Shown piece by piece: positions 1-64,000 of a stretch of DNA of 64,000 nt. The notes beneath the pieces are model-generated. The model saw only the letters and a list, made by a program, of their open reading frames with translations, was not told the DNA's origin and did no database searches. How positions within the stretch are numbered: the stretch's first letter is position 1; each line of letters opens with the position of its first letter. The stretch is from Pholiota molesta (Eukaryota; Basidiomycota; Agaricomycetes; Agaricales; Strophariaceae), in NCBI GenBank assembly GCA_014925825.1, contig JACGCK010000004.1, positions 372,001 to 436,000 of the forward strand, given 5' to 3'. The position numbers and the translations under genes were made by a program.

Positions 1-2625
1 CGACCCAGAACGTGGAACGTGTCATCGCCGACTTCACGAACCGCAAACAGTACGCTGCGGCCCATTTATTCTTCCTTGAGGGTGATTTCATGTGGTCATG
101 ATACCCTTTTGAATGCTGTCTGATCATTGTGTTTTGCTAAGGCCTCCCGGAACAGCTCTTCGAGCGTTTGACGTCATCTCCTGCAGAACCACATCTGCAA
201 GCTCTAAAAGAATTGTTCTTGAATTTCAATGGTATTTCTCAAAATTTATGCCCATGAACCGTTCCCCTCAACCCTGTTGCCATAGCCATCGAGGCGCAGG
301 CGTTCTCCTTGCAGGAACCAAGTTATTTCTTCAGTATGTACAGTCCACCTCGAACGGAAGCAGCATATAAGCTCGCGCGTGTCCGGTTAGAAGAGGATCT
401 GCGCTTTACTAGTAGGACGGTATGCTTCCTTCGGTCGTCAAGCCTTAATTCGTTGCTAATATTCTATTCCAAGATTGTCAACATATGCGTTTCCCTAAAC
501 GAATTCCCATATATCCGTTACTACATGCCTTCTACACATCTCCCTCTCGGGCCATTGAAGCCTGTCGCTCAGAACCGCCCTCCGCCGCCACCAGAGGGAT
601 CCAGCCGATGGCGAACAAACCTTGCCCGCGGCGCCGATGCACGAGCATACGAATCTGTTGAGACTGATTTCGTGACCAAACTTCTAGCATTTATGGTCCA
701 GAGCGGTTTGGAAGAATATAAGAAGGCAAATCCTGATTTCGGAGTATGTGCCTCTGCAATTCACGAAATACACGCATCTAAGTATACTCTTCAGAAAGTC
801 GACCCGGCACGTCCAAGAGCCACTCTGTTGATAACTGATAGGTCCATGGATTTGCAAGCCCCCTTTATCCATGAGTTTACCTATCAAGCAATGGCAATGA
901 CCTTTTGCCCATCGAGGATGGATCGCGATACTCGTTCGTCATCAATTCTTTCTTCAAGCAGCGATACTCACGATCTTGGGCAGATATAAATTTCAATCAT
1001 CTTTGGGCGCGTATGAAGACAAGACCGCCATATTGTCAGATGCAGATACTGTGTGGACTGCCGTCCGACACCTTCATATGCGCGAAGCTATCGACAAGTT
1101 GATGCTCGACTTCAATAAATTCTTAGAAGAAAACGCCGTTTTCAAGGGGTGAATCCTCATTTCCACTCGCCCTCTGAATCATTATCTGACCAATAATTTG
1201 ATGGATAGCGAAGGTGCAGCTAATCTTAACGATATGAAAGACATGCTGGCCAGTCTCCCGCAATATCAAGAGCAACGAGAGAAGGTGCGCTATTATAGAT
1301 GAAAATACTCAGGCTTATTTATTTTATCGGCAGTTCTCGCTACACCTCAGTATGGCACAAGATTGTATGGAATTGTTTGAGAAGGCGAAGCTTTCTGATC
1401 TGGCATCCGTCGAACAGGTATGGATCCCATCCATTTACTCAGTTTCTTATGTTAAAACGTGGCTGTAAAGTGTTGTGCAACTGGCCTAACGGCCGAAGGG
1501 AAAACGCCAAAGGGTCTTGTAGAAGAAATGGTTCCCCTCCTTGATAGTAGGGACGTTCTGTAAGTTACGATCATTAACAGAACATAACGATTTCACTAAC
1601 CTTTCATCTTCTGGAAGGAACATGCGCAAAGTTCGAATCATCGCGTTGTATATCCAATATCGCGATGGAGTTCCAGACGAAGATCGCCGCGACTGTATCA
1701 ACATGCAAGATTAACACTTGCTGAACAAGACGCTGTTAACGCGCTTGTGCACTTTGGTGTCCGGATTAGCAGAGTGCGTAATACTGTATCTTACAATAAA
1801 CCCTATCTTACCTTTCAACAGGGCCCAACGACAAAGACACCAAGAAGAAGATAAAGCAGAAAGTGAATCCAGACGAATACGAACTTTCACGCTTTAAGCC
1901 TGCCATAAAGACCATTGTCGAAGTGATCGCGCCTTAAATGCAGCCATGAATGATTTGCTGACAACATGTCTACAGGAGCAAATTGCCGAAAAATTAGATG
2001 CTACACTCTTCCCATATGTCAAAGAGGCGCCTTCAGCAATGCCTCTTTCTCCACGCTCTCCTCCGCCGCAGACAACATCACTTCGCAGCCAGAAACCAGC
2101 ATGGCATAGGGCACCTAAAGTCAATGCTGCCGCTGATAATCGCCAACGATTATTAGTATTTGTGGCTGGTGGCATGACCTATTCGGAGATGCGAGAAACT
2201 TATCAGCTATCAAACTCCTTGCAAAAAGACATTTATATTGGTGAGCTTATTGGACAGGAGTATAGCTGAATCATGGTTTACGATCAAAACAGGATCAACA
2301 CACGTCATTACTCCCAAAGGATTTATCGACGACCTCAAAGTCCTCGACCTTGGAGGCGCAGGATCGAAGGCGATACCTAATGGTCTGAGAGATATGCGAG
2401 GAGAGCCCAAGTCAGCCCAAGAATTGTACGATGAGAAATACTATGTCAAAGATGCTCCTCCGCCTCAGCGACAACCACCACCATCGAAGAATCTTGCTCC
2501 TCGTGCAGAGAAACTGCTCCCATTCAGTTATCGCCCGCCAACTCTTATCAAGGTTCTGTAATTCGACGACGCCTTCCGCTAAAGAGGATAAGAAGAAGAA
2601 GCGTGGGCTTTTCCGTTTTGGTTAA
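1..2625 (+). CDS. SEC1: Sec1/Munc18-family protein SEC1 (5' partial)
   Basis: This is the body and C terminus of a Sec1/Munc18 (SM) protein, which binds syntaxin-type SNAREs and promotes exocytic vesicle fusion at the plasma membrane. The start lies left of the window; base 3 is in frame. Family hallmarks are AIEAQAFS followed by FFSMYSPPR, the segment LLITDRSMDLQAPFIHEFTY, the AYEDKTAILSDADTVW segment, GLVEEMVPLLD, and the C-terminal block VFVAGGMTYSEMR before a proline-rich, lysine-ending tail. At least seven short GT-AG introns separate the exons (for example ~79-142 and ~419-474). The frame is broken by about five single-base losses, near 897, 1,690, 1,826, 1,925 and ~2,540; each is repaired by one added base. 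It is convergent with RPT4 (246 bp between stops). The family call is firm; vacuolar or Golgi SM paralogues fit the sequence less well. Confidence 0.9.
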
Positions 2626-2870
2626 AGTTGCCTTAGCATATCCGAGATGTAATTATTATAGTTGGATTCTGATGTAATGTGGTTGATCATATACCTTTCA
2701 CCTTTGGGATGGATTTTGTTTTGTGACCGCTGGCTGATGCTTGACAAGTTGCCCATGAAGAAAATATACAAATAACGGGAAAGGGTATGTACAGAATGAC
2801 AGCTAAACCTATGTCGAATATTCCATCTTGGCTGTGAGGGGAGCAAAGATCAGATCTTCCATTGCAGTAC

Positions 2871-4405
2871 TTAGTCATGAGCGAGAGTACTGACTTTCGT
2901 GCTTCTTGGCTTCGCCACCTTACGAGCAGCTTTCGTTAGATCCTCTTGGTTGATGTATTCTCGGTCGTCCCGGATGGCGAACATGCCAGCCTCAGTCACA
3001 ACATTACGCAAATCAGCACCGTTGAATCCGTCAGACAGCTGCGTTTCGAGAAGATCAGTGGCTGAGACAGTAGAGTAATATGATACTAACTTTGACAATG
3101 GCCTCATAATCAATGTCACCGCCTTTGTTGACAGGAGCGGCATGAATTTTGAGAATTTCCAGGCGCGCTTGCTCATTTGGTAGGGGGACCTCGATTTTAC
3201 GATCCAAGCGACCAGGGCGAAGGAGAGCAGGATCAAGTGTGTCGGGACGATTCGTAGCCATGATGAGTTTGGTTCTTCCTAGAGAATCAAATCCATCCAT
3301 TTGATTCAATAGCTACATGGAACAAATAAATGAATAAAAAAAGAGTCAGAAAGGAAGCTAGGTATGCTTTAGAATATTAACATACCTCCATCAATGTACG
3401 TTGAATTTCACGATCAGCACTGGTACCCTCAGAAAAGCGGCGACCACCGATAGCATCAATCTCATCCATGAAAATGACACACGGCTCGTGGTCCCGCGCA
3501 TATCCAAACATTTCTCGCACTACTCGTGCACTCTCTCCGATATACTTATCGACGATGGCTGACGAAACGACCTTCAAGAAATTGGTTTGTAGCGTTGCTG
3601 CTACTGCACGAGCCAACAGCGTTTTGCCCGTTCCCGGAGGTCCATACAGAAGAACGCCCTTGGGTGGTTTGATTCCAACACGAACGAAGAGTTCTGGATT
3701 CATCAGGGGGAGTTCAATGATCTAATCAAGGTCAGCGTAATGTATGGCATCCCAGTCTTGAGTGGAACATACCTCTCTTAGTTCTCGAACTTGTTCACCC
3801 AGTCCTCCAATTCCAGCAAATGATGCACCTCCAGGATCTTCTAGACTCATTTTGTATACCAAGGGATCAACTTCGCGGGGTAAATTCGCATGATCGTCAA
3901 TGTCGTCATGTCAAGGGAAACGCGCGTTCCGGTCTTCAGCTTTGCTGCAGGAAGAGTGGGTCGATAGGAGACCACGTAGCGTGGTCCTGAAGATGCCTTC
4001 ACGATGACTGATAATGAATGTTAGAATAGTCAACAAACCACGTAAGACTATCGTACATACACCGATCTGAGTCCAGCTGTTTCATGACCTCTCCAATAAT
4101 CTGGCCAACGGATTGAACGGCCTTGATATCATCTTCTGTCTTTTCGTATGCCTTCTCCAGATCTTTGATTGAGAACCTGACTAGAGAAAATAAGATGTTG
4201 AGTTGGGGAATATCATTGATACCAGAGTAACACCAACGCTTTTTCAGGCTTTCGCTGCTTGTTTCGTGGTTGCGTAGTTTCTAGAACATTGTAAGTAAGG
4301 AAAAAAGGAGCTTGCAGAAATATCACCTACCTCTCTGTATGTCTTGAGAGCGTCCTTCTTTCGTTGATCCATAGCTCCTGAAGATGTTGAAGGTTGAACG
4401 TCCAT
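2871..4405 (-). CDS. RPT4: 26S proteasome regulatory AAA-ATPase subunit Rpt4
   Basis: Rpt4 (human PSMC6) is one of six AAA ATPases in the 19S base that unfold ubiquitinated proteins and open the proteasome gate. Exons on the minus strand are 4405-4331, 4280-4238, 4180-4061, 4007-3773, 3721-3386, 3312-3091 and 3038-2871, with introns of 50-73 nt. The protein has an N-terminal coiled coil, an OB-fold segment, Walker A GPPGTGKT, Walker [12 protein letters not shown], and the arginine-finger segment around [18 protein letters not shown]. Rpt4 rather than another Rpt is indicated by [21 protein letters not shown] and [10 protein letters not shown]. The exons sum to 1,199 nt; one missing base in an A run near 3,882 breaks the frame between TLTIMR and the [13 protein letters not shown] stretch, and adding it gives 399 residues, a normal length. 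Two ACGCGT hexamers lie upstream of the start. Confidence 0.95.
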
Positions 4406-4441
4406 GGTGAAATGAAGGAAGTGCTAAGCGATTGAGTTTGG

Positions 4442-4465
4442 ACGCGTAAGTGCCATCTGACGCGT
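4442..4465. promoter_or_regulatory. Two MCB-like ACGCGT motifs upstream of RPT4
   Basis: ACGCGT occurs at 4442-4447 and 4460-4465, 18 bp apart and 37-60 bp upstream of the RPT4 start codon. In yeasts this hexamer is the MluI cell-cycle box bound by MBF. Here the role is inference only. The site sits between RPT4 and tRNA-Pro. Confidence 0.3.
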
Positions 4466-4532
4466 TCTCTTCCAAAACGGGTTGCCGCCATGTGCAGCGT
4501 ATCAACTAAATCAAGCTGACTTTAATTTCATC

Positions 4533-4620
4533 GGCCTGATGGTCTAGTAGTATGATTCCTTGTTAGGGTGCATCCGCACACAATTCGAGGAGGTCCCGGG
4601 TTCAATTCCCGGTCAGGCCC
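4533..4620 (+). tRNA. tRNA-Pro (AGG) with a ~16-nt intron
   Basis: A full cloverleaf can be drawn. The acceptor GGCCTGA (4533-4539) pairs with TCAGGCC (4613-4619), with discriminator C at 4620. The anticodon stem CCTTG pairs with CGAGG, and the T arm is CCGGG-TTCAATT-CCCGG. The anticodon loop TTAGGGT is interrupted after the base 3' of the anticodon AGG (4565-4567) by an intron of about 16 nt, the canonical position for eukaryotic tRNA introns. Without the intron the tRNA is 72 nt. Internal A- and B-box sequences are present, as expected for a Pol III gene. Confidence 0.93.
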
Positions 4621-5410
4621 TGAAAACGGAGTGTCGTTTTTTCATTTTTGAACTCTCAAAGTACGTTTTGAATTTTGAACTTTGAAGTGTTACTATCTAG
4701 GCCAGCTTTGATGCCCAAATCTAATAACCTATGAGGTCATCTATCTAGTACATAGATAGATCAACAGAGAATGTTGCGGTATCTTGTTGACGAAGAACGC
4801 CTTGTCAAATACGTAAGTATACATTCAACAAACAAAAAAGACCAACGATCATATATATTACAACATGGCCTATGTTATTCCTGCTGTTGGCCATCAATTG
4901 GGAACAGAAGACAACACAAGGTGTGAATGGTACAAAGGGAAGCAGGGCAAAACCAGTGAGTGGGTGCGATAGTTTTGTTGTACAGCAGATGGTAAGGTGA
5001 TTGGGTTGCGATGAAGGGAAAACTGGAGGGTATGATATGATATGATATGATATCGAAAGGCTGTAGTGGGTATGGGTAATGGCGCGGCTTCCATAATAGT
5101 ACATGCATGAGACAAGGTTATCAAGGGTATTATAGGTATAAAATGTAAAACAGTGCGAAAGAAAGCATAGGCGACATAGATAGGGATAAAAGATAGAAGC
5201 TATAAAGAAAAGACGAGGAGGTAATTTTTGGGGGGTGGAGGTTGGCAAAGAAACCAAAGGTCATGGTATCAATTTTGGGTTTGTCGCTGCTTGTTCATAC
5301 TATGTGCGATTGTCGTGATTCATCAGGTGGCGGTAACAGTGAATCATCCAGCAAGTCAATAGGGGACGTAAAGTTTATTAGCTATAAAGTGGAAATTTAG
5401 AGTCGACCCA
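4621..5410. other. Intergenic stretch with an AT-rich microsatellite
   Basis: No coding support on either strand. It holds the presumed Pol III terminator T run just after tRNA-Pro, and a short pentanucleotide tandem array (GATAT, about four copies) near 5033-5055. Open frames on the minus strand here are low-complexity and lack family resemblance. Confidence 0.5.
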
Positions 5411-7971
5411 TCAGCTATGAAATAAATTGTTCACTGTCGTTAAGAGTATGCTTACATATGGATGGAGGTGTGAAGGCATGCTTTCGCGGTGTGGATTGCT
5501 TGGCCCATGCCTTATATGACTTTGAGTATGCGCATCCTCAGACGTTGCTCTGCTCGCACTGCTTTCGGCACCTGGGACAGTGGAAATTACAACACCTTGA
5601 TTGTTGTAAACAAACAGGGCATCGGAGTGCGGCCGCCGTCTCATAGCTGAAGACGACGATGGCATGAGCTCCAAATGACCATGTGCCGTACTCGGAGAGG
5701 GGAAGTCTTCTGGAGGTTCCCATACCGTGTCGTCGGAGCGCCCACCTGAATTTGGTCGTGACGGCGCTGCGGGCAATCCGTCTTGCCTGGGAGGCACAAT
5801 TTATGATGGAAAGGCAATGTTGGTGAAGGCGCCATACCAAAGCTCTCTCCATCTGAGTCGCATCCAGGAGACATTTCACCCTCGGTCTCTCCTGAATGGC
5901 GCCGTCGCGCAGGACCCGAGTCCACAGTGTACATGGCGTGCTCTGGACTAATCTCGGGCGGGTCACCGGGAAAACGAAGTGCGTTCATGGACATCGCCGC
6001 CTCGGCTGATGTGCTAGGTGCTATGTTATAATAGCCTCGTTTAGGCGACGAGGGCTCCTGCTCGGGGTCAAAGTAATGTTGGGATGGTGAGATAACAGCA
6101 GCGGGAGCTTTGTCAATATTGGACGGAGGCGCAATAACCTTGGCTCTGTAGCCCGATTCTGTGATGATAGAACGAGGGAAAAAAATCTGAAAATGACGGT
6201 GTGAGCCAAGAACAACCGCTTTGCACAAGCAGATAGAAATGAGAACACGAACGAAAAGTGTGATAGCGGAGGAGATAAAGCATCCAATGCCTCCCATCAT
6301 CAAAAGAAAATCTACCACCAAAGTCTCAGCATTGGTTCGGTCGAAAGATGATGCGACACATACCCACAGCAAATCTATCCGCGGTCAATAACAAATCAAT
6401 CATGAGTTAGTGCTAGTTAGTGCAAAATCTTGAATGTATGACTTACGGATTTGCAATGATCGGATAGGGCTCATTGAGAGCGTCAATACCAATCATCAGG
6501 AGTGGGATCGTGAAGAGAAAGCGGAACATCACGCGAATACGCTGAAAACGTGCGACATGGAACCAACACCTTTGAATTCGGTGCTCAGCTTGAACCAGAT
6601 AGAAGTTACTCACATTCAGCTGGTAGAAAGTTGACAACCGAACCACAACGTCAGGCTCCGCGCCACCTTCTTTGACGTAGACAATGAACCCCGGAAAGCG
6701 CGCGAGAACATAAAGGAAGAAGACTGTTGTTGTTGTTCCTGCAGATGCCCCTGCGAGAAAAATCCAGGACAATACCTACGTGCAAATGGATCATTCAGGG
6801 AAAACTTATCATGCATAAGTTCAGAATGCAGCTCACCCGGTCGATATCCCTCCTAGTAACCAGCGTAACCAATGGCATACCCAGCACTGCAACCATGCTC
6901 CCTGAATGAACAGTGAATTGGTGGACCATGGGTGAAAACCGGAACGGGCGTACCCAGATACCAAACCCTGAATTCCCAGCTCTCAAACCACTCCCGCTTT
7001 CCTGGGCCTTGATGCAGAAGGAACAGCCAGAAAGCAAGTTCTATTCCATTCAAATCAGTCGCTAGTTGATTGCAACGCGGATTCATCTAAAATACCTTCC
7101 AAGTGTGTTACTCTAGTCCCAGTATAATCGTATGAGCCTGGAAAGCTTATGGATAATCATAGAGGACTTACAATTCCAACGACCAACCAGCACTGAGCAC
7201 AAAGTAAAGAGGGAGCAGCCAGCGCCTGTCGGGGAGCGCCCAGGCGCTTAATGGACGTGGAATAACTATGGTTTATTCAGTACATATTCCAAGCACAAGT
7301 CTCTTGAACTGACTTGAGCCATCTTCAAGTACGACAAAACCTGCGATATTTGGTTAAAAAGGGGATCACCAACAGTTTGCTCGAATGTATACCTGCTCTG
7401 AACTTGAAAACAGTCATCGCCACACCAAAAACGACGAGAAGGGGAAGAGTTCCTATATACGAGTACCTAATGGGTAGCACATGAATCAATGAGAATGCAG
7501 CATGCGGGTTGTCGGGACCTCATGGTTCGCAGATGGAAGAGTGGACATACGTCATAACTCGCTTGAAGGCCCCTGGCTGTCTCCCCGAATCCCATTTCAA
7601 ACATTTGAATCGATCATATGCCCAGAGATGGAAAAGCAAGAAGGTAAAGAACTGTGGAGAAAGGACAGCAAGGTAGTAGAATGCGCAGGATGAGTTGATG
7701 TTGATCAAGCATGTTAGGGATCTCCAGGACTCACGATAGAGGACAGAATAGCCCAGAGCAGGAAGGCCGTAGGGGAACCGTTGCTCATGAAGAACCCAGA
7801 AGTTGCCAACGTCGAGGCGCGGCGGAGGGGATTGCGAAAGCCAGTAAAGAGACGACTAATAGTGAGAGCTAAAACTCGGCCGTTGCCACCATCAACCACT
7901 CTAATCCCCCACCCTGCCCCCACCCCTAATTGATTGTCAATTTGTCCGTCTCGTTTTAGAAATCTCTTCAT
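5411..7971 (-). CDS. Multi-pass membrane protein with disordered cytosolic tail (function unknown)
   Basis: A multi-exon minus-strand gene. From the start near 7971 the protein has a short polar N terminus (MKRFLKRDGQ), then about seven hydrophobic helices in successive exons: AFLLWAILSS-FFTFLLFHLWAY; YIGTLPLLVVFGVAMTVF; LYFVLSAGWSLEL; LAFWLFLLHQ; MVAVLGMPLVTLVT; VLSWIFLAGASAG with FFLYVLARFPGFIVYV; FRFLFTIPLLMIGID; and FLLMMGGIGCFISSAITLF. A Ser/Pro-rich tail of roughly 200 residues follows. The topology resembles a seven-helix receptor-like protein of fungi, but I recognise no named family and no GPCR signature residues. Single-base frame breaks are likely near 6,950 (between the helix-4 exon and the MVHQF stretch) and near 5,790 in the tail. 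Exon limits are approximate. Confidence 0.6.
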
Positions 7972-8201
7972 TGCACCCGCAGAAGTGTTACACAGTGAAT
8001 AAGTACAATCGTAAATTAACGTAAGGTTATCTAGGTCTGCAGCACTCGTCAAGAGCACTCAGATATGCAGGTAAATAAATGGGTATATATCGTGATGTCA
8101 TACTATCCTGAGCGATACAAAGTTCAATGAAAGCCACAGCAACCGAAAGTAAACCTGACTTAAAATAAAAAAGCGTACGAATGATGATGGGTATCCGACA
8201 C

Positions 8202-11089
8202 CTAGTTGGCATCTCGTTTGAAGTACGTGGGTTCTGCATGAGCGATGAAGGTTTTCCAAGCAGAGCGTGTAGCGGCTGGGAAGAGGTAAGTGGACTGAGT
8301 GGCACCCCCACCGCCGTTTCCGTAGTATATCGGGTCCGGTCCAGGTATTATGCCCGATAAAGATTGGTTTTCGCCACCAACAACAGAGACTGCACCAGTC
8401 CTACTAGTCACCAATGACCCAGTTGGATTGTTTCCAAGGACAAATTCACGCATAAATGTGAACGCCTGTATGAAAAAATTAGCAGAATAATGCTCCCAAC
8501 TTTGGAGAGTCCTTACCGAGATTGGGGCATCCTGACCTACTAAATGCCCGGCATTGAGGAATAGTACATATTGCCAACCTCGTTCTTGATGAACAACACC
8601 TGCAAGTTTCCCTGCATCGTTGCTCCAAGGGGTAGATGGTTTGCGTGTAAATCCTTGGATGCCACCAAAAGTGGTATTTTGGATGGCGACTGATGGAAGA
8701 AAATAAGTTCAATAAAGAAGCCATCACGGAGCATTTATGGCCTTACGCTCTGTGCCTCGATGGGGGATAAGAGCATCATCGTTCCCAGAGAATAACATGA
8801 TACCGACTCCTTTCTTAGTGGCATTGGCGGCAAGGTCATTGAAGATGTTGATTGACCTAGAGACAGTCAGCATTACAATCATAGAGCAACACTAAATAAG
8901 TGAGACACACATTGGGCCTTTATAACGTTGACGGGAAAGAAAACAACAAGTTCAGATTTACAAAATGGGTCATAACAGACAAGACGTACTGCCATCATTA
9001 GGATCTACATATCAGAGGCTTAGACAATGTGCATATTTAGGAAAGATACAAGGCGTACCAGCTCCGAAAGGGAAGTCGAACTGCATTTCCCAATCCTTCA
9101 CTGTTGGCGCGTGGAAAGCAGCGCGTACGCGAGGATCTGGTCAAGAATGTAAATTTGAGACTAAGAGAGAAGCGGACATGAATCTTACCGTTCATAAAGA
9201 CGCTGGCGTCTCTTGTCACCTTGGGGTTCAGTGCGTCCGGGATATCGTAGACCTATGGACAGAGTAAGATTAAGGCGGGCTAAGGGCGGTAGCAAAGAAT
9301 GGGGCTAACGTTGAAGGATAGGCCAGGTTGATCGGTAAGATCTATAAGAAAGTTAGACTTAGGCCAAAGATTGCTGGTTCGTGGAGATACGTACTCCATG
9401 GGAAGGTATAGTTGAGGGCATAATCGATGAACATGTCCAACAGGAAACAACCGTACTGGAGCAAAAATGAGCAATGCATATCAGCATCAGCGGCAATATT
9501 CTTACCCAGGGATCAATGGTGCCATTGGCTCGCAGGGAAAGATCGCGCTTCCATATCTCTTTCTCGTACTCCCGATCCTCGCGTTTCCTTAGTGAGATTG
9601 ATGAAGATTCGTCTGCAATGCGACGAGTGAGCTCTGTCCTGAAGGACTTGCGCTTCAGTTTTTGTTGCCAGGGAATGAAGCGTTGGGTAGGAAAGGTGAA
9701 GTTCACGTCCGGGATGGTTCCGTGTTGCGGGTAAGTAAGAGTAATGTTGAAACCACAAAGATCCGTCCTATTACAGAGAATAAAAAATTCGCTGAGCCTA
9801 TATGGAGAACAATTTGCTTACTGTTCCTTGAAGTAATTATAAACATCTTGGTCGTAACCAATGATTTGGGGATATGTGGTAAGTACGCTCAGCTACAGAG
9901 ATGGTTGAGTGAGTCTTTGCGCCTCGTATCGGGTATTCAAAACATACTGCAGGGAGAAGCTCGAAGATCTGTTCAGACGAATAAGTTCCATCTCCCATAG
10001 CGATCTTTGCCACTTTAACGGGAGGATTGGGCATATCAAAGTAAGCCTTCAAGATATATGGCTATCGGCAAAGCAATGTTAGACAATCCAATCAATGCAA
10101 GAAGTCAATATTTTTCGCATACAATATATTGTCCAGCATAACTCTCTCCAGTAATATGAAGTGGACGAGTTGCAAGGCTAGGGAATACCTTGACAAGATT
10201 GCTCAAGAATCCCATCTAAAATCTTACTCAACGAATGTGAAGAGATATTTGTAAATTTTACTCACAAAGTCTTTGCCAATTTGGTCTTCGTCAGGCGCTA
10301 TGGAGAAATAGAAGGATTAGCATCAGCGTCTGGCATCTTACAAGATTTCGTGTACCATAGCCAGTCGCGTCGGATGTCGAGTAACCAACGCCGCTTTAAA
10401 TGCAGAAGATGAGGCGCACAGCTCAAGGAGTCAGATCCATACATACACTGGTTGATCAATCCAAAAGTAATCCGCCAAATTATTCCAACTATATGGATTG
10501 GGTTTTGCGGAGTAATCGCTTTGGAGTTGAATTGGTCCGTTCTGTTGTGGACGTGCGTGAGCGCAAGAAAAATGCGTTGGATGGACATATATACCTCAAA
10601 GAACATGCCATACATGCTCGAAGAGCCGGACTGTAGATTTTGTGTTTAACATTACGCATGACGTTCGATGATAACATAACTTACCCTCCATTCAACCAAA
10701 TTCCCCATGGTTGTTGATTACTTGGACTCAGAGGTGCTGTTAAAGAGCCCTGCGATTTTTCGAAGCCAAGAAAGAAAGGGTATTGTTTGGGTGGCCTGCC
10801 GTTGTACTGGAAGGTTTCCAGCGAAACTCCTTTCCGCTTCCATGTAATGTTGGGTAGTTTTTGCGTCACTTCGAAATCTAGGGAAGAACAAGATGTCAGG
10901 CTTGAGGAGTTTCCTTAGAAGCGCGAACCACATACAGCTTTGCCATTCTGGACTATAATCGCCAGACGGCTGACCAGGATAAAAGTGAGGCCAGGTACTC
11001 GGGAGGTCGGTTGGATCTTGGGACGCGACGAAAGGCGCGTAAGCAAGCAGAGCGAGAGCATAAAAGCAGGCAAATGGAAGACAAGACAT
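8202..11089 (-). CDS. Secreted serine carboxypeptidase (peptidase family S10)
   Basis: An S10 exopeptidase that removes C-terminal residues at acidic pH in the secretory pathway, vacuole or medium. The N terminus starts with a clear signal peptide (ALALLAYAPFVASQ). The substrate-binding motif WLNGGPGSSSM spans an exon junction near 10,630-10,690. The nucleophile motif GESYAG is at 10149-10132. The acid is probably in SGNDDALIPH, and the catalytic His is in NAGHLVGQ (His codon at 8546-8544). Many small introns split the gene. One G of the GGG run in the oxyanion motif (GGPGSS) is missing near 10,625, shifting the frame at an invariant site; with it restored the protein continues normally to a stop at 8202. 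Fungal-type members with QGFTRKPSTPW close to the His are typically secreted. It is divergent from QNS1. Confidence 0.88.
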
Positions 11090-11750
11090 CGTTAATAGTC
11101 GTGTGGAGGACTGTACAAAGTAAGTAAGTCGTCCTGCGTCAGCCGCTGAATGGGTCGCTAGCAGTCGCTAGCTGAGTGGCAACTCCGGGAGCACGATGTT
11201 TATATACGGATGAGCGTTGATGCCGAAATCGTAGCCACATGAGATAGCCCTGAGGACAATTGGTGGACCTGGCGTATTTATGGCAGAGCCTGCGCGCCTC
11301 TGCGCGCCTCCGTGCAGGATGTGTACGTCGCACCTGTTGAATGAAGCAAAATAACATAGACAGACCTTATTGTTAGTCTATTGTTCAAACCAGAGGTGCC
11401 GATAGTGAGTCTGACATGATCCGCGCAGGAACATCGGCGGCAACAGAAGATAACTGGCATCAGATTCTTGGAAGACAATAATGCAACGTCGCGTAACTCA
11501 ACCTCATGATAAGCAGAGACACTGGCCTCCGGCAAAGGCGGTCCGCTCCCAAACAGGTTTTCCCTCCCCGAGACTCTTCCTGTCTGACACTGATAACAAC
11601 ACTCATATCGACCTTGGTCCGAGCAAAGTCCCTTGCTTTCCTTATTGTTTAGCTGTCCTCACAGTATGTCAATCAGAAGCTTTCGATGACATATGATGCG
11701 ATACACGTCCCTGTTCTCCACGAATGACTAGGTTTTGAAGCAGCGCGAAG
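11090..11750. other. Divergent intergenic region between carboxypeptidase and QNS1
   Basis: About 660 bp separate two start codons on opposite strands, so both promoters must lie here. I see no coding sequence with family resemblance, no RNA gene and no convincing repeat, apart from a short duplicated GCGCCTC-type unit near 11,290-11,310. Confidence 0.5.
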
Positions 11751-14700
11751 ATGGGCCATCTGATAACTTTGGCTACGTAGGAAGCACAGTTCTTGTCCAG
11801 ATATGTTTACTAATGCTCATTATTATATAGCTGGTCAATATGTCACATCTTGACATATTAGAGAAATGTTGACGTTTGTTCTAGCTCTCTCAATCAATGG
11901 GCACTCGACTTCCAAGTTGGTCTGTCCGTTATCTATGGACTGATTTATTGAAATATAATTCCCAAGGGAAACTATGAGCGGATTGTTGAAAGTATTGAGA
12001 TTGCCAAAGCTCGTGGTGCAACCTTGCGTGTTGGCCCAGAACTGGAAATACCGTAAATCATAAATAATTATCTCGGGTTTTAGCTTTCATATATTCGTTG
12101 GCAGAGGTTATGGGTGTATGGATCACTTCCTCGAAGGTATGGATTGTTTTTGATGCTAATTGATCTTCAAATACATGATATTGCAGGCGATACAGTCTTC
12201 ATTCCTGGGAAGTACTCGCGAAGATCTTTCATCGGAGCTGACTATGGGCATTGTCTGCGATGTTGGAATGTATGAGGCATAATGTTATGATTCAGCTCAG
12301 ACTCACTCTTATTATCAATAGGCCTGTTGTTCACAAGAACGTGATTTACAACTGCAGATATTCTCCATGACAGAAAAATTCTCCTCATCCGGCCCAAAAT
12401 GTGGCTAGCCAATGATGGCAACTATCGCGAATTGCGGTTCTTTACACCTTGGCAAAAGCATCGCAATGGGAGGACCACTACCTGCCTCGAATTATCCAGG
12501 CGGTCACCAAGCAAGTCAGTCACTCTTACACTGAAGATTTGATATCAGAAAGTTTCAACATCAGGTTCCTCTAGTTAAGGTCCCGTTCGGAGATGCAGTT
12601 GTCAGTACGGTCGATACTTGTATTGGCGTGGAATTATGTGAGGAACTGTTCACACCTGCCAGGTACATACTATGTTTTCCTAGATGCTTCAAAGTATTGA
12701 TCATCCCTTTAGCCCTCACATATTGATGGGTCTTGACGGTGTGGAAATTTTTACCAACTCAAGCGGTAGCCACCATGAACTCCGTAAACTCTATAGACGC
12801 GTAGAATTGATAAAAGAGGCCACTCTTAAGGTACTCCGTCTGCCTTGATTTTACATGATTCAGCTATTTGACGATTACATTCTTAGCTAGGCGGTATTTA
12901 TCTCTATGCTAACCAACAGGGATGCGATGGTGATCGTCTCTACTATGACGGATGTGCTATGATTGCGGTCAATGGCAGAATCGTTGCTCAAGGGTCCAGT
13001 TCTCTCTGAATGACGTCGAAGTTGTGACAGCCACTATTGATATCGAAGATGTTCGAGCACATCGTGCTGTTTCCAGCAGGAGCATGCAGGCGGCGGCGGC
13101 GGAGAGATATCACAGAGTAGAAGTGGACTTTGCTTTGTCTAGCGGCAAATTTCAAGAGCTCAGTGAAGAAGACACAGTTGGAATCATCGGTACTAAGTCC
13201 ATTCCAATCCGATATCATATTCCAGAGGAAGAAATCGCGTACGTAAAACGGCTATCGTTTATGGAACAATATCGCTCACATTCATCGTCTGTTAGGCTAG
13301 GTCCTGCTTGCTGGCTTTGGGACTATCTTCGACGGTCCCGGACACAAGGATACTTTATTCCTTTGAGCGGAGGCATCGATAGTTGTGCTACTGCCGTTAT
13401 TGTATATTCTATGTGCCGCTGGTGGCACAAGCAGCTGCAAGAGGCGGTACGATTTTGAGTCATCGTCTCTTAAACTTTACTCAGACCCCAACAGATCAGC
13501 AGATAATCGCAGATGCAAGACGTATCGCAGGCGAACCTGAAGATTCGGACTATTCTCCAACTGACCCAAAGAATTTTCCAATAGGATCTTTCATACATGT
13601 TATATGGGTACCGAAAACTCTAGCGCTGAAACTCGCCGGAGGGCCAAACAATTGGCAGAGGCAATTGGAAGGTGAATCGTAGTCTTTCAAAAGATGTAAT
13701 TGTCGCTGATACACCACTGCTTAGCTATCATACGGATCTGAATATGGATACGGTTGTACAGCAGTCCGAAACTTATTTGGCTTTGTTACAGGCGTGCGCC
13801 CTCGATTTCGATCCCATGGAGGCACCGGCGCCGAAAACCTTGCCTTGCAAAACATTCAGGTAGGGATTTGCAGATATATCAATAAAATTGAATCATACCT
13901 GATGGGTCTGGATTTAGGCGAGACTGAGAATGGTGCTTGCATACATGTTCGCGCAGCTTCTTCCATGGGTCAGAGGACGTAATGGAGGCCTCCTTGTTCT
14001 TGGAAGCGCTAACGTTGATGAAAGGTTGTCTAATTCTCGTTGACGCTAAACAAAAGGACTGATGAACATGACATACAGTCTCCGAGGCTATCTTACCAAG
14101 TATGATTGTTCATCTGGTATGTAACACCAGCATAGTAAATGGAGGCCTGGATTAAAAAAATTGTTAGCGGATATCAACCCGATCGGTAGTATCAGCAAAA
14201 CAGATCTCAAGAAGTTTATCGCATATGCTGAAGGCGCTTTCGAGCTTCCTATCCTACAAAGGTAAGTCAATTTTGTTCAACGTTAGAACCTGATTAATTT
14301 TTTGGAATCAGCTTCTTGGATGCTGTTCCAACCGCTGAATTAGAACCGATTACCGAAACTTATGTGCAGTCAGACGAGGTATGGATTTTTGCTGATTCAT
14401 ATGCAGAGCTATGCTGAGCCCGAGTCACAGGCGGACATGGGCATGACCTACGATGAATTATCAGTCTTTGGTCGGCTTCGCAAGATTGAAAAATGTGGCC
14501 CGTACAGCACTTTCACCAAACTCGTTCATGAATGGGGATCTTTCTTGTCACCTATCCAGGTCATTACTTCTGCGAGCTTCGATTGCTGTTCTATTCTGAA
14601 GCAAAGAATCTAGATTGCAGAGAAAGTGAAATTATTCTTCTTCGAACACGCCAGGAATAGACACAAGATGACAACACTGACGCCTTCATACCATGCAGTA

Positions 14701-15002
14701 AGTTCTCTTGTTTTGTATCCTATTGTGTTCTGCTGAACTCCTTTCGATAGGAATCTTATAGTCCTGATGATAACAGTAAGTTCATGCTAGATGATCAATC
14801 ATAATGAGCTAATTCGCCCATAGGATTCGATTTGCGGCCATTCCTCTATCCTTCTCGCTTTCCATGGCAGTTCAAGAAAATAGACGCGGTCGCAGCTGCC
14901 CTTCCAGACCGATCAACCAGGTTACAATTGATAAAACAAAGACTGAGTAAGCAGTTACAAGCAAATAACAATGCTAAAAACATAAATGCGGGATGTGGAT
15001 AA
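11751..15002 (+). CDS. QNS1: Glutamine-dependent NAD(+) synthetase
   Basis: This enzyme makes NAD+ from deamido-NAD, ATP and glutamine, the last step of NAD biosynthesis. The start [10 protein letters not shown] is split by an early intron. The N-terminal nitrilase-fold glutaminase shows the Glu in GPELEI, the Lys in IRPKMWLAN, and the nucleophile Cys in [12 protein letters not shown] (Cys codon 12619-12621). The C-terminal synthetase has the ATP P-loop SGGIDS near 13,366-13,383, then [24 protein letters not shown] and [16 protein letters not shown]. It ends FPWQFKKID plus a short tail, with stop at 15000-15002. Roughly ten short introns are visible. Single-base losses near 12,360, 12,465, 13,000, 13,413 and 13,577 break the frame, each within or beside a short run. 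The stop lies 83 bp from the SEC6 stop (convergent). The family call is very firm. Confidence 0.94.
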
Positions 15003-15085
15003 GTAAAGGGAGCACCGTGATGTAATATACAAATGGGGTTGAGTCCGAGGAATAAGAGAAACAGCGAATTACGATGTACTATCAT

Positions 15086-17498
15086 TTATGTCCGAAGGAA
15101 TCTAGTGAATGCATTTTGCACATTAACCTTCTTCATAATCGTTGGCTCAGGCGCTAAAAAATCAATTTAGTCAGATTGAGAGAAACACTAAAGAAATACA
15201 CTTACGATCCGTCAATCCTTCATCCTTGACTTTCCGCTTTATACTATCCATGATATCACTGACAGTTGAACGATCGAAATCGCTTCGCGACTTCATCAAA
15301 CCCTCCACAAATGCGATGTTGGGTCCGTGTACCTTTGCGAATGACCAGAACGAAAGGAAGGCAATATCTTTGGACGCTTCAAGCATAGAAAGGATCATCT
15401 CGAGGACTTGGAATCGAGCCTCAACGTCGGCAGCAGGGCCAAAGTAACGAAAAAGGCGTAAGCTTCGGTGATGTCCTCTTTGAAACGTTCTGCCGCTGCG
15501 GGCATCTTGAGTTTCGGAGCATTGGCAAGTGCATTGAGGTAGGTGAGAAGAAAGTTGTCCATAAGGTCTTCTACGAGCAAGTCGAGTAAACTGAGTTGAG
15601 ATAGCTTTGGTAGTCGTTCATGTAGTCCCGCATTGTTTCTACAATTTGGCGCATAATGCCATCGTACCAAGGAGGTTGAAAAAGGTTCTTCGTTGCAGGT
15701 TTGAGATCGTTGAAGATAGTGTCTATGAGCGTTTGCATACACTTCTTGGCAATATCCAAATAACCATCGATAGCATTGTTGAGGCGTTCATTGATCTGTC
15801 CTTGGTATTTCGCTGAGACCAAAGGTTCTACACGGGCCAGCAGTGCTTCGCCGAAATCGGCAGACTTAATCTGATCGTTGGCGAGAGCGATGCAGTATTC
15901 CACAAGACCACCTGTGGCCTCTTCTGGCTTTTCGATCTGCTTTTTGAATTCCGCATCCACGACTTTCGCCCACTGATCCTGGATACCTCGCATAACACGA
16001 TTGGTTTCGCTCACAACACGAGCCAAAATCGCTCCTTGTCCACTCTCTGTCGCCAGGTCAATTTGTTGATTAACCATTTGGAACAGAATGACACCTCCTT
16101 GTGTGCCATAGAGACCGTCACTGTCGATCTCTGGAGGTTGCTCGCGTTTGATGAATTCCGCGACCTCGGTTTTCATGAGGTTAGCGGACCATTCATCTAA
16201 TTTCTGGATAATGAGTTTAACATAGTCTTCGATGAGTGCCTGCTCTTTTCCATCCAGTAAAGGCGGTTCAAGTAGCTCCGGAGGAACATCGAGCTCCTTC
16301 ATGCTGCGTTTATATTCTTTCAACCACTCGAAAAGGGACAGAAGGACGCTCGCGTCCGACTTCATGCCGGCTATTGTCTTGACCACAGAATTGAGCGCTT
16401 TGTGGTATTCGCGGAGATATAGTGAATATATTTCGTAGTCGGCTGGAAAACATGGGACGACATCGGTCTCAACGCGATAAATGTCTTGTAAAAGCCATTT
16501 CATTAGATCTCCAAGGAAGGCGACAGGATTATCTTCTGAGCGTTTGTATGCGTCTTGAACCTTTTCGTGAATAGACTGAGTAATGGCCTTGATGATCTTA
16601 GAGCGGTAGTGTTTAAGGACTCGAGCATCCGCTTGTAAAGACTTGAATTTGAGCGCAGCATCTAGCTTCGCCGCTTTCTTCACAAATCGCATGACGACCG
16701 TCTACAGAAGTAACACAGCGTATGTCAGTGCATGTCCAAGTATCATTTGAATGCACGTACCTTTTCATCTTCCTTTCCTTCGACCTCAGCTACTTTGAGC
16801 ATTCTAACGACGACGTCGGCATACCCTCCACGAATGAGATTCAAGACGTTCGAAGCAAGTTTGAGTATGTATTCGTCGAACTCAGCTATGAGCTTGTTTA
16901 GACGCTCAAACCATCTCGTCAAGGTGGCCTGAGAGCTTGGAGATGCCTTCTTAGCTTGATGCATCGTGGTGTTCCTGAAGCGCTCCAGCTGATTGAGCTG
17001 GAAATGGATAACCAGAAGATTAGGCGCCGGGCCAATAATATCTCTGCTATCTGCAGCGAGCATTTGTTCCAGATCATCCAATTGGGATGCCATATCCAAG
17101 AGATTATTGACCATCTCTTCTGTCGATTCGAAGTTGCGGTGGACTAGGGAACCTATAAAGCCTTCGGTATGCTGACGTGAGGGCGACATCTGAGTGCTTA
17201 CCCTACTGATCTGGTCGAACGTCGCAACACGAACGGACGGATCGTCGCATTCTTTCTCGATAGACATCATTTCGTCCTTGATAGCTTGTACATTATCCCG
17301 AGTGCTCAGAAACTTTCTGAGTCCTAGTCTTGTAGCTTGTAATTGTTCTTTAACGCCGTTGTTTAACCTTGTGTCTATCGACGCTTTCTCCTTCTCGAGT
17401 TTCTTTCGGAATGCAGAGACTTTAACGAGATCATCCGGCGACTGTAAGTATTCACCAATAGCCTGTGCTGCAGACACAGGACCGACAGGAGCTGCCAT
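15086..17498 (-). CDS. SEC6: Exocyst complex subunit Sec6
   Basis: Sec6 (human EXOC3) is a CATCHR-fold helical-rod subunit of the exocyst, which tethers secretory vesicles to the plasma membrane; in yeast it also binds Sec1 and the SNARE Sec9. Three exons: 17498-16761, 16701-15206 and 15153-15086, with introns of 59 and 52 nt. Recognisable parts are the N-terminal coiled coil, SFRK-like IEKECDDPSVRVATFDQIS, and the long domain with FKSLQADARVLKHYRSKI, DDLMKWLLQD-type and YCIALANDQIK segments. Exon lengths total 2,302 nt; two frame breaks near 15,600 and 15,441 each need one base, giving 2,304 nt and 767 residues, as expected for fungal Sec6. The start codon is 141 bp from the COQ6 start on the other strand. 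Confidence 0.93.
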
Positions 17499-17639
17499 GA
17501 GCAGTCTAGGAGAGAAGAGTCAGACTGAGAGTAAGTAGGAGTTGAGCAACAGCCGCGGCTTCAGAATCAGTGCTATGGCCCAGGCGCTTGACACAACAAA
17601 GCTACAGGCACGTGTCCATCGTTAAGGTGCGGTCGCTCA
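17499..17639. promoter_or_regulatory. Short bidirectional promoter between SEC6 and COQ6
   Basis: Only 141 bp separate the two divergent start codons, so 5' UTRs and promoters must overlap or be very short. No TATA box is obvious. This arrangement suggests shared chromatin opening, which is inference. Confidence 0.55.
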
Positions 17640-19621
17640 ATGTCCTTGACCGCGACCTCCATAAAAGCCAGTCGCGCTGGCCTGAATATCCTTAAATACT
17701 CGATTACTGCTCGCAGAAGAAGAAGATACTCGACTGATGCCACTTCCGACACTCTAGAAAGCGATGTCGTCATTGTAGGGGGTGGACCGGCAGGACTCGC
17801 CCTTGCGAGCGCGTTAGGTATGGTTCTCGTACAAACTGCAGAAACAATATTGAACAGGTAATAGGATCATCTCCATATCTAAGGGAAAACATCAGCATCA
17901 CCCTCATTGAAGGTGGCGATTTGAGCAAGCTCAAAGCTTGGACCCCAGCACCGGGAACATTTTCCAATCGTGTGGTCTCTCTCACCAATGCATCGCAGGC
18001 TTTCCTAAGAGGTAGCAAGGACTTATTAAAGGTTAAATTACCCCTCACTCTTTTGCAGATATCGGGGCATGGTCGTATGTCGATGAAGGGCGGACTTGTG
18101 GAGTGGAGCAAATGCAAGTAAGCACCATATGTATTTGAGTGCAGAGCCAAATCTGATTATTACTACAGGTATGGGATGGCGTATCAGATGCACGTATAGA
18201 ATTCTCTGCTGCTGAACTGGGACCGCAAGTAGAACATTCAGGGATGTCTCGCCTGACAGAAAACTTCAACTTGCAAAGAGCACTGTTACGACAACTGGAT
18301 TCCATTCCCGAAGTCAATCTTCTACACCAGACAAAGGTTGTTTCCATCACAAACGACTCAGAAGAGAGAGGAGGCTGGCCTTTAGTTCATCTGGACAATA
18401 GCAAAACTATTAGAGCGAGGTTGCTGGTAAGACCAAAACGTTATTTCATTGTAAACTTATTGGCTTATATGCTCCCTAGGTTGGCGCCGATGGCTTTAAT
18501 TCTCCCGTTCGGTCGTTTGCCAAAATACCATCATATGGTTGGGCATACAATACTCAAGCAATTGTAGCCACCATGAACCATCCTCCACGCGGTGCTTTCC
18601 AGGGCCCAAATACAACAGCATATCAACGCTTTTTACCAACAGGTCCAATTGCGTTTCTCCCTCTTTCCTCCACTTCTTCTTCCCTTGTCTGGTCAACGAA
18701 GCCCCAGCTCGCTGTTGCTCTTCTCGCCTGTGATCCTGACGTCCTTGCCAGTATGATCAATGCTGCATTCCGGCTTCCTGACGTTTCAATGAAATTCTTG
18801 CATAAACTGATTCTCGACCGCCACACAAGCGGATCACCTATCTCACCCAGCGAAATTCGTGAAGAAATTAGTTGGCGCGAGCAAGCCCATGCGATCGACC
18901 AGAACTCAGCATATGCTTCAGCTTTGGTCAAATCCACCCAAGTTGGAATTCCACCTGCAGACTCCGAATCCGTTCCTCCTCTGGTCACTGAAATTCAGCC
19001 TAAATCGGCGGCATCATTTCCTTTACGCTTTAATCATGCTGAAGCTTATATCGGCGAAGGCACTGGCGCACGAACGGTCCTCGTAGGCGATGCCGCTCAT
19101 ACTGTCCATCCCTTAGCTGGTCAAGGTTTGAATCTTGGCCTAGCTGATGCGGAATGCCTTGCGAAATGCATTGAAGACAGCTTGCTTACAGGTGGCGATA
19201 TTGGCGAGTCTTATAGGTTGACAGTCCCACAGTCGATGCTAACATCTTTATTTCGGTTGCCGTAGGCTCTTACACTGCGCTCCTGCCGTATACCCAAGAA
19301 CGATACCTTGCAAATCATACTCTCATGTCCGCATTCGACAAACTTCACAAACTCTATTCGACTGATAGTCAGCCTATTGTCTGGGCTCGATCAGTCGGCC
19401 TAGAGGTTTTGAACGAGCTTGATGCAGTCAAAGCAGGTATTATGATGACGGCGGGTGCTCAGACTACAAGAAAGGCTTCTCCAGGATCTACAGGATGGAT
19501 TTTTGCGGGAAACGCTGCCCAGACGCTAGCATCCACAGTACATACAGCTGGAATCATGAAGGGGGCGATTGGGAATGTCGTTGGTTCGGCTATGAGGACT
19601 TTGATCGAGAAAGCGAGATAA
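17640..19621 (+). CDS. COQ6: Ubiquinone biosynthesis flavin monooxygenase Coq6
   Basis: Coq6 hydroxylates the C5 position of the coenzyme Q head group at the mitochondrial inner membrane. The N terminus is basic and Ser/Ala-rich, fitting a mitochondrial presequence. The FAD Rossmann motif DVVIVGGGPAGLALA follows, then NRVVSLTNAS, VGADGFNSPVR, and the second FAD motif VLVGDAAHTVHPLAGQGLN. Exons are 17640-17817, 17865-18011, 18059-18117, 18169-18426, 18480-19203 and 19266-19621. They sum to 1,722 nt and translate without any break to 573 residues, somewhat longer than yeast Coq6. The last intron (19204-19265) appears to use a GC donor (GCGAGT) with a normal AG acceptor; this splice restores the conserved GDIGS segment. 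It is divergent from SEC6. Confidence 0.93.
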
Positions 19622-22600
19622 ATAATATGCATCAATTTATCCTTCCCTCCCTCGAAGCTATCAGTATTAGGTCAACGCAGAGATTGATCTATATAAGCAA
19701 TGTCATGCGTAAAGAATCTGAGAGGCATCGACAACGCATCGATAAACGGGTCCCGTATGTACTATGTTTGCCAAGACAAGTCACACCATCGTGACAGAAG
19801 TCACGTGAAGCGTTTGCCGACGCGTTTTTCTGGCAGAGCTGATTTCCGAAGTAGACTTGAAGTAAACCCACATCGTCCAGACTCCAGACTGCAGCCTCTA
19901 ATTTCCAAACTGCGTCAACGTTCAACGTTCAATCTGGACAGCGAAGGCTGAAACATATATTGCAAATATCGGGCGTCGGCGCAACTTTTCATCGGGACCA
20001 CCCACTGCGCTCTCTTCCGAGTCAGACTTGCCTCAGACGAAGTTTTAACGACGTCTTTGGAATTCTGCTGGCCTTTCTTACCTTATAGTCCTTGACTTAC
20101 AAATATCTTGCCAACTTAATCTTCTGATGGCAACGTTCCTTGGTATATCTTGTTAACACGCCACAACTTCAACTTTCCTTGCAGCGGCGCATCTAAATGT
20201 CAGATTAAAACGAACTGAAACCATATGGCAGCGATACCTACGTAACGTGCGTATAGGACGGGATAGCAAGAATGTGAGTATTAATATCGGCAGAGACAGA
20301 AGTAGGTAACATTATTTACTAATAGTCACTGCCAGGTAATCAAAATATGCGATTTGATACCCATATACGATGATCCAAACCCATCGGAGACGACTGTCAT
20401 TCGACTTTCCGATTCATATATGATTACCATTCAGGCTCTGTTGAAGGCGGGATATCCACTCTTTACTTCGCAGCCCCATGGATACCCGACTACAACCATG
20501 GTACAGAATCTCGTCCGTGGACTCGTATTCTAAATTCAAGTGCCTCGATGGACGTGATGCACATGTTACCGTGGTTCATTGGTACAGATTGGTACGCACA
20601 TGATTTTTGCCGTTCAATCATACTTTTGTCGTTATCCTTCTAATCGGTAGCGCGATTTTTTTTGGCTCTATCATGCCTTCAGAAGCCTGGTGCAAGAGAC
20701 CGAGACTGATGTAGAATGATGAACATATTTCTGGGGCCTGCTCTCCTCCGACGATTAATCTCACATTCACTTGCCGCCTGATATAGGCTTGGGCTACCGC
20801 ACGAATTGTATTCTTGGCAGCTTGTCATTTACACCCTAACCCCTTCAACTATGTAATTTTGGCACCATAGTATCCTCGAGGCTTGATGCATTCTGAATAG
20901 CGAATCAAGGATCACCGGCCTTCAAAGTCATGATACGGCGACCCCCATTTGTTGTCATCTCCTGTGAGTGCAAGCAAGTGCACGCTCAGGCAGGCTCTTG
21001 TCGCCTAAACTATAGCACATTATTCGCGTTTGAGCCTGTGAAGTTCAGGCCATCTTCCGGTGCGCATTCTTATACAACAAATGCAAAAGCAATGGAACCA
21101 CCGTGTATTTTTGGAACGCTTATTTCTCAACAACTCCCAGACAGTGTATGACCATGGTCAATGATGGTTCTGATATGTCACCAATGGAAATCGTACTTCG
21201 CCTAAGTATTCTTGGACGCTACTCCATGGACATTCTCCGACTGGATAACCGTTTTTTTTGTAGGAATCTATGGATTGCGAGGATGAAGAGAGATTGGCTA
21301 AGCGGAACATGCCTACGCTGAGTATTTACGAATAATGATGACTCTGTGGCTCACAGGTGCATCTCCATGCATACTCAGTATTCACGTCACATTGGAACTC
21401 TCAAACAGCTCGCGTGCGAGACTGTTTTGCCCAATGATCGAAGAAGCCCAGTGATACCTAAAGAGAGGCTGCAGCCCCGTTTTTTCACCCGCACTCGATG
21501 CGACAAAGGTAACTTCGATTCCAGTATGCTATTTTATGATCAAGCTCGACAGCTGTTCATTAAATTTCTCACTACGCATCGGGTCTTCCGCCGCCGCCGC
21601 CGCCGGCTAAAGCGGGCAGAGTCTAAAGGACTTCTGCGTTGTGTGGCTGGCTCCGCGTATAACACCTGGTCGTGAATAGGTTCTGCACTGCGGCACGTCC
21701 ATTGACACTAGTGCAATCTTTGCTGGCCTCGAAGAATGATTTTGGAAGTGCATTAACTACCAACCTTCGAACCAGCTCACGATTTCGCACTTTACTGCGT
21801 TGCAAGCTGAAGCACCAAAAATGCTCAGACCCTATGTGCTCTTAAAATGCGATCCTAATCTCTGGAGGAGTCTCAAGCGCGGGCTGAGAGGCTTTCCGCT
21901 ACCTTCTGAAGCAATACATATGGTACATAATTTCGTATGCGATCTGTGAATGATTCTGAAATGATGGAGTTTTACATGCTTACCACGGTAAGTGTTCAAG
22001 CTTCCCGACTCCTGATTTCTCTAATTACATAGCTTCTTTTCTAGCTACCTCGAGTTTCTCAAGCCAGGCCTACTTACTCGGCAGCGATCTAACTGATCGA
22101 CACTTCGATGCTTCCATGTCGCTGCAAAATAGGAGTGATGATTAAGTATCTTGGTATTTTGGATAATGCTATGATCCATTAGCTTGAAATCGGGAAGACC
22201 TACGCACTATGGGACCTTGCTTTCACCGCATCCCATGCTCTTTGATATCCCGGTGATTCTTAGCGGAGTAGATGCGGTGTAGTCCTTAGTGATGAAGATG
22301 GCTGGTGATCGTGGTCAATGACCGCGGTGTATAAGCGGCGTCTGATCACGATTTTCAACACGCGACTTGACTGGGGCACTACTGCAGATTTCTAATGTGA
22401 ACGTAGGACGTCACAAGCTGAAGCTTAGTTTCAAATGTTGCAAACCCTTGATTTGAAGAAACCTCTGGTAGATATTTAGATTTAGCAGTCGCCTTCTATC
22501 TTGATTCCAAATCATCACCAATTGATCACCAACAACAGATGTATCAATGCTAGAATCAACCTATACAAGATTGAGACTCACTTGCATTCAAATTATGTCT

Positions 22601-25600
22601 CTTATGAATTTGACAATCAGTGATCAAGAGCGGTCTAAGATTATATGACCACAGTAAAAAGCCTTATGAAAAAGTCTCCAGAGTCTCAGAGTTATTGCAA
22701 ACTTCCAAACCTCCAAAATACCATCGCCTTCATGTGGGCATCTAATTACCGATATATTATAAACATGGAAACTCAGATAAAATTTCATGCTCATGATATG
22801 TTACAGCATTGGGTGTGCATGAGAGCAATCTATAGATGACCTCCAGTGCTATGCGAATCAAGGTCAACATACCATCGAATCCTGAGGCCTGATCCATCAA
22901 TCTAAATTCCCTAGGCGCGCCCAAGGCGCGCCAAAAAAGCCACAAACACACACAAGAGAGCTCGACCCTAAGTTCTCCGCTGCGAGCCGCTGCGCCACAA
23001 AATCTCCACCGGCGTGATGCCCACGTACCAAAGAGGAATACTCCCAAATCCAGCCTCGAGACGGTGCCGCGTATCACGTCCTGATCTTCTCCCTCGGGAA
23101 GCGGGTGGGTAGTGTATGCACATGTATATTTATGGACAAAAGGTGGTGGGAATCTGGGACAGTTTGGGTGGATTTAATTGGCGTGCGCAGCGCATGCGGC
23201 CATCTCTGTGGTCTCGGAGGGGCAAATACGAGCATTCATTGTTCGAGATACCCTGTAAGCATCCAAGTCAATATGATACACTTCGAGCTCCGGATTTTCG
23301 TCTCCATTTGCCTCCGGGTAGTAGAGGTGCCGACGGCGAGACTCGACAGTACTTGCTCCACGGACACTGACCAGTGACACACGCACAAATATATTGCACA
23401 ATTAAACATGCGCGACGCCGAGCGCTCATGTTTTCTGTCCAATGTCAGGCGTACTTACAATTCAAGTTGACAAAGCTTGTGATACTGAGCCGCCCAGCAT
23501 CGCGGCTCAAGCACCCGCCCACACTGTTTAACATGCGCATCGCTCAAGTTTTAAAAATTTACAGCTGGCACAATATCTCGCCCACATAGTAACCAGTGCG
23601 TTCGCGCTATTATTCCGCGGCGACATTGGGCGCTGTTGTATGTTCGAGTTGGATTGCCTGATATGGTAAGTATGTTCAACGTAGATCATGTCGATTGATC
23701 ATCGGCATCATTAGAACTCTAAATAATAAATCGGTGAATCGCCCTTGGGTAATGCTTAACTATCGGAGGTTACTTCTGCGCCTAGATCAAACTTTTTGTG
23801 TGTTCATCCTGTTGAGCACATTACCGTAAGCCCTATAGACTAGATTACTTGACCACATCAATGATCAGGTCACTTTTAGGCCCTAATTGTGTTGGAATTG
23901 TGTCAATGGTGTGCTAGGCTATGCTCCGCTATCAAACGTTCGCCGGGATTTGGTACAGGCAAGCCAAACTCCTTTCGCTACAATAAGGCCTATGGAATCA
24001 AAAGATGACAGTAAGTATAGGTGAGGAGCCGCAGCGCCAACGGAGAGCTTAACCCTCTGCCGTCATGGCAGGCGACCGAGACTCGAGAGAATGCAGCGCA
24101 AATATAGAGCGGCTTGCGCATGGCAAGGCCGGGGGAAGAGGCCATCTCGGGCTGGGGAGATGCAGGCCCTTGCATGACCTTTGGGCCTGGCAACCTACAA
24201 CTATGCATTTGTTCTCAGTACGGTGGACTCTATAGCACTGCTGCAACAAATGCGTAGGCTAATATCAGACCTAAAGCTTGAGATATGTATTGTATCAAAG
24301 TTAAATCTTCCGGTCTCCCATTGTCTCCCCGCTACTTAGATAAACTTTCTGATATCGATCATCTCATTCCAGCCAATGGGGAATTTTTCGCCCAGACTTG
24401 AGTGCTACCGTCTCGCAACAGCAAGTTGCGCGCAACATCCGAGTCCAACACAACAACAACAAAAAAGATGCCCACAGAAGAACAAAAAGGCAAGACAGAA
24501 TATCATGCCACATATTTAATTATTCTTGCACACCGTGTCATCCATCGCCCACACGCACTGCACGACGGCGACGACACCATCAGTTCTATTCTAATCCTGG
24601 CTGTGGCATGCCAACGCACGCACACAGTACATTGTCCGATTCGCCTTCTAAGAACAGGATCATCAGAAGCCGTCAACTGTAGCTCTCGAACATACATACA
24701 TAAACTTTCACGCATCCTCAAGGTAAAATTGGAACATGATAGTGGTCATGCATATGTTAGAAGCACCGACACACTTCATTAATCATCAGAAGCTGCGTTT
24801 AAGGAAGTAAATCGTTCGAATTTTTCCAGTGGGCGATCGTCTGGGATGCGATGAGTCGGTCAATGTGGGTGCGTGGACGCTATCAGACCTTGAGGCAGGA
24901 GCGTGTGCGTGCAACCGCAGCTCTGGCGCCGCCAAGGAGCGCATTAACGCGCAAGTTCACGCGCGTATGTGCTTCTCGCAGACCTTCCATTGCAACCCCG
25001 CGCACATGGTGAACATTATGAATCGACTCATCAGCAACCATCGGAATTATTGACACGAGACTAGGTGAGCATTCAAGTCGTCGCTTATGTGTAAGGCGTG
25101 TTGTGCAAGTTTTCCAGTCCGCATTCACACCAAAGATTGTTGTTTTGCAACAAAAAAATATTTTCTATTCTTTTTGTTCGCGCTGGCCAACAGCGCGCAG
25201 TACTGTATATAAGTATGTGTACGGGGAGGAGGGCACTAAGGGTTCGTCGACGATATGGATAACAATAATGGAGGAGCCCCAATGGACTCGCAGAGGGGTA
25301 AGGCTTTTAGGTGTACAAAGGAAGGGATGTTAAAGAGTGATATAATAGGGATGAAGTAGTACAAGCATTGGGATTGACTGTGATGGAGGATGAAAGAAAG
25401 GAGGATATAGGAAGAGGAATCGTACGCCGCAGCATGGATGTTTTCGTAGCAATGTATGAGACGTGGAATGGTGATGTGTACAAGAATGAAGTGGGAGAGA
25501 AAGACGAGTGTCGAGTGCGAGACGGAGGTATAACAACAAACAAACGAAGGGAAAATGCTAGTAGACAAACGATGAGGATGACGGATGACGATGGATTTGG

Positions 25601-25984
25601 AACAGAGAGGAGAGGAGACAAAGCCAGAGGAGACGGACGGAATATGGTGCAATTATTCGAGAGAGAGCATATCGTATCGATAGAATGCAAAGGTGCAATA
25701 TAAATGTTGTATGGCACAAGAATGATTGGGATGGAACAAAGCCAAGATGCCCATACCAGTGGCCTTTTAAAGCCAAGGCAGCGCAGGAAAAAGCCACACC
25801 TGTCAGGGACAGGCAAGCAGCTATATGCGCGGAGGCGCCGACAAATTTCGTCGTCGCAATTCAACGGGATGAGCCGTCGACCTATGAGAAAAAAAACCAG
25901 AGCCGTTGGAGTTGATTCGAATGCGTCTACGACACATTCGCCACCTCAATGAAGCTGCGCCAGATCCATCTGCGACCGCTGCTG
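19622..25984. other. Gene-poor region, no supported gene
   Basis: About 6.4 kb without a frame that shows family motifs, sensible splicing or sustained coding bias. Short open stretches exist, for example around 20,335-20,535 and near 22,185, but none can be joined into a gene and they may be relics. A short CCG trinucleotide array lies near 21,586-21,606, and two GGCGCGCC palindromes lie near 22,915-22,940. No tRNA, rRNA or terminal repeats were recognised. Confidence 0.5.
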
Positions 25985-27418
25985 CTACTCCTGCTGTCTC
26001 TGCCCTTGGACGGACTCGTTCTGCGACTGTGCGTCATACACGCGCCGCCTGCCCTCTACACGTAGCGCATCGGCGCCGCGTTCCAGACTACTCCCACTGG
26101 TGCTGGTCCTGGGTAGTGGTGGGCTAGAAGCAGTCGCAGCAGCACCGCTGGTATCAGCTTTGAGGTCGATAAAGCTCTTCAGCGGGAACCAGTCCCTCGC
26201 CGCACCACTGACATCCGCTGCCGTCGACAATCTGCTCGTCGCAGTGCGGCGCGGAGCCGCAAGAAACGGTGAATGCGGGCTGCGTGGAGGCAGAGGGGCG
26301 GAGCGCGGCGCTTCGAGGAAGGCGAGGTCGGGGGAGACAGCGGTGGGAGGACCATGTCCTCCGGTTCCATTCGCGGATCGAGGAGGGCCACGTCTGGAAA
26401 GTCGAGGCTGTCGAGGTCGGACAGATCGTCCTCGACGTTGTCACCGTCCGCGTCCGAGTCGTCATCGGAGGTGTCTTCGTCGTCGCTCATGCTCATAAAG
26501 TTGCGCTTGAGTACCGAAGAAGAGGATGATATCGAGGAGGTGGTGGCTGTGGGGATGGTGGGCAGGGGCCGGGAGTGGAAGCGGGATGGAGGTGGGAGTG
26601 GGGCGGTGGCAGGCTGGGAGCGGCCTTCGAGACGGGCGAGGGCCTCGGAGCGGTTGTACCTGCGTGCGCGGGTGGAGACAGTGGAGGACGAGGCCTTGGT
26701 GGCGACGGACACGCGGTGGGTCCTGTTCGAGTTCAAGTTGAGGTTCAAACGCAGGCGCGCGACGTCACGAGCCGGAGCGGGGTTCTTGTGACAAGACTTG
26801 GGATTGGGCGGGAAGGAGAGGTCGAGAGCCGGTGTGAGCTGGATGGAAGGCAGACGCGGGGGCTCTTGGGCGACCTTGGGGAGTTCAGGCAGGGTAATGG
26901 AGGGCGCGGGCTTGGGAGAAGGAATGGTACGCAAGGAGTCGCGCGAGAAGCGCATACGCAGCTGGCCTGGTGCGGAGACGGGCGTGGGTAAAGGCACCTC
27001 GGAGATGCGTCTGCACAAAGGGTGAGCACAAACGGGCAAAACACAAAGAGACGGCTGCATACGGAAAGCGAAATAGCTTCTCGCTGGGCTTTGACAGGGT
27101 GCGGGTGGAGCGGGCGGCGCGCCCATTGGTGCTGGCGGACGCCTTGCGCTTGAGGCTGGCAGAGCGCATGGACTGGGACTCGGCGAGGTCGAGGGAGAGG
27201 AAGGAGCGGAACTCATCCTCGTCGCGACGCGCCTGCAGCGTAAAGTAGAAGGCGGACACGTCCTCGGTGGCGGCGTCGCGGGAGGCGGGGGTGTCTGTGG
27301 GGAGACTGCCGCGGCGGGGGCTGGTGGGGACGTCTTGGGCGCGGGCGGAGAAGAGGCCGGATGTGAAGAAGGGGGAGTAGGGGGAGTGTGTGTGGAACAT
27401 GGTGAAAGGGACGTCCAT
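25985..27418 (-). CDS. Ser/Pro-rich, acidic, intrinsically disordered protein (unknown function)
   Basis: A two-exon minus-strand gene with strong GC-rich coding bias. The first exon starts MDVPFTMFHTHSPYSPFF at 27418. A 52-nt GT-AG intron (27062-27011) joins KLFRFP to RISEVPLPTP in frame. The protein has a region with FYFTLQARRDEDEFRSFLSLDL, then long Ser/Pro/Thr-rich stretches, a strongly acidic run (SDDEDTSDDDSDADGD), and LSDLDSLDFPDVALLDPRMEPE. Near 26,331 one base seems missing from a C run; after repair the frame continues through WFPLKSFIDLKAD to a stop at 25985. I recognise no domain or named family. Composition suggests a nuclear or regulatory protein, but that is a guess. It stands alone between two gene deserts. 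Confidence 0.7.
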
Positions 27419-30400
27419 GTTGGGTGCAGACCAGGACTTGAACGGCGCTCTTATATTATTCTTGTTCTCAATTAGGGTTCCTGGATCGGCGGATCTGGAT
27501 CGGGCAGATCTCGATTCGGTCGTCAACGTCCTGTTCGCCCAATCTCCACCTTTGTCCCCGCCCGCAGCCCCACGAGGCCTCTCTGAGCCCCATTCCCTCT
27601 CCCTCTTGCATATCCCACTTGACGTCACGTCTAGCCCTCCCACACTCACACACTCATACCAGACCCAGGTCGTCTCGAGGACGCGCCCACGCTTACCACC
27701 ATCGGCCCATCCATCCATCCACCACGACTGGTTATACTCTCCCATGCTCCTCCGTCCTCATCGTACCGTACAGAGTAACACCAACGGCACAGCATTTAAT
27801 TTAAATTATATCAAAAAGGGCGCTTGATATGTATGTTCGCCCAGGTCATGTCACAAAACAGGCCCCATGATTTGCGTTCCCGTATTTGCCCTAATACAGC
27901 GCATTTGCACATTTCTGGAAAATCCACCTCTTGAATGCCGCTCGACCCCTGCTGAGCCAAACTGCTACTATTACTCTTGCAACACCAGCACTGGCAGAGA
28001 CTGGCAGAGCAGGAAAGAGCACCAGCATTATGGGAAGCTTGATCTCTTTCGCTAACCAAAAGCCCGGCTCAGATGTCCATATCACCACATACATATCTCC
28101 GCGCGAACGCCATGGTCTTACCACTGCACAAGTCTCCCGGGCATGCCTCTTCCTCGAGGCGCCGCTCCCTCGCAACCGCATGCAAATACCCGCTGCCTGA
28201 GCCTCTCTTATGTTAACATCACCCTCGAGGCCTCAAGTAACGTATGTTCTGACTACAGAGAATCCACGGATATGGGAATTTGCCATAACTTGAAACCGCA
28301 AATTAATGACAGACGTCGGTTCCACGGACCACGGCCCATATCACCCTCGCACTCTGCCTCGCTCTTGTTCGCGTAGCGCTCTGCATCAATGGTCTGTGTA
28401 CACGCCCGACCACACGCGATCCCCGGTCGCCGCCTAGCGAGTTTGACGCGCTCTGACCCGACTGGAGTTGGCGCATCATTATGCATCCAACCCTGATCTA
28501 ACCTGTACATACTTTGTCGCCATCGTCTATACGCATGTGACATAAAGCTGCATTTTTCGGGAGCGCATCAAAGCTAGCGCGGCGCTTATCCTCCACATTG
28601 AAACAACGTTGAAATGTTGAATGCAAGCTAGCGAAAGGAATGATCGTCTTATGACGACATCGGCCATCCTCCTGCCTCCATTCACCATGATTTGTCCTTA
28701 GGTTACATACGTACCTATCCATAGGTTACCTGGCAACATTGGCAATTGGATCCAATGGACGACCCCGTGGTGCGAAACACTCGTATGTAGAGCTGAGGAT
28801 GACCAGTAGCTCTGACGTCGCACATCGTCCCAAAGCGCCCACAAATTGCATTGGAGTTCAAATCTGGCCGCGATCTAAATTGGCAGCGCATTAATCTGGC
28901 GCGCCCGGTCTATCAATGAAGTATCGAAGCCCGAAGCTCGAAGCCCGAAGCAACAACGGACTTCGACCAGATTCGTGCGCAATGCGCTCGCAAAAAGGCA
29001 TCTCAAGACGACGAAGGCTCATGATGGGCTTCGACTTCTTGAAAGGATCCCGCGCGCTTCTTAATATTCCTTTCTTCGTCGTCTCCCTTGCCTCCGCAAT
29101 GACTCTGCTGGACAGCCTCCATTGTTTCGAATCCCGTTCTTTCTGGATTGGTAGGCTTCGTTGCCCTACCCACTCGGATACTCATCTGCACCGCGCAGCC
29201 AGGACTCGGCATTCTATCGAACATAGGGCTTTCTTCTCGCGCAGGAACTTGTTCAGCACATAAAGAGGATACCGAGGTCAGCATCGTAACTACGTCTCGG
29301 ATATAGGTATGTAAAAGTGTATCCACTTACTCCTTCTCTCTGACTCGAGCCTTGTTGCTGCAGCTTCAATTTGATCAACTTATGTGATTCGCATATCCGC
29401 TGAGCCCGAGCAGCTATTGTCTGGTTCTCGAACATAGGGCCAAGGTAGCGGGTGCGCTCACCACCACCTCGAGGCAGGCCTCCATCAGCAACCGGCGAAA
29501 GCACCCAAACCAAGTCCTGCGTTGGACAAAGACATCGCTTAAGGAGGGAATTTCCCAATACTGTGTACACGTCTGCCACGACCGTGTTCCATCCCTCCCT
29601 CGAATTTCTCTCATGCGTTAGATTTTCTTTGTTCTCTGGGATCCACAAGCGCAAAGCGCCATCAGCGCATCAAATCTGGCGCCCCCACACCAGTGCGCCG
29701 GTGTAGATGGCTTTGTTTTTTGTCTCCCGCACGCGCCTTCTCCTTTGTTCGCAAAAGCTTGATACGTATTAGACTGTGGGTCCAAACTCCGCACGCTCCT
29801 TTCGCAGGGAGCGAGGAGTCAGACGGCGGTCCAACGCAACTTACGAGCCAAACCAAGTCATCTCTGCATCGAAGCTGTATGTATCATGATACTTCTCCCA
29901 GGCGTTATTGTCCAATTCATTGTCCTCGTCCCGCCTTCTCTCGCGTATCGCGGGTCTCCACCACATATCACGCCCGATCCTAATTACTTTACATCACAGG
30001 TAGGACCCTGCACAACTGCGCACACCACACGCGGATGATGGCCGAGTCATTCCAGCAGGCTTTTAGAGCTGGCTTCATGTTCGCACGCAACGCCTGTGCG
30101 CATGCATATTCCCTATTATTGTTCTCTCCGAGATGAATGGAAAGTCTAAACCTAACCCTCGTGCTCCATCCAGGTGGGCTTCGCGTATCGAATCAGTTGG
30201 GCACTCGGGACGGTATTGGAACAAATATTGGTAATAGCCGCGTTAGGCTGCTTCCCCGCCTGGGTTCGTGAATTGGATATGCGGGGGCATGTTCGTGTCC
30301 AAGTATGAATATTGTATATAGTAGTGTCCAGGGAGCACTGGATACTATCAGGCCGACTTTAGAGGGGATACATGCACCATCTGCAGGCGCCGTGTGCCAA

Positions 30401-33400
30401 GGCCAAGCCCTCGGACGTGACGGCTTGTCTTCAGAGGAGATGGCCCTGGCCCCTGTGGCATGGATACTTAATGATCATCTTGTCCATTCTTGTCGCCCGC
30501 GTGCGAACGTTGCGATAACTTGCGGTGCGTGCCAATTATTCATATCTAAGCGAAGATAACAAGAGATAACACTTGCATGAAGGTTTCTTTATGGAGGAAT
30601 ATTTCCATCCATCAATTATACGGCGTCGGACGCGCCGTGGCAAACACGGTAAATAAACCGGGGAGTACAGCTCAAACCGTAAATGTTCTGAGTAAGTCCA
30701 TGTTACTTGCTTAGTTTTCTACCTTTTTTCTGTCAACGGGTTCATCTTCCACTCATGCACCGAAATAGATGCGCCCGCAGGAATGCAAATCGCATCCCCG
30801 AGTCGGTGACCGGTCGTGCTGCGACTCGTGCAGGGCGGCAGGATTGTCATGAACGGCAAGATCATCTGCAATTACACATGTCTGCCTCGAGGCAGCGACG
30901 ATGATGATGGGCGCTCGTTTGTAGGCAATTGACATGCAGACTTGATCCAGGTTGCACTCATCTGGTCGACGCGCCATATCTGGATTGTGTCGAGACTTTG
31001 GTAAGACGGAGGAATATAGTTTATTGATCTATAATATTTGACTCCAATGGGGTCAGCCCATCTCATCCGAAGGCAGCGCACAGGGACGCGCAGGTGCGCT
31101 CGAGCACTCTCGAGCACTCGACGTCGCGTCAGACGTGTTTAGGCGACTGCTCAATTCAGCTACGGCGTAGTTACAGGCTGCCTGCGTTATGCTCTGCTGT
31201 TCTACAGCGCGCAGCGGGTGCCGAGTGATTAGAGCGCAGCTCTTCCCTACGCGTTCACGCAAAAAAGCTTTCAGATGAGTCTGCATAAGTATTTGTCAAA
31301 GATTATGAACCCTCGGAACCATCGTTGATGCGATGGGAGTCTTCAGCGCCTTATGGCTACACTATATAGTACGTTGTGTCATGAACAAATATTTACCTCG
31401 CGTCGTCCTTCCTCTCCATGGACTACTTATTTCTTGAGCGCTCGAGTCGGGTTGATGTTCGCTTTGACGACGCTCCTTGAAACTAAGTAGATACTCGCCC
31501 TTAAAATGGCCGTAAAATCCCTCGCTAGACGAGCGTTGCATGTTAGGAATCTCATGTTTAATTTCTTTAGGAATAAATGCGAATGTCCGATAATACGAGA
31601 ACCATTATAAATGAATGGTACTCAGCGCAATTGTCAAATCTTTATGATGTACTTCAAGTTAGCTACTAGAATATTACTGTTCGCGATCCCACTTGATATC
31701 GGCGGTCGAGCTTCGAGTTCTTCAATACTTGCATCAACGTCCTGTCAATCCTATCCCGCGCTTCTCCAAACGCTGCAATCTGCCTGACCGCTGCATAATC
31801 TCGCCGGATCTTTGGCTTGTCGCTCGGAAGTGCATGAGGACGAGCTCACCGATGCTCACTTTGGACAGGCGGTACCTATATTTGTGCCTCTCGCTGCCAG
31901 CCGAAGCGCACACAGTTGTAAATGCACTTTGAGACGTCCTGGAATTTCGGGGATCCTCGATAGCGCAATCTAAATGCATCTGGAATACAGGCGCAGTGGA
32001 TCTTGGGAGCCTTTTTCTTGCTCGGAAGTGGGAGTGGGCGCTATCATGGGTTCGCTTTCAGACGTTTGATTGATATTTCGTCATCGGTATGTTGATGTCC
32101 GGCATTGACCTGTCGTTCTACATCTTATCTCGACGTTAGCCTAGATAGTGAAAGATCCCATTAGTGGCGCAAACAGTTCTCATTCGAGTCTGGACAGGGT
32201 TTTGAACTGTGATGATTTTTATCCATGACTGAAAGGGGCCTGGGGGAGCATGCGCGCCACTTCGCGGTGGCGTCAACGCGATCTAAAATTAGACCGCGAC
32301 CTGAATGCACGTGTACAGTGTGGACTCTAATTAATCTTGTTTACCGCTCGCTGATTCACCGTGACCGTAGGCGAGATTTATTGCAGCAGCAGCAGATTCA
32401 CCGAGCTTGTCGTACAGGAAAGCATGAGGCCCTCCCGCCTTCTCAAGAAGCGCACTAGTTGGATGTTGGTTGTCTGCGCGCTGTCATCACTATGGCTGCT
32501 TCTTTCCTTAGAACTCGGTGATCCTCGAGAGATCGTCTTGCACTATAGCTCGTTAAAGGTAGATTTGTTCCTTGCATGGATCTTGGAATTTTTTTTAAAT
32601 ACATACACTCGGACGCGTCGGGCTTCGAATGACGCGTCGATTCCTGGTAAATACATCACAGAGATACCTAAGTACTGTCGACTGTGGCCTTTCCTCCTAC
32701 AAGTGCACCGCATTCAACACTGGAACATCGGTCTATCTCTGGCAACCTCCTACGCAATTCTGACCTTGAATGATTCTCGCCATGAAGACATGTAACTCAA
32801 TATTCATACCAATGCAGATGATTGTAGTAGCTACAGATTCCGCTTCTCGAGCCAATCTCAATTCGCATTATCGACCTACAGAATGTCTAATATTGCTTGG
32901 TCAACTACACTGACGAGCTAGGCTGAAATATAGATATCGATTTCTCTTACACCACTAATCATGTAGTAGTAGCATCTGGGCAGCATTTAAGTACTTGAAA
33001 ATAAATTGACAGGGCAGGCGCGATGCACTATTGAGGATGTCTATGTACGCATATATGCCTAAGATATCGCTTGTGAGTCTCCTATGCCTAAGTAGTATCG
33101 CACACATGACGATAAAAATAAAGGACCTGTTCCTTACTATTAGTGACACATTTTGAGGTCCCGAACTACATGGAACCGGTGACTAAAACATGTGAGCACT
33201 GAGCAGGGCCTCTGGGCATCTCCTGGCATCTCGCATATAATATACATTGATTTGATTCTGGACACAAGCATCAGGCATCTTATTTTCCAGTACGTCACAC
33301 CCGTGCGCGTCTAAGTTGGGTTAGCGCGCAAGCGTGTTGTGGCTTTGTTAGATTCCGCAAGCAAGGTTTGATGCGTATCGGCGCTAGGATTGCAAATGCA

Positions 33401-34017
33401 TCGGTATCCAGGCAAAGATAGAAAGGCTATGTGTTATGCATGATTTGAAAGCTATCTAATGGACATATACGGGTTTCAAAGTTGGCTGATTAGGATAGAC
33501 CGACTTTTGTGGCGAAGTATGAAAAGGATTCACAACAATTAAACTCTTAGTCACTTTACCGTCGGGTCATAACGAGAAGTTGTGGAAAAATATGCGAATT
33601 TGAAGGCAATTCACGCGCCTAGTAATTCGACATTCTACTAGATTCAAATTCTACAGAAGCAGGAGCTGATGAAAAGATTCATTTTTGACATCATAACCTC
33701 GTCGTCACTCGCACAGCTGAAATTTGAATGCGGCGTGAGAGAATATAATGCTGGAATAACATAGAATACCATCCGGACGATATTCTGCGAAATATGGATT
33801 GAGATATGAAGGATTTGTGAAGGATAGCGAGCGCCGCTTGAGTGCCGCGCATCAAACATGACGTCGAAAACTCGGGCACAAATGAGCGCTTTTGATTGGC
33901 TTTTGATGCGCCGTATTTTAAGTAACCGACTTTGGCTCTCTTTGGCTGGCATGGCAAGTGAGAATCCTTATGTCAGCCTTGAGTTTCCCCATTTCTCTAA
34001 CTCCATCCAAATCGCAA
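27419..34017. other. Gene desert left of the fold-back element
   Basis: About 6.6 kb with no gene I can support. Open frames are short, compositionally odd and without family motifs or splice logic. Small tandem units occur near 28,925-28,950 (GAAGCCC-like heptamers) and 31,100-31,125 (CTCGAGCACT repeats). No transposase or reverse transcriptase motif was seen. Confidence 0.5.
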
Positions 34018-34025
34018 TCAAATCC
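34018..34025. repeat. Left 8-bp target site duplication
   Basis: ATCAAATC directly precedes the left terminus (CACCTGCCA) of the fold-back element and is repeated exactly at 36517-36524 after the right terminus. Confidence 0.85.
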
Positions 34026-35234
34026 ACCTGCCATACCCAGCTGTTTGGTCTTATTAGACGGGAACAGAACGTCCCTGTTCGTGTCTAAATTGACCCAAGA
34101 CGTACCTCCACCCGCTAGGGGCAATAACTACCCAATAATTACCTTCAATTCCCCCCAAGTCCTGTCCCACGCGGTAACCCGGTAACCGTGGAGCGGGACT
34201 ATTCCCACAATCCCTTCCGGGCGTGTATCCGGCATCAACGCCCCCTCGCGCGCGCGCATTGCCTATTTTGGGTGCGCGCATCACCCGCTGATGCCACCGT
34301 CGCGTCCCGCCCTCTTGCCCGCTGGTGCAGAGAATGGGCTCTAGCTCAGTCCATTTCCCTTCGTTCCTTTCGCTTTTTGGCATATAGGTAGATATAGTAT
34401 ATAGGAGTTAGTATATAGTGTTTTAATGTGAATATATATGCTATTATCCATCAAAATAGAGATATCTCATACAGGGGAAGGAGGACGACTGCCAGGTATA
34501 TGCCTGGAACATATGGGAGGCTATATATCAAGCTGGGGATACTATCTACACTATAATGGGGGGTATTATACTGAGTTAGAGCTTCCCAAGTGTTGCCAGA
34601 AGTGACCCATGGGGAGATCTAGAGGGAGGGTGTCATAGGGCAAGAAAGTAACATGTTCCAATGCTCTCAGTATCAATTCAATAGCTGTACATGGTGTATT
34701 CTACCTATATAGCTTCATATCTGCAGCCAGATGTGCCACAGACACAGTCAGCCCTCTACTATTGACTCATCTACCTGGTGATACATTGGATCATATCTCA
34801 GCACCAGGGAGAGATATCCTCCTAATCTCTTTGGATTAGGGCTCCCCCAGGTTATATCTATCTATCCCTATCGCAATAATATAGCTAAGAAGGTTGGAAC
34901 ATATGGATAATGGTACCTGAAAAGGGCCTACATGCAGGTACCCATATATAGGGTATAGAAAATTATTTGGGCATATATCACAATGTAGAGGGGTACTATA
35001 CCATACCTACATTGATTCCATGGAGTAATAATGATACCTTGCAGGTGGAACTGGGTCATGAGGAGGTGAGACATGCCAAACACGTCTAAAGGACGTATTC
35101 GGCCTATAGCATTACAAGTAGGCGGTCTAAAATTCTGTAAAGCTAGGGTATGATAGCTCTAATGAATTCCTACAGAATGAGATAGGCCGGAAGGTAATCG
35201 AAACAGTGGGTAGAAAGATATGTTGGAAACATTG
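34026..35234 (+). repeat. Left arm of the fold-back inverted repeat
   Basis: Reverse complement of 35317-36516. The first ~200 bp (to about 34,224) carries many substitutions and small indels relative to the right arm; from the GTGTATCCGGCATCAACG stretch inward only scattered mismatches are seen. Confidence 0.88.
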
Positions 35235-35316
35235 GTTAGAATATCGGTCTAGATCAAGCATAGCTGGGGCAGTTATGTGCCTATGATTGGATCAGTGTTA
35301 AAAATGATGTCCTTTA

Positions 35317-36516
35317 CAATGTTTCCAGCATATCTTCTCACTCGCTCATTCGATTATCTTCCGGCCTATTTCATTCTGTAGGAATTCATTAGAGCTATCA
35401 TACCCTAGCTTTACAGAATTTTAGACCGCCTACTTGTAATGCTATAGGCCGAATACGTCCTTTAGACGTGTTTGGCATGTCTCACCTCCTCATGACCCAG
35501 TTCCACCTGCAAGGTATCATTATTACTCCATGGAATCAATGTAGGTATGGTATAGTACCCCTCTACATTGTGATATATGCCCAAATAATTTTCTATACCC
35601 TATATATGGGTACCTGCATGTAGGCCCTTTTCAGGTACCATTATCCATATGTTCCAACCTTCTTAGCTATATTATTGCGATAGGGATAGATAGATATAAC
35701 CTGGGGGAGCCCTAATCCAAAGAGATTAGGAGGATATCTCTCCCTGGTGCTGAGATATGATCCAATGTATCACCAGGTAGATGAGTCAATAGTAGAGGGC
35801 TGACTGTGTCTGTGGCACATCTGGCTGCAGATATGAAGCTATATAGGTAGAATACACCATGTACAGCTATTGAATTGATACTGAGAGCATTGGAACATGT
35901 TACTTTCTTGCCCTATGACACCCTCCCTCTAGATCTCCCCATGGGTCACTTCTGGCAACACTTGGGAAGCTCTAACTCAGTATAATACCCCCCATTACAG
36001 TGTAGATAGTATCCCCAGCTTGATATATAGCCTCCCATATGTTCCAGGCATATACCTGGCAGTCCTCCTCCTTCCCCTGTATGAGATATCTCTATTTTGA
36101 TGGATAATAGCATATATATTCACATTAAAACACTATATACTAACTCCTATATACTATATCTACCTATATGCCAAAAAGCGAAAGGAACGAAGGGAAATGG
36201 ACTGAGCTAGAGCCCATTCTCTGCACCAGCGGGCAAGAGGGCGGGACGCGACGGTGGCATCAGATGGTGATGCGCGCACCCAAAATAGGCAATGCGCGTG
36301 CGCGAGGGGGCGTTGATGCCGGATACACGCACGGATGGGACTGTTCCCACAGTCCTCTCCGCTGTCACCGCGTGGCACGGGACTTGGGGGAATTAGAGGA
36401 TAGTTAATGGGTCGCTATTGGGCCTAGCAGGGGAAACGCCTAGTTGCGTCAAATTAGAAGGGAACAGGGCTTTCTGTTCCTGTCTAACATGACCAAACAG
36501 CTGGGATTGGCAGGTG
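35317..36516 (-). repeat. Right arm of the fold-back inverted repeat
   Basis: Reverse complement of the left arm. It carries a mirror copy of the same 70-110 residue open frames that start MPKSERNEGKW on the left arm (minus strand) and here (plus strand from 36168). Confidence 0.88.
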
Positions 36517-36524
36517 ATCAAATC
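36517..36524. repeat. Right 8-bp target site duplication
   Basis: Exact copy of ATCAAATC at 34018-34025, immediately following the right terminus. Confidence 0.85.
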
Positions 36525-38791
36525 GCAATGCAGCTTTCTTTCGTTCTGAATCAAAATGTGGGTCCGGTACTACTGCATCTCAGGATCTATGTAGCTGACC
36601 ATTGACAAAAGGGTTCATATACCCATTCATGATATCCTGTGTTGTTGCTGGTCTTATATTTTCCGCGTTCTGTTGGCTCTCTGGTCTTTGCTCAAATGCA
36701 AATTTGACTCTGGACTCGACAACATCTGGGCAGAATTCGTAGCTTAAACAGCAGCTGGACAGTGTTTGCTCACTTCCCTCTATTCAACTACCCGACTTGA
36801 GCGGGATGTTCATGCAGTCGACTTATTCCAGTCGATATATAGGACAAGAACCGGCCGTGACCAATACCTGTTGGCAGCCTTAACCTGCCGCCTCCTGACA
36901 GTTCTCCATGTCATTCCCTTTTCTTGCCTATCATCAAGTCTTTTGATATCTGTGTTGTTCATCTTTAGCTCTAGGTGGTCTCTTTCACAGATACTGGCAT
37001 TACAACACCAATGTCCTGGTGAAATTTATCCACTGTGTCAATGCTGGCGACAAATATCTACACTTTCCCTTTCAACGTCAAACAAATAGACAAACTCTGT
37101 GACAACACCAACATATATCAGACCGCTACAATCGTCATCCGAATGGAGTGGCCGTTGGCGCTTTTAGCTTCATATCGGCGTTTGGAAGGACATTGGTCGC
37201 TGTATTCAGACTTGACCGCAACGGCTGGCAACGGCGACATCTACTTCCTTGGGCACAAGCGGAGCCATCTTGGTGTCGGAATAACATCGGCCACCCTTTT
37301 TTCGGTGCCTTGAATGTCTTAGCATTTCAGTCGACGCTGTTTGGCTGCACTGTAAAGACTGGCTGGGTTGAGCTGGGTTGCATGCCCAAAATAATCGCTT
37401 ACAACGGTGTGACAAATTGAATGCCAACTTGACATGTCGTGCCTAACATTAATGGGCATTTGTCTAGCCTTTAACACTGACAGTGAATTGCATTCGAGAG
37501 TTATCGGGCCAAAGTAACATATCTGTTTACTAGGTTGGATCATCCATCTTGACTAGTGACTCTTATTCTGGGAAGGGCCACCATCAACACGTATCTCAGC
37601 ATCGAGAGCACTATATGACACGTAACTTCGAAACCTGTGAACGCGTGCGACTAGTCAATTAAGGCGCATATCTCGCCTTTTGGAAAACTGCTATTATCAC
37701 CCTTCCCCCAGAAGCAGTAGATCTAGTATTCCATTACTTGTTTTGCACCGAGCCCTGTCTTTTCCGACATACTTCGTAAAAGCCAGGATTCTGGCGATTG
37801 AACGCCAAATCGTCTGAACATGAAGTTGAAAAACAAGCGGTTCCGTCTTACTCCTGCGCCGTTGTTCCTGTTCCTTGCAGAGATCGTCTATTCTATCGAC
37901 ACCTCACAAACGTCAAGGAAACTCGCGATTCCACCGGTTTTGTATTTTCAGAATGTGACAGCGTCGGCATCGTACTTACCTGATGTTTGATTTACTTGAA
38001 ACGCAGTTGATCTACTTCCTCGATATTAATTAACTCTTTCGATCCCTCAGTGTCTCTGTTTCATATTCTAAAGTGAAATCATTCTAAAAGTTCAAGATTG
38101 CAATGCACGGAAAACAGGAGATATATGCGTTCTGCGTCCTCGAGGCTCGAGCAGCATCTTGATTCGTAATACTTACGTCCGGGAGAGGGCATCCACTATA
38201 TCCTTCCAATTGGCTTATATTTCTGCTTTGGCACCATCTCTCATACAGGCCTAGTAAGACGGATTGACGTGATATACATACTAAAGTATCAACTGCTGGC
38301 GTAAACGTACAGCGAGCGCCTCCTAGTGGAACGAGTCTCGCTTTGCATCAGTAACAACCAACATCTTCGGGCATTTAATTAATCAAGGATATACTATGCC
38401 TTTTTTGCTCTCATATACTCCAACTAGTAGAGTTCAAGTTTGGATTCCCTAGGAACTACTAACTATATACACATTGAGATAATGCTGATTAAAAAGCCTG
38501 GTTGTCGCAATCATGCAGATGCAGTAGTATTTGTGATATTCACCTAAAGCATGTGGGATACATATAGCAAGGCAGCCAGGAATCGGCGCAGATTAGCGGC
38601 GATTGAGCTTCTGGAGTTAGCGTCTTGGTGCAATCGTGGAAGTTCGCGTAAACGGGTACGCGGGTACGGCGGGCAACGGTTGCGAACCGTCAAAGACAAG
38701 ACTTGCGCCAAAAACAACGATGTCCGGGCAAGGAAGAAAGGACGTGTCCTTTGTGTTCAGTCTCCAGTCCATCCGAGCCTTCTAAGGTCCT
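36525..38791. other. Gene desert right of the fold-back element
   Basis: About 2.3 kb with no supportable gene. A frame near 37,148-37,420 contains a hydrophobic stretch (VAVGAFSFISAFGRTLVAVF) but has no plausible upstream exon or recognised family. It could be a relic and is not annotated as a gene. Confidence 0.45.
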
Positions 38792-40256
38792 TTAGGCATT
38801 CGTCTGTTTCTTGTTGGACTTTGGTCCAGTCGTTGATGATTTGCTGATATCCATTTTGCCACCATCCACCAATTGCATTAGGGATTCGTATTCCTGTAGC
38901 TGGCGATCCAGTGATTGGTTCTGCATTTTCATCTCCTTCTCGTCCTTCTTGAGAGACGAATACGCGGCCTCAATTGCCTTCGCTATATTAACATCTTCAT
39001 CCAATGTAATATTGGTTTGTGGTTGATGATTATATAAAGCTCTTTCCACGCGATTCGAGTGAGGGAAAGCTTGATCAGAGATGTTTCGATAGTGGCTGCC
39101 AGAAGATCTATTGAGGAAGTCCGAGTAGCATCGTGCGCAGGGAGTGTGATTGAAACTGCTCGGTGTAGTTCACGATCAAGATCTTCACGAGTCTCATCGG
39201 AGCAAAGGGCAGCCATTTCAATCCACCTGGGAAGTAGTATTTAAGCAAGAAACATGACTCACTTGATTAATCCTATCCATTAATTCTGCAACACGATGAG
39301 ATGATAAACTTGCTTCTTGTTTCTTATCTTCTAGTCCTATTTTGTATTTTTGGATGATTTCTGGCAACCTGTCAGGACATCGGTTTCTTTGTTAGAGATT
39401 GAGTCATGATCTACAAAGGCAGTCGAAATCAGAATCATTAATTGGGAAGAGGGTGAATTATGAAGAACCTCCACGGAAGAATTCCGCGATTGAACTAGAG
39501 TGTCCTGGATTTCTTCCAACATTCGCTGTCTTGTGGATAGATCAACTTCGTTGCACCAAATTCCCGTCAGTGTGTAAAGGAACATAGCGCAGTGGGGAAA
39601 TTACATGATGTCGAACAGGTGCCATTCCGAAAGTTAACAATTCGGTTTCACGAAGCGCGCCACATATGGCTGGTCGAGAGCTTTCGGATGGGTCTGAATC
39701 TACATTCTCGGTACCAGAGGAAGATAAGTCGCTCAAACGAGATATTTCAGCCATTTGGTACCCAAAGTTAGTTCGTCCATGACATCCTATAAGAAGCGAA
39801 TTTATTCTGCTAATACCGGATGTGTTTCTTCAATCACTAACCGGAAAAGATGGGTTCTCCAGAGCGAGTGATTGGATTAGGTCGACATAAAGCTTAAGCT
39901 TTAGCTCTGAGAGCTCCATATTTGCAATGTATGAAGGCGACTGCGGTTGATCAATGTCAATCATAGATCGAAGGTCTCTCGAAGTAGAAGGCTTGGAAGA
40001 CGCGACTGAACGCGTTGCGGTGGCACGAGCTGCAGAAGATAGTCGCACGGGAATCCAGAGATATATGTTCTCAAAGACAAAGAGGAAGTTGTTCCACGAA
40101 CGAGGCTCCGTTCTCCGCTGAGGTTTGTGAGCAGGGTTTGGACGATGTTCAATGTCGTGGGCAGGTTCAACAAAAGTTCGCGGAGATCTAGGGAAAAGCG
40201 GCACTGCGGACCGGGTCATCAGAAATGGCACAAATCAAAGGTTTTGCAGTCTCCAT
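38792..40256 (-). CDS. Coiled-coil protein, unrecognised
   Basis: A minus-strand multi-exon gene starting METAKPLICAISDDP. An N-terminal helical part (LDLRELLLNLPTTLNIVQTLL) is followed by a polar linker, MELSELKLKLYVDLIQSL, a Ser-rich segment, then QRMLEEIQDTLVQSRNSS and IIQKYKIGLEDKKQEASLSSHRVAELMDRI. It ends with a charged coiled coil (AAYSSLKKDEKEMKMQNQSLDRQL) and a lysine-rich tail (KSNKKQTNA). Frame changes near 40,190 and in the following 150 bp, and near 39,750, suggest missing bases, so exon limits are approximate. Size and heptad pattern would fit a subunit of a cytoskeletal or kinetochore complex, but no family is recognised. The next gene upstream on the same strand ends 302 bp away. 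Confidence 0.6.
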
Positions 40257-40557
40257 GGTGCGAAATACTAAAAGTTTCGTTAAAACTGCGGTAGACAAAC
40301 TTCATACTTCACTAGTGATCTGGAACTGGATAGATAATTTGACGATTTACAAATTGACGACGGAAATTCGCTTGTAACCTACATTTCATACAACAGAAAA
40401 GACCTAATTCAAACAACGTAAATAAAAAGACGTGGAATAAATAGCCAGCAACTACACCATAAAAAAATTATTACAGAGACATGATCGAAGCCCTACCAGA
40501 ATCAAAAAGACTGGAGACAATGAAGAACTAATCAACGCCTATGCGTTAGCTTGTCCA

Positions 40558-42569
40558 TTAAACCTTGCACCACATCGAGGCACCTTGACCCAACAAGCCA
40601 GTTCCGTTGGGTGGTTTAGACCCAGATGATGTGGATGGCGATTGATTGGCATTCACCGGCTGGGTTGATATATCGGAGGATGAGATGGAAGAGGTCCTGG
40701 TGGAGCGTCCCAAGAGGGGGGTGGAAAGCTCGAACTAGGTCCAGCATAGGGAGGCGAAATGACCGCAGGTGAATGTCGAGCATACGAGTCATGTTGATCT
40801 CCGTAAGGCGGTCCACCAAAATTGGGTATGTGAGGTTGAGGGAAGGCTGGTGGCCCCGGAACGGAAAGAGGTGTGTTGGTGGAGCTGAAGGAGTGAGACG
40901 TAGGTTTTTTGTTCGGGGGAGGAGCGGCATATATCGCTGGATTGCTAAGTTGGGACGGAGAGGGCGAAGGTTGATTCGGATGGACTTGATGAGCGCGTAC
41001 ACGGGGATTGGGTGAAGAATTTTGATTTTGCCGATGTAGTTGTTATTGAAAGCTTTGGATGGAGGTGTTGGAGATGTAGGCGTCGAAAGTATTGGTGGTT
41101 GTGGTGCTGGAGACGCAGACTTACTTGTAAAAGCTACATATAATTACAAATGCGAAAGTGGGAGAGGGATGCAATCAATGATTAAATCACATTGACATGG
41201 GGTTACCACCAACCCTTTCTATCTTCCTTCTTTTTGGAATCTTTCGTCGACTTCTCTTTCACATGTCCTTTAGGTTGCAATTCAGGCAAAGGAATTTTGC
41301 TCAAATGGACCGTCAGGTTCTTAGGAGGAGCATATTTATTCTTGGGATCATCGTCTAGATTGATTCGCTGGGACCCTTCTTTTGCTCCTGGGTATCGTAT
41401 AGAACGTATTGATGCAGTTCTTCTTCATCCGATAAGCCTATTGGATGGTCAAGTAAGGAAAATCACTGTTGTTGTGAGTTGAAATGTGGATGTACCTGCT
41501 TTATATCGTATTCGCTTGGTCTCCTCAACCACCTGGAGGACCTTTGGTACATGTTCCGCTTCAGCCGATTTTACGGTGATAAAAAGCATCGCGTCATCCT
41601 GATCCTCGTTAGTCTAGACTAGGGTTGAAAGACAGAGATTGCTGACCTGCAGTAAAGTGTTGCAATATTCACCGTACTCGGGAACACTTCCTTCACCGCT
41701 AACGACGATTTCATTGTATTCTCCTTGATTGGCTTGCAATTCTGCAATTCTGTCTAATCCTGTCCTCGGAGCCGGCTTCGGAGGAGGCGGGGGAGGTGGG
41801 GGTCCGTCACTGAGAGGAGGTGCAGGAGTTTTGACCAAGGAAGATGCGGCTCTTGCTATGGGATTGTTGGTCGAAGCCGAAGGTTCTGGGGTATGATGGG
41901 CTTCGTTGGCATCTTGGAACGTCATCAATGCAATCAAAACTACGATTTCTAAACCTTTACGATCATCAATGTCGAAGCTATTATTCAATGAGTGTGGTTT
42001 ATCGCGACGATTTTGGACATTATTTACCGGTTCAAGTTATAATCCAGTATTTGTACAGATGTTGTTTTCAAGCGTCCTGCAGGTTCCTTGGTGATAGCAA
42101 TGATTACTGGTGGGTCTGGTTTGCGAATCATGAAGCATTCTTCTCGTTTCCATTCAAATTCATGCCTGATTAGCGTTTATGTATGTGAGATTTAAGCGCT
42201 AACTGAAAGTCGTAGCATCACTGACTCTTCCCATTTAAAAGTCCAGCGGAACGAAAGGGTTCCAGTAAACTTCAACTCCACGACTGATGTAGGATTGTAA
42301 AGCTCTATAGTTTTGACTTTGTTGGTCGCCGCTGGTGCGGTTGCAGTAGCAAGTAGAGATTCGGACATTGGGTCTAAGGAATGTATCAGTAGAGCGATAG
42401 AGCGATATTGACAAAAGTACATACCATATACCTCGATCTTGTACTCTGAAGTCGGCATTCTTTGTTTGCGGTAATGCACTGTCCCAGATGGATCGACAAG
42501 GTCGATGACATTCTGATTGTCTTTGTGAGGCGTAAAGAAAAGGGTAAACAGGTTCTTATCCAAGCTCAT
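40558..42569 (-). CDS. Conserved fungal protein: beta-rich N-terminal domain plus proline-rich tail
   Basis: The start is MSLDKNLFTLFFTPHKD at 42569. The N-terminal part reads like an all-beta lipid- or membrane-associated domain: NVIDLVDPSGTVHYRK, EYKIEVYDP, IELYNPTSVVELKFTGTLSFRWTFKWEE, then HEFEWKREECFMIRKPDPP and LDYNLNRFDIDDRKGLEIV. A polyproline stretch (DGPPPPPPPPKPAP) and IAELQANQGEYNEI follow. It then continues through KNLTVHLSKIPLPELQPKGH into a Pro/Ser-rich tail ending GASMWCKV. The tail is joined by an intron with a GTTGGT donor near 41,210; if that intron were not used, the frame would stop at 41203 after KGWW. Frame breaks occur near 41,370 and ~40,660. I believe the N-terminal block is conserved across basidiomycetes but know no function; a tubby/LURP-like fold is only a guess. 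Confidence 0.65.
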
Positions 42570-43567
42570 AGTATGTTGTTGGGTCGACTAGGTGGGTATA
42601 ATTGGAAGAGAGATGTGAAGAGTCGCCGCAGAGCTTGAAATGTAGAGAGTCCTGCATAGCCCTGGCCGCGCAGCAAAGTGTCAGTTGTACGCGACGCCGG
42701 CTGGAATCAGTTTTGTCACAGGCAGCGTGATTTACCACAGCTTCAAGTACCGCCACCTCTTTCCATCACTGCTACCAACCAGCCACAGCTCTCCTTGAAC
42801 TGCTTTATCATGCCCGAAATCACTTCGATCATATGCAATCGATTAGCCAATGATTGGGATGCTGACTGACGTCGCAAGGCGACTTATACTTGGATTTGCG
42901 GGAGTCCAGGATCTCCAGAATCATGTCCACGAAGAGAGCCGCCAAAGCTTATTGAACAAGCATATGATCTCATATGACCTGATCCTTTTTCTAACGACTC
43001 GCGCGCACAAGGAGTTAGAAACTATGTAGATGGGCCAGAGTTTCTAGATACCGGTAACTGGCTGAGCAGTTGGGAATGTGAGTAGTCCACCGCTTCTTTT
43101 TTTACCCATTCTAAGCAAGTAATTCTCTTCGAAGGCTATTGGACGCTCATCCAGATGGATGTGCGTGTGTACCGCACCATCCTAAGTTGCGACCTTGTTG
43201 CGACCGCATGATGAAATCTCTAAGTGCTCCAATTGAACGCCCCGTAATTTGTATCTACTTAGTTTGGATCGTAGACCAGGTACATACGTCAAGTGAATGG
43301 CAAAAGTGCACGTAATCCGGTCTTACTGGTCCATCCCTTACCAGACGCCAAGATCCGTCGTCCCTCGATCCGGAAATGAGAAATTGTCTCCCTGCAACCT
43401 CCGCATTGGTTCGACTCTATATATATTTCTATATTTTGATTAGTGGGCCGAGATACATGTACGAACCTTGAGTTTATGCATGTATAAAGGCCTAGGCTCG
43501 CAAGATCCCCTTTTCTTTCTGTTCTCCACTCCTTCCTTATAACCATAGGTAAGGCGACTTCCTGGCT
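42570..43567. other. Divergent intergenic region
   Basis: About 1 kb between the divergent beta-rich protein gene and the F-box gene. No gene, RNA or repeat is supported. A pyrimidine-rich tract (near 43,508-43,540) just before the F-box gene is typical of fungal core promoters. Confidence 0.45.
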
Positions 43568-44910
43568 ATGGAGTTTGGCTTACTTACTATATTACCTCTC
43601 AGGACTTGCCAAGTACAAATGCCCCTCGACAGCTGGGTAGAGTCCCTTTTTTCATCTTCGTCAGAGCAGATTGGACGCATGACGAGAAAAAACACGATCG
43701 AGATTATTCCTCCTGAGGTACTCCTTCTCGTCTTCGAGGAATATTGTCGCAAATCCCCACAATTTGGGTCATCGACGCCTTTAGAGTTCCATCTCACGCA
43801 TGTTTGCCAATATTGGCGCTCGCTTGCACTCGGTATTTCCACTTTGTGGACGAAACTTTCCATTGCATCCAATACTCCTCTTCCTATTGCTTTAGCATAT
43901 CTCCATCGTTCACAAAGTCTTCCCTTGGACCTCGACGTTGATTTACGCCATGATGCGGCAGATGAAAAAGAGCGACAACACATCCTCGAATTATGGGGGA
44001 CTATCAAATTAAACTCACATCGTTGGCGTCGGCTAACTGTTCGCACTGGACCTCATGGTACGACGTCCTTTTCAGAGGAGCTACCAGATCTCGAAACACC
44101 GCTTCTCGAGGACCTTTGCATTCTTTCAGATTCTATCATGGCAGAGTCGATGAAGCCTTTGGATATGGCACCTTCTTTGAAGTTAGTGCGGCTGGAAGGG
44201 ATATCTATCCTTCCATTTACCCCTTCGCTTGGCCAAATAACTCGTCTTCATTTGATGGGACATACTCCTATGCCTATCTCAATTTTCCGAGAGGTTATGT
44301 CGCAAATGGCCCAACTCGAAGAACTCACACTGCGCGACAGTGTAGTCCAAGGGTGGCCTAGGTATCCTTCCACAGAAGATATCGTAACCTTGCCTGCCCT
44401 GGCGGTTCTCAAGCTTTCTGATCGCCGGTGGCCGTTGTTTGTTCCTCTTCTATCCATAAACGCGCCCACTCTCCGTTCGCTCGCTCTGTACGACCTCGTG
44501 AGTCACGATCTTCCGGAACCCCCCATAGAAAGCCAAATCTCAGCACAATATCCCTCTATTCGCAACTTGACAATCACGGGGAAATCGTCCTTTATCGATG
44601 ATGTCTCTCTCGCCCAACTTGCGCGCATGTTTTACACGGTCGATCACTTTGCACTTCTCGACGTCGATTCCACTTTCGTCCTTGAATCCTGCCAGAATTT
44701 GCACGAACCGTCGCTGTGGCCCATGTTGCAGACACTCAGCATGATCCCGGCAGTAGCTGAAAATATTCTTTGCAGCCTGATTTCGATGCGTAGGCCGACT
44801 GCGAAGGAAGTGGGACTAAAAGACTTATTGTGCCTGCCCCTACCCAATTCAACAGAAAGGAGTGGATCAGCGAACGCATTCAAATAGAACACTGTTGTGA
44901 TTCCACTTGA
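43568..44910 (+). CDS. F-box/LRR-like protein
   Basis: A single-exon gene of the expanded basidiomycete F-box type, likely a substrate adaptor of SCF ubiquitin ligases. The F-box lies near residues 45-95 (IIPPEVLLLVFEEYC and HLTHVCQYWRSLALGISTLWTKL). Degenerate leucine-rich repeats follow, with recurring LEELTLRDS, LAVLKLSD and LRSLALYDL units. An in-frame ATG at 43619 (MPLDSW) is an alternative start, because the bases before it (CTCAG) look like a splice acceptor. The uninterrupted frame stops at 44885, but one missing A near 44,819 would restore GLKRLIVPAPTQF and the typical end WISERIQIEHCCDST with stop at 44908-44910, so the shorter 439-residue product is probably artefactual. The substrate is unknown. 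Confidence 0.85.
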
Positions 44911-45895
44911 AGCTTTCGTAGTTGATGAATGAGTGTCTTGTTTTGAAACCTGCACCTTCTTGTCTCCCTCCTTGACTTTGTCCCTTCGCATGGTACTTAT
45001 TCTCATAGATACTCCGCCCCTTCAAACATATACCATGCCTTCGTGTGTTTTAGTATCCACTTCTGTTAGTGTTTTTCTTTTGTCTAGTAATATGCATCCA
45101 AGTGAGTATCTATTTCCAGGATCGACAAACTCCGGTTGTTTTCCCGCGTCTGTAATCCGATGTTCCATTTCCAAGAATCCCACAACTAAGTATGTATGAC
45201 TATTGAAAACCAACCTTCGCTTGCGTCATACCTGCTTCTCGGGCACACAGTCCACAATTCCGAGGGACTATTTGTGAACAGTAGACGATTGAATTGTGAA
45301 ATGGCTCTTCTGTGCGCCAAATCATGACATACTGTAGCATACTGTCCAATCTGAACATAGCGAGTTGATATCTACTTTGCATTCGCACTACTCTAATAAT
45401 TCTCTCTTGAGTAGCATTCTGTAATATAGAACAGAGTTGGAACTCTCCAGATCTCGGCAAATAATCTAAGCGTCTCAATCCTGATGCTTCATCATCCACA
45501 ACCATGACGAACGAATACGAGATATTAAACTTTCTTCATGACCGTGATATCCTTGCAACGTCCGCTTCGCACATGGTATTTCTCGTCAGCTGACATCGAT
45601 GACAGATGTTCTTGTGTTCTTATCCATATCAATAGCGCCGCTGTGAATGACAAAAATATATACAGGTGTGAACATGAAAGCCCAAATTTAAAGCTGCTTA
45701 GATTGGCCCAAGAACTGTCATTGGTTTAGAAAACCTATCTCCAAGACCAGTCCAAGGCTCCAATGAGCTTTCGCGCGATGGCGTGAAAAAGTCCAAAAAG
45801 GCGCTAGGCCATTGACAGCTACACCACGCATCTTGGGTCCTGCACAAGTCCTGCAAGTGCAGCAGCAGCAAAAAAACACCCACTCACCCATCCAA
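44911..45895. other. Convergent intergenic region between two F-box genes
   Basis: Nearly 1 kb with no supportable gene. Short open frames here have no family resemblance. The two flanking F-box genes point toward each other. Confidence 0.45.
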
Positions 45896-47542
45896 TTAAT
45901 ATTCCGCTGGGTTGACCGTGACTGACATCAGAGAGCCGTTATCATTACGGTGCAAGACATGCTTCACGCCTTGGGCCTGTTGGATATGCGTTTTGATCGT
46001 CAGTACCGTGAGCTGGGGGCAGGCGTTGGCGATAGGCACGAAGTCGTCCGCAGACAGGGCGCCGTCTGTACGCATAGCGTCCAGGGTTGTGTACGGAAGG
46101 TGTGCGCATTTGATAAGATTGTAAGGGGCCAACGCCTCAGCAAGGGACCACTGCAATTAAAAACAATCGCAGTATGTCATCAGTAATAGTATCGCATGGA
46201 TTGTACATATTTAAATCAATCAAATACGTACCGGCGAAACGACACCCAGGTGCCCTGACCAGGTAAGCACTGCAGGGAAGTACGCCCCTAGCTTCTGCAC
46301 CCACTGCACCGCACAGGACCCAATCTCGTCAAACGCCCCGCTGAAATACACCCCAAGCTCCTGCACGAACGGGAAGCCCGCTGAGCCCCCCAGCGCCATC
46401 AGCAGCTCGACGACCGCGCCCTCGCCTCGCCCTGGCCGCGCTCGCAGTAGTACGCGAGCGTCAGCCGCGTGAGCCTCTGCAGCGCGCGCACGCCCTGCGC
46501 GAGCATCATCGCCACGTTCGCGGGGTGCGTCTCGAGGCTGCGCAGCGCGGGGAGGAAGCCTGGCGCGACGCGCGCGCCGCTGCCGCTGATGCCCTCGTAC
46601 AGGCGCGCGAACTTGGTGCTCGACTCGAGCGCGACGTGCGTGAGCTGCGGATGCGCGGTGAGGAAGTCGGTGAGCGCCCGCTTGGTGTCGCGGTGCCGGA
46701 CGTTGATGCGCTCGGGGTAGAGCAGGCCGATGTTGCAGGAGGTGAGGTTGGGAAAGTGGAGGCCGAGAATGGTCATCCAGGTATCCATGTCGTTGAGCTT
46801 TTTTATGATGGGATATCCGGGACAAGTGGGAAAGGAAAGGGTGGTTAGAGTGTTTGCGGAGGCCACCAGAAGCGAGAGGCATTGGGGTTCAGGAGAGGAG
46901 GCTTCACAAAAAATCTCAGAGTCAAAGGGAGCACAATAGGGAGAGATAAAGTTTCAACGCACATATGTAATGCGGCCAAGAGACACTCTCCAATCCTCGG
47001 ATGTCAAACGAAGGACCAGGGAACGCAGTAGGATAATGTGGGACATAGGTGAACCCTTTAAGAGCACGAGAGCACTGCCCAATTATCTCAACGAACTTCA
47101 TCTGCTCTTCCTGGAGTATAAACGGGCACCCAATAAACGTCAGTGAGCGCAAGTTCGTAAAGCGTGCAAACACATCGAAATCCAGCCACGTCGTCGTGGG
47201 CACCCCAGGCATCCATGGTGTCCAGGCAGTGAAAAAAGTAGCATGTCTAACAGAGCTCGCTAGGCCGTTGATATGTTTAAGCACATTGAGGGTATATGGA
47301 TAGGTCTGGTTATCGTTGCGCAGAGTCAGAGAGCGATAGATAGTAGAACGACATATTGGGAGGAAGGTCGTCGAGACACGAGCGGTGCGTGTTAGGTCTC
47401 CAGAGGAGAGGTAGGAGAAGACAAGAGCCCAGATCTCGAATGGCAAGCGACGCTGATGCGCGTTCTGGTCAACATTCGCCAGCACCCTCGCCTTGCCCTT
47501 TCCCTTTCTTCCCAGTCGACTGGAAGAATCCATGGCTGACAT
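45896..47542 (-). CDS. F-box/LRR-like protein
   Basis: A minus-strand F-box gene. The N terminus is basic (GRKGKGKARV); the F-box follows (RRLPFEIWALVFSYLSSGDLTRTARVSTTFLPICRSTIYRSLTL) at about residues 30-75. Leucine-rich segments follow: LRSLTFIGCPF, TLTTLSFPTCPGYPIIKKL, LPALRSLETHPANV, RLTRLTLAYYC and CPQLTVLTIKTHI. Introns are visible near 46,970-46,915 and near 46,225-46,155. A frame break near 46,430 (one G missing in RGQGE) separates LAYYCERGQGE from VVELLMALGG. The segment 46,390-46,740 is far richer in GC than the rest of the gene. It ends NPAEY. Probably an SCF adaptor by family; the substrate is unknown. Confidence 0.8.
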
Positions 47543-47914
47543 GGTCGCTGGCTACTAAAAATTTACCACACTTTTCGCTCAACAACAGTTACTTATTTTG
47601 ATCTATAGGTCATACCATGAGAAACGGCATTCAAACCCACCCGGCCATCATATGGCGTTAACTCACGAGGGTCCCCTTGAATCTTTCAAGTTGCAAGAGA
47701 TTATTACTGAAAATGTCTCCCAATCTATATACAGGGAAAACACAAAAAGAGGATAGGCAGCAACATGTAATCTAGCGTCCTTTTTAACACAATAAGCGTG
47801 CGTCGTCGTTGGTCGTTCAAGCCAAGAATCTATTCATCAAGTCAAACAATGCGACAGGAAAGAAAACGAGTCGGCAACTTACAAATACTAATGGGATATA
47901 TCGTAGACAACCGT
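47543..47914. other. Intergenic region between F-box gene and MIR1 3' end
   Basis: About 370 bp with no gene. It must contain the F-box promoter (minus strand) and the MIR1 3' UTR. Confidence 0.45.
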
Positions 47915-49030
47915 TTACTTTCCACCAGTAGTGCCCATGCCCATGGCGCTCTTGAACGAGTCGTAGATCCACCATTGGAAGCCAGTGAGAGTACCGATCA
48001 TGAGAACCCTGGTGCCGAGACCCTTGGTAGCAATGTTGGCGACACCAACCTCGCCAATGATTGCACCGAGCGACTTGCCCTTGTTGGAAACCTTGCCGAG
48101 TTGCGAAACGAGGGAATCAGCGGGGTGGGAGACGATGGCACAAACAACACCAGCGAGGTAACCAGAGGCGAAGGTGACACCGAGTTGAGTTCCCTTGCCG
48201 TAGGATTCCTTGGGTTCAGTGAAGACCTTGGTGTAGAAGAGCTGGACAATCTTCTCGAAGAAGAAGAACTTGGCCATGGTGTAGGGGATCTGGTGGAGCA
48301 TTGCGTGAGTATGAATGTTTATGATGCAACTAGATAGAGATATATACCTGGCGCGACCATAGAGGAACGAGAGAGCCGAAAGGGAAGCGGGTTTCGATCT
48401 TGGTGCGGGACATTTGGCTGAGAGCAGCGCCGAAAGCAGTGGGGAAGGTACCGGTGGGGGAAGTTTGGATCTTGACCTTGGTCATTTCGAAGGGGCAAAG
48501 AGCGACATCGGCGAAGACCTCGGCGGAAGCAGAACCAGCGAGCCAGATGAGGGGCTTGTACTTGTTGGAGAGCTCTTCACCAGCAAGGTTCATGTATTCA
48601 TCCTTGAAGACCTCGTAGAGGCCGTACTTGAACATTCCCTGGAGCGAGTAACCGACGAATGTGGGGCCGACACCTTTCCAGATACCCACTGCTCCCTCCT
48701 CAGCGATGAGAGTCTTCAGGGAAGCCCCGAGACCTTTGTATTTGACCGGGTCGACCTGTTGAAAGAAGCACGATAAGAAAAGAGAGTGACGCGACGAGAA
48801 TACCAACGAACCTGCATGTTGCACTTTGCGACATCGAGGGGGGTGATACCTGCGTGTGTAACACCGCAGGCGAGGACACCACCGAGCATGCACTTGGCAT
48901 AGTAAGAGACGTCATGGGGCACAGGCCCAAGATATCTGTTGCACAACGCACGAGCGGCTGTCAGGACGGAGAGCAGAGACAAGAAGGCGAGCCATGCATA
49001 CCTAGCATCCCATTTGGTTGGAACAGACAT
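47915..49030 (-). CDS. MIR1: Mitochondrial phosphate carrier
   Basis: A SLC25-family inner-membrane carrier that imports phosphate for ATP synthesis. Exons: 49030-49002, 48935-48812, 48755-48348 and 48289-47915, with introns of 66, 56 and 58 nt. They sum to 936 nt, an unbroken frame of 311 residues, normal for the family. The three carrier repeats show their signatures: [20 protein letters not shown] and [15 protein letters not shown]/Mir1 identity is supported by [39 protein letters not shown], and [21 protein letters not shown]. Codon bias is strong and GC-rich, consistent with high expression, which creates long antisense shadow frames. It is head-to-head with RIB3. A Pic2-type paralogue cannot be fully excluded. 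Confidence 0.94.
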
Positions 49031-49234
49031 TCTAGGAGATATATGGCCAATAGACAAGTCTAGAAGGCAAGGGGTGGCCTGTGTCGGAGGAGGAGAGAGA
49101 GGTGGTTTGAGCGTGCCAGCTGGCCCCGAAATACAAAAACTTGTGTTAACCGGCTCCTTCCGTGTTGAGCCGACCCAATCCCGTGGCGCACGTACAGCCG
49201 GCCCGCTCCCCGCGCACCACTGACGATGCCGCAC

Positions 49235-49242
49235 TGACTCAT
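49235..49242. promoter_or_regulatory. AP-1/Gcn4-type site between MIR1 and RIB3
   Basis: TGACTCAT, continuing as ATGAGT so that two half-sites overlap, lies between the divergent MIR1 and RIB3 start codons. Gcn4/AP-1-type bZIP factors bind this heptamer in fungi; binding here is inferred. Confidence 0.3.
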
Positions 49243-49437
49243 GAGTAAATATACCATCCACCATTCCCAGATGCCTACACCACGGATCCAGAGCACCAGC
49301 AGCCCCGTCGGTACTGGCAATGCACAGACGACACGGAACTTTGTCAGCCAGAGCTTCGGCTTACTTGGAACCGTCATGTCACGGAATTTGCAAGATCACT
49401 TGCTTGATCACGGTTTTTATAAATCTCCCACCCGGAA

Positions 49438-50513
49438 ATGCTCAAGTCACTCTCATCCACATCTCCTTCTCAGCCCTCACTAGCACTCCCAATGGCTCCT
49501 GTCGCCATCGCCTCTTCGCCCATGTCCCATTCATCTGCGCCGACGAACGGCATCAGCAAGCCCGCACAGACATCGACATGGCGGCCCACCCAGGTCGCGA
49601 ATCCACCGGCACGCACGGCCTTTGCATTCGACACCATGGAAGATGCACTCGCCGCCTTTGCCGCAGGAGAGTTCCTTGTCGTAATGGATGACGAGAATCG
49701 AGAGAACGAGGGCGATCTTATCATTTCTGGCTCGCAATGCACGACGGAGAAGATGGCTTGGATGATCAAACATACTAGGTATGTTTCTCATCTTGTGGCC
49801 CTCCACGTTGGGCATCCATGTCGCTCGATCCTCCATATCACCATAAATGACCCTGGTCTACTTGCTACTTTTACTCGGCGCTACTCCATTAACTATATGT
49901 GTTGAGATGACAAGTTTGCTGACATGTGAATTCTTACGCGCCCCTTTCCTTTTCTGTCCCTCCACCAGCGGCTACATCTGCATCGCACTACCCACAGAGC
50001 GCATTGAAGCCTCGACATCCCAATGATGGTCCCCGACAACCAGAACGACACCGCACAGCGTACACAGTCACCGTAGACTACAAACATGGTGCGTGCTCCA
50101 TTCCGAGATTCCCGCTCTGCCTACGCAATCGCCACATCTTATCTCACCAACCTTATAATATTGATAGGCACCACCACCGGAATCTCCGCGCATGACCGCA
50201 GCTTAACCGCCCGCGCACTCGCCTCGCCCACCGCCACCGCCGACGACTTCACAAGACCAGGCCATATGGTCCCCTTGCGCGCACGCGAAGGCGGCGTCCT
50301 AACACGGAAGGGCCACACAGAAAGCGGTGTCGACCTATGTCTCCTGACGGCCAGCCCCCCGCGGGTGTGCTCTGCGAGCTCGTCAACGACGACGCGCAGG
50401 GCACGATGGCGCGGCGCGACGATTGCCGTGCGTTCGCAGACAGGTGGGGGTTGAAGATGATTAGCGTGGAAATGCTGGCGCAGTACAAGCGACTCCATTC
50501 ACAACCTTCATAA
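49438..50513 (+). CDS. RIB3: 3,4-dihydroxy-2-butanone 4-phosphate synthase (riboflavin biosynthesis)
   Basis: This enzyme converts ribulose 5-phosphate to 3,4-dihydroxy-2-butanone 4-phosphate plus formate, supplying the four-carbon unit of riboflavin. The Mg/substrate motif [14 protein letters not shown] is near 49,683-49,725. SGYICIALP, then [17 protein letters not shown], and the signature [23 protein letters not shown] complete the active site; the end is [11 protein letters not shown]. At least two introns are visible (one starting ~49,779 after KHTR, one starting ~50,088 after VDYKH). The start at 49438 gives a Ser-rich leader; an in-frame ATG at 49494 (MAPVAIASS) is equally plausible. 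Frame breaks near 50,013 and 50,058, and one within a C run near 50,357, each need one base. It is divergent from MIR1 and convergent with the decarboxylase gene. Confidence 0.92.
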
Positions 50514-50700
50514 CTTGGGTGATACAGCCATGATTTGTTTCAACAACATAAAACTCTAGCAAGGGACATCTGAAGGTTAGCTCCAACCCAGAATGCATGA
50601 TATCACTTATTTATTTCGGCAACGGTGGATGTAACAAATTATCTCTTTATATTATATATGTGTCCGTAAATCATACATTGTTGTATACATTGATATAGCC

Positions 50701-52332
50701 TCAGTTTGTTGGCATTCTTCCGATAGAATATCCGACCTGGAAAAAGGAATTCAAGGAATAAATTCAGCATAAATACACCAAGATCAAATTCCAACGCACC
50801 TTGAGAAGCGTTTCGATAGGATGCTGCGAGTTGGAGACTAGATCCTCATCAAATCTACCAGAGATCGACGACATTGAACACAGAAATGGATATGACCCAA
50901 AAAAATAGGATCACGCACTCTACGAGGCCTTTAGGGAACACACGACAATCGTGCTTCCTCCATAAGCAAAGTGTCTAACCGCAGGTGTAAGCCGAAACAT
51001 CACATCACTCGAGACAAATGATTCCATACCCGAGTTCATCTCCTCTCTTCAGGACGTACCTTTCTCCTTCCCTCCCGTCCACTGAATGCTTCCAACAAGA
51101 AGGCGCCAATAGCGACAAACGCGACCTCCTGGCCGGTCAGTATATGCTTGAGATAGAGAATGGACCGCCTGTTGGCAGTAAAGACATCAAAACCTGGATA
51201 ATTAACAGCCTGGGGGTTTACTATGCAGAACGTCGCGATTGATTAAATGAATGAGCGTTGACAGAGAATAGTGACGGACCGGTATAGAAATTCCCATCAA
51301 CATTCTCATATCCCCAACTTCGCAATCAATAGGGCTATGGAATCGATGGTAGTCCGCCGGCGCCAGGCGGAAGATGGCGATACTTGCATCCTTGAAAAGC
51401 TCCAGCTTGGGAGACCCCTCTGGGAGATTAAGCAATTCGGGATGTTGAAATTCTGTCCTTTAACCCTGGAATTAATATCATGAGCAACGTTTGCACAAGG
51501 ACTTGGATTAGCAACAGAGAGAAATGCACACCAGATGGCTTGGCCATGTCGACAGACTTGTATACCGTCAGACGCGAATCGGCGGCGCTGCAAATACTCA
51601 TTTCGTCTTCGGCGTTCTGAATGGGCGTGCGCCGGGTCTTAGCTTCCTACAAGCTCAAGTTTTTGAGCATCCACAACTCTAATAATAAATCTCAAATACC
51701 TGTAGAAAAATTCGTTGAAGTTCCCATATTTCGTGATATCAGGCTCTAGAGTTCATCTGTCTGAATGGAATAGGTCTCCACAAAATAGGGTATAGAGTCT
51801 ACTGATTTGGATCATCGTAGATACGTCCTTGCTGAAAACAACGACATCGATAAAGACCATTTAATTACGACATGATGAATGTACCTTGATCGACTCCTCG
51901 CGGAGCAGCGCTTCCACTCTGCGAGTCTCAAGAATCTTGGTTTGTTCCTTGCCATAGAATAAGAGATGCATCCGAGTCTGTTTACGACACTGTATTAGCC
52001 ACCCTATCATAAAGCCAAAGTAGTAACCCCTTACCTAGCATAAAGGGGCATCGTTTCAAAGAACGGTCGTTCGTGCCTCGGACGACGACGTAGTTCCGCA
52101 ATGATATTCCACGGCTAGCTTCTCTATGCCAGGGATGAGATGGTGCACCCAAGCAGCTTGGCGAGCGAATGCATTGGGGCATGGATATGGTGTCCCACTT
52201 CCGGACTTTCGGCGGATTGGGCCACAGCAGACGAGAGTCCCTTCGCACGTCGTCGTGGCTTGCATCCGGAAAGCTGTCGATGTTCATTTTCTCGACAGGC
52301 TTGTCGACATCTTTGGGGTGAAGGGAGACCAT
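50701..52332 (-). CDS. Phosphatidylserine decarboxylase
   Basis: A pyruvoyl-dependent decarboxylase making phosphatidylethanolamine from phosphatidylserine. Family motifs in order are WVHHLIPGIEKLAVEYH, MPLYARIGMHLLFYGKEQT, CSAADSRLTVY, the catalytic stretch IAIFRLAPADYHRFHSPID, VNYPGFDVFTANRRSILYL, the self-cleavage site VGS(I) near 51,088-51,096, FAYGGSTIVVC, and the end TLLKVGYSIGRMPTN. No C2 or mitochondrial presequence is evident, so it resembles the endomembrane fungal type rather than mitochondrial Psd1. Multiple short introns are present. Frame breaks occur near the N terminus (52,080-52,200), at the cleavage site (one G missing near 51,095), and near 50,955. The start at 52332 (MVSLHPKDVDKPVEK) is tentative; another ATG is at 52434. 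Confidence 0.85.
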
Positions 52333-52792
52333 TCTGGAGTATCAGAAAGTATCAGTAGTATCGTTCGATCGCAGACTACGCAGTGGAGTGTGGTGATAAG
52401 ATGATGGAATATTCGCGTTTGAATTTGGACGCATGGCGGCACCCATGTTTAAGAATAGCACTGAGCCAGTCATATGATATTGGTCAAACAAAATCCGTAT
52501 TCACAAAAGAGGCCAAGAATCAAGATGCTGAACGAACGAACAGCGTAGTTGGTTTATAGCTGGAGGTGACTCTCCATTAAAATGATATACATTTGGAAGG
52601 TGTCAAACTCTCGATACGACGCACTGAATTCTACACATGCCCATTCCCATCCTGCTGTGCTGGAGAGCGGCCGTCAATCCTTCCCCATAGCCAAATGCGA
52701 CGAAGTCCTCTTCGTATGAACGATCGCCTCTGCTTCTTGGGGGTGTACAGAAAGGCCAATTGCGCTTAAATAACGCGACGTGATGCTTGGGG

Positions 52793-53059
52793 TCACCGTT
52801 CCTTGGTCATAGCCTTGAGAACAGTGCGCAGTTTAGGGTCGACCTCCTTGAAGACAATCTTCTTCAACTGAGGCTCCAAGCGGAGGTTTTCGGGCCATGT
52901 CTCGCCAGCCTCCTCCTTTTTCTTGAACAACAGGTCCATAGTGGTGGGTTGTTTCCTGTCCTCAGTTTGGGGTCGGGGACGATTGTAAATTTTTGCATCG
53001 TTCACATTGAGCAACTTCCGCGGAACCACCCGTACGAGGCGGCTTGCAGTTGGACGCAT
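52793..53059 (-). CDS. Small basic protein, possibly mitochondrial
   Basis: An 88-residue frame starting MRPTASRLVRVVPRKLLN, an Arg-rich, acid-free N terminus that fits a mitochondrial targeting sequence. It is followed by a charged region (DLLFKKKEEAGETWPENLRLEPQLKKIVFKEVDPKLRTVLKAMTKER). No family is recognised; size and composition would fit a mitochondrial ribosomal or assembly factor, which is inference only. An upstream exon (near 53,110-53,160) could exist but has no start codon in a continuous frame. Confidence 0.55.
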   Translation of the reverse strand: MRPTASRLVRVVPRKLLNVNDAKIYNRPRPQTEDRKQPTTMDLLFKKKEEAGETWPENLRLEPQLKKIVFKEVDPKLRTVLKAMTKER

Positions 53060-53269
53060 CTCTCTATGTAGCACAGCGTAGAGTTAAAGGAGATAGAAAA
53101 TAATCAAGATATTACTCACCTCCAGATCGTTTGTCAAGCTTTGAATGACCTGACGCAACTTGCTTTGCGGATGGTTTTAGGAGAAAAGCTTGCGAAATAA
53201 GCAACTCCAAATATCAGGGTGGTGCCCTGGCGGAGTGTAAAAAGTAAGCGCTTCAAAGCTTGTTGGAAG

Positions 53270-53341
53270 CTCTCTGTCTGGGAGTCGAACCCAGCTTTCG
53301 CGCGTGACAGGCGCGTGTACTAACCGATATACTAACAGAGA
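53270..53341 (-). tRNA. tRNA-Asp (GTC)
   Basis: A 72-nt cloverleaf on the minus strand. Acceptor TCTCTGT pairs with ACAGAGA, with discriminator G. The D arm contains GGTTAGTA; the anticodon loop CTGTCAC carries GTC on the stem GCGCG/CGCGC-type; the T arm is CTGGG-TTCGACT-CCCAG. No intron. Confidence 0.95.
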
Positions 53342-53488
53342 ATTGAAACGTGACCGAAATGCACTACTTGATATGAGAAATAACCTTTCGACCTCCATGT
53401 CGAAATTTCGAGATTCACAGTTCAAACACATTATATCCATACGCTGTGCGTAGACAATTCATGCTAGGTACAATTTATAATGTACATA

Positions 53489-56400
53489 TTATATACTAAA
53501 TGTTCGTGGGATGCGGGGGAAGGTATCATTTAAGTGTAGTGATGGTTCCGAGAAGTCGAAATTATAGTGGGGTAAAGGTCTCCGGCATTGAGGACAAATG
53601 TTCTGAAATCAGAAGAGTCAGCACATGAAATTAAGGTAGAAATATACTTTACTTTGATAGCAAGCCACTATTTTTTTTTTGAGTGATTAGTACAACAATC
53701 AAAGTCAACCAGGATAGAAAGACGACGCACCCTCTCCAGGCACTCCGTATGCTTCATTGGAAACCGAGGGTGAGTCCTAGTCCACTTGGAACAGCTCGAA
53801 TGAACTTACGAAAAGGTGGGAGCAGGGAGCAAGGCTGTAATTCTTCCTTGCGTTTGTGGCATCAACATTTTTCTGCATAGCGTTCAGCATGCCGCCGACA
53901 CCCTTCCCCTTCTTGACATTCGCCAGGACCGATGCGCCTTTCTCATCCCATTCCTCTCGGGTATCGAACTTGGAATGCTGGCGCAGTGATGGATCGAGTA
54001 TGATAGCATCCATGCAAATGGCGCAGTCGCCAAGAGACTGCTCTGGTGATTCAGAATCTGGTAATGGCATGGGTGGATGGTAGTCATATGCTTTCACATG
54101 CGTGAACTGTATAATTGATGTTAGCTCTATTCCATAAGAGAATTCCTAGAGGAGACAAACTCGTGCAGGTAAGAAGAATGCAGGCCCCAAGTTGTCTTGC
54201 ATAATGACGATGAACGCCTGGAGTATGACGAATACTGCAAGCAACCAAACCCATCCTGCAAAATTTATGAGAAAAGAATTTTGAAGAGATGGGTAGAAGG
54301 CTTACGGCGAGGTTCAACTTCCAGCACGTTCTTAGGACAAGCTAAGAAATCTACAAAGTGGGGTTTGAGCCACCTTTACGCTCATCGGAGGGAAGGGAGT
54401 ATCTCACAAAGTGCGCTGAAGAGACGACAAATCGTGGTGCCAATGATATATTCTTTAGAGAATCCACTGCTACGCCCTCGGCGAACGGACCTCACGATTT
54501 GGGGAAGCCACATTGAAGAATAGGTGACAGCGACAAAAAGGACGGAAAGCAAAGGTGAAAGAATAACACGGACAATGAGCGTCAGAAAAATGACCAGTGC
54601 CAGCCCTACAAGTAGAAAGTTAGTTTAGGAACATTCAAATAAAAACTGGTCCCTACATAGCCTTGCTTGAGGATCTGTGCGTACATGGTGGATGAAAAAT
54701 GCTAAAAATGACATCGGCGCATTGGTATTAGCAGCTTGGAAAATTGTCGTCGTTGTTGGTGGGGTGAGGGTAGGATTAGGTGTAGCTTGAGCAGGCGTCG
54801 GGGAATGAAGTGGTAGAAGAGGCTCTTGAGTAGGGTTGGTCACATTTGTAGTCGGTGAAGTAGGAGTAGCCGGTGATGGAGGAGGCGGTGGTGTATAATT
54901 TTCAGGACCTTGGATTTGATGAATAAGTGCAGAGAATTGCTATATAGTTCATGAGAATGAGCTACGAGTTTGGCTTCGATCATGGAGAGACTACTAACTG
55001 CTTCCTGAACAAAGACCAGACATGCGAGAAAGGCAGGAGCAACTAGAGAAATCGATGGCCTGCCCTCAGCGAGAATGGCAAATGTTATGTGGCCCGCAAA
55101 AGACACAGAATCCATCGTCGCTTGTGCCAAGAAGGTCCAGCGCGATACGCGGGAAATTCCAGAGGGCGTACGGCTTCTTTCAGCTTGTCGCGAGAATAGA
55201 ATCAATATCGCGAGATATGCGAAAGCACTGAGCCCAGCATCTGGATGAATGCAAATTAATTAAAAGGTACCGGCATTATCCATGAGGGACTAACATGTTG
55301 TCACTTTCCGGAAAAACATGCTCGATCTGCCAACGTTCAGAAAAGTTAGTGCTAGGTAGAATTGAGACAAAAATTGCATGCCTGAGGCCTTCGGTATTCG
55401 TGAGCTCGTACAAGATGCCACATTCCTTACTTAGTAGAACGCCTGTGACGGACAATTTCGGAGGGGGCACAGTCCAGATACCGGTCGGGCTTTGTATTTC
55501 ACTCTCTAATTCTGCCATAAGGCGCTCTGGAACATGCGTTGAATGTATTTGTGCTTGGAAAATGAATGGACAAGCCGTCTTGGGAGCTTCATCTATATTA
55601 TTTTTCAGTCTTTGGTGTCCTTCAGACGAATAAGACAAATACCGTTTCCAGAGGAATCCGAATCGATAACCCCAGCGTCGATTAGGCCTTTCAATTTGTT
55701 TATTCTGGCCTGGAGCTCTGGTACAATTGCTTGGGAAGTCTCATTTCTAACATCTTCCGGGACTAGTGATGGTAGTAGGCGTGTGTCGATGTATCTTGTC
55801 GGAAAGATTAAATATTATCCATGTATTCAGTTATATTTAAGCTCACTTTGTTGATTCAGCAAAGCCATATATTGTCCCTTTGGCGACGAAGTGTACGCCT
55901 TCAAATTGGAGTCGGAGGTTCTCATCATCAGAAGTATCCGTCAATTCAATTCTTCCCTGTGATAAAGGATGAGAGACAGAAGACAATATGATTCAAAAAT
56001 GGAAACGTACGTGTATAAGATTAATAGGACCACTGGGTGATGAAGATAGGCCACTTCCAGGAGGACTCTTTTCCAAGACACTAATCGCCACTTGCGTTGA
56101 CTCGTGCCAATGCCAAGATCCAAGCTTGTCCGTTATATTGGTTGTGTTGACCCCCGTCATCAGATTTATGGCCTCCTTCCTCCATGAGACAGCTTCATCA
56201 AGTCCATTTAATGGAAGTGTGATATTATTGAAGGTTGCATCCCCATGAATGAATCCAGTGATGTTGGAATAATACGAATCCACTTCCAGATCCAATGCAC
56301 GGCCTTGAACGTGGAAGGCATCCATTATGGGTTTGACTGTTGGGTCGCTTTCGGGCTACGACACACCATTCGAATCAATAAAAATACCAAATTGATCCAT

Positions 56401-56650
56401 GCTCTGGACTCACCATTGTGAAATTCGAAGCGGTCCCGTTCAGCCAAGAAGTATAATTCGAAAGCTCGTATGTCCAGTTTTGCAATACATCTTGATATTG
56501 ATGTCTAGCTAGGAATTCATCTCCATTGTGGCTCGTGAGCATGAAGAGCATGAAGCTTAGGAACAGAAACGAGGGGACTGAGCTACGAGGCCTTTGAGGC
56601 CGCGCGTTGGTAGGTAGACCGGCTTCCTCATCGCGGACGGCGGGGTCCAT
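53489..56650 (-). CDS. TUL1: Golgi/endosomal transmembrane RING E3 ligase (Tul1/Dsc1-type)
   Basis: A multi-pass membrane ubiquitin ligase of the Dsc complex, which polyubiquitinates Golgi and vacuolar membrane proteins and, in many fungi, supports SREBP cleavage. The start MDPAVRDEEAG precedes a first membrane segment (SSVPSFLFLSFMLFML) and a long lumenal region with many Asn-X-Ser/Thr sites (NWTYELSNYTSW, YYSNITGF, NNITLPLNGL). A C-terminal set of membrane helices follows, including SRWTFLAQATMDSVSFAGHITFAILAEGRPS, which is diagnostic of this family. The RING-H2 finger is CAICMDAI ... CSHLFHTECLERW ... CPQCRRPLP, split by two introns near 53,815-53,640. After the RING there is an ~30-residue tail ending PRTFSI. 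Many short introns make exact exon limits uncertain. It is head-to-head with NNF1 (279 bp between starts). Confidence 0.88.
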
Positions 56651-56929
56651 AAAAAATGTCGATATTCTGTGCTCAAGGCAAGCTTGAAGCACCGGGTGAT
56701 TCACCTGGTCGCAGAAGCGGCAGGTGTACTTTGTGAACAACCTCCGTCAGAATCCCGGCCTGTGTATGGGGCATCACGTCACGTCACTAGGTCACGTCAT
56801 TTACCAGCGACGCGGTCAGCGACTCGGACGCGACTTGGAGCATACCATGTTCAGCAATCAGTCAGGCAGCAGGCGCTGGACACATTTTCATTCAGCACTC
56901 CAGTTAGCAATCCAGCGCTCTTCACATAA

Positions 56930-57663
56930 ATGGACGTGCGTATCCAGTCAACCCCTCCTAGTTCTGATATTGACTTTCAACTGCGACGCGCTATTAGGTT
57001 CGAAGACTTCGCTGAATGTTTCCCCCTCTACGTTGAATCCGATAAGAACGGCTCTTCTGCAACCTTCAACAGCATATCAGAGTATATTGAAGCGCAGAAC
57101 TTTGTACGTCCTGGTTCCTCGGTATCTGTTCGCCGCTGAGCAAATGCATTGTAGCGAGATCTCGATAAATTATTCAACGACTACAACATCCAAGAAAGCA
57201 TCGACACTCTCCACAAAGTTGTGAATGACGCCAAAGATAGGAAAGCTCGTGGAGATGCAGGAAAGGATACTTGGAAAGACAACCTTGATCCTAAAGTTGC
57301 TGTCTGCGCACGCACTGTGCCTGTCTTGAATTCTGAAGCTGCCAGGTTGCGCACTTTGATCTCTCAGGTGCGTTTCTCATTGCCTTCGAGGAACATTTCA
57401 TTCTTATGCGCTATTAGATGGAAGAAGAGAATCGCCAGTTGGAATCTGAACTACAGGAGAAAGTCAAAGCAACGGAAAACGCCAACGAGCGCGTATTGGA
57501 ACTCCTTGACAAGCTTGATGCTGTAAGTTATTAGCTATTCTGTCCGACATTTCTCCCCGCTGAACCCATCCGGTAGGTATTTGAAAAATGGGAAGAGCTT
57601 CCTCGAGATGAGATTGAAGCTTGGACAGTGCAAATGGCAGAGTCTCTCAAACCCACGTTATGA
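56930..57663 (+). CDS. NNF1: Kinetochore MIS12/MIND complex subunit Nnf1
   Basis: Nnf1 (PMF1 in animals) belongs to the four-subunit MIS12/MIND complex linking centromeric chromatin to Ndc80. Exons 56930-57103, 57155-57367, 57418-57522 and 57577-57663 total 579 nt, an unbroken 192-residue frame typical for the family. The Nnf1 domain is seen in RFEDFAECFPLYVES, SISEYIEAQNFRDLDKLFNDYNIQESIDTL and the conserved VCARTVPVLNSEAARLRTLI. A coiled coil follows (EEENRQLESELQEKVKATENANERVLELL), then a Trp-containing C terminus. It is divergent from TUL1. Assignment rests on motif memory, not a search. Confidence 0.85.
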
Positions 57664-58482
57664 TCTTGACGGCATGTATCTTGGTCTCCGATCTTCTTGT
57701 ATTGATAAATACCCTGTTGTACTCATTGCTAATGTATTCATATTTTATTTTATTTTTTGCGGAAATACCAGTAGATTTTTCTCAATTAAGAAATCTTGGA
57801 TGGTTTCCTGCAAAACGTTGATCGGCTCTGTGTGGGACGGTGATACTCAGCATTCTTTCTCTCGAGGATTATCAAAACTGGGTTGCAGACTTCAACACTC
57901 AACGCCGATGCAGTCATTTTATTTTATCTTAGACAGGCACTCGATTAACACATCCACATCCCACTTGGTCCAGCGTCTATCCTTATGTGTGGGCCCCGAA
58001 CTTTCTCTCATCGTGAGCCAGCTCGCCCCTTCTCGTTTGCCCCGTCATTTCCGCCACCGTCTTCATTTTAGTCCTTCAGTCCCTTCATGTCAAACTATGG
58101 GTGCCGAGATGCATAGCGGACACTAGCAGACACCGCTTTGTCTGCTTTATTGGTTCTTTGTGACAAAGGGTGAGAGACAGATGTCGGACTTCGCAAGCTC
58201 TGTTCCGCTCTTTGAAGCTTTCCATGACTACCTTACATATCGGATCCACCACAGAACAGGACTAGGATATATCATATACGTATTTATTTACAAGCGGCTG
58301 GAACCTCATCTGAGAGACTGAGAAGGAGAACTAGGAGCCAAACCTAATATCCAGTCGCTCACCTCGTAAATCCAATCATCCGCGAAAACCGTTGATTTCA
58401 GCATCAGGAAATTGTCCAGATATTCAGAGCATTCATAATTTCCAATTATCAAACGGCGGTACGCCCCCATTTTTGAACCTCG
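57664..58482. other. Intergenic region between NNF1 and TRM82 3' ends
   Basis: About 820 bp between convergent genes, with no gene, RNA or repeat that I can support. An open frame covering its first half overlaps NNF1 exon 4 in the wrong frame and is rejected. Confidence 0.45.
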
Positions 58483-60674
58483 CTACCCGTCAGTCATTTG
58501 TACATCTCCATCTCCTCCACTAGCAACATCCACGTCCGACCTCGCTCTCTTCGTCTCAGGCCCGTCCTCATCCTGTCCAAGCGCCTCCGATTTCCTCGCG
58601 CCCTCCTTCCCATCGCCGCCCTCAATCTCCATCGCCTTGGCTAGAACAGCTTGCTTCGTCTTGATCCTGCCGAGCTCCTTCTTGCTCAGCTCGGCCTTGG
58701 CCTTGCCTTTGGCCTTGGCGGTTTCGGATGCCGATATCTCGGGGGCGCCGATGGGCATGACTGGGCCGCCTTCTGCGGCGTCGTCCTCCGGATCCGCGTA
58801 TTTGGGCATGGAGATGAGGTCTGAGTAGAGGGCGAGGCGTTTCAGGGATTCGCCAGTAGCTGTGAAGCGAGGTCAATAGAGGAGAAAAGATAACAGGATT
58901 GTTATTGAACAATGAGAGGCGTGAAGACCGTGAAATACGAACCTGGTAACAGTGCCGTTGAATTGAGCGCGTCAACCAACGATTTCAGTGTCTCTGTGTC
59001 CTCGCGAAACTATCGGTACACCGAAATAAATTCAGAATTTAAAAAACCCTCCCAATAGATAAAACATACCTCGCCCCCAGAAAGTTTCAGGACCTTGACC
59101 ATAGGACTGAGAGTGGTATCATTTCCAGTCTCCGCAGAGGCATCCGACGCCCATGCACCGTCTAATTGGACGATAACTCTGGCATCATCTCCCACTGAAA
59201 AGTCCAGAACGGGCTTTCCGAAGTCAAAGAAGTGAATATCACTTGGTGCAACATCTTCCTTGTAAGGAAATGAAAAGAGAGCCGTTGTTCTAGAACGATA
59301 TCCAATTTTCAATAAGGTTAGAGCAAGACGGAGTAAAAGCCCTCACCCAACAGCCGAGAAGACGACATGTAAACCAGACTCTGTCTCAACGCTCTCAATA
59401 CGACGTATCACAAGCACTTTCTCGAGTTTGGGTTCTTCTTCTTTCTTCTCCTCGCCTTCCGCTCCAGGCGTAGCTGCCTCCTCGCTGACCGCCTCCTCTG
59501 GAGGAGGCACGCCCTTCTTGCCTTTCTTTCGTCGGCCTTTGCCTTTATTGCCACTTCCCTCAGCCGCATCCTCGTCATCCTCGTCGCCAAAGCCAGATCC
59601 GCGTTTCCTTTTCGACGCCCGCACTGCGATGAAGGGCTCGATAACTTCCAGAACTGGCAGCTCATGTTTCAGCGCGCCTGTCATCCAATCCCAGATTTTC
59701 AGCACAGGATCGCCGCCCCCAGATATTAAGGTCGAAGGATCGGACTTGAGGATGTGAATCGCAGAAACGAATCTGATATCAGGATATGAAACTTGTTCGG
59801 TGAAGAAGATGGGGTGAACGCACTTGAGATGCCCCAGGCAATACATCTCGATGTTGTAGCCCTTAGGATACCAACTAACCCGAATATGTTCGTCACGGTC
59901 AGCTGTAATAATGAACTTTTCGTCGGGGGTGAGGGTAATGCGTTGAGAGGAGAAGCATGCCCCAGAATTAATTGGCCACCGGAGGGATTTTCATGGGATG
60001 ATAGGGCGTCTTTCGACCTTTCCTTTTCTTTTAATTTTAGTTCGTCGACAGTTGGTGGGGTGTATGTAAATGGATAGCTGTAGAAAGAGATGTCCGTGGA
60101 GGTGGGGAATTACTGCACATCAGTCAATTGGGTACGAGACGGACTGCTAGGTGGGCTATTTACCTGAAGATATCACCAAATTTGTCAGAGACAACAATAG
60201 TTTCGGCATGGCGGTGAAGGCTAGCGCAGTTGGCTTTTTAGGAAGTTCTCTGTGGTTATGTGGAGGTCAAATCGGTCCAAAAAGCTATTGTACTGGAGAA
60301 CAGACCGTTCATTGAGAAGTTTTAATCCGTCTATTCCCAAAGCTTCAGTATCTTGTCTTCTCCCGACGTGATCAGGTACTTCAGTTCACGATCTACCGCT
60401 GCGCATCTTATGGGCCCGGATTTCAGAACACGCTCCTTATGTTCGCAGAGAAGTTTGCGGACGACGAGAGCACATTCCCAGTTCTATTCATGCCACGGTA
60501 GACATTAGCTACGTAAAACCATTGGGGAGAGACCAGAATGGAGACGTACAGATTGTCAAGGACCTGGATATGAGGGCCGACGATGTCAACTGTCTTGGAT
60601 GGTCCGACGAATAATCGGAATGAGGAAAGAAAGACATGTAGAGGTTGGATTACTTGCCAACTTTTTGCCTGCAT
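58483..60674 (-). CDS. TRM82: tRNA m7G46 methyltransferase WD40 subunit Trm82
   Basis: Trm82 (human WDR4) is the non-catalytic WD-repeat partner of Trm8 that makes N7-methylguanosine at tRNA position 46. Repeats read as [97 protein letters not shown], the Trm82 signature; and FVSAIHILKSDPSTLISGGGDPVLKIWDWMTG. A charged insertion (KRKRGSGFGDEDDEDAAEGSG plus KGRRKKGKKG) lies inside the propeller, as in other fungal Trm82. The C terminus is a Lys/Asp-rich tail ending VQMTDG. A frame break near 60,470 needs one base. The start at 60674 (MQAKSWQVIQPL) is tentative. Confidence 0.87.
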
Positions 60675-60821
60675 AATCTTATCGACTCGGCCGGCTCGGT
60701 TTGGTTCCAAGACGCGTGTTGTCACTAGTGTGACAGTCATCAGTCGCGTCCGAGTCCTCGCGTTCAGCTTGTTGGACTGACATCCCCACATCCGTGGCCC
60801 AATTTTTCCAAGAAGAATAAC

Positions 60822-61105
60822 TCAAGAATATTCCCCGGACCTCAAGCACTTGGCCTGTAAGTTTCTATGCATATTTCTCGGATACCGCTGAAATTCTGAA
60901 CAGAACTTGGACAGAACTTTGAATAGAAATTGACCAAGACTTTCACATAGCCACGCGAAGCGAGCCAAGCTCTGGCTACTGCATGCTGTCTTTGCATCTC
61001 CTCACTTTTCCACCCCTCCACCAAGCGCTTCGCACTGGTCTCCTTAGACACGCCAACATCTAAACTGGTGTGTAGTCGTGAACTCACAATGCTCTTCGAC
61101 GTCAT
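60822..61105 (-). CDS. Small hypothetical protein
   Basis: A small frame starting MTSKSIVSSRLHTSLDVGVSK and continuing ETSAKRLVEGWKSEEMQRQHAVARAWLASRGY. From there a GT-AG intron (about 60,947-60,890) would give a 74-residue protein ending QAKCLRSGEYS with stop at 60824-60822; unspliced it reads 87 residues to 60842. The helical, amphipathic middle looks like real coding sequence, but no family is recognised. Confidence 0.45.
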
Positions 61106-61836
61106 GGAAGTGGAAGCCAGTTTTGTTCAAATTTCAATGTCGGTGCACATATGTCGACTCTATGATTTATGGAAAGATACTCATCTGATACGCCGCAGTA
61201 CGCCGCAGTCTGTGCGTTGGACTGAATGCGGTAAATGAACTTCAAGTCGACAGCTATAACACATCATGTCTTGCTTTCGTATGGAAAGAACGCAGCAACT
61301 GACTATATGCGTAGCATGGGTCGACGCTAGCGCTCAGAACCGATCTAAGGTTGCAGAAGCACGACGCTTTGACAACTGAGCTGGATCTATCTGGATTCTG
61401 AGCCCTGATACTCGGATCTGGCCCTAATTTACTCCTATTCGATATCTGTGGCAGTGGGGAGTTCGACGATGTTATACCGCAATGTACCAGTGACCTACAA
61501 TTTGGTTTCTCTGAAATTCGAAGAAGCGACACCGGAGTGTCCAAGGGCGACAATTGAAATATCATTGATAAGTGATGATCGATGAATTGGAGCTGGATGG
61601 GAGATCCGGAGACGCGAGCCTGGAGCATGACCGGAACGAGGATTCCATGCAGACTCGGACAACGAAATAGATCGAGAAGATACGTGCAAAGTACGTAAAT
61701 GGACGCTGTCTGAGGTGATGGAAGTTGCAGAGAGAGTCATGGGATGCGCATAGCGGTCTCAGAGGCGCGTATGAAGTCACGGGTCATGTGCGGGATATAA
61801 AGGATGGGTTCAGGACTCTGTGGTGTTCGCACCAAC

Positions 61837-64000
61837 ATGCAGACCTCCACCCGCCGCCTCACTGCCGTCGTGGTTCCGTCACCGCCCCTGACCCCTTTGG
61901 CGTCCACACAACCGTCAACCTCGACCCCAACCGCACTTCCAGTAGCACCCTCACCATTGTCCGCATTCAGCCCGCGACACCGGCCCCAGTTCCACCCGCG
62001 CTCAATGAACCGCCCGCGTCCCCTGTCCTCAGTTCCCGCCGTCTCCACCGCCGCATCTCCCAGACCCCCAGCAGCGGTCCCGCCCCCGCCGAGCCGCCTA
62101 GCACCCGCGTCAGCTTCGCTTTCTCTTCCTTTGGTTCCAGCGGCGGGCCTCGCCCTTCGTCTCCGAGCGGCAGCCATCCGCCAAGCCCCTCGTCATCGCC
62201 CCGCCTCCGCCCCTCGTCTCCACACCTTGGTGCATCATCTTTCGGTGGCGGCAAGCCCCGTCTGACACCTGATCAACTTGTGGATCTTGCGCGTCAAGCG
62301 ACGATTCCGCGTCCCCATATCACATCGCCCAATGAAATCCCTACTCCCGCGACATTCACACCCCTTCCAGATGATATTTTCCTTCCCTTTATCGATCGCC
62401 CTACAGAGGTTGCTGCTCTCATCTCTTCCCCGCCCGATGTCAAGCTCTTCACTCTACTAGCGCAGACCTTCGCAAAGCTTCATTCGTCCCCTGCCGATCA
62501 AGCGTCGAAGCAAGCCCCTGTAGATCTCCCGCGCGATCCCGTGCAGTGGACTTATCCCCAGCTTGTTCACCACCTCACCAAGATCGATCGTGACATCGCA
62601 TCCGACTTTATCTGGACCATCGCGGCCCGGAAGTGCATCTTCTCTCATTCCGAGCTCATCTGGGAGCGTATCAAAGGCGCACTTGGTGTCCCACCCGAGC
62701 TTGATGTAGACTACGATTTCTTAAACGATGATCAGGACAGTCCCGATACCAGCGACATCTCGGACGATGAAGGGCGCGCAGCCAAAGGCCACTGGTCCGA
62801 TTGGGACGACGTCATGGACTCGCCGCAATATGGGCGCAACCCGAAGCGCCTTAGTGACTCGCCCGCGGCAAGCATGTACCTTGCGGCGGCAAAGCGCGAG
62901 GAGGAGGCACATTTTCGTGCGCAGATGGACGACCGCCTCCAGGGGCTTCAGGACACCACCTATAACGTATCTCCTCGCGCGGAGCCGGACACGCTAGCTG
63001 CTGAGAGTGCAGGCGAGGCTACGATCGTGCCCACCCCGCATGTGCGTAGCCCGCCAGACCAGGAACAGAGCGGCATCGTCTTTGGTATGTTCAGCCCCCC
63101 GCTTATCACCCACCGCGAGCCGACTTTGGAGAAAAGCCCGGAGTATATATCGATTGAACCGCTCCTCGCGACCACGTCCCCACCGTCGAACTTCAGCGGC
63201 TCTGGAACAAATCCAAGCGATGGACTTGGCGATATTGCTGAGGGCGCGGAGGAGGAAGAGGATATCACCGCCGCCTCTGTTGAGGCGGCGACCGGCACAA
63301 GTTCGAGTCCGCACGACTATCTCAGCGCCGGCTCCAAAGTCGCCTCCCCTGGAGGCGATGGCCTGGTCTCACCATCACAAATTCAGGGCCTCCGCATCTC
63401 GACCTCGCCACTTCCACCTACTGGCGCATCAACCTCATCAACCTCGCCGCTCCCGCTTGGCGCGTCCACCTCAATCGACACCCCACCTGTGCTCTCCCCT
63501 ATTTCGCCCCTTCCGCCGTACCCATCGCAGCCAGTGCAGCCTCGTCCTCCGCGAGCTCGATCAACAACGGCTCAACGGGCGCAGGCAGCCAAACAATCCC
63601 CGCGTCGGGCTCGCATGGGTCGCGGTCGCATTCACGCGCGTCGTCGTTCTCGTCAATTGGCCCGTTCCAGCGATCGGAATCGACAGGAAATCTAGCCGCG
63701 TCGTGGACCATGATGGCGGCGAGCGCCGCTGCCGCGGGTGGGTCTCAATATGCGGGATCGGTGTTTGGGAGCGAGGCAGGGGATAGCAGCGGGTATATGA
63801 GCGATGGGACCGTGGGCCTGGCCAGCCGCTCTTCCCCAGTAATTTTGCGAGGCTGGCGGGTGGGCCGACGATGAGGGCGAAGTGAGTTTTTGTGTCTTTT
63901 ATATTTTTCGATTGTCCAGACTACATACTGCGGTGTGCTGACATTTTTCCTTTTCTGGTTTGGCTTTGTAGTAATCCTGCGACGCGAGGCACTAGCACGG
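61837..64000 (+). CDS. Large Ser/Pro-rich disordered protein (3' partial)
   Basis: A GC-rich coding region that runs off the right edge. It probably starts MQTSTRRLTAVVVPSPPLTP at 61837, just before one missing C (near 61,895) that shifts into the long frame with FGVHTTVNLDPNRTSSSTLTIVRIQP. After a Pro/Ser-rich stretch there is one ordered-looking block: PRLTPDQLVDLARQATIPRP, PLPDDIFLPFIDRPTEVAALI, and WTYPQLVHHLTKIDRDIASDFIWTIAARKCIFSHSELIWERIKGALG. An acidic segment (SDISDDEG) and long low-complexity stretches follow. A second break (~63,550) leads into SSINNGSTGAGSQTIP. Near 63,882 an exon ends at GPTMRAK, and the next exon starts at ~63,972. The family is unknown; the ordered block should be the best handle for identification. 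Confidence 0.7.

Follow-up and report, generated by a model that had tools for sequence, protein, structure and literature searches.

A palindromic fold-back transposon of Pholiota molesta with KDZ-type ends and a core shared with other palindromic elements

In the 64,000-nucleotide stretch of Pholiota molesta DNA analysed here (the window), positions 34025-36516 are occupied by a palindromic fold-back element of 2492 bp. We are confident that it is a non-autonomous member of the KDZ superfamily, most likely moved in trans, whose two arms would pair and exchange sequence. The most surprising result is that the core of the arms is shared by elements with different ends, which for the families named C, D, F and H below is judged from termini and duplications. 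This shared core merits follow-up.

Structure and boundaries of the element

The termini of the element are CACCTGCCATACCC... on the left and ...GGGATTGGCAGGTG on the right. On both flanks we observed a perfect 8-bp direct repeat, ATCAAATC (34017-34024 and 36517-36524); by simple arithmetic, a single 8-bp match arises by chance about once in 65,000. When the element was compared with its own reverse complement, one alignment spanning all 2492 bp was obtained, with 92.9% identity. Complementarity reaches 97% between the inner arms, 1050 bp each (34196-35245 and 35306-36355), which enclose a centre of 60 nt, and the two outer arm pairs show complementarities of 73% and 86%. The G+C content is 45.7%, compared with 46.0% in the surroundings.

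Read from left to right, the element begins with a tip of type X (34025-34156, forward strand) that is similar to KDZ terminal inverted repeats. A connecting stretch (34157-34255, forward) leads to the noncoding core of the left arm (34256-35245, forward), which is common to fold-back families B-F and partly to H and G; the border of the core is unsharp and lies at about arm position 205-232. The self-alignment places a central loop of about 60 nt at 35246-35305. The right core (35306-36285, reverse strand), which is the reverse complement of the left one, is followed by a second connecting stretch (36286-36385, reverse), delimited by the self-alignment and the core alignment, and by a tip of type Y (CACCTGCCAATCCC... 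read inward; 36386-36516, reverse), recognised by comparison with KDZ ends.

Long inverted arms, a short middle, noncoding sequence and duplications at the flanks are all present, as in the fold-back class. A preliminary description of this locus had already taken it for a well-bounded non-autonomous fold-back transposon with reverse-complementary arms and a perfect 8-bp duplication. The full-length self-alignment bears out the arms, the further copies and transposase-encoding relatives described below bear out the transposon, and the bounds stand except for the left coordinates, which were off by one base.

Nine reading frames of the window were scanned for domains. The recognisable ones are an exocyst Sec6 frame (15574-16692, reverse), a FAD-binding/squalene-epoxidase-like frame (18573-19262, forward), an F-box frame (46925-47542, reverse) and a mitochondrial-carrier match (48719-49264, reverse) that stays below the cut-off.

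Copies of the element and empty sites

The genome searched comprises 65.58 Mb in 625 contigs; the copy number given here is a lower bound, as scoring covered 40 of the 113 candidates. We found at least five full-length copies (family A), namely that of the window (C333:406025) and four others, 94-99% identical, on contigs C329, C336, C1 and C212. The preliminary description had proposed to look for more copies sharing the termini and the 8-bp length of the duplication, and at least four are thus present. All five start with CACCTGCCA and finish with TGGCAGGTG, and each is flanked exactly at its termini by a perfect duplication of its own (ATCAAATC, GATAGATT, TACTTGGC, CACATCAA and CTAGAAAC).

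For each copy, the 90-bp flanks of the two sides were joined with one copy of the target and run against the genome. Unoccupied sites were detected in this way for three of the five copies, with matches of 96-98% spanning the join: the empty site of the C329 copy lies near C478:181035 (the match contains 7 extra bases, away from the site), that of the C336 copy near C444:360795 and that of the C1 copy near C293:2385. They contain a single copy of GATAGATT, TACTTGGC and CACATCAA, respectively, without footprint, and probably represent the other haplotype. No empty site was found in the assembly for the window copy and the C212 copy. The element is real and recently mobile: a misassembled inverted arm, which nothing suggests beyond the general risk that long palindromes carry, can be dismissed in view of five loci with differing flanks and duplications, copy-specific variants in both arms and clean empty sites for three copies.

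KDZ elements with the same ends

A search with the terminus pattern CACCTGNCANNCCC gave 44 places; with the pattern reversed, as a control, it gave 28. Fold-back families A and B account for 16 of the 44 with their ends, and apart from these, inverted pairs within 10 kb occur at just two long elements, C333:1020631-1029019 and C152:31212-39442, where inverted CACCTGCCANNCCC pairs lie 8.4 kb and 8.2 kb apart, respectively. The same two elements were found with the outer 200 bp of the fold-back element (87% and 73-74% over 131 bp). An independent search of the genome for the KDZ domain PF18758 produced 128 matches, and both long elements contain one (C333:1026274-1027053 and C152:36720-37511); given 119 candidate places spread over 65.6 Mb, about 1.5% of 8.4-kb stretches drawn at random would include one. 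The longer transposase-encoding relative with the same ends that the preliminary description had suggested looking for therefore exists twice in this genome.

The C333 KDZ element measures 8389 bp, with 532-bp terminal repeats that are 99.6% identical and the duplication CATGGTAG. Its KDZ domain is distributed over two adjacent frames (E values of 8e-25 and 6e-46 with Pfam); the transposase reading frames are split, by an intron or by decay. CxC1/CxC2 matches in its frames are weak (E value of 0.04) and fall below the cut-off. The C152 element, of which the ends and the KDZ gene region were read, has a terminal repeat of at least 389 bp (99.7% identical) and the duplication TTGAGCAG. The transposase regions of the two elements share 81% identity at the DNA level.

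KDZ transposase is thus abundant in this genome. Six places score almost equally (one each on C332, C259, C612 and C62, two on C226), each with one in-frame TGA within the matched stretch, which suggests recent copies or a common intron. A 7.4-kb JGI contig carries the record of a protein with 100% identity to the C333 KDZ frame, and among the best 120 of 221 relatives of this frame, those named by organism come from Mycena (two) and Tricholoma.

The termini, the 8-bp duplications and the KDZ-encoding partners place the window element in the KDZ superfamily and not in hAT or Merlin, the two groups that the preliminary description had considered from the length of the duplication. An 8-bp duplication does fit both, and CA..TG termini also occur in hAT elements. 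However, the transposase of both long elements that share these termini is KDZ, and none of the 11 C333 reading frames scanned with Pfam contains a hAT, Merlin or MULE domain; a hAT or Merlin fold-back is very improbable, and the earlier guess is not supported. Mutator-like elements have 9-11-bp duplications and a MULE transposase; here the duplications are of 8 bp in all five copies, beside the lack of a MULE domain in those frames.

KDZ (Kyakuja-Dileera-Zisupton) is a superfamily already described; 8-bp duplications are given for Zisupton and for a Dileera element, and a 7-bp duplication with CA..TG ends and no terminal inverted repeats for Kyakuja (PMC12730594, Kojima 2025). The 8-bp duplications of the five copies and of both long KDZ elements are as in Zisupton and Dileera. 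With Kyakuja, the CA..TG ends agree, but not the 8-bp duplications or the 389-532-bp terminal repeats of the partners. By duplication length and terminal repeats Zisupton or Dileera is a better fit than Kyakuja, and since Kyakuja is reported with 7-bp duplications and without terminal repeats, membership is stated at the level of the superfamily. For the fungal elements KDZ1-3, terminal repeats of 139-241 bp are reported, with duplications of 8 bp for KDZ1 and of 4-8 bp for KDZ2 and KDZ3 (PMC12810828).

Two types of tips

The ends of the five copies fall into two types, X (CACCTGCCATACCC) and Y (CACCTGCCAATCCC), which are 77% alike. Over 132 bp, X is 87.3% identical to the terminal inverted repeat of the C333 KDZ element (86.4% with another aligner) and 74.1% to that of C152, so that X is clearly closest to the C333 element. 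The first 14 bases of Y are identical to those of the C152 KDZ element; over about 131 bp, Y shows 79.3% identity to C152 (75.6% with MAFFT) and 74.3% to C333, and in a longer gapped alignment 60.6% and 58.3%, respectively. From these alignments Y appears slightly closer to C152, by a small margin, and it is about as near to X as to either KDZ element. The window copy and those of C329 and C212 carry one tip of each type, the C336 copy has Y at both ends and the C1 copy has X at both ends.

Beyond the outer 132 bp or so, none of the arm sequence is present in the C333 KDZ element. The window element is therefore not a simple internal-deletion derivative of the latter. Moreover, as the end match reaches only 87% for X and 76-79% for Y, neither of the two sequenced KDZ elements need be the actual helper.

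Homogenisation and probable exchange between arms

In family A, arm distances were measured between arm positions 231 and 1040. Within the C212 copy the arms are 0.63% apart, yet their distance to any arm elsewhere in the family is 3.8-4.6%. The C329 copy and the C1 copy each have identical arms, and those of the C336 copy are 0.12% apart, while the family A copies other than C212 are 0.5-1.1% from one another. The exception is the window copy, where the distance between arms (0.5%) equals its distance to the C329 copy. At arm positions of about 1000-1200 and in the loop, most arms cluster by side rather than by copy, and this includes C336 and C1. In three copies the X tip and the Y tip remain distinct. 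Compared with the window copy, the loop of the C212 copy is inverted relative to the tips.

The same comparison within and between copies was made for three other families. In family B (L013-L015), the arms of L013 are 2.0% apart and differ by 9.5-10.6% from the others; in L014 and L015 the distances within copies (1.3 and 2.8%) and between copies (1.9-4.2%) overlap. In family D (four of the seven fetched copies compared), arms within a copy are 11-13% apart and arms of the same side in different copies 2.8-6.1%; as the arms of a copy differ more from each other than from the same side of other copies, there is no homogenisation in this family. In family G, for which 6 of the 16 fetched loci were compared over the 900 nt adjoining the centre, four copies resemble D (11.9-14.7% within a copy), but both arms are of one type in L040 (2.6%) and both of the other type in L043 (1.1%). 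Family A thus shows conversion of an arm to the type of its partner in two of five copies, affecting the tips and most of the arm, and family G shows it in two of six.

Nature of the core

Several readings of the core were considered and set aside. As to a coding function, no frame with an ATG, GTG or TTG start exceeds 109 aa in the element, mismatches in six family pairs follow no three-base rhythm, and the longest stop-free run in nine cores is 117 codons. Rfam gave no match at E values up to 1 and ARAGORN detected no tRNA in the element. One block, GGGCTCTAGCTCAGTC, resembles by eye the motif of a tRNA A-box, a likeness that is otherwise unsupported; its GGGCTC is invariant in 19 aligned rows from families A-F and H. 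In a search for conserved RNA structure over 15 windows of the nine-core alignment, with a loose column shuffle as control, one z score of -3.9 and two near -2.2 were obtained, which we do not regard as a sign of structure. Indels seemed unusually few, four core pairs having 34-92 substitutions for each indel; the controls gave 61 for the C333 and C152 KDZ terminal repeats, 46 for the KDZ gene region and 9-32 for others, and we regard the low indel rate as a weak curiosity. The transition/transversion ratio is 0.9-1.6 for all but two of the 36 pairs, which have 0.69 and 2.14; there is hence no clear excess of transitions, and this ratio gives no indication of RIP-like divergence. The best conserved outer-core block, GAGAATGGGCTCTAGCTCAGTC...TTTCGC, lies at about 34330-34390 of the window and in its mirror.

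A different role for the palindrome would be that of a source of hairpin transcripts, kept for RNA silencing of the KDZ elements that carry the same tips; the Mu killer locus of maize is the comparison model for such hairpin-fed silencing of transposons. Near-perfect inverted arms around a 60-nt loop would indeed form a long hairpin if transcribed, and the tips match KDZ ends. However, the core, which makes up the bulk of the element, has no relation to the C333 KDZ element, and most small RNAs would therefore miss their KDZ target. We consider this putative role improbable.

A core shared with other families

Between about arm position 205-260 and the centre, the similarity of the arms extends to other loci, most of them palindromic. 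When nine cores from families A to E were aligned, identity between families was 63-84%. The core recurs with other termini and with duplications of 8, 9 and about 5-6 bp. Family B (L013-L015; core identity 80-81%) has ends CACCTGACA and the 8-bp duplications CGCTACCA, CTCCCCCG and CCTCAGTG. Family C (L016; 74%) has TACGG..CCGTA ends and a 5-bp direct repeat, CATGG; scans of its ends for exact repeats of 8 and 9 bp gave no match. TAYGG..CCRTA ends and 6-bp duplications are described for IS3EU (PMC12730594). Family H (L031), with fragments of the core, also has TACGG..CCGTA ends, with 6-bp TATCGT. Family D (L018-L024; 73-75%, 4.9-5.1 kb) ends in CGAGTATC..ATACCCC and contains 38-bp tandem arrays, and 8-bp duplications are found in the five copies where both ends are readable (L019, L020, L021, L022 and L024). 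Family E (L025-L028) has arrays similar to those of D and one D-related end (CGGATATC). The two copies of family F (L029 and L030) contain parts of the core, and their 9-bp duplications, TGGAAATGT and GGGCGCAGA, exactly bound their mutual homology. In family G (L032-L047), only the centre is shared (75-79%), within other palindromes, one of which reaches 3.69 kb at C179; the ends of G were searched for and not found. With the central 368 bp as query, further loci appeared among 96 candidates, 40 of which were scored.

The palindromic unit of the 38-bp tandem arrays (ATCCAGTG...CACTGGAT) was read in L019 and L026, and sequence resembling it lies beside the core in the remaining D and E loci; judged from sequence, these repeats could be transposase-binding arrays. 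At C179:350300-354800 (L071, L033 and L072), the G palindrome is flanked by CTGGCTGG-rich repeats. L017 (C49:34462-35578) is a remnant with one full arm and a part beyond the centre, without the second arm.

No transposase-encoding partner was found for families B, C, D and F by their tips, or for D and E by their end pattern. The B tip has 13 matches, which outside B lie only on C49, C615 and C79, contigs without a PF18758 match; the C tip has no match beyond the two ends of the one C copy; the D tip occurs in the seven fetched D copies and at one more place, on C96; and the F tip occurs at two places, which are the two F copies. None of the 15 places with the D/E end pattern is within 10 kb of a PF18758 match.

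Since the core recurs with different termini and duplication lengths, it may be a module that crosses transposon groups. The core palindrome could itself be mobile, or the remnant of a mobile element, and be nested in short KDZ-derived elements and in other transposons. This would account for the presence of the core, or of part of it, in seven other groups (B-H, with related ends in A/B and D/E), and for an outer border at about arm position 205-260 in six groups. On the other hand, this border is not one sharp position, the tips are homologous and equidistant on the two sides, which is what a joint inversion of tip and core would give, and an unsystematic look for a target duplication at this border revealed none. 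Such a nested insertion seems to us rather unlikely. We tentatively propose, short of even confidence, that the core is a transferable noncoding palindromic module that has moved between superfamilies, with conversion from arm to arm and tips gained by recombination. The vehicles of this module would be the KDZ-type family A and probably B, the IS3EU-like single copy C, the 9-bp F and the terminally unrelated 8-bp D.

Proposed mechanism

A KDZ transposase supplied by elements like those of C333 and C152 would recognise the outer 130 bp or so, and the palindrome would be moved in trans by cut-and-paste. Inside the element, the arms could pair, as a cruciform or during repair after excision; such pairing would lead to conversion, flipping of the loop and swapping or duplication of tips, and would keep the palindrome intact. 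The core may have come to lie between KDZ ends by nested insertion, by recombination between palindromes or by template switching.

Comparison with known systems

The window element shares its 8-bp duplications with the KDZ elements KDZ1 and Zisupton-1_PGr (PMC12810828, PMC12730594). KDZ1-3 of Cryptococcus likewise have terminal inverted repeats, of 139-241 bp (PMC12810828), and the two long partners found here carry the KDZ domain. It differs from fungal KDZ elements in that it measures 2.5 kb instead of about 9-11 kb, encodes nothing and is palindromic almost from end to end. The preliminary description had suspected an undescribed family: the superfamily is described (PMC12730594), but no KDZ fold-back was found by title in the literature searched, mostly outside subscription journals, and the word foldback has no occurrence in PMC12730594 and PMC12477816.

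Fold-backs have been described in the Mutator superfamily and in the P superfamily, and most appear to be Mutator, with exceptions (PMC4079207). Tetris of D. virilis and the Mutator-type fold-backs are, like the window element, noncoding with long inverted arms; their duplications are of 8-10 bp and that of the window element of 8 bp. Tetris was placed in Mutator without a transposase-encoding partner (PMC4079207), whereas KDZ-encoding partners exist here. A KDZ fold-back accompanied by such partners in one genome would extend the fold-backs to a further superfamily and would be a tractable fungal case.

Galileo and Newton of Drosophila, of the P superfamily, are likewise fold-backs with long inverted arms (PMC2775673). 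In two Galileo copies the arms are more than 99% identical within a copy and about 7% different between copies, as family A is homogenised; two further copies are chimeras, and the middle segment is found in either orientation. The likeness of arms within a copy is therefore not new in kind. These elements differ from ours by a P-superfamily transposase and 7-bp duplications, in place of KDZ and 8 bp. With homogenised families (A and part of B) beside families with distinct arms (the four D copies and four of the six G copies compared), and with copies in A and G that were converted to a single arm type, palindrome conversion becomes measurable.

Finally, according to Kojima 2025, TET/JBP genes are passed passively between fungal transposon superfamilies (PMC12730594), a sharing of passengers comparable to what we observed here; the passenger is a gene in that case and a noncoding palindromic core of non-autonomous elements in ours. 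With a core carried by elements of different ends, passenger DNA would be shown to change vehicles between superfamilies, as for TET/JBP.
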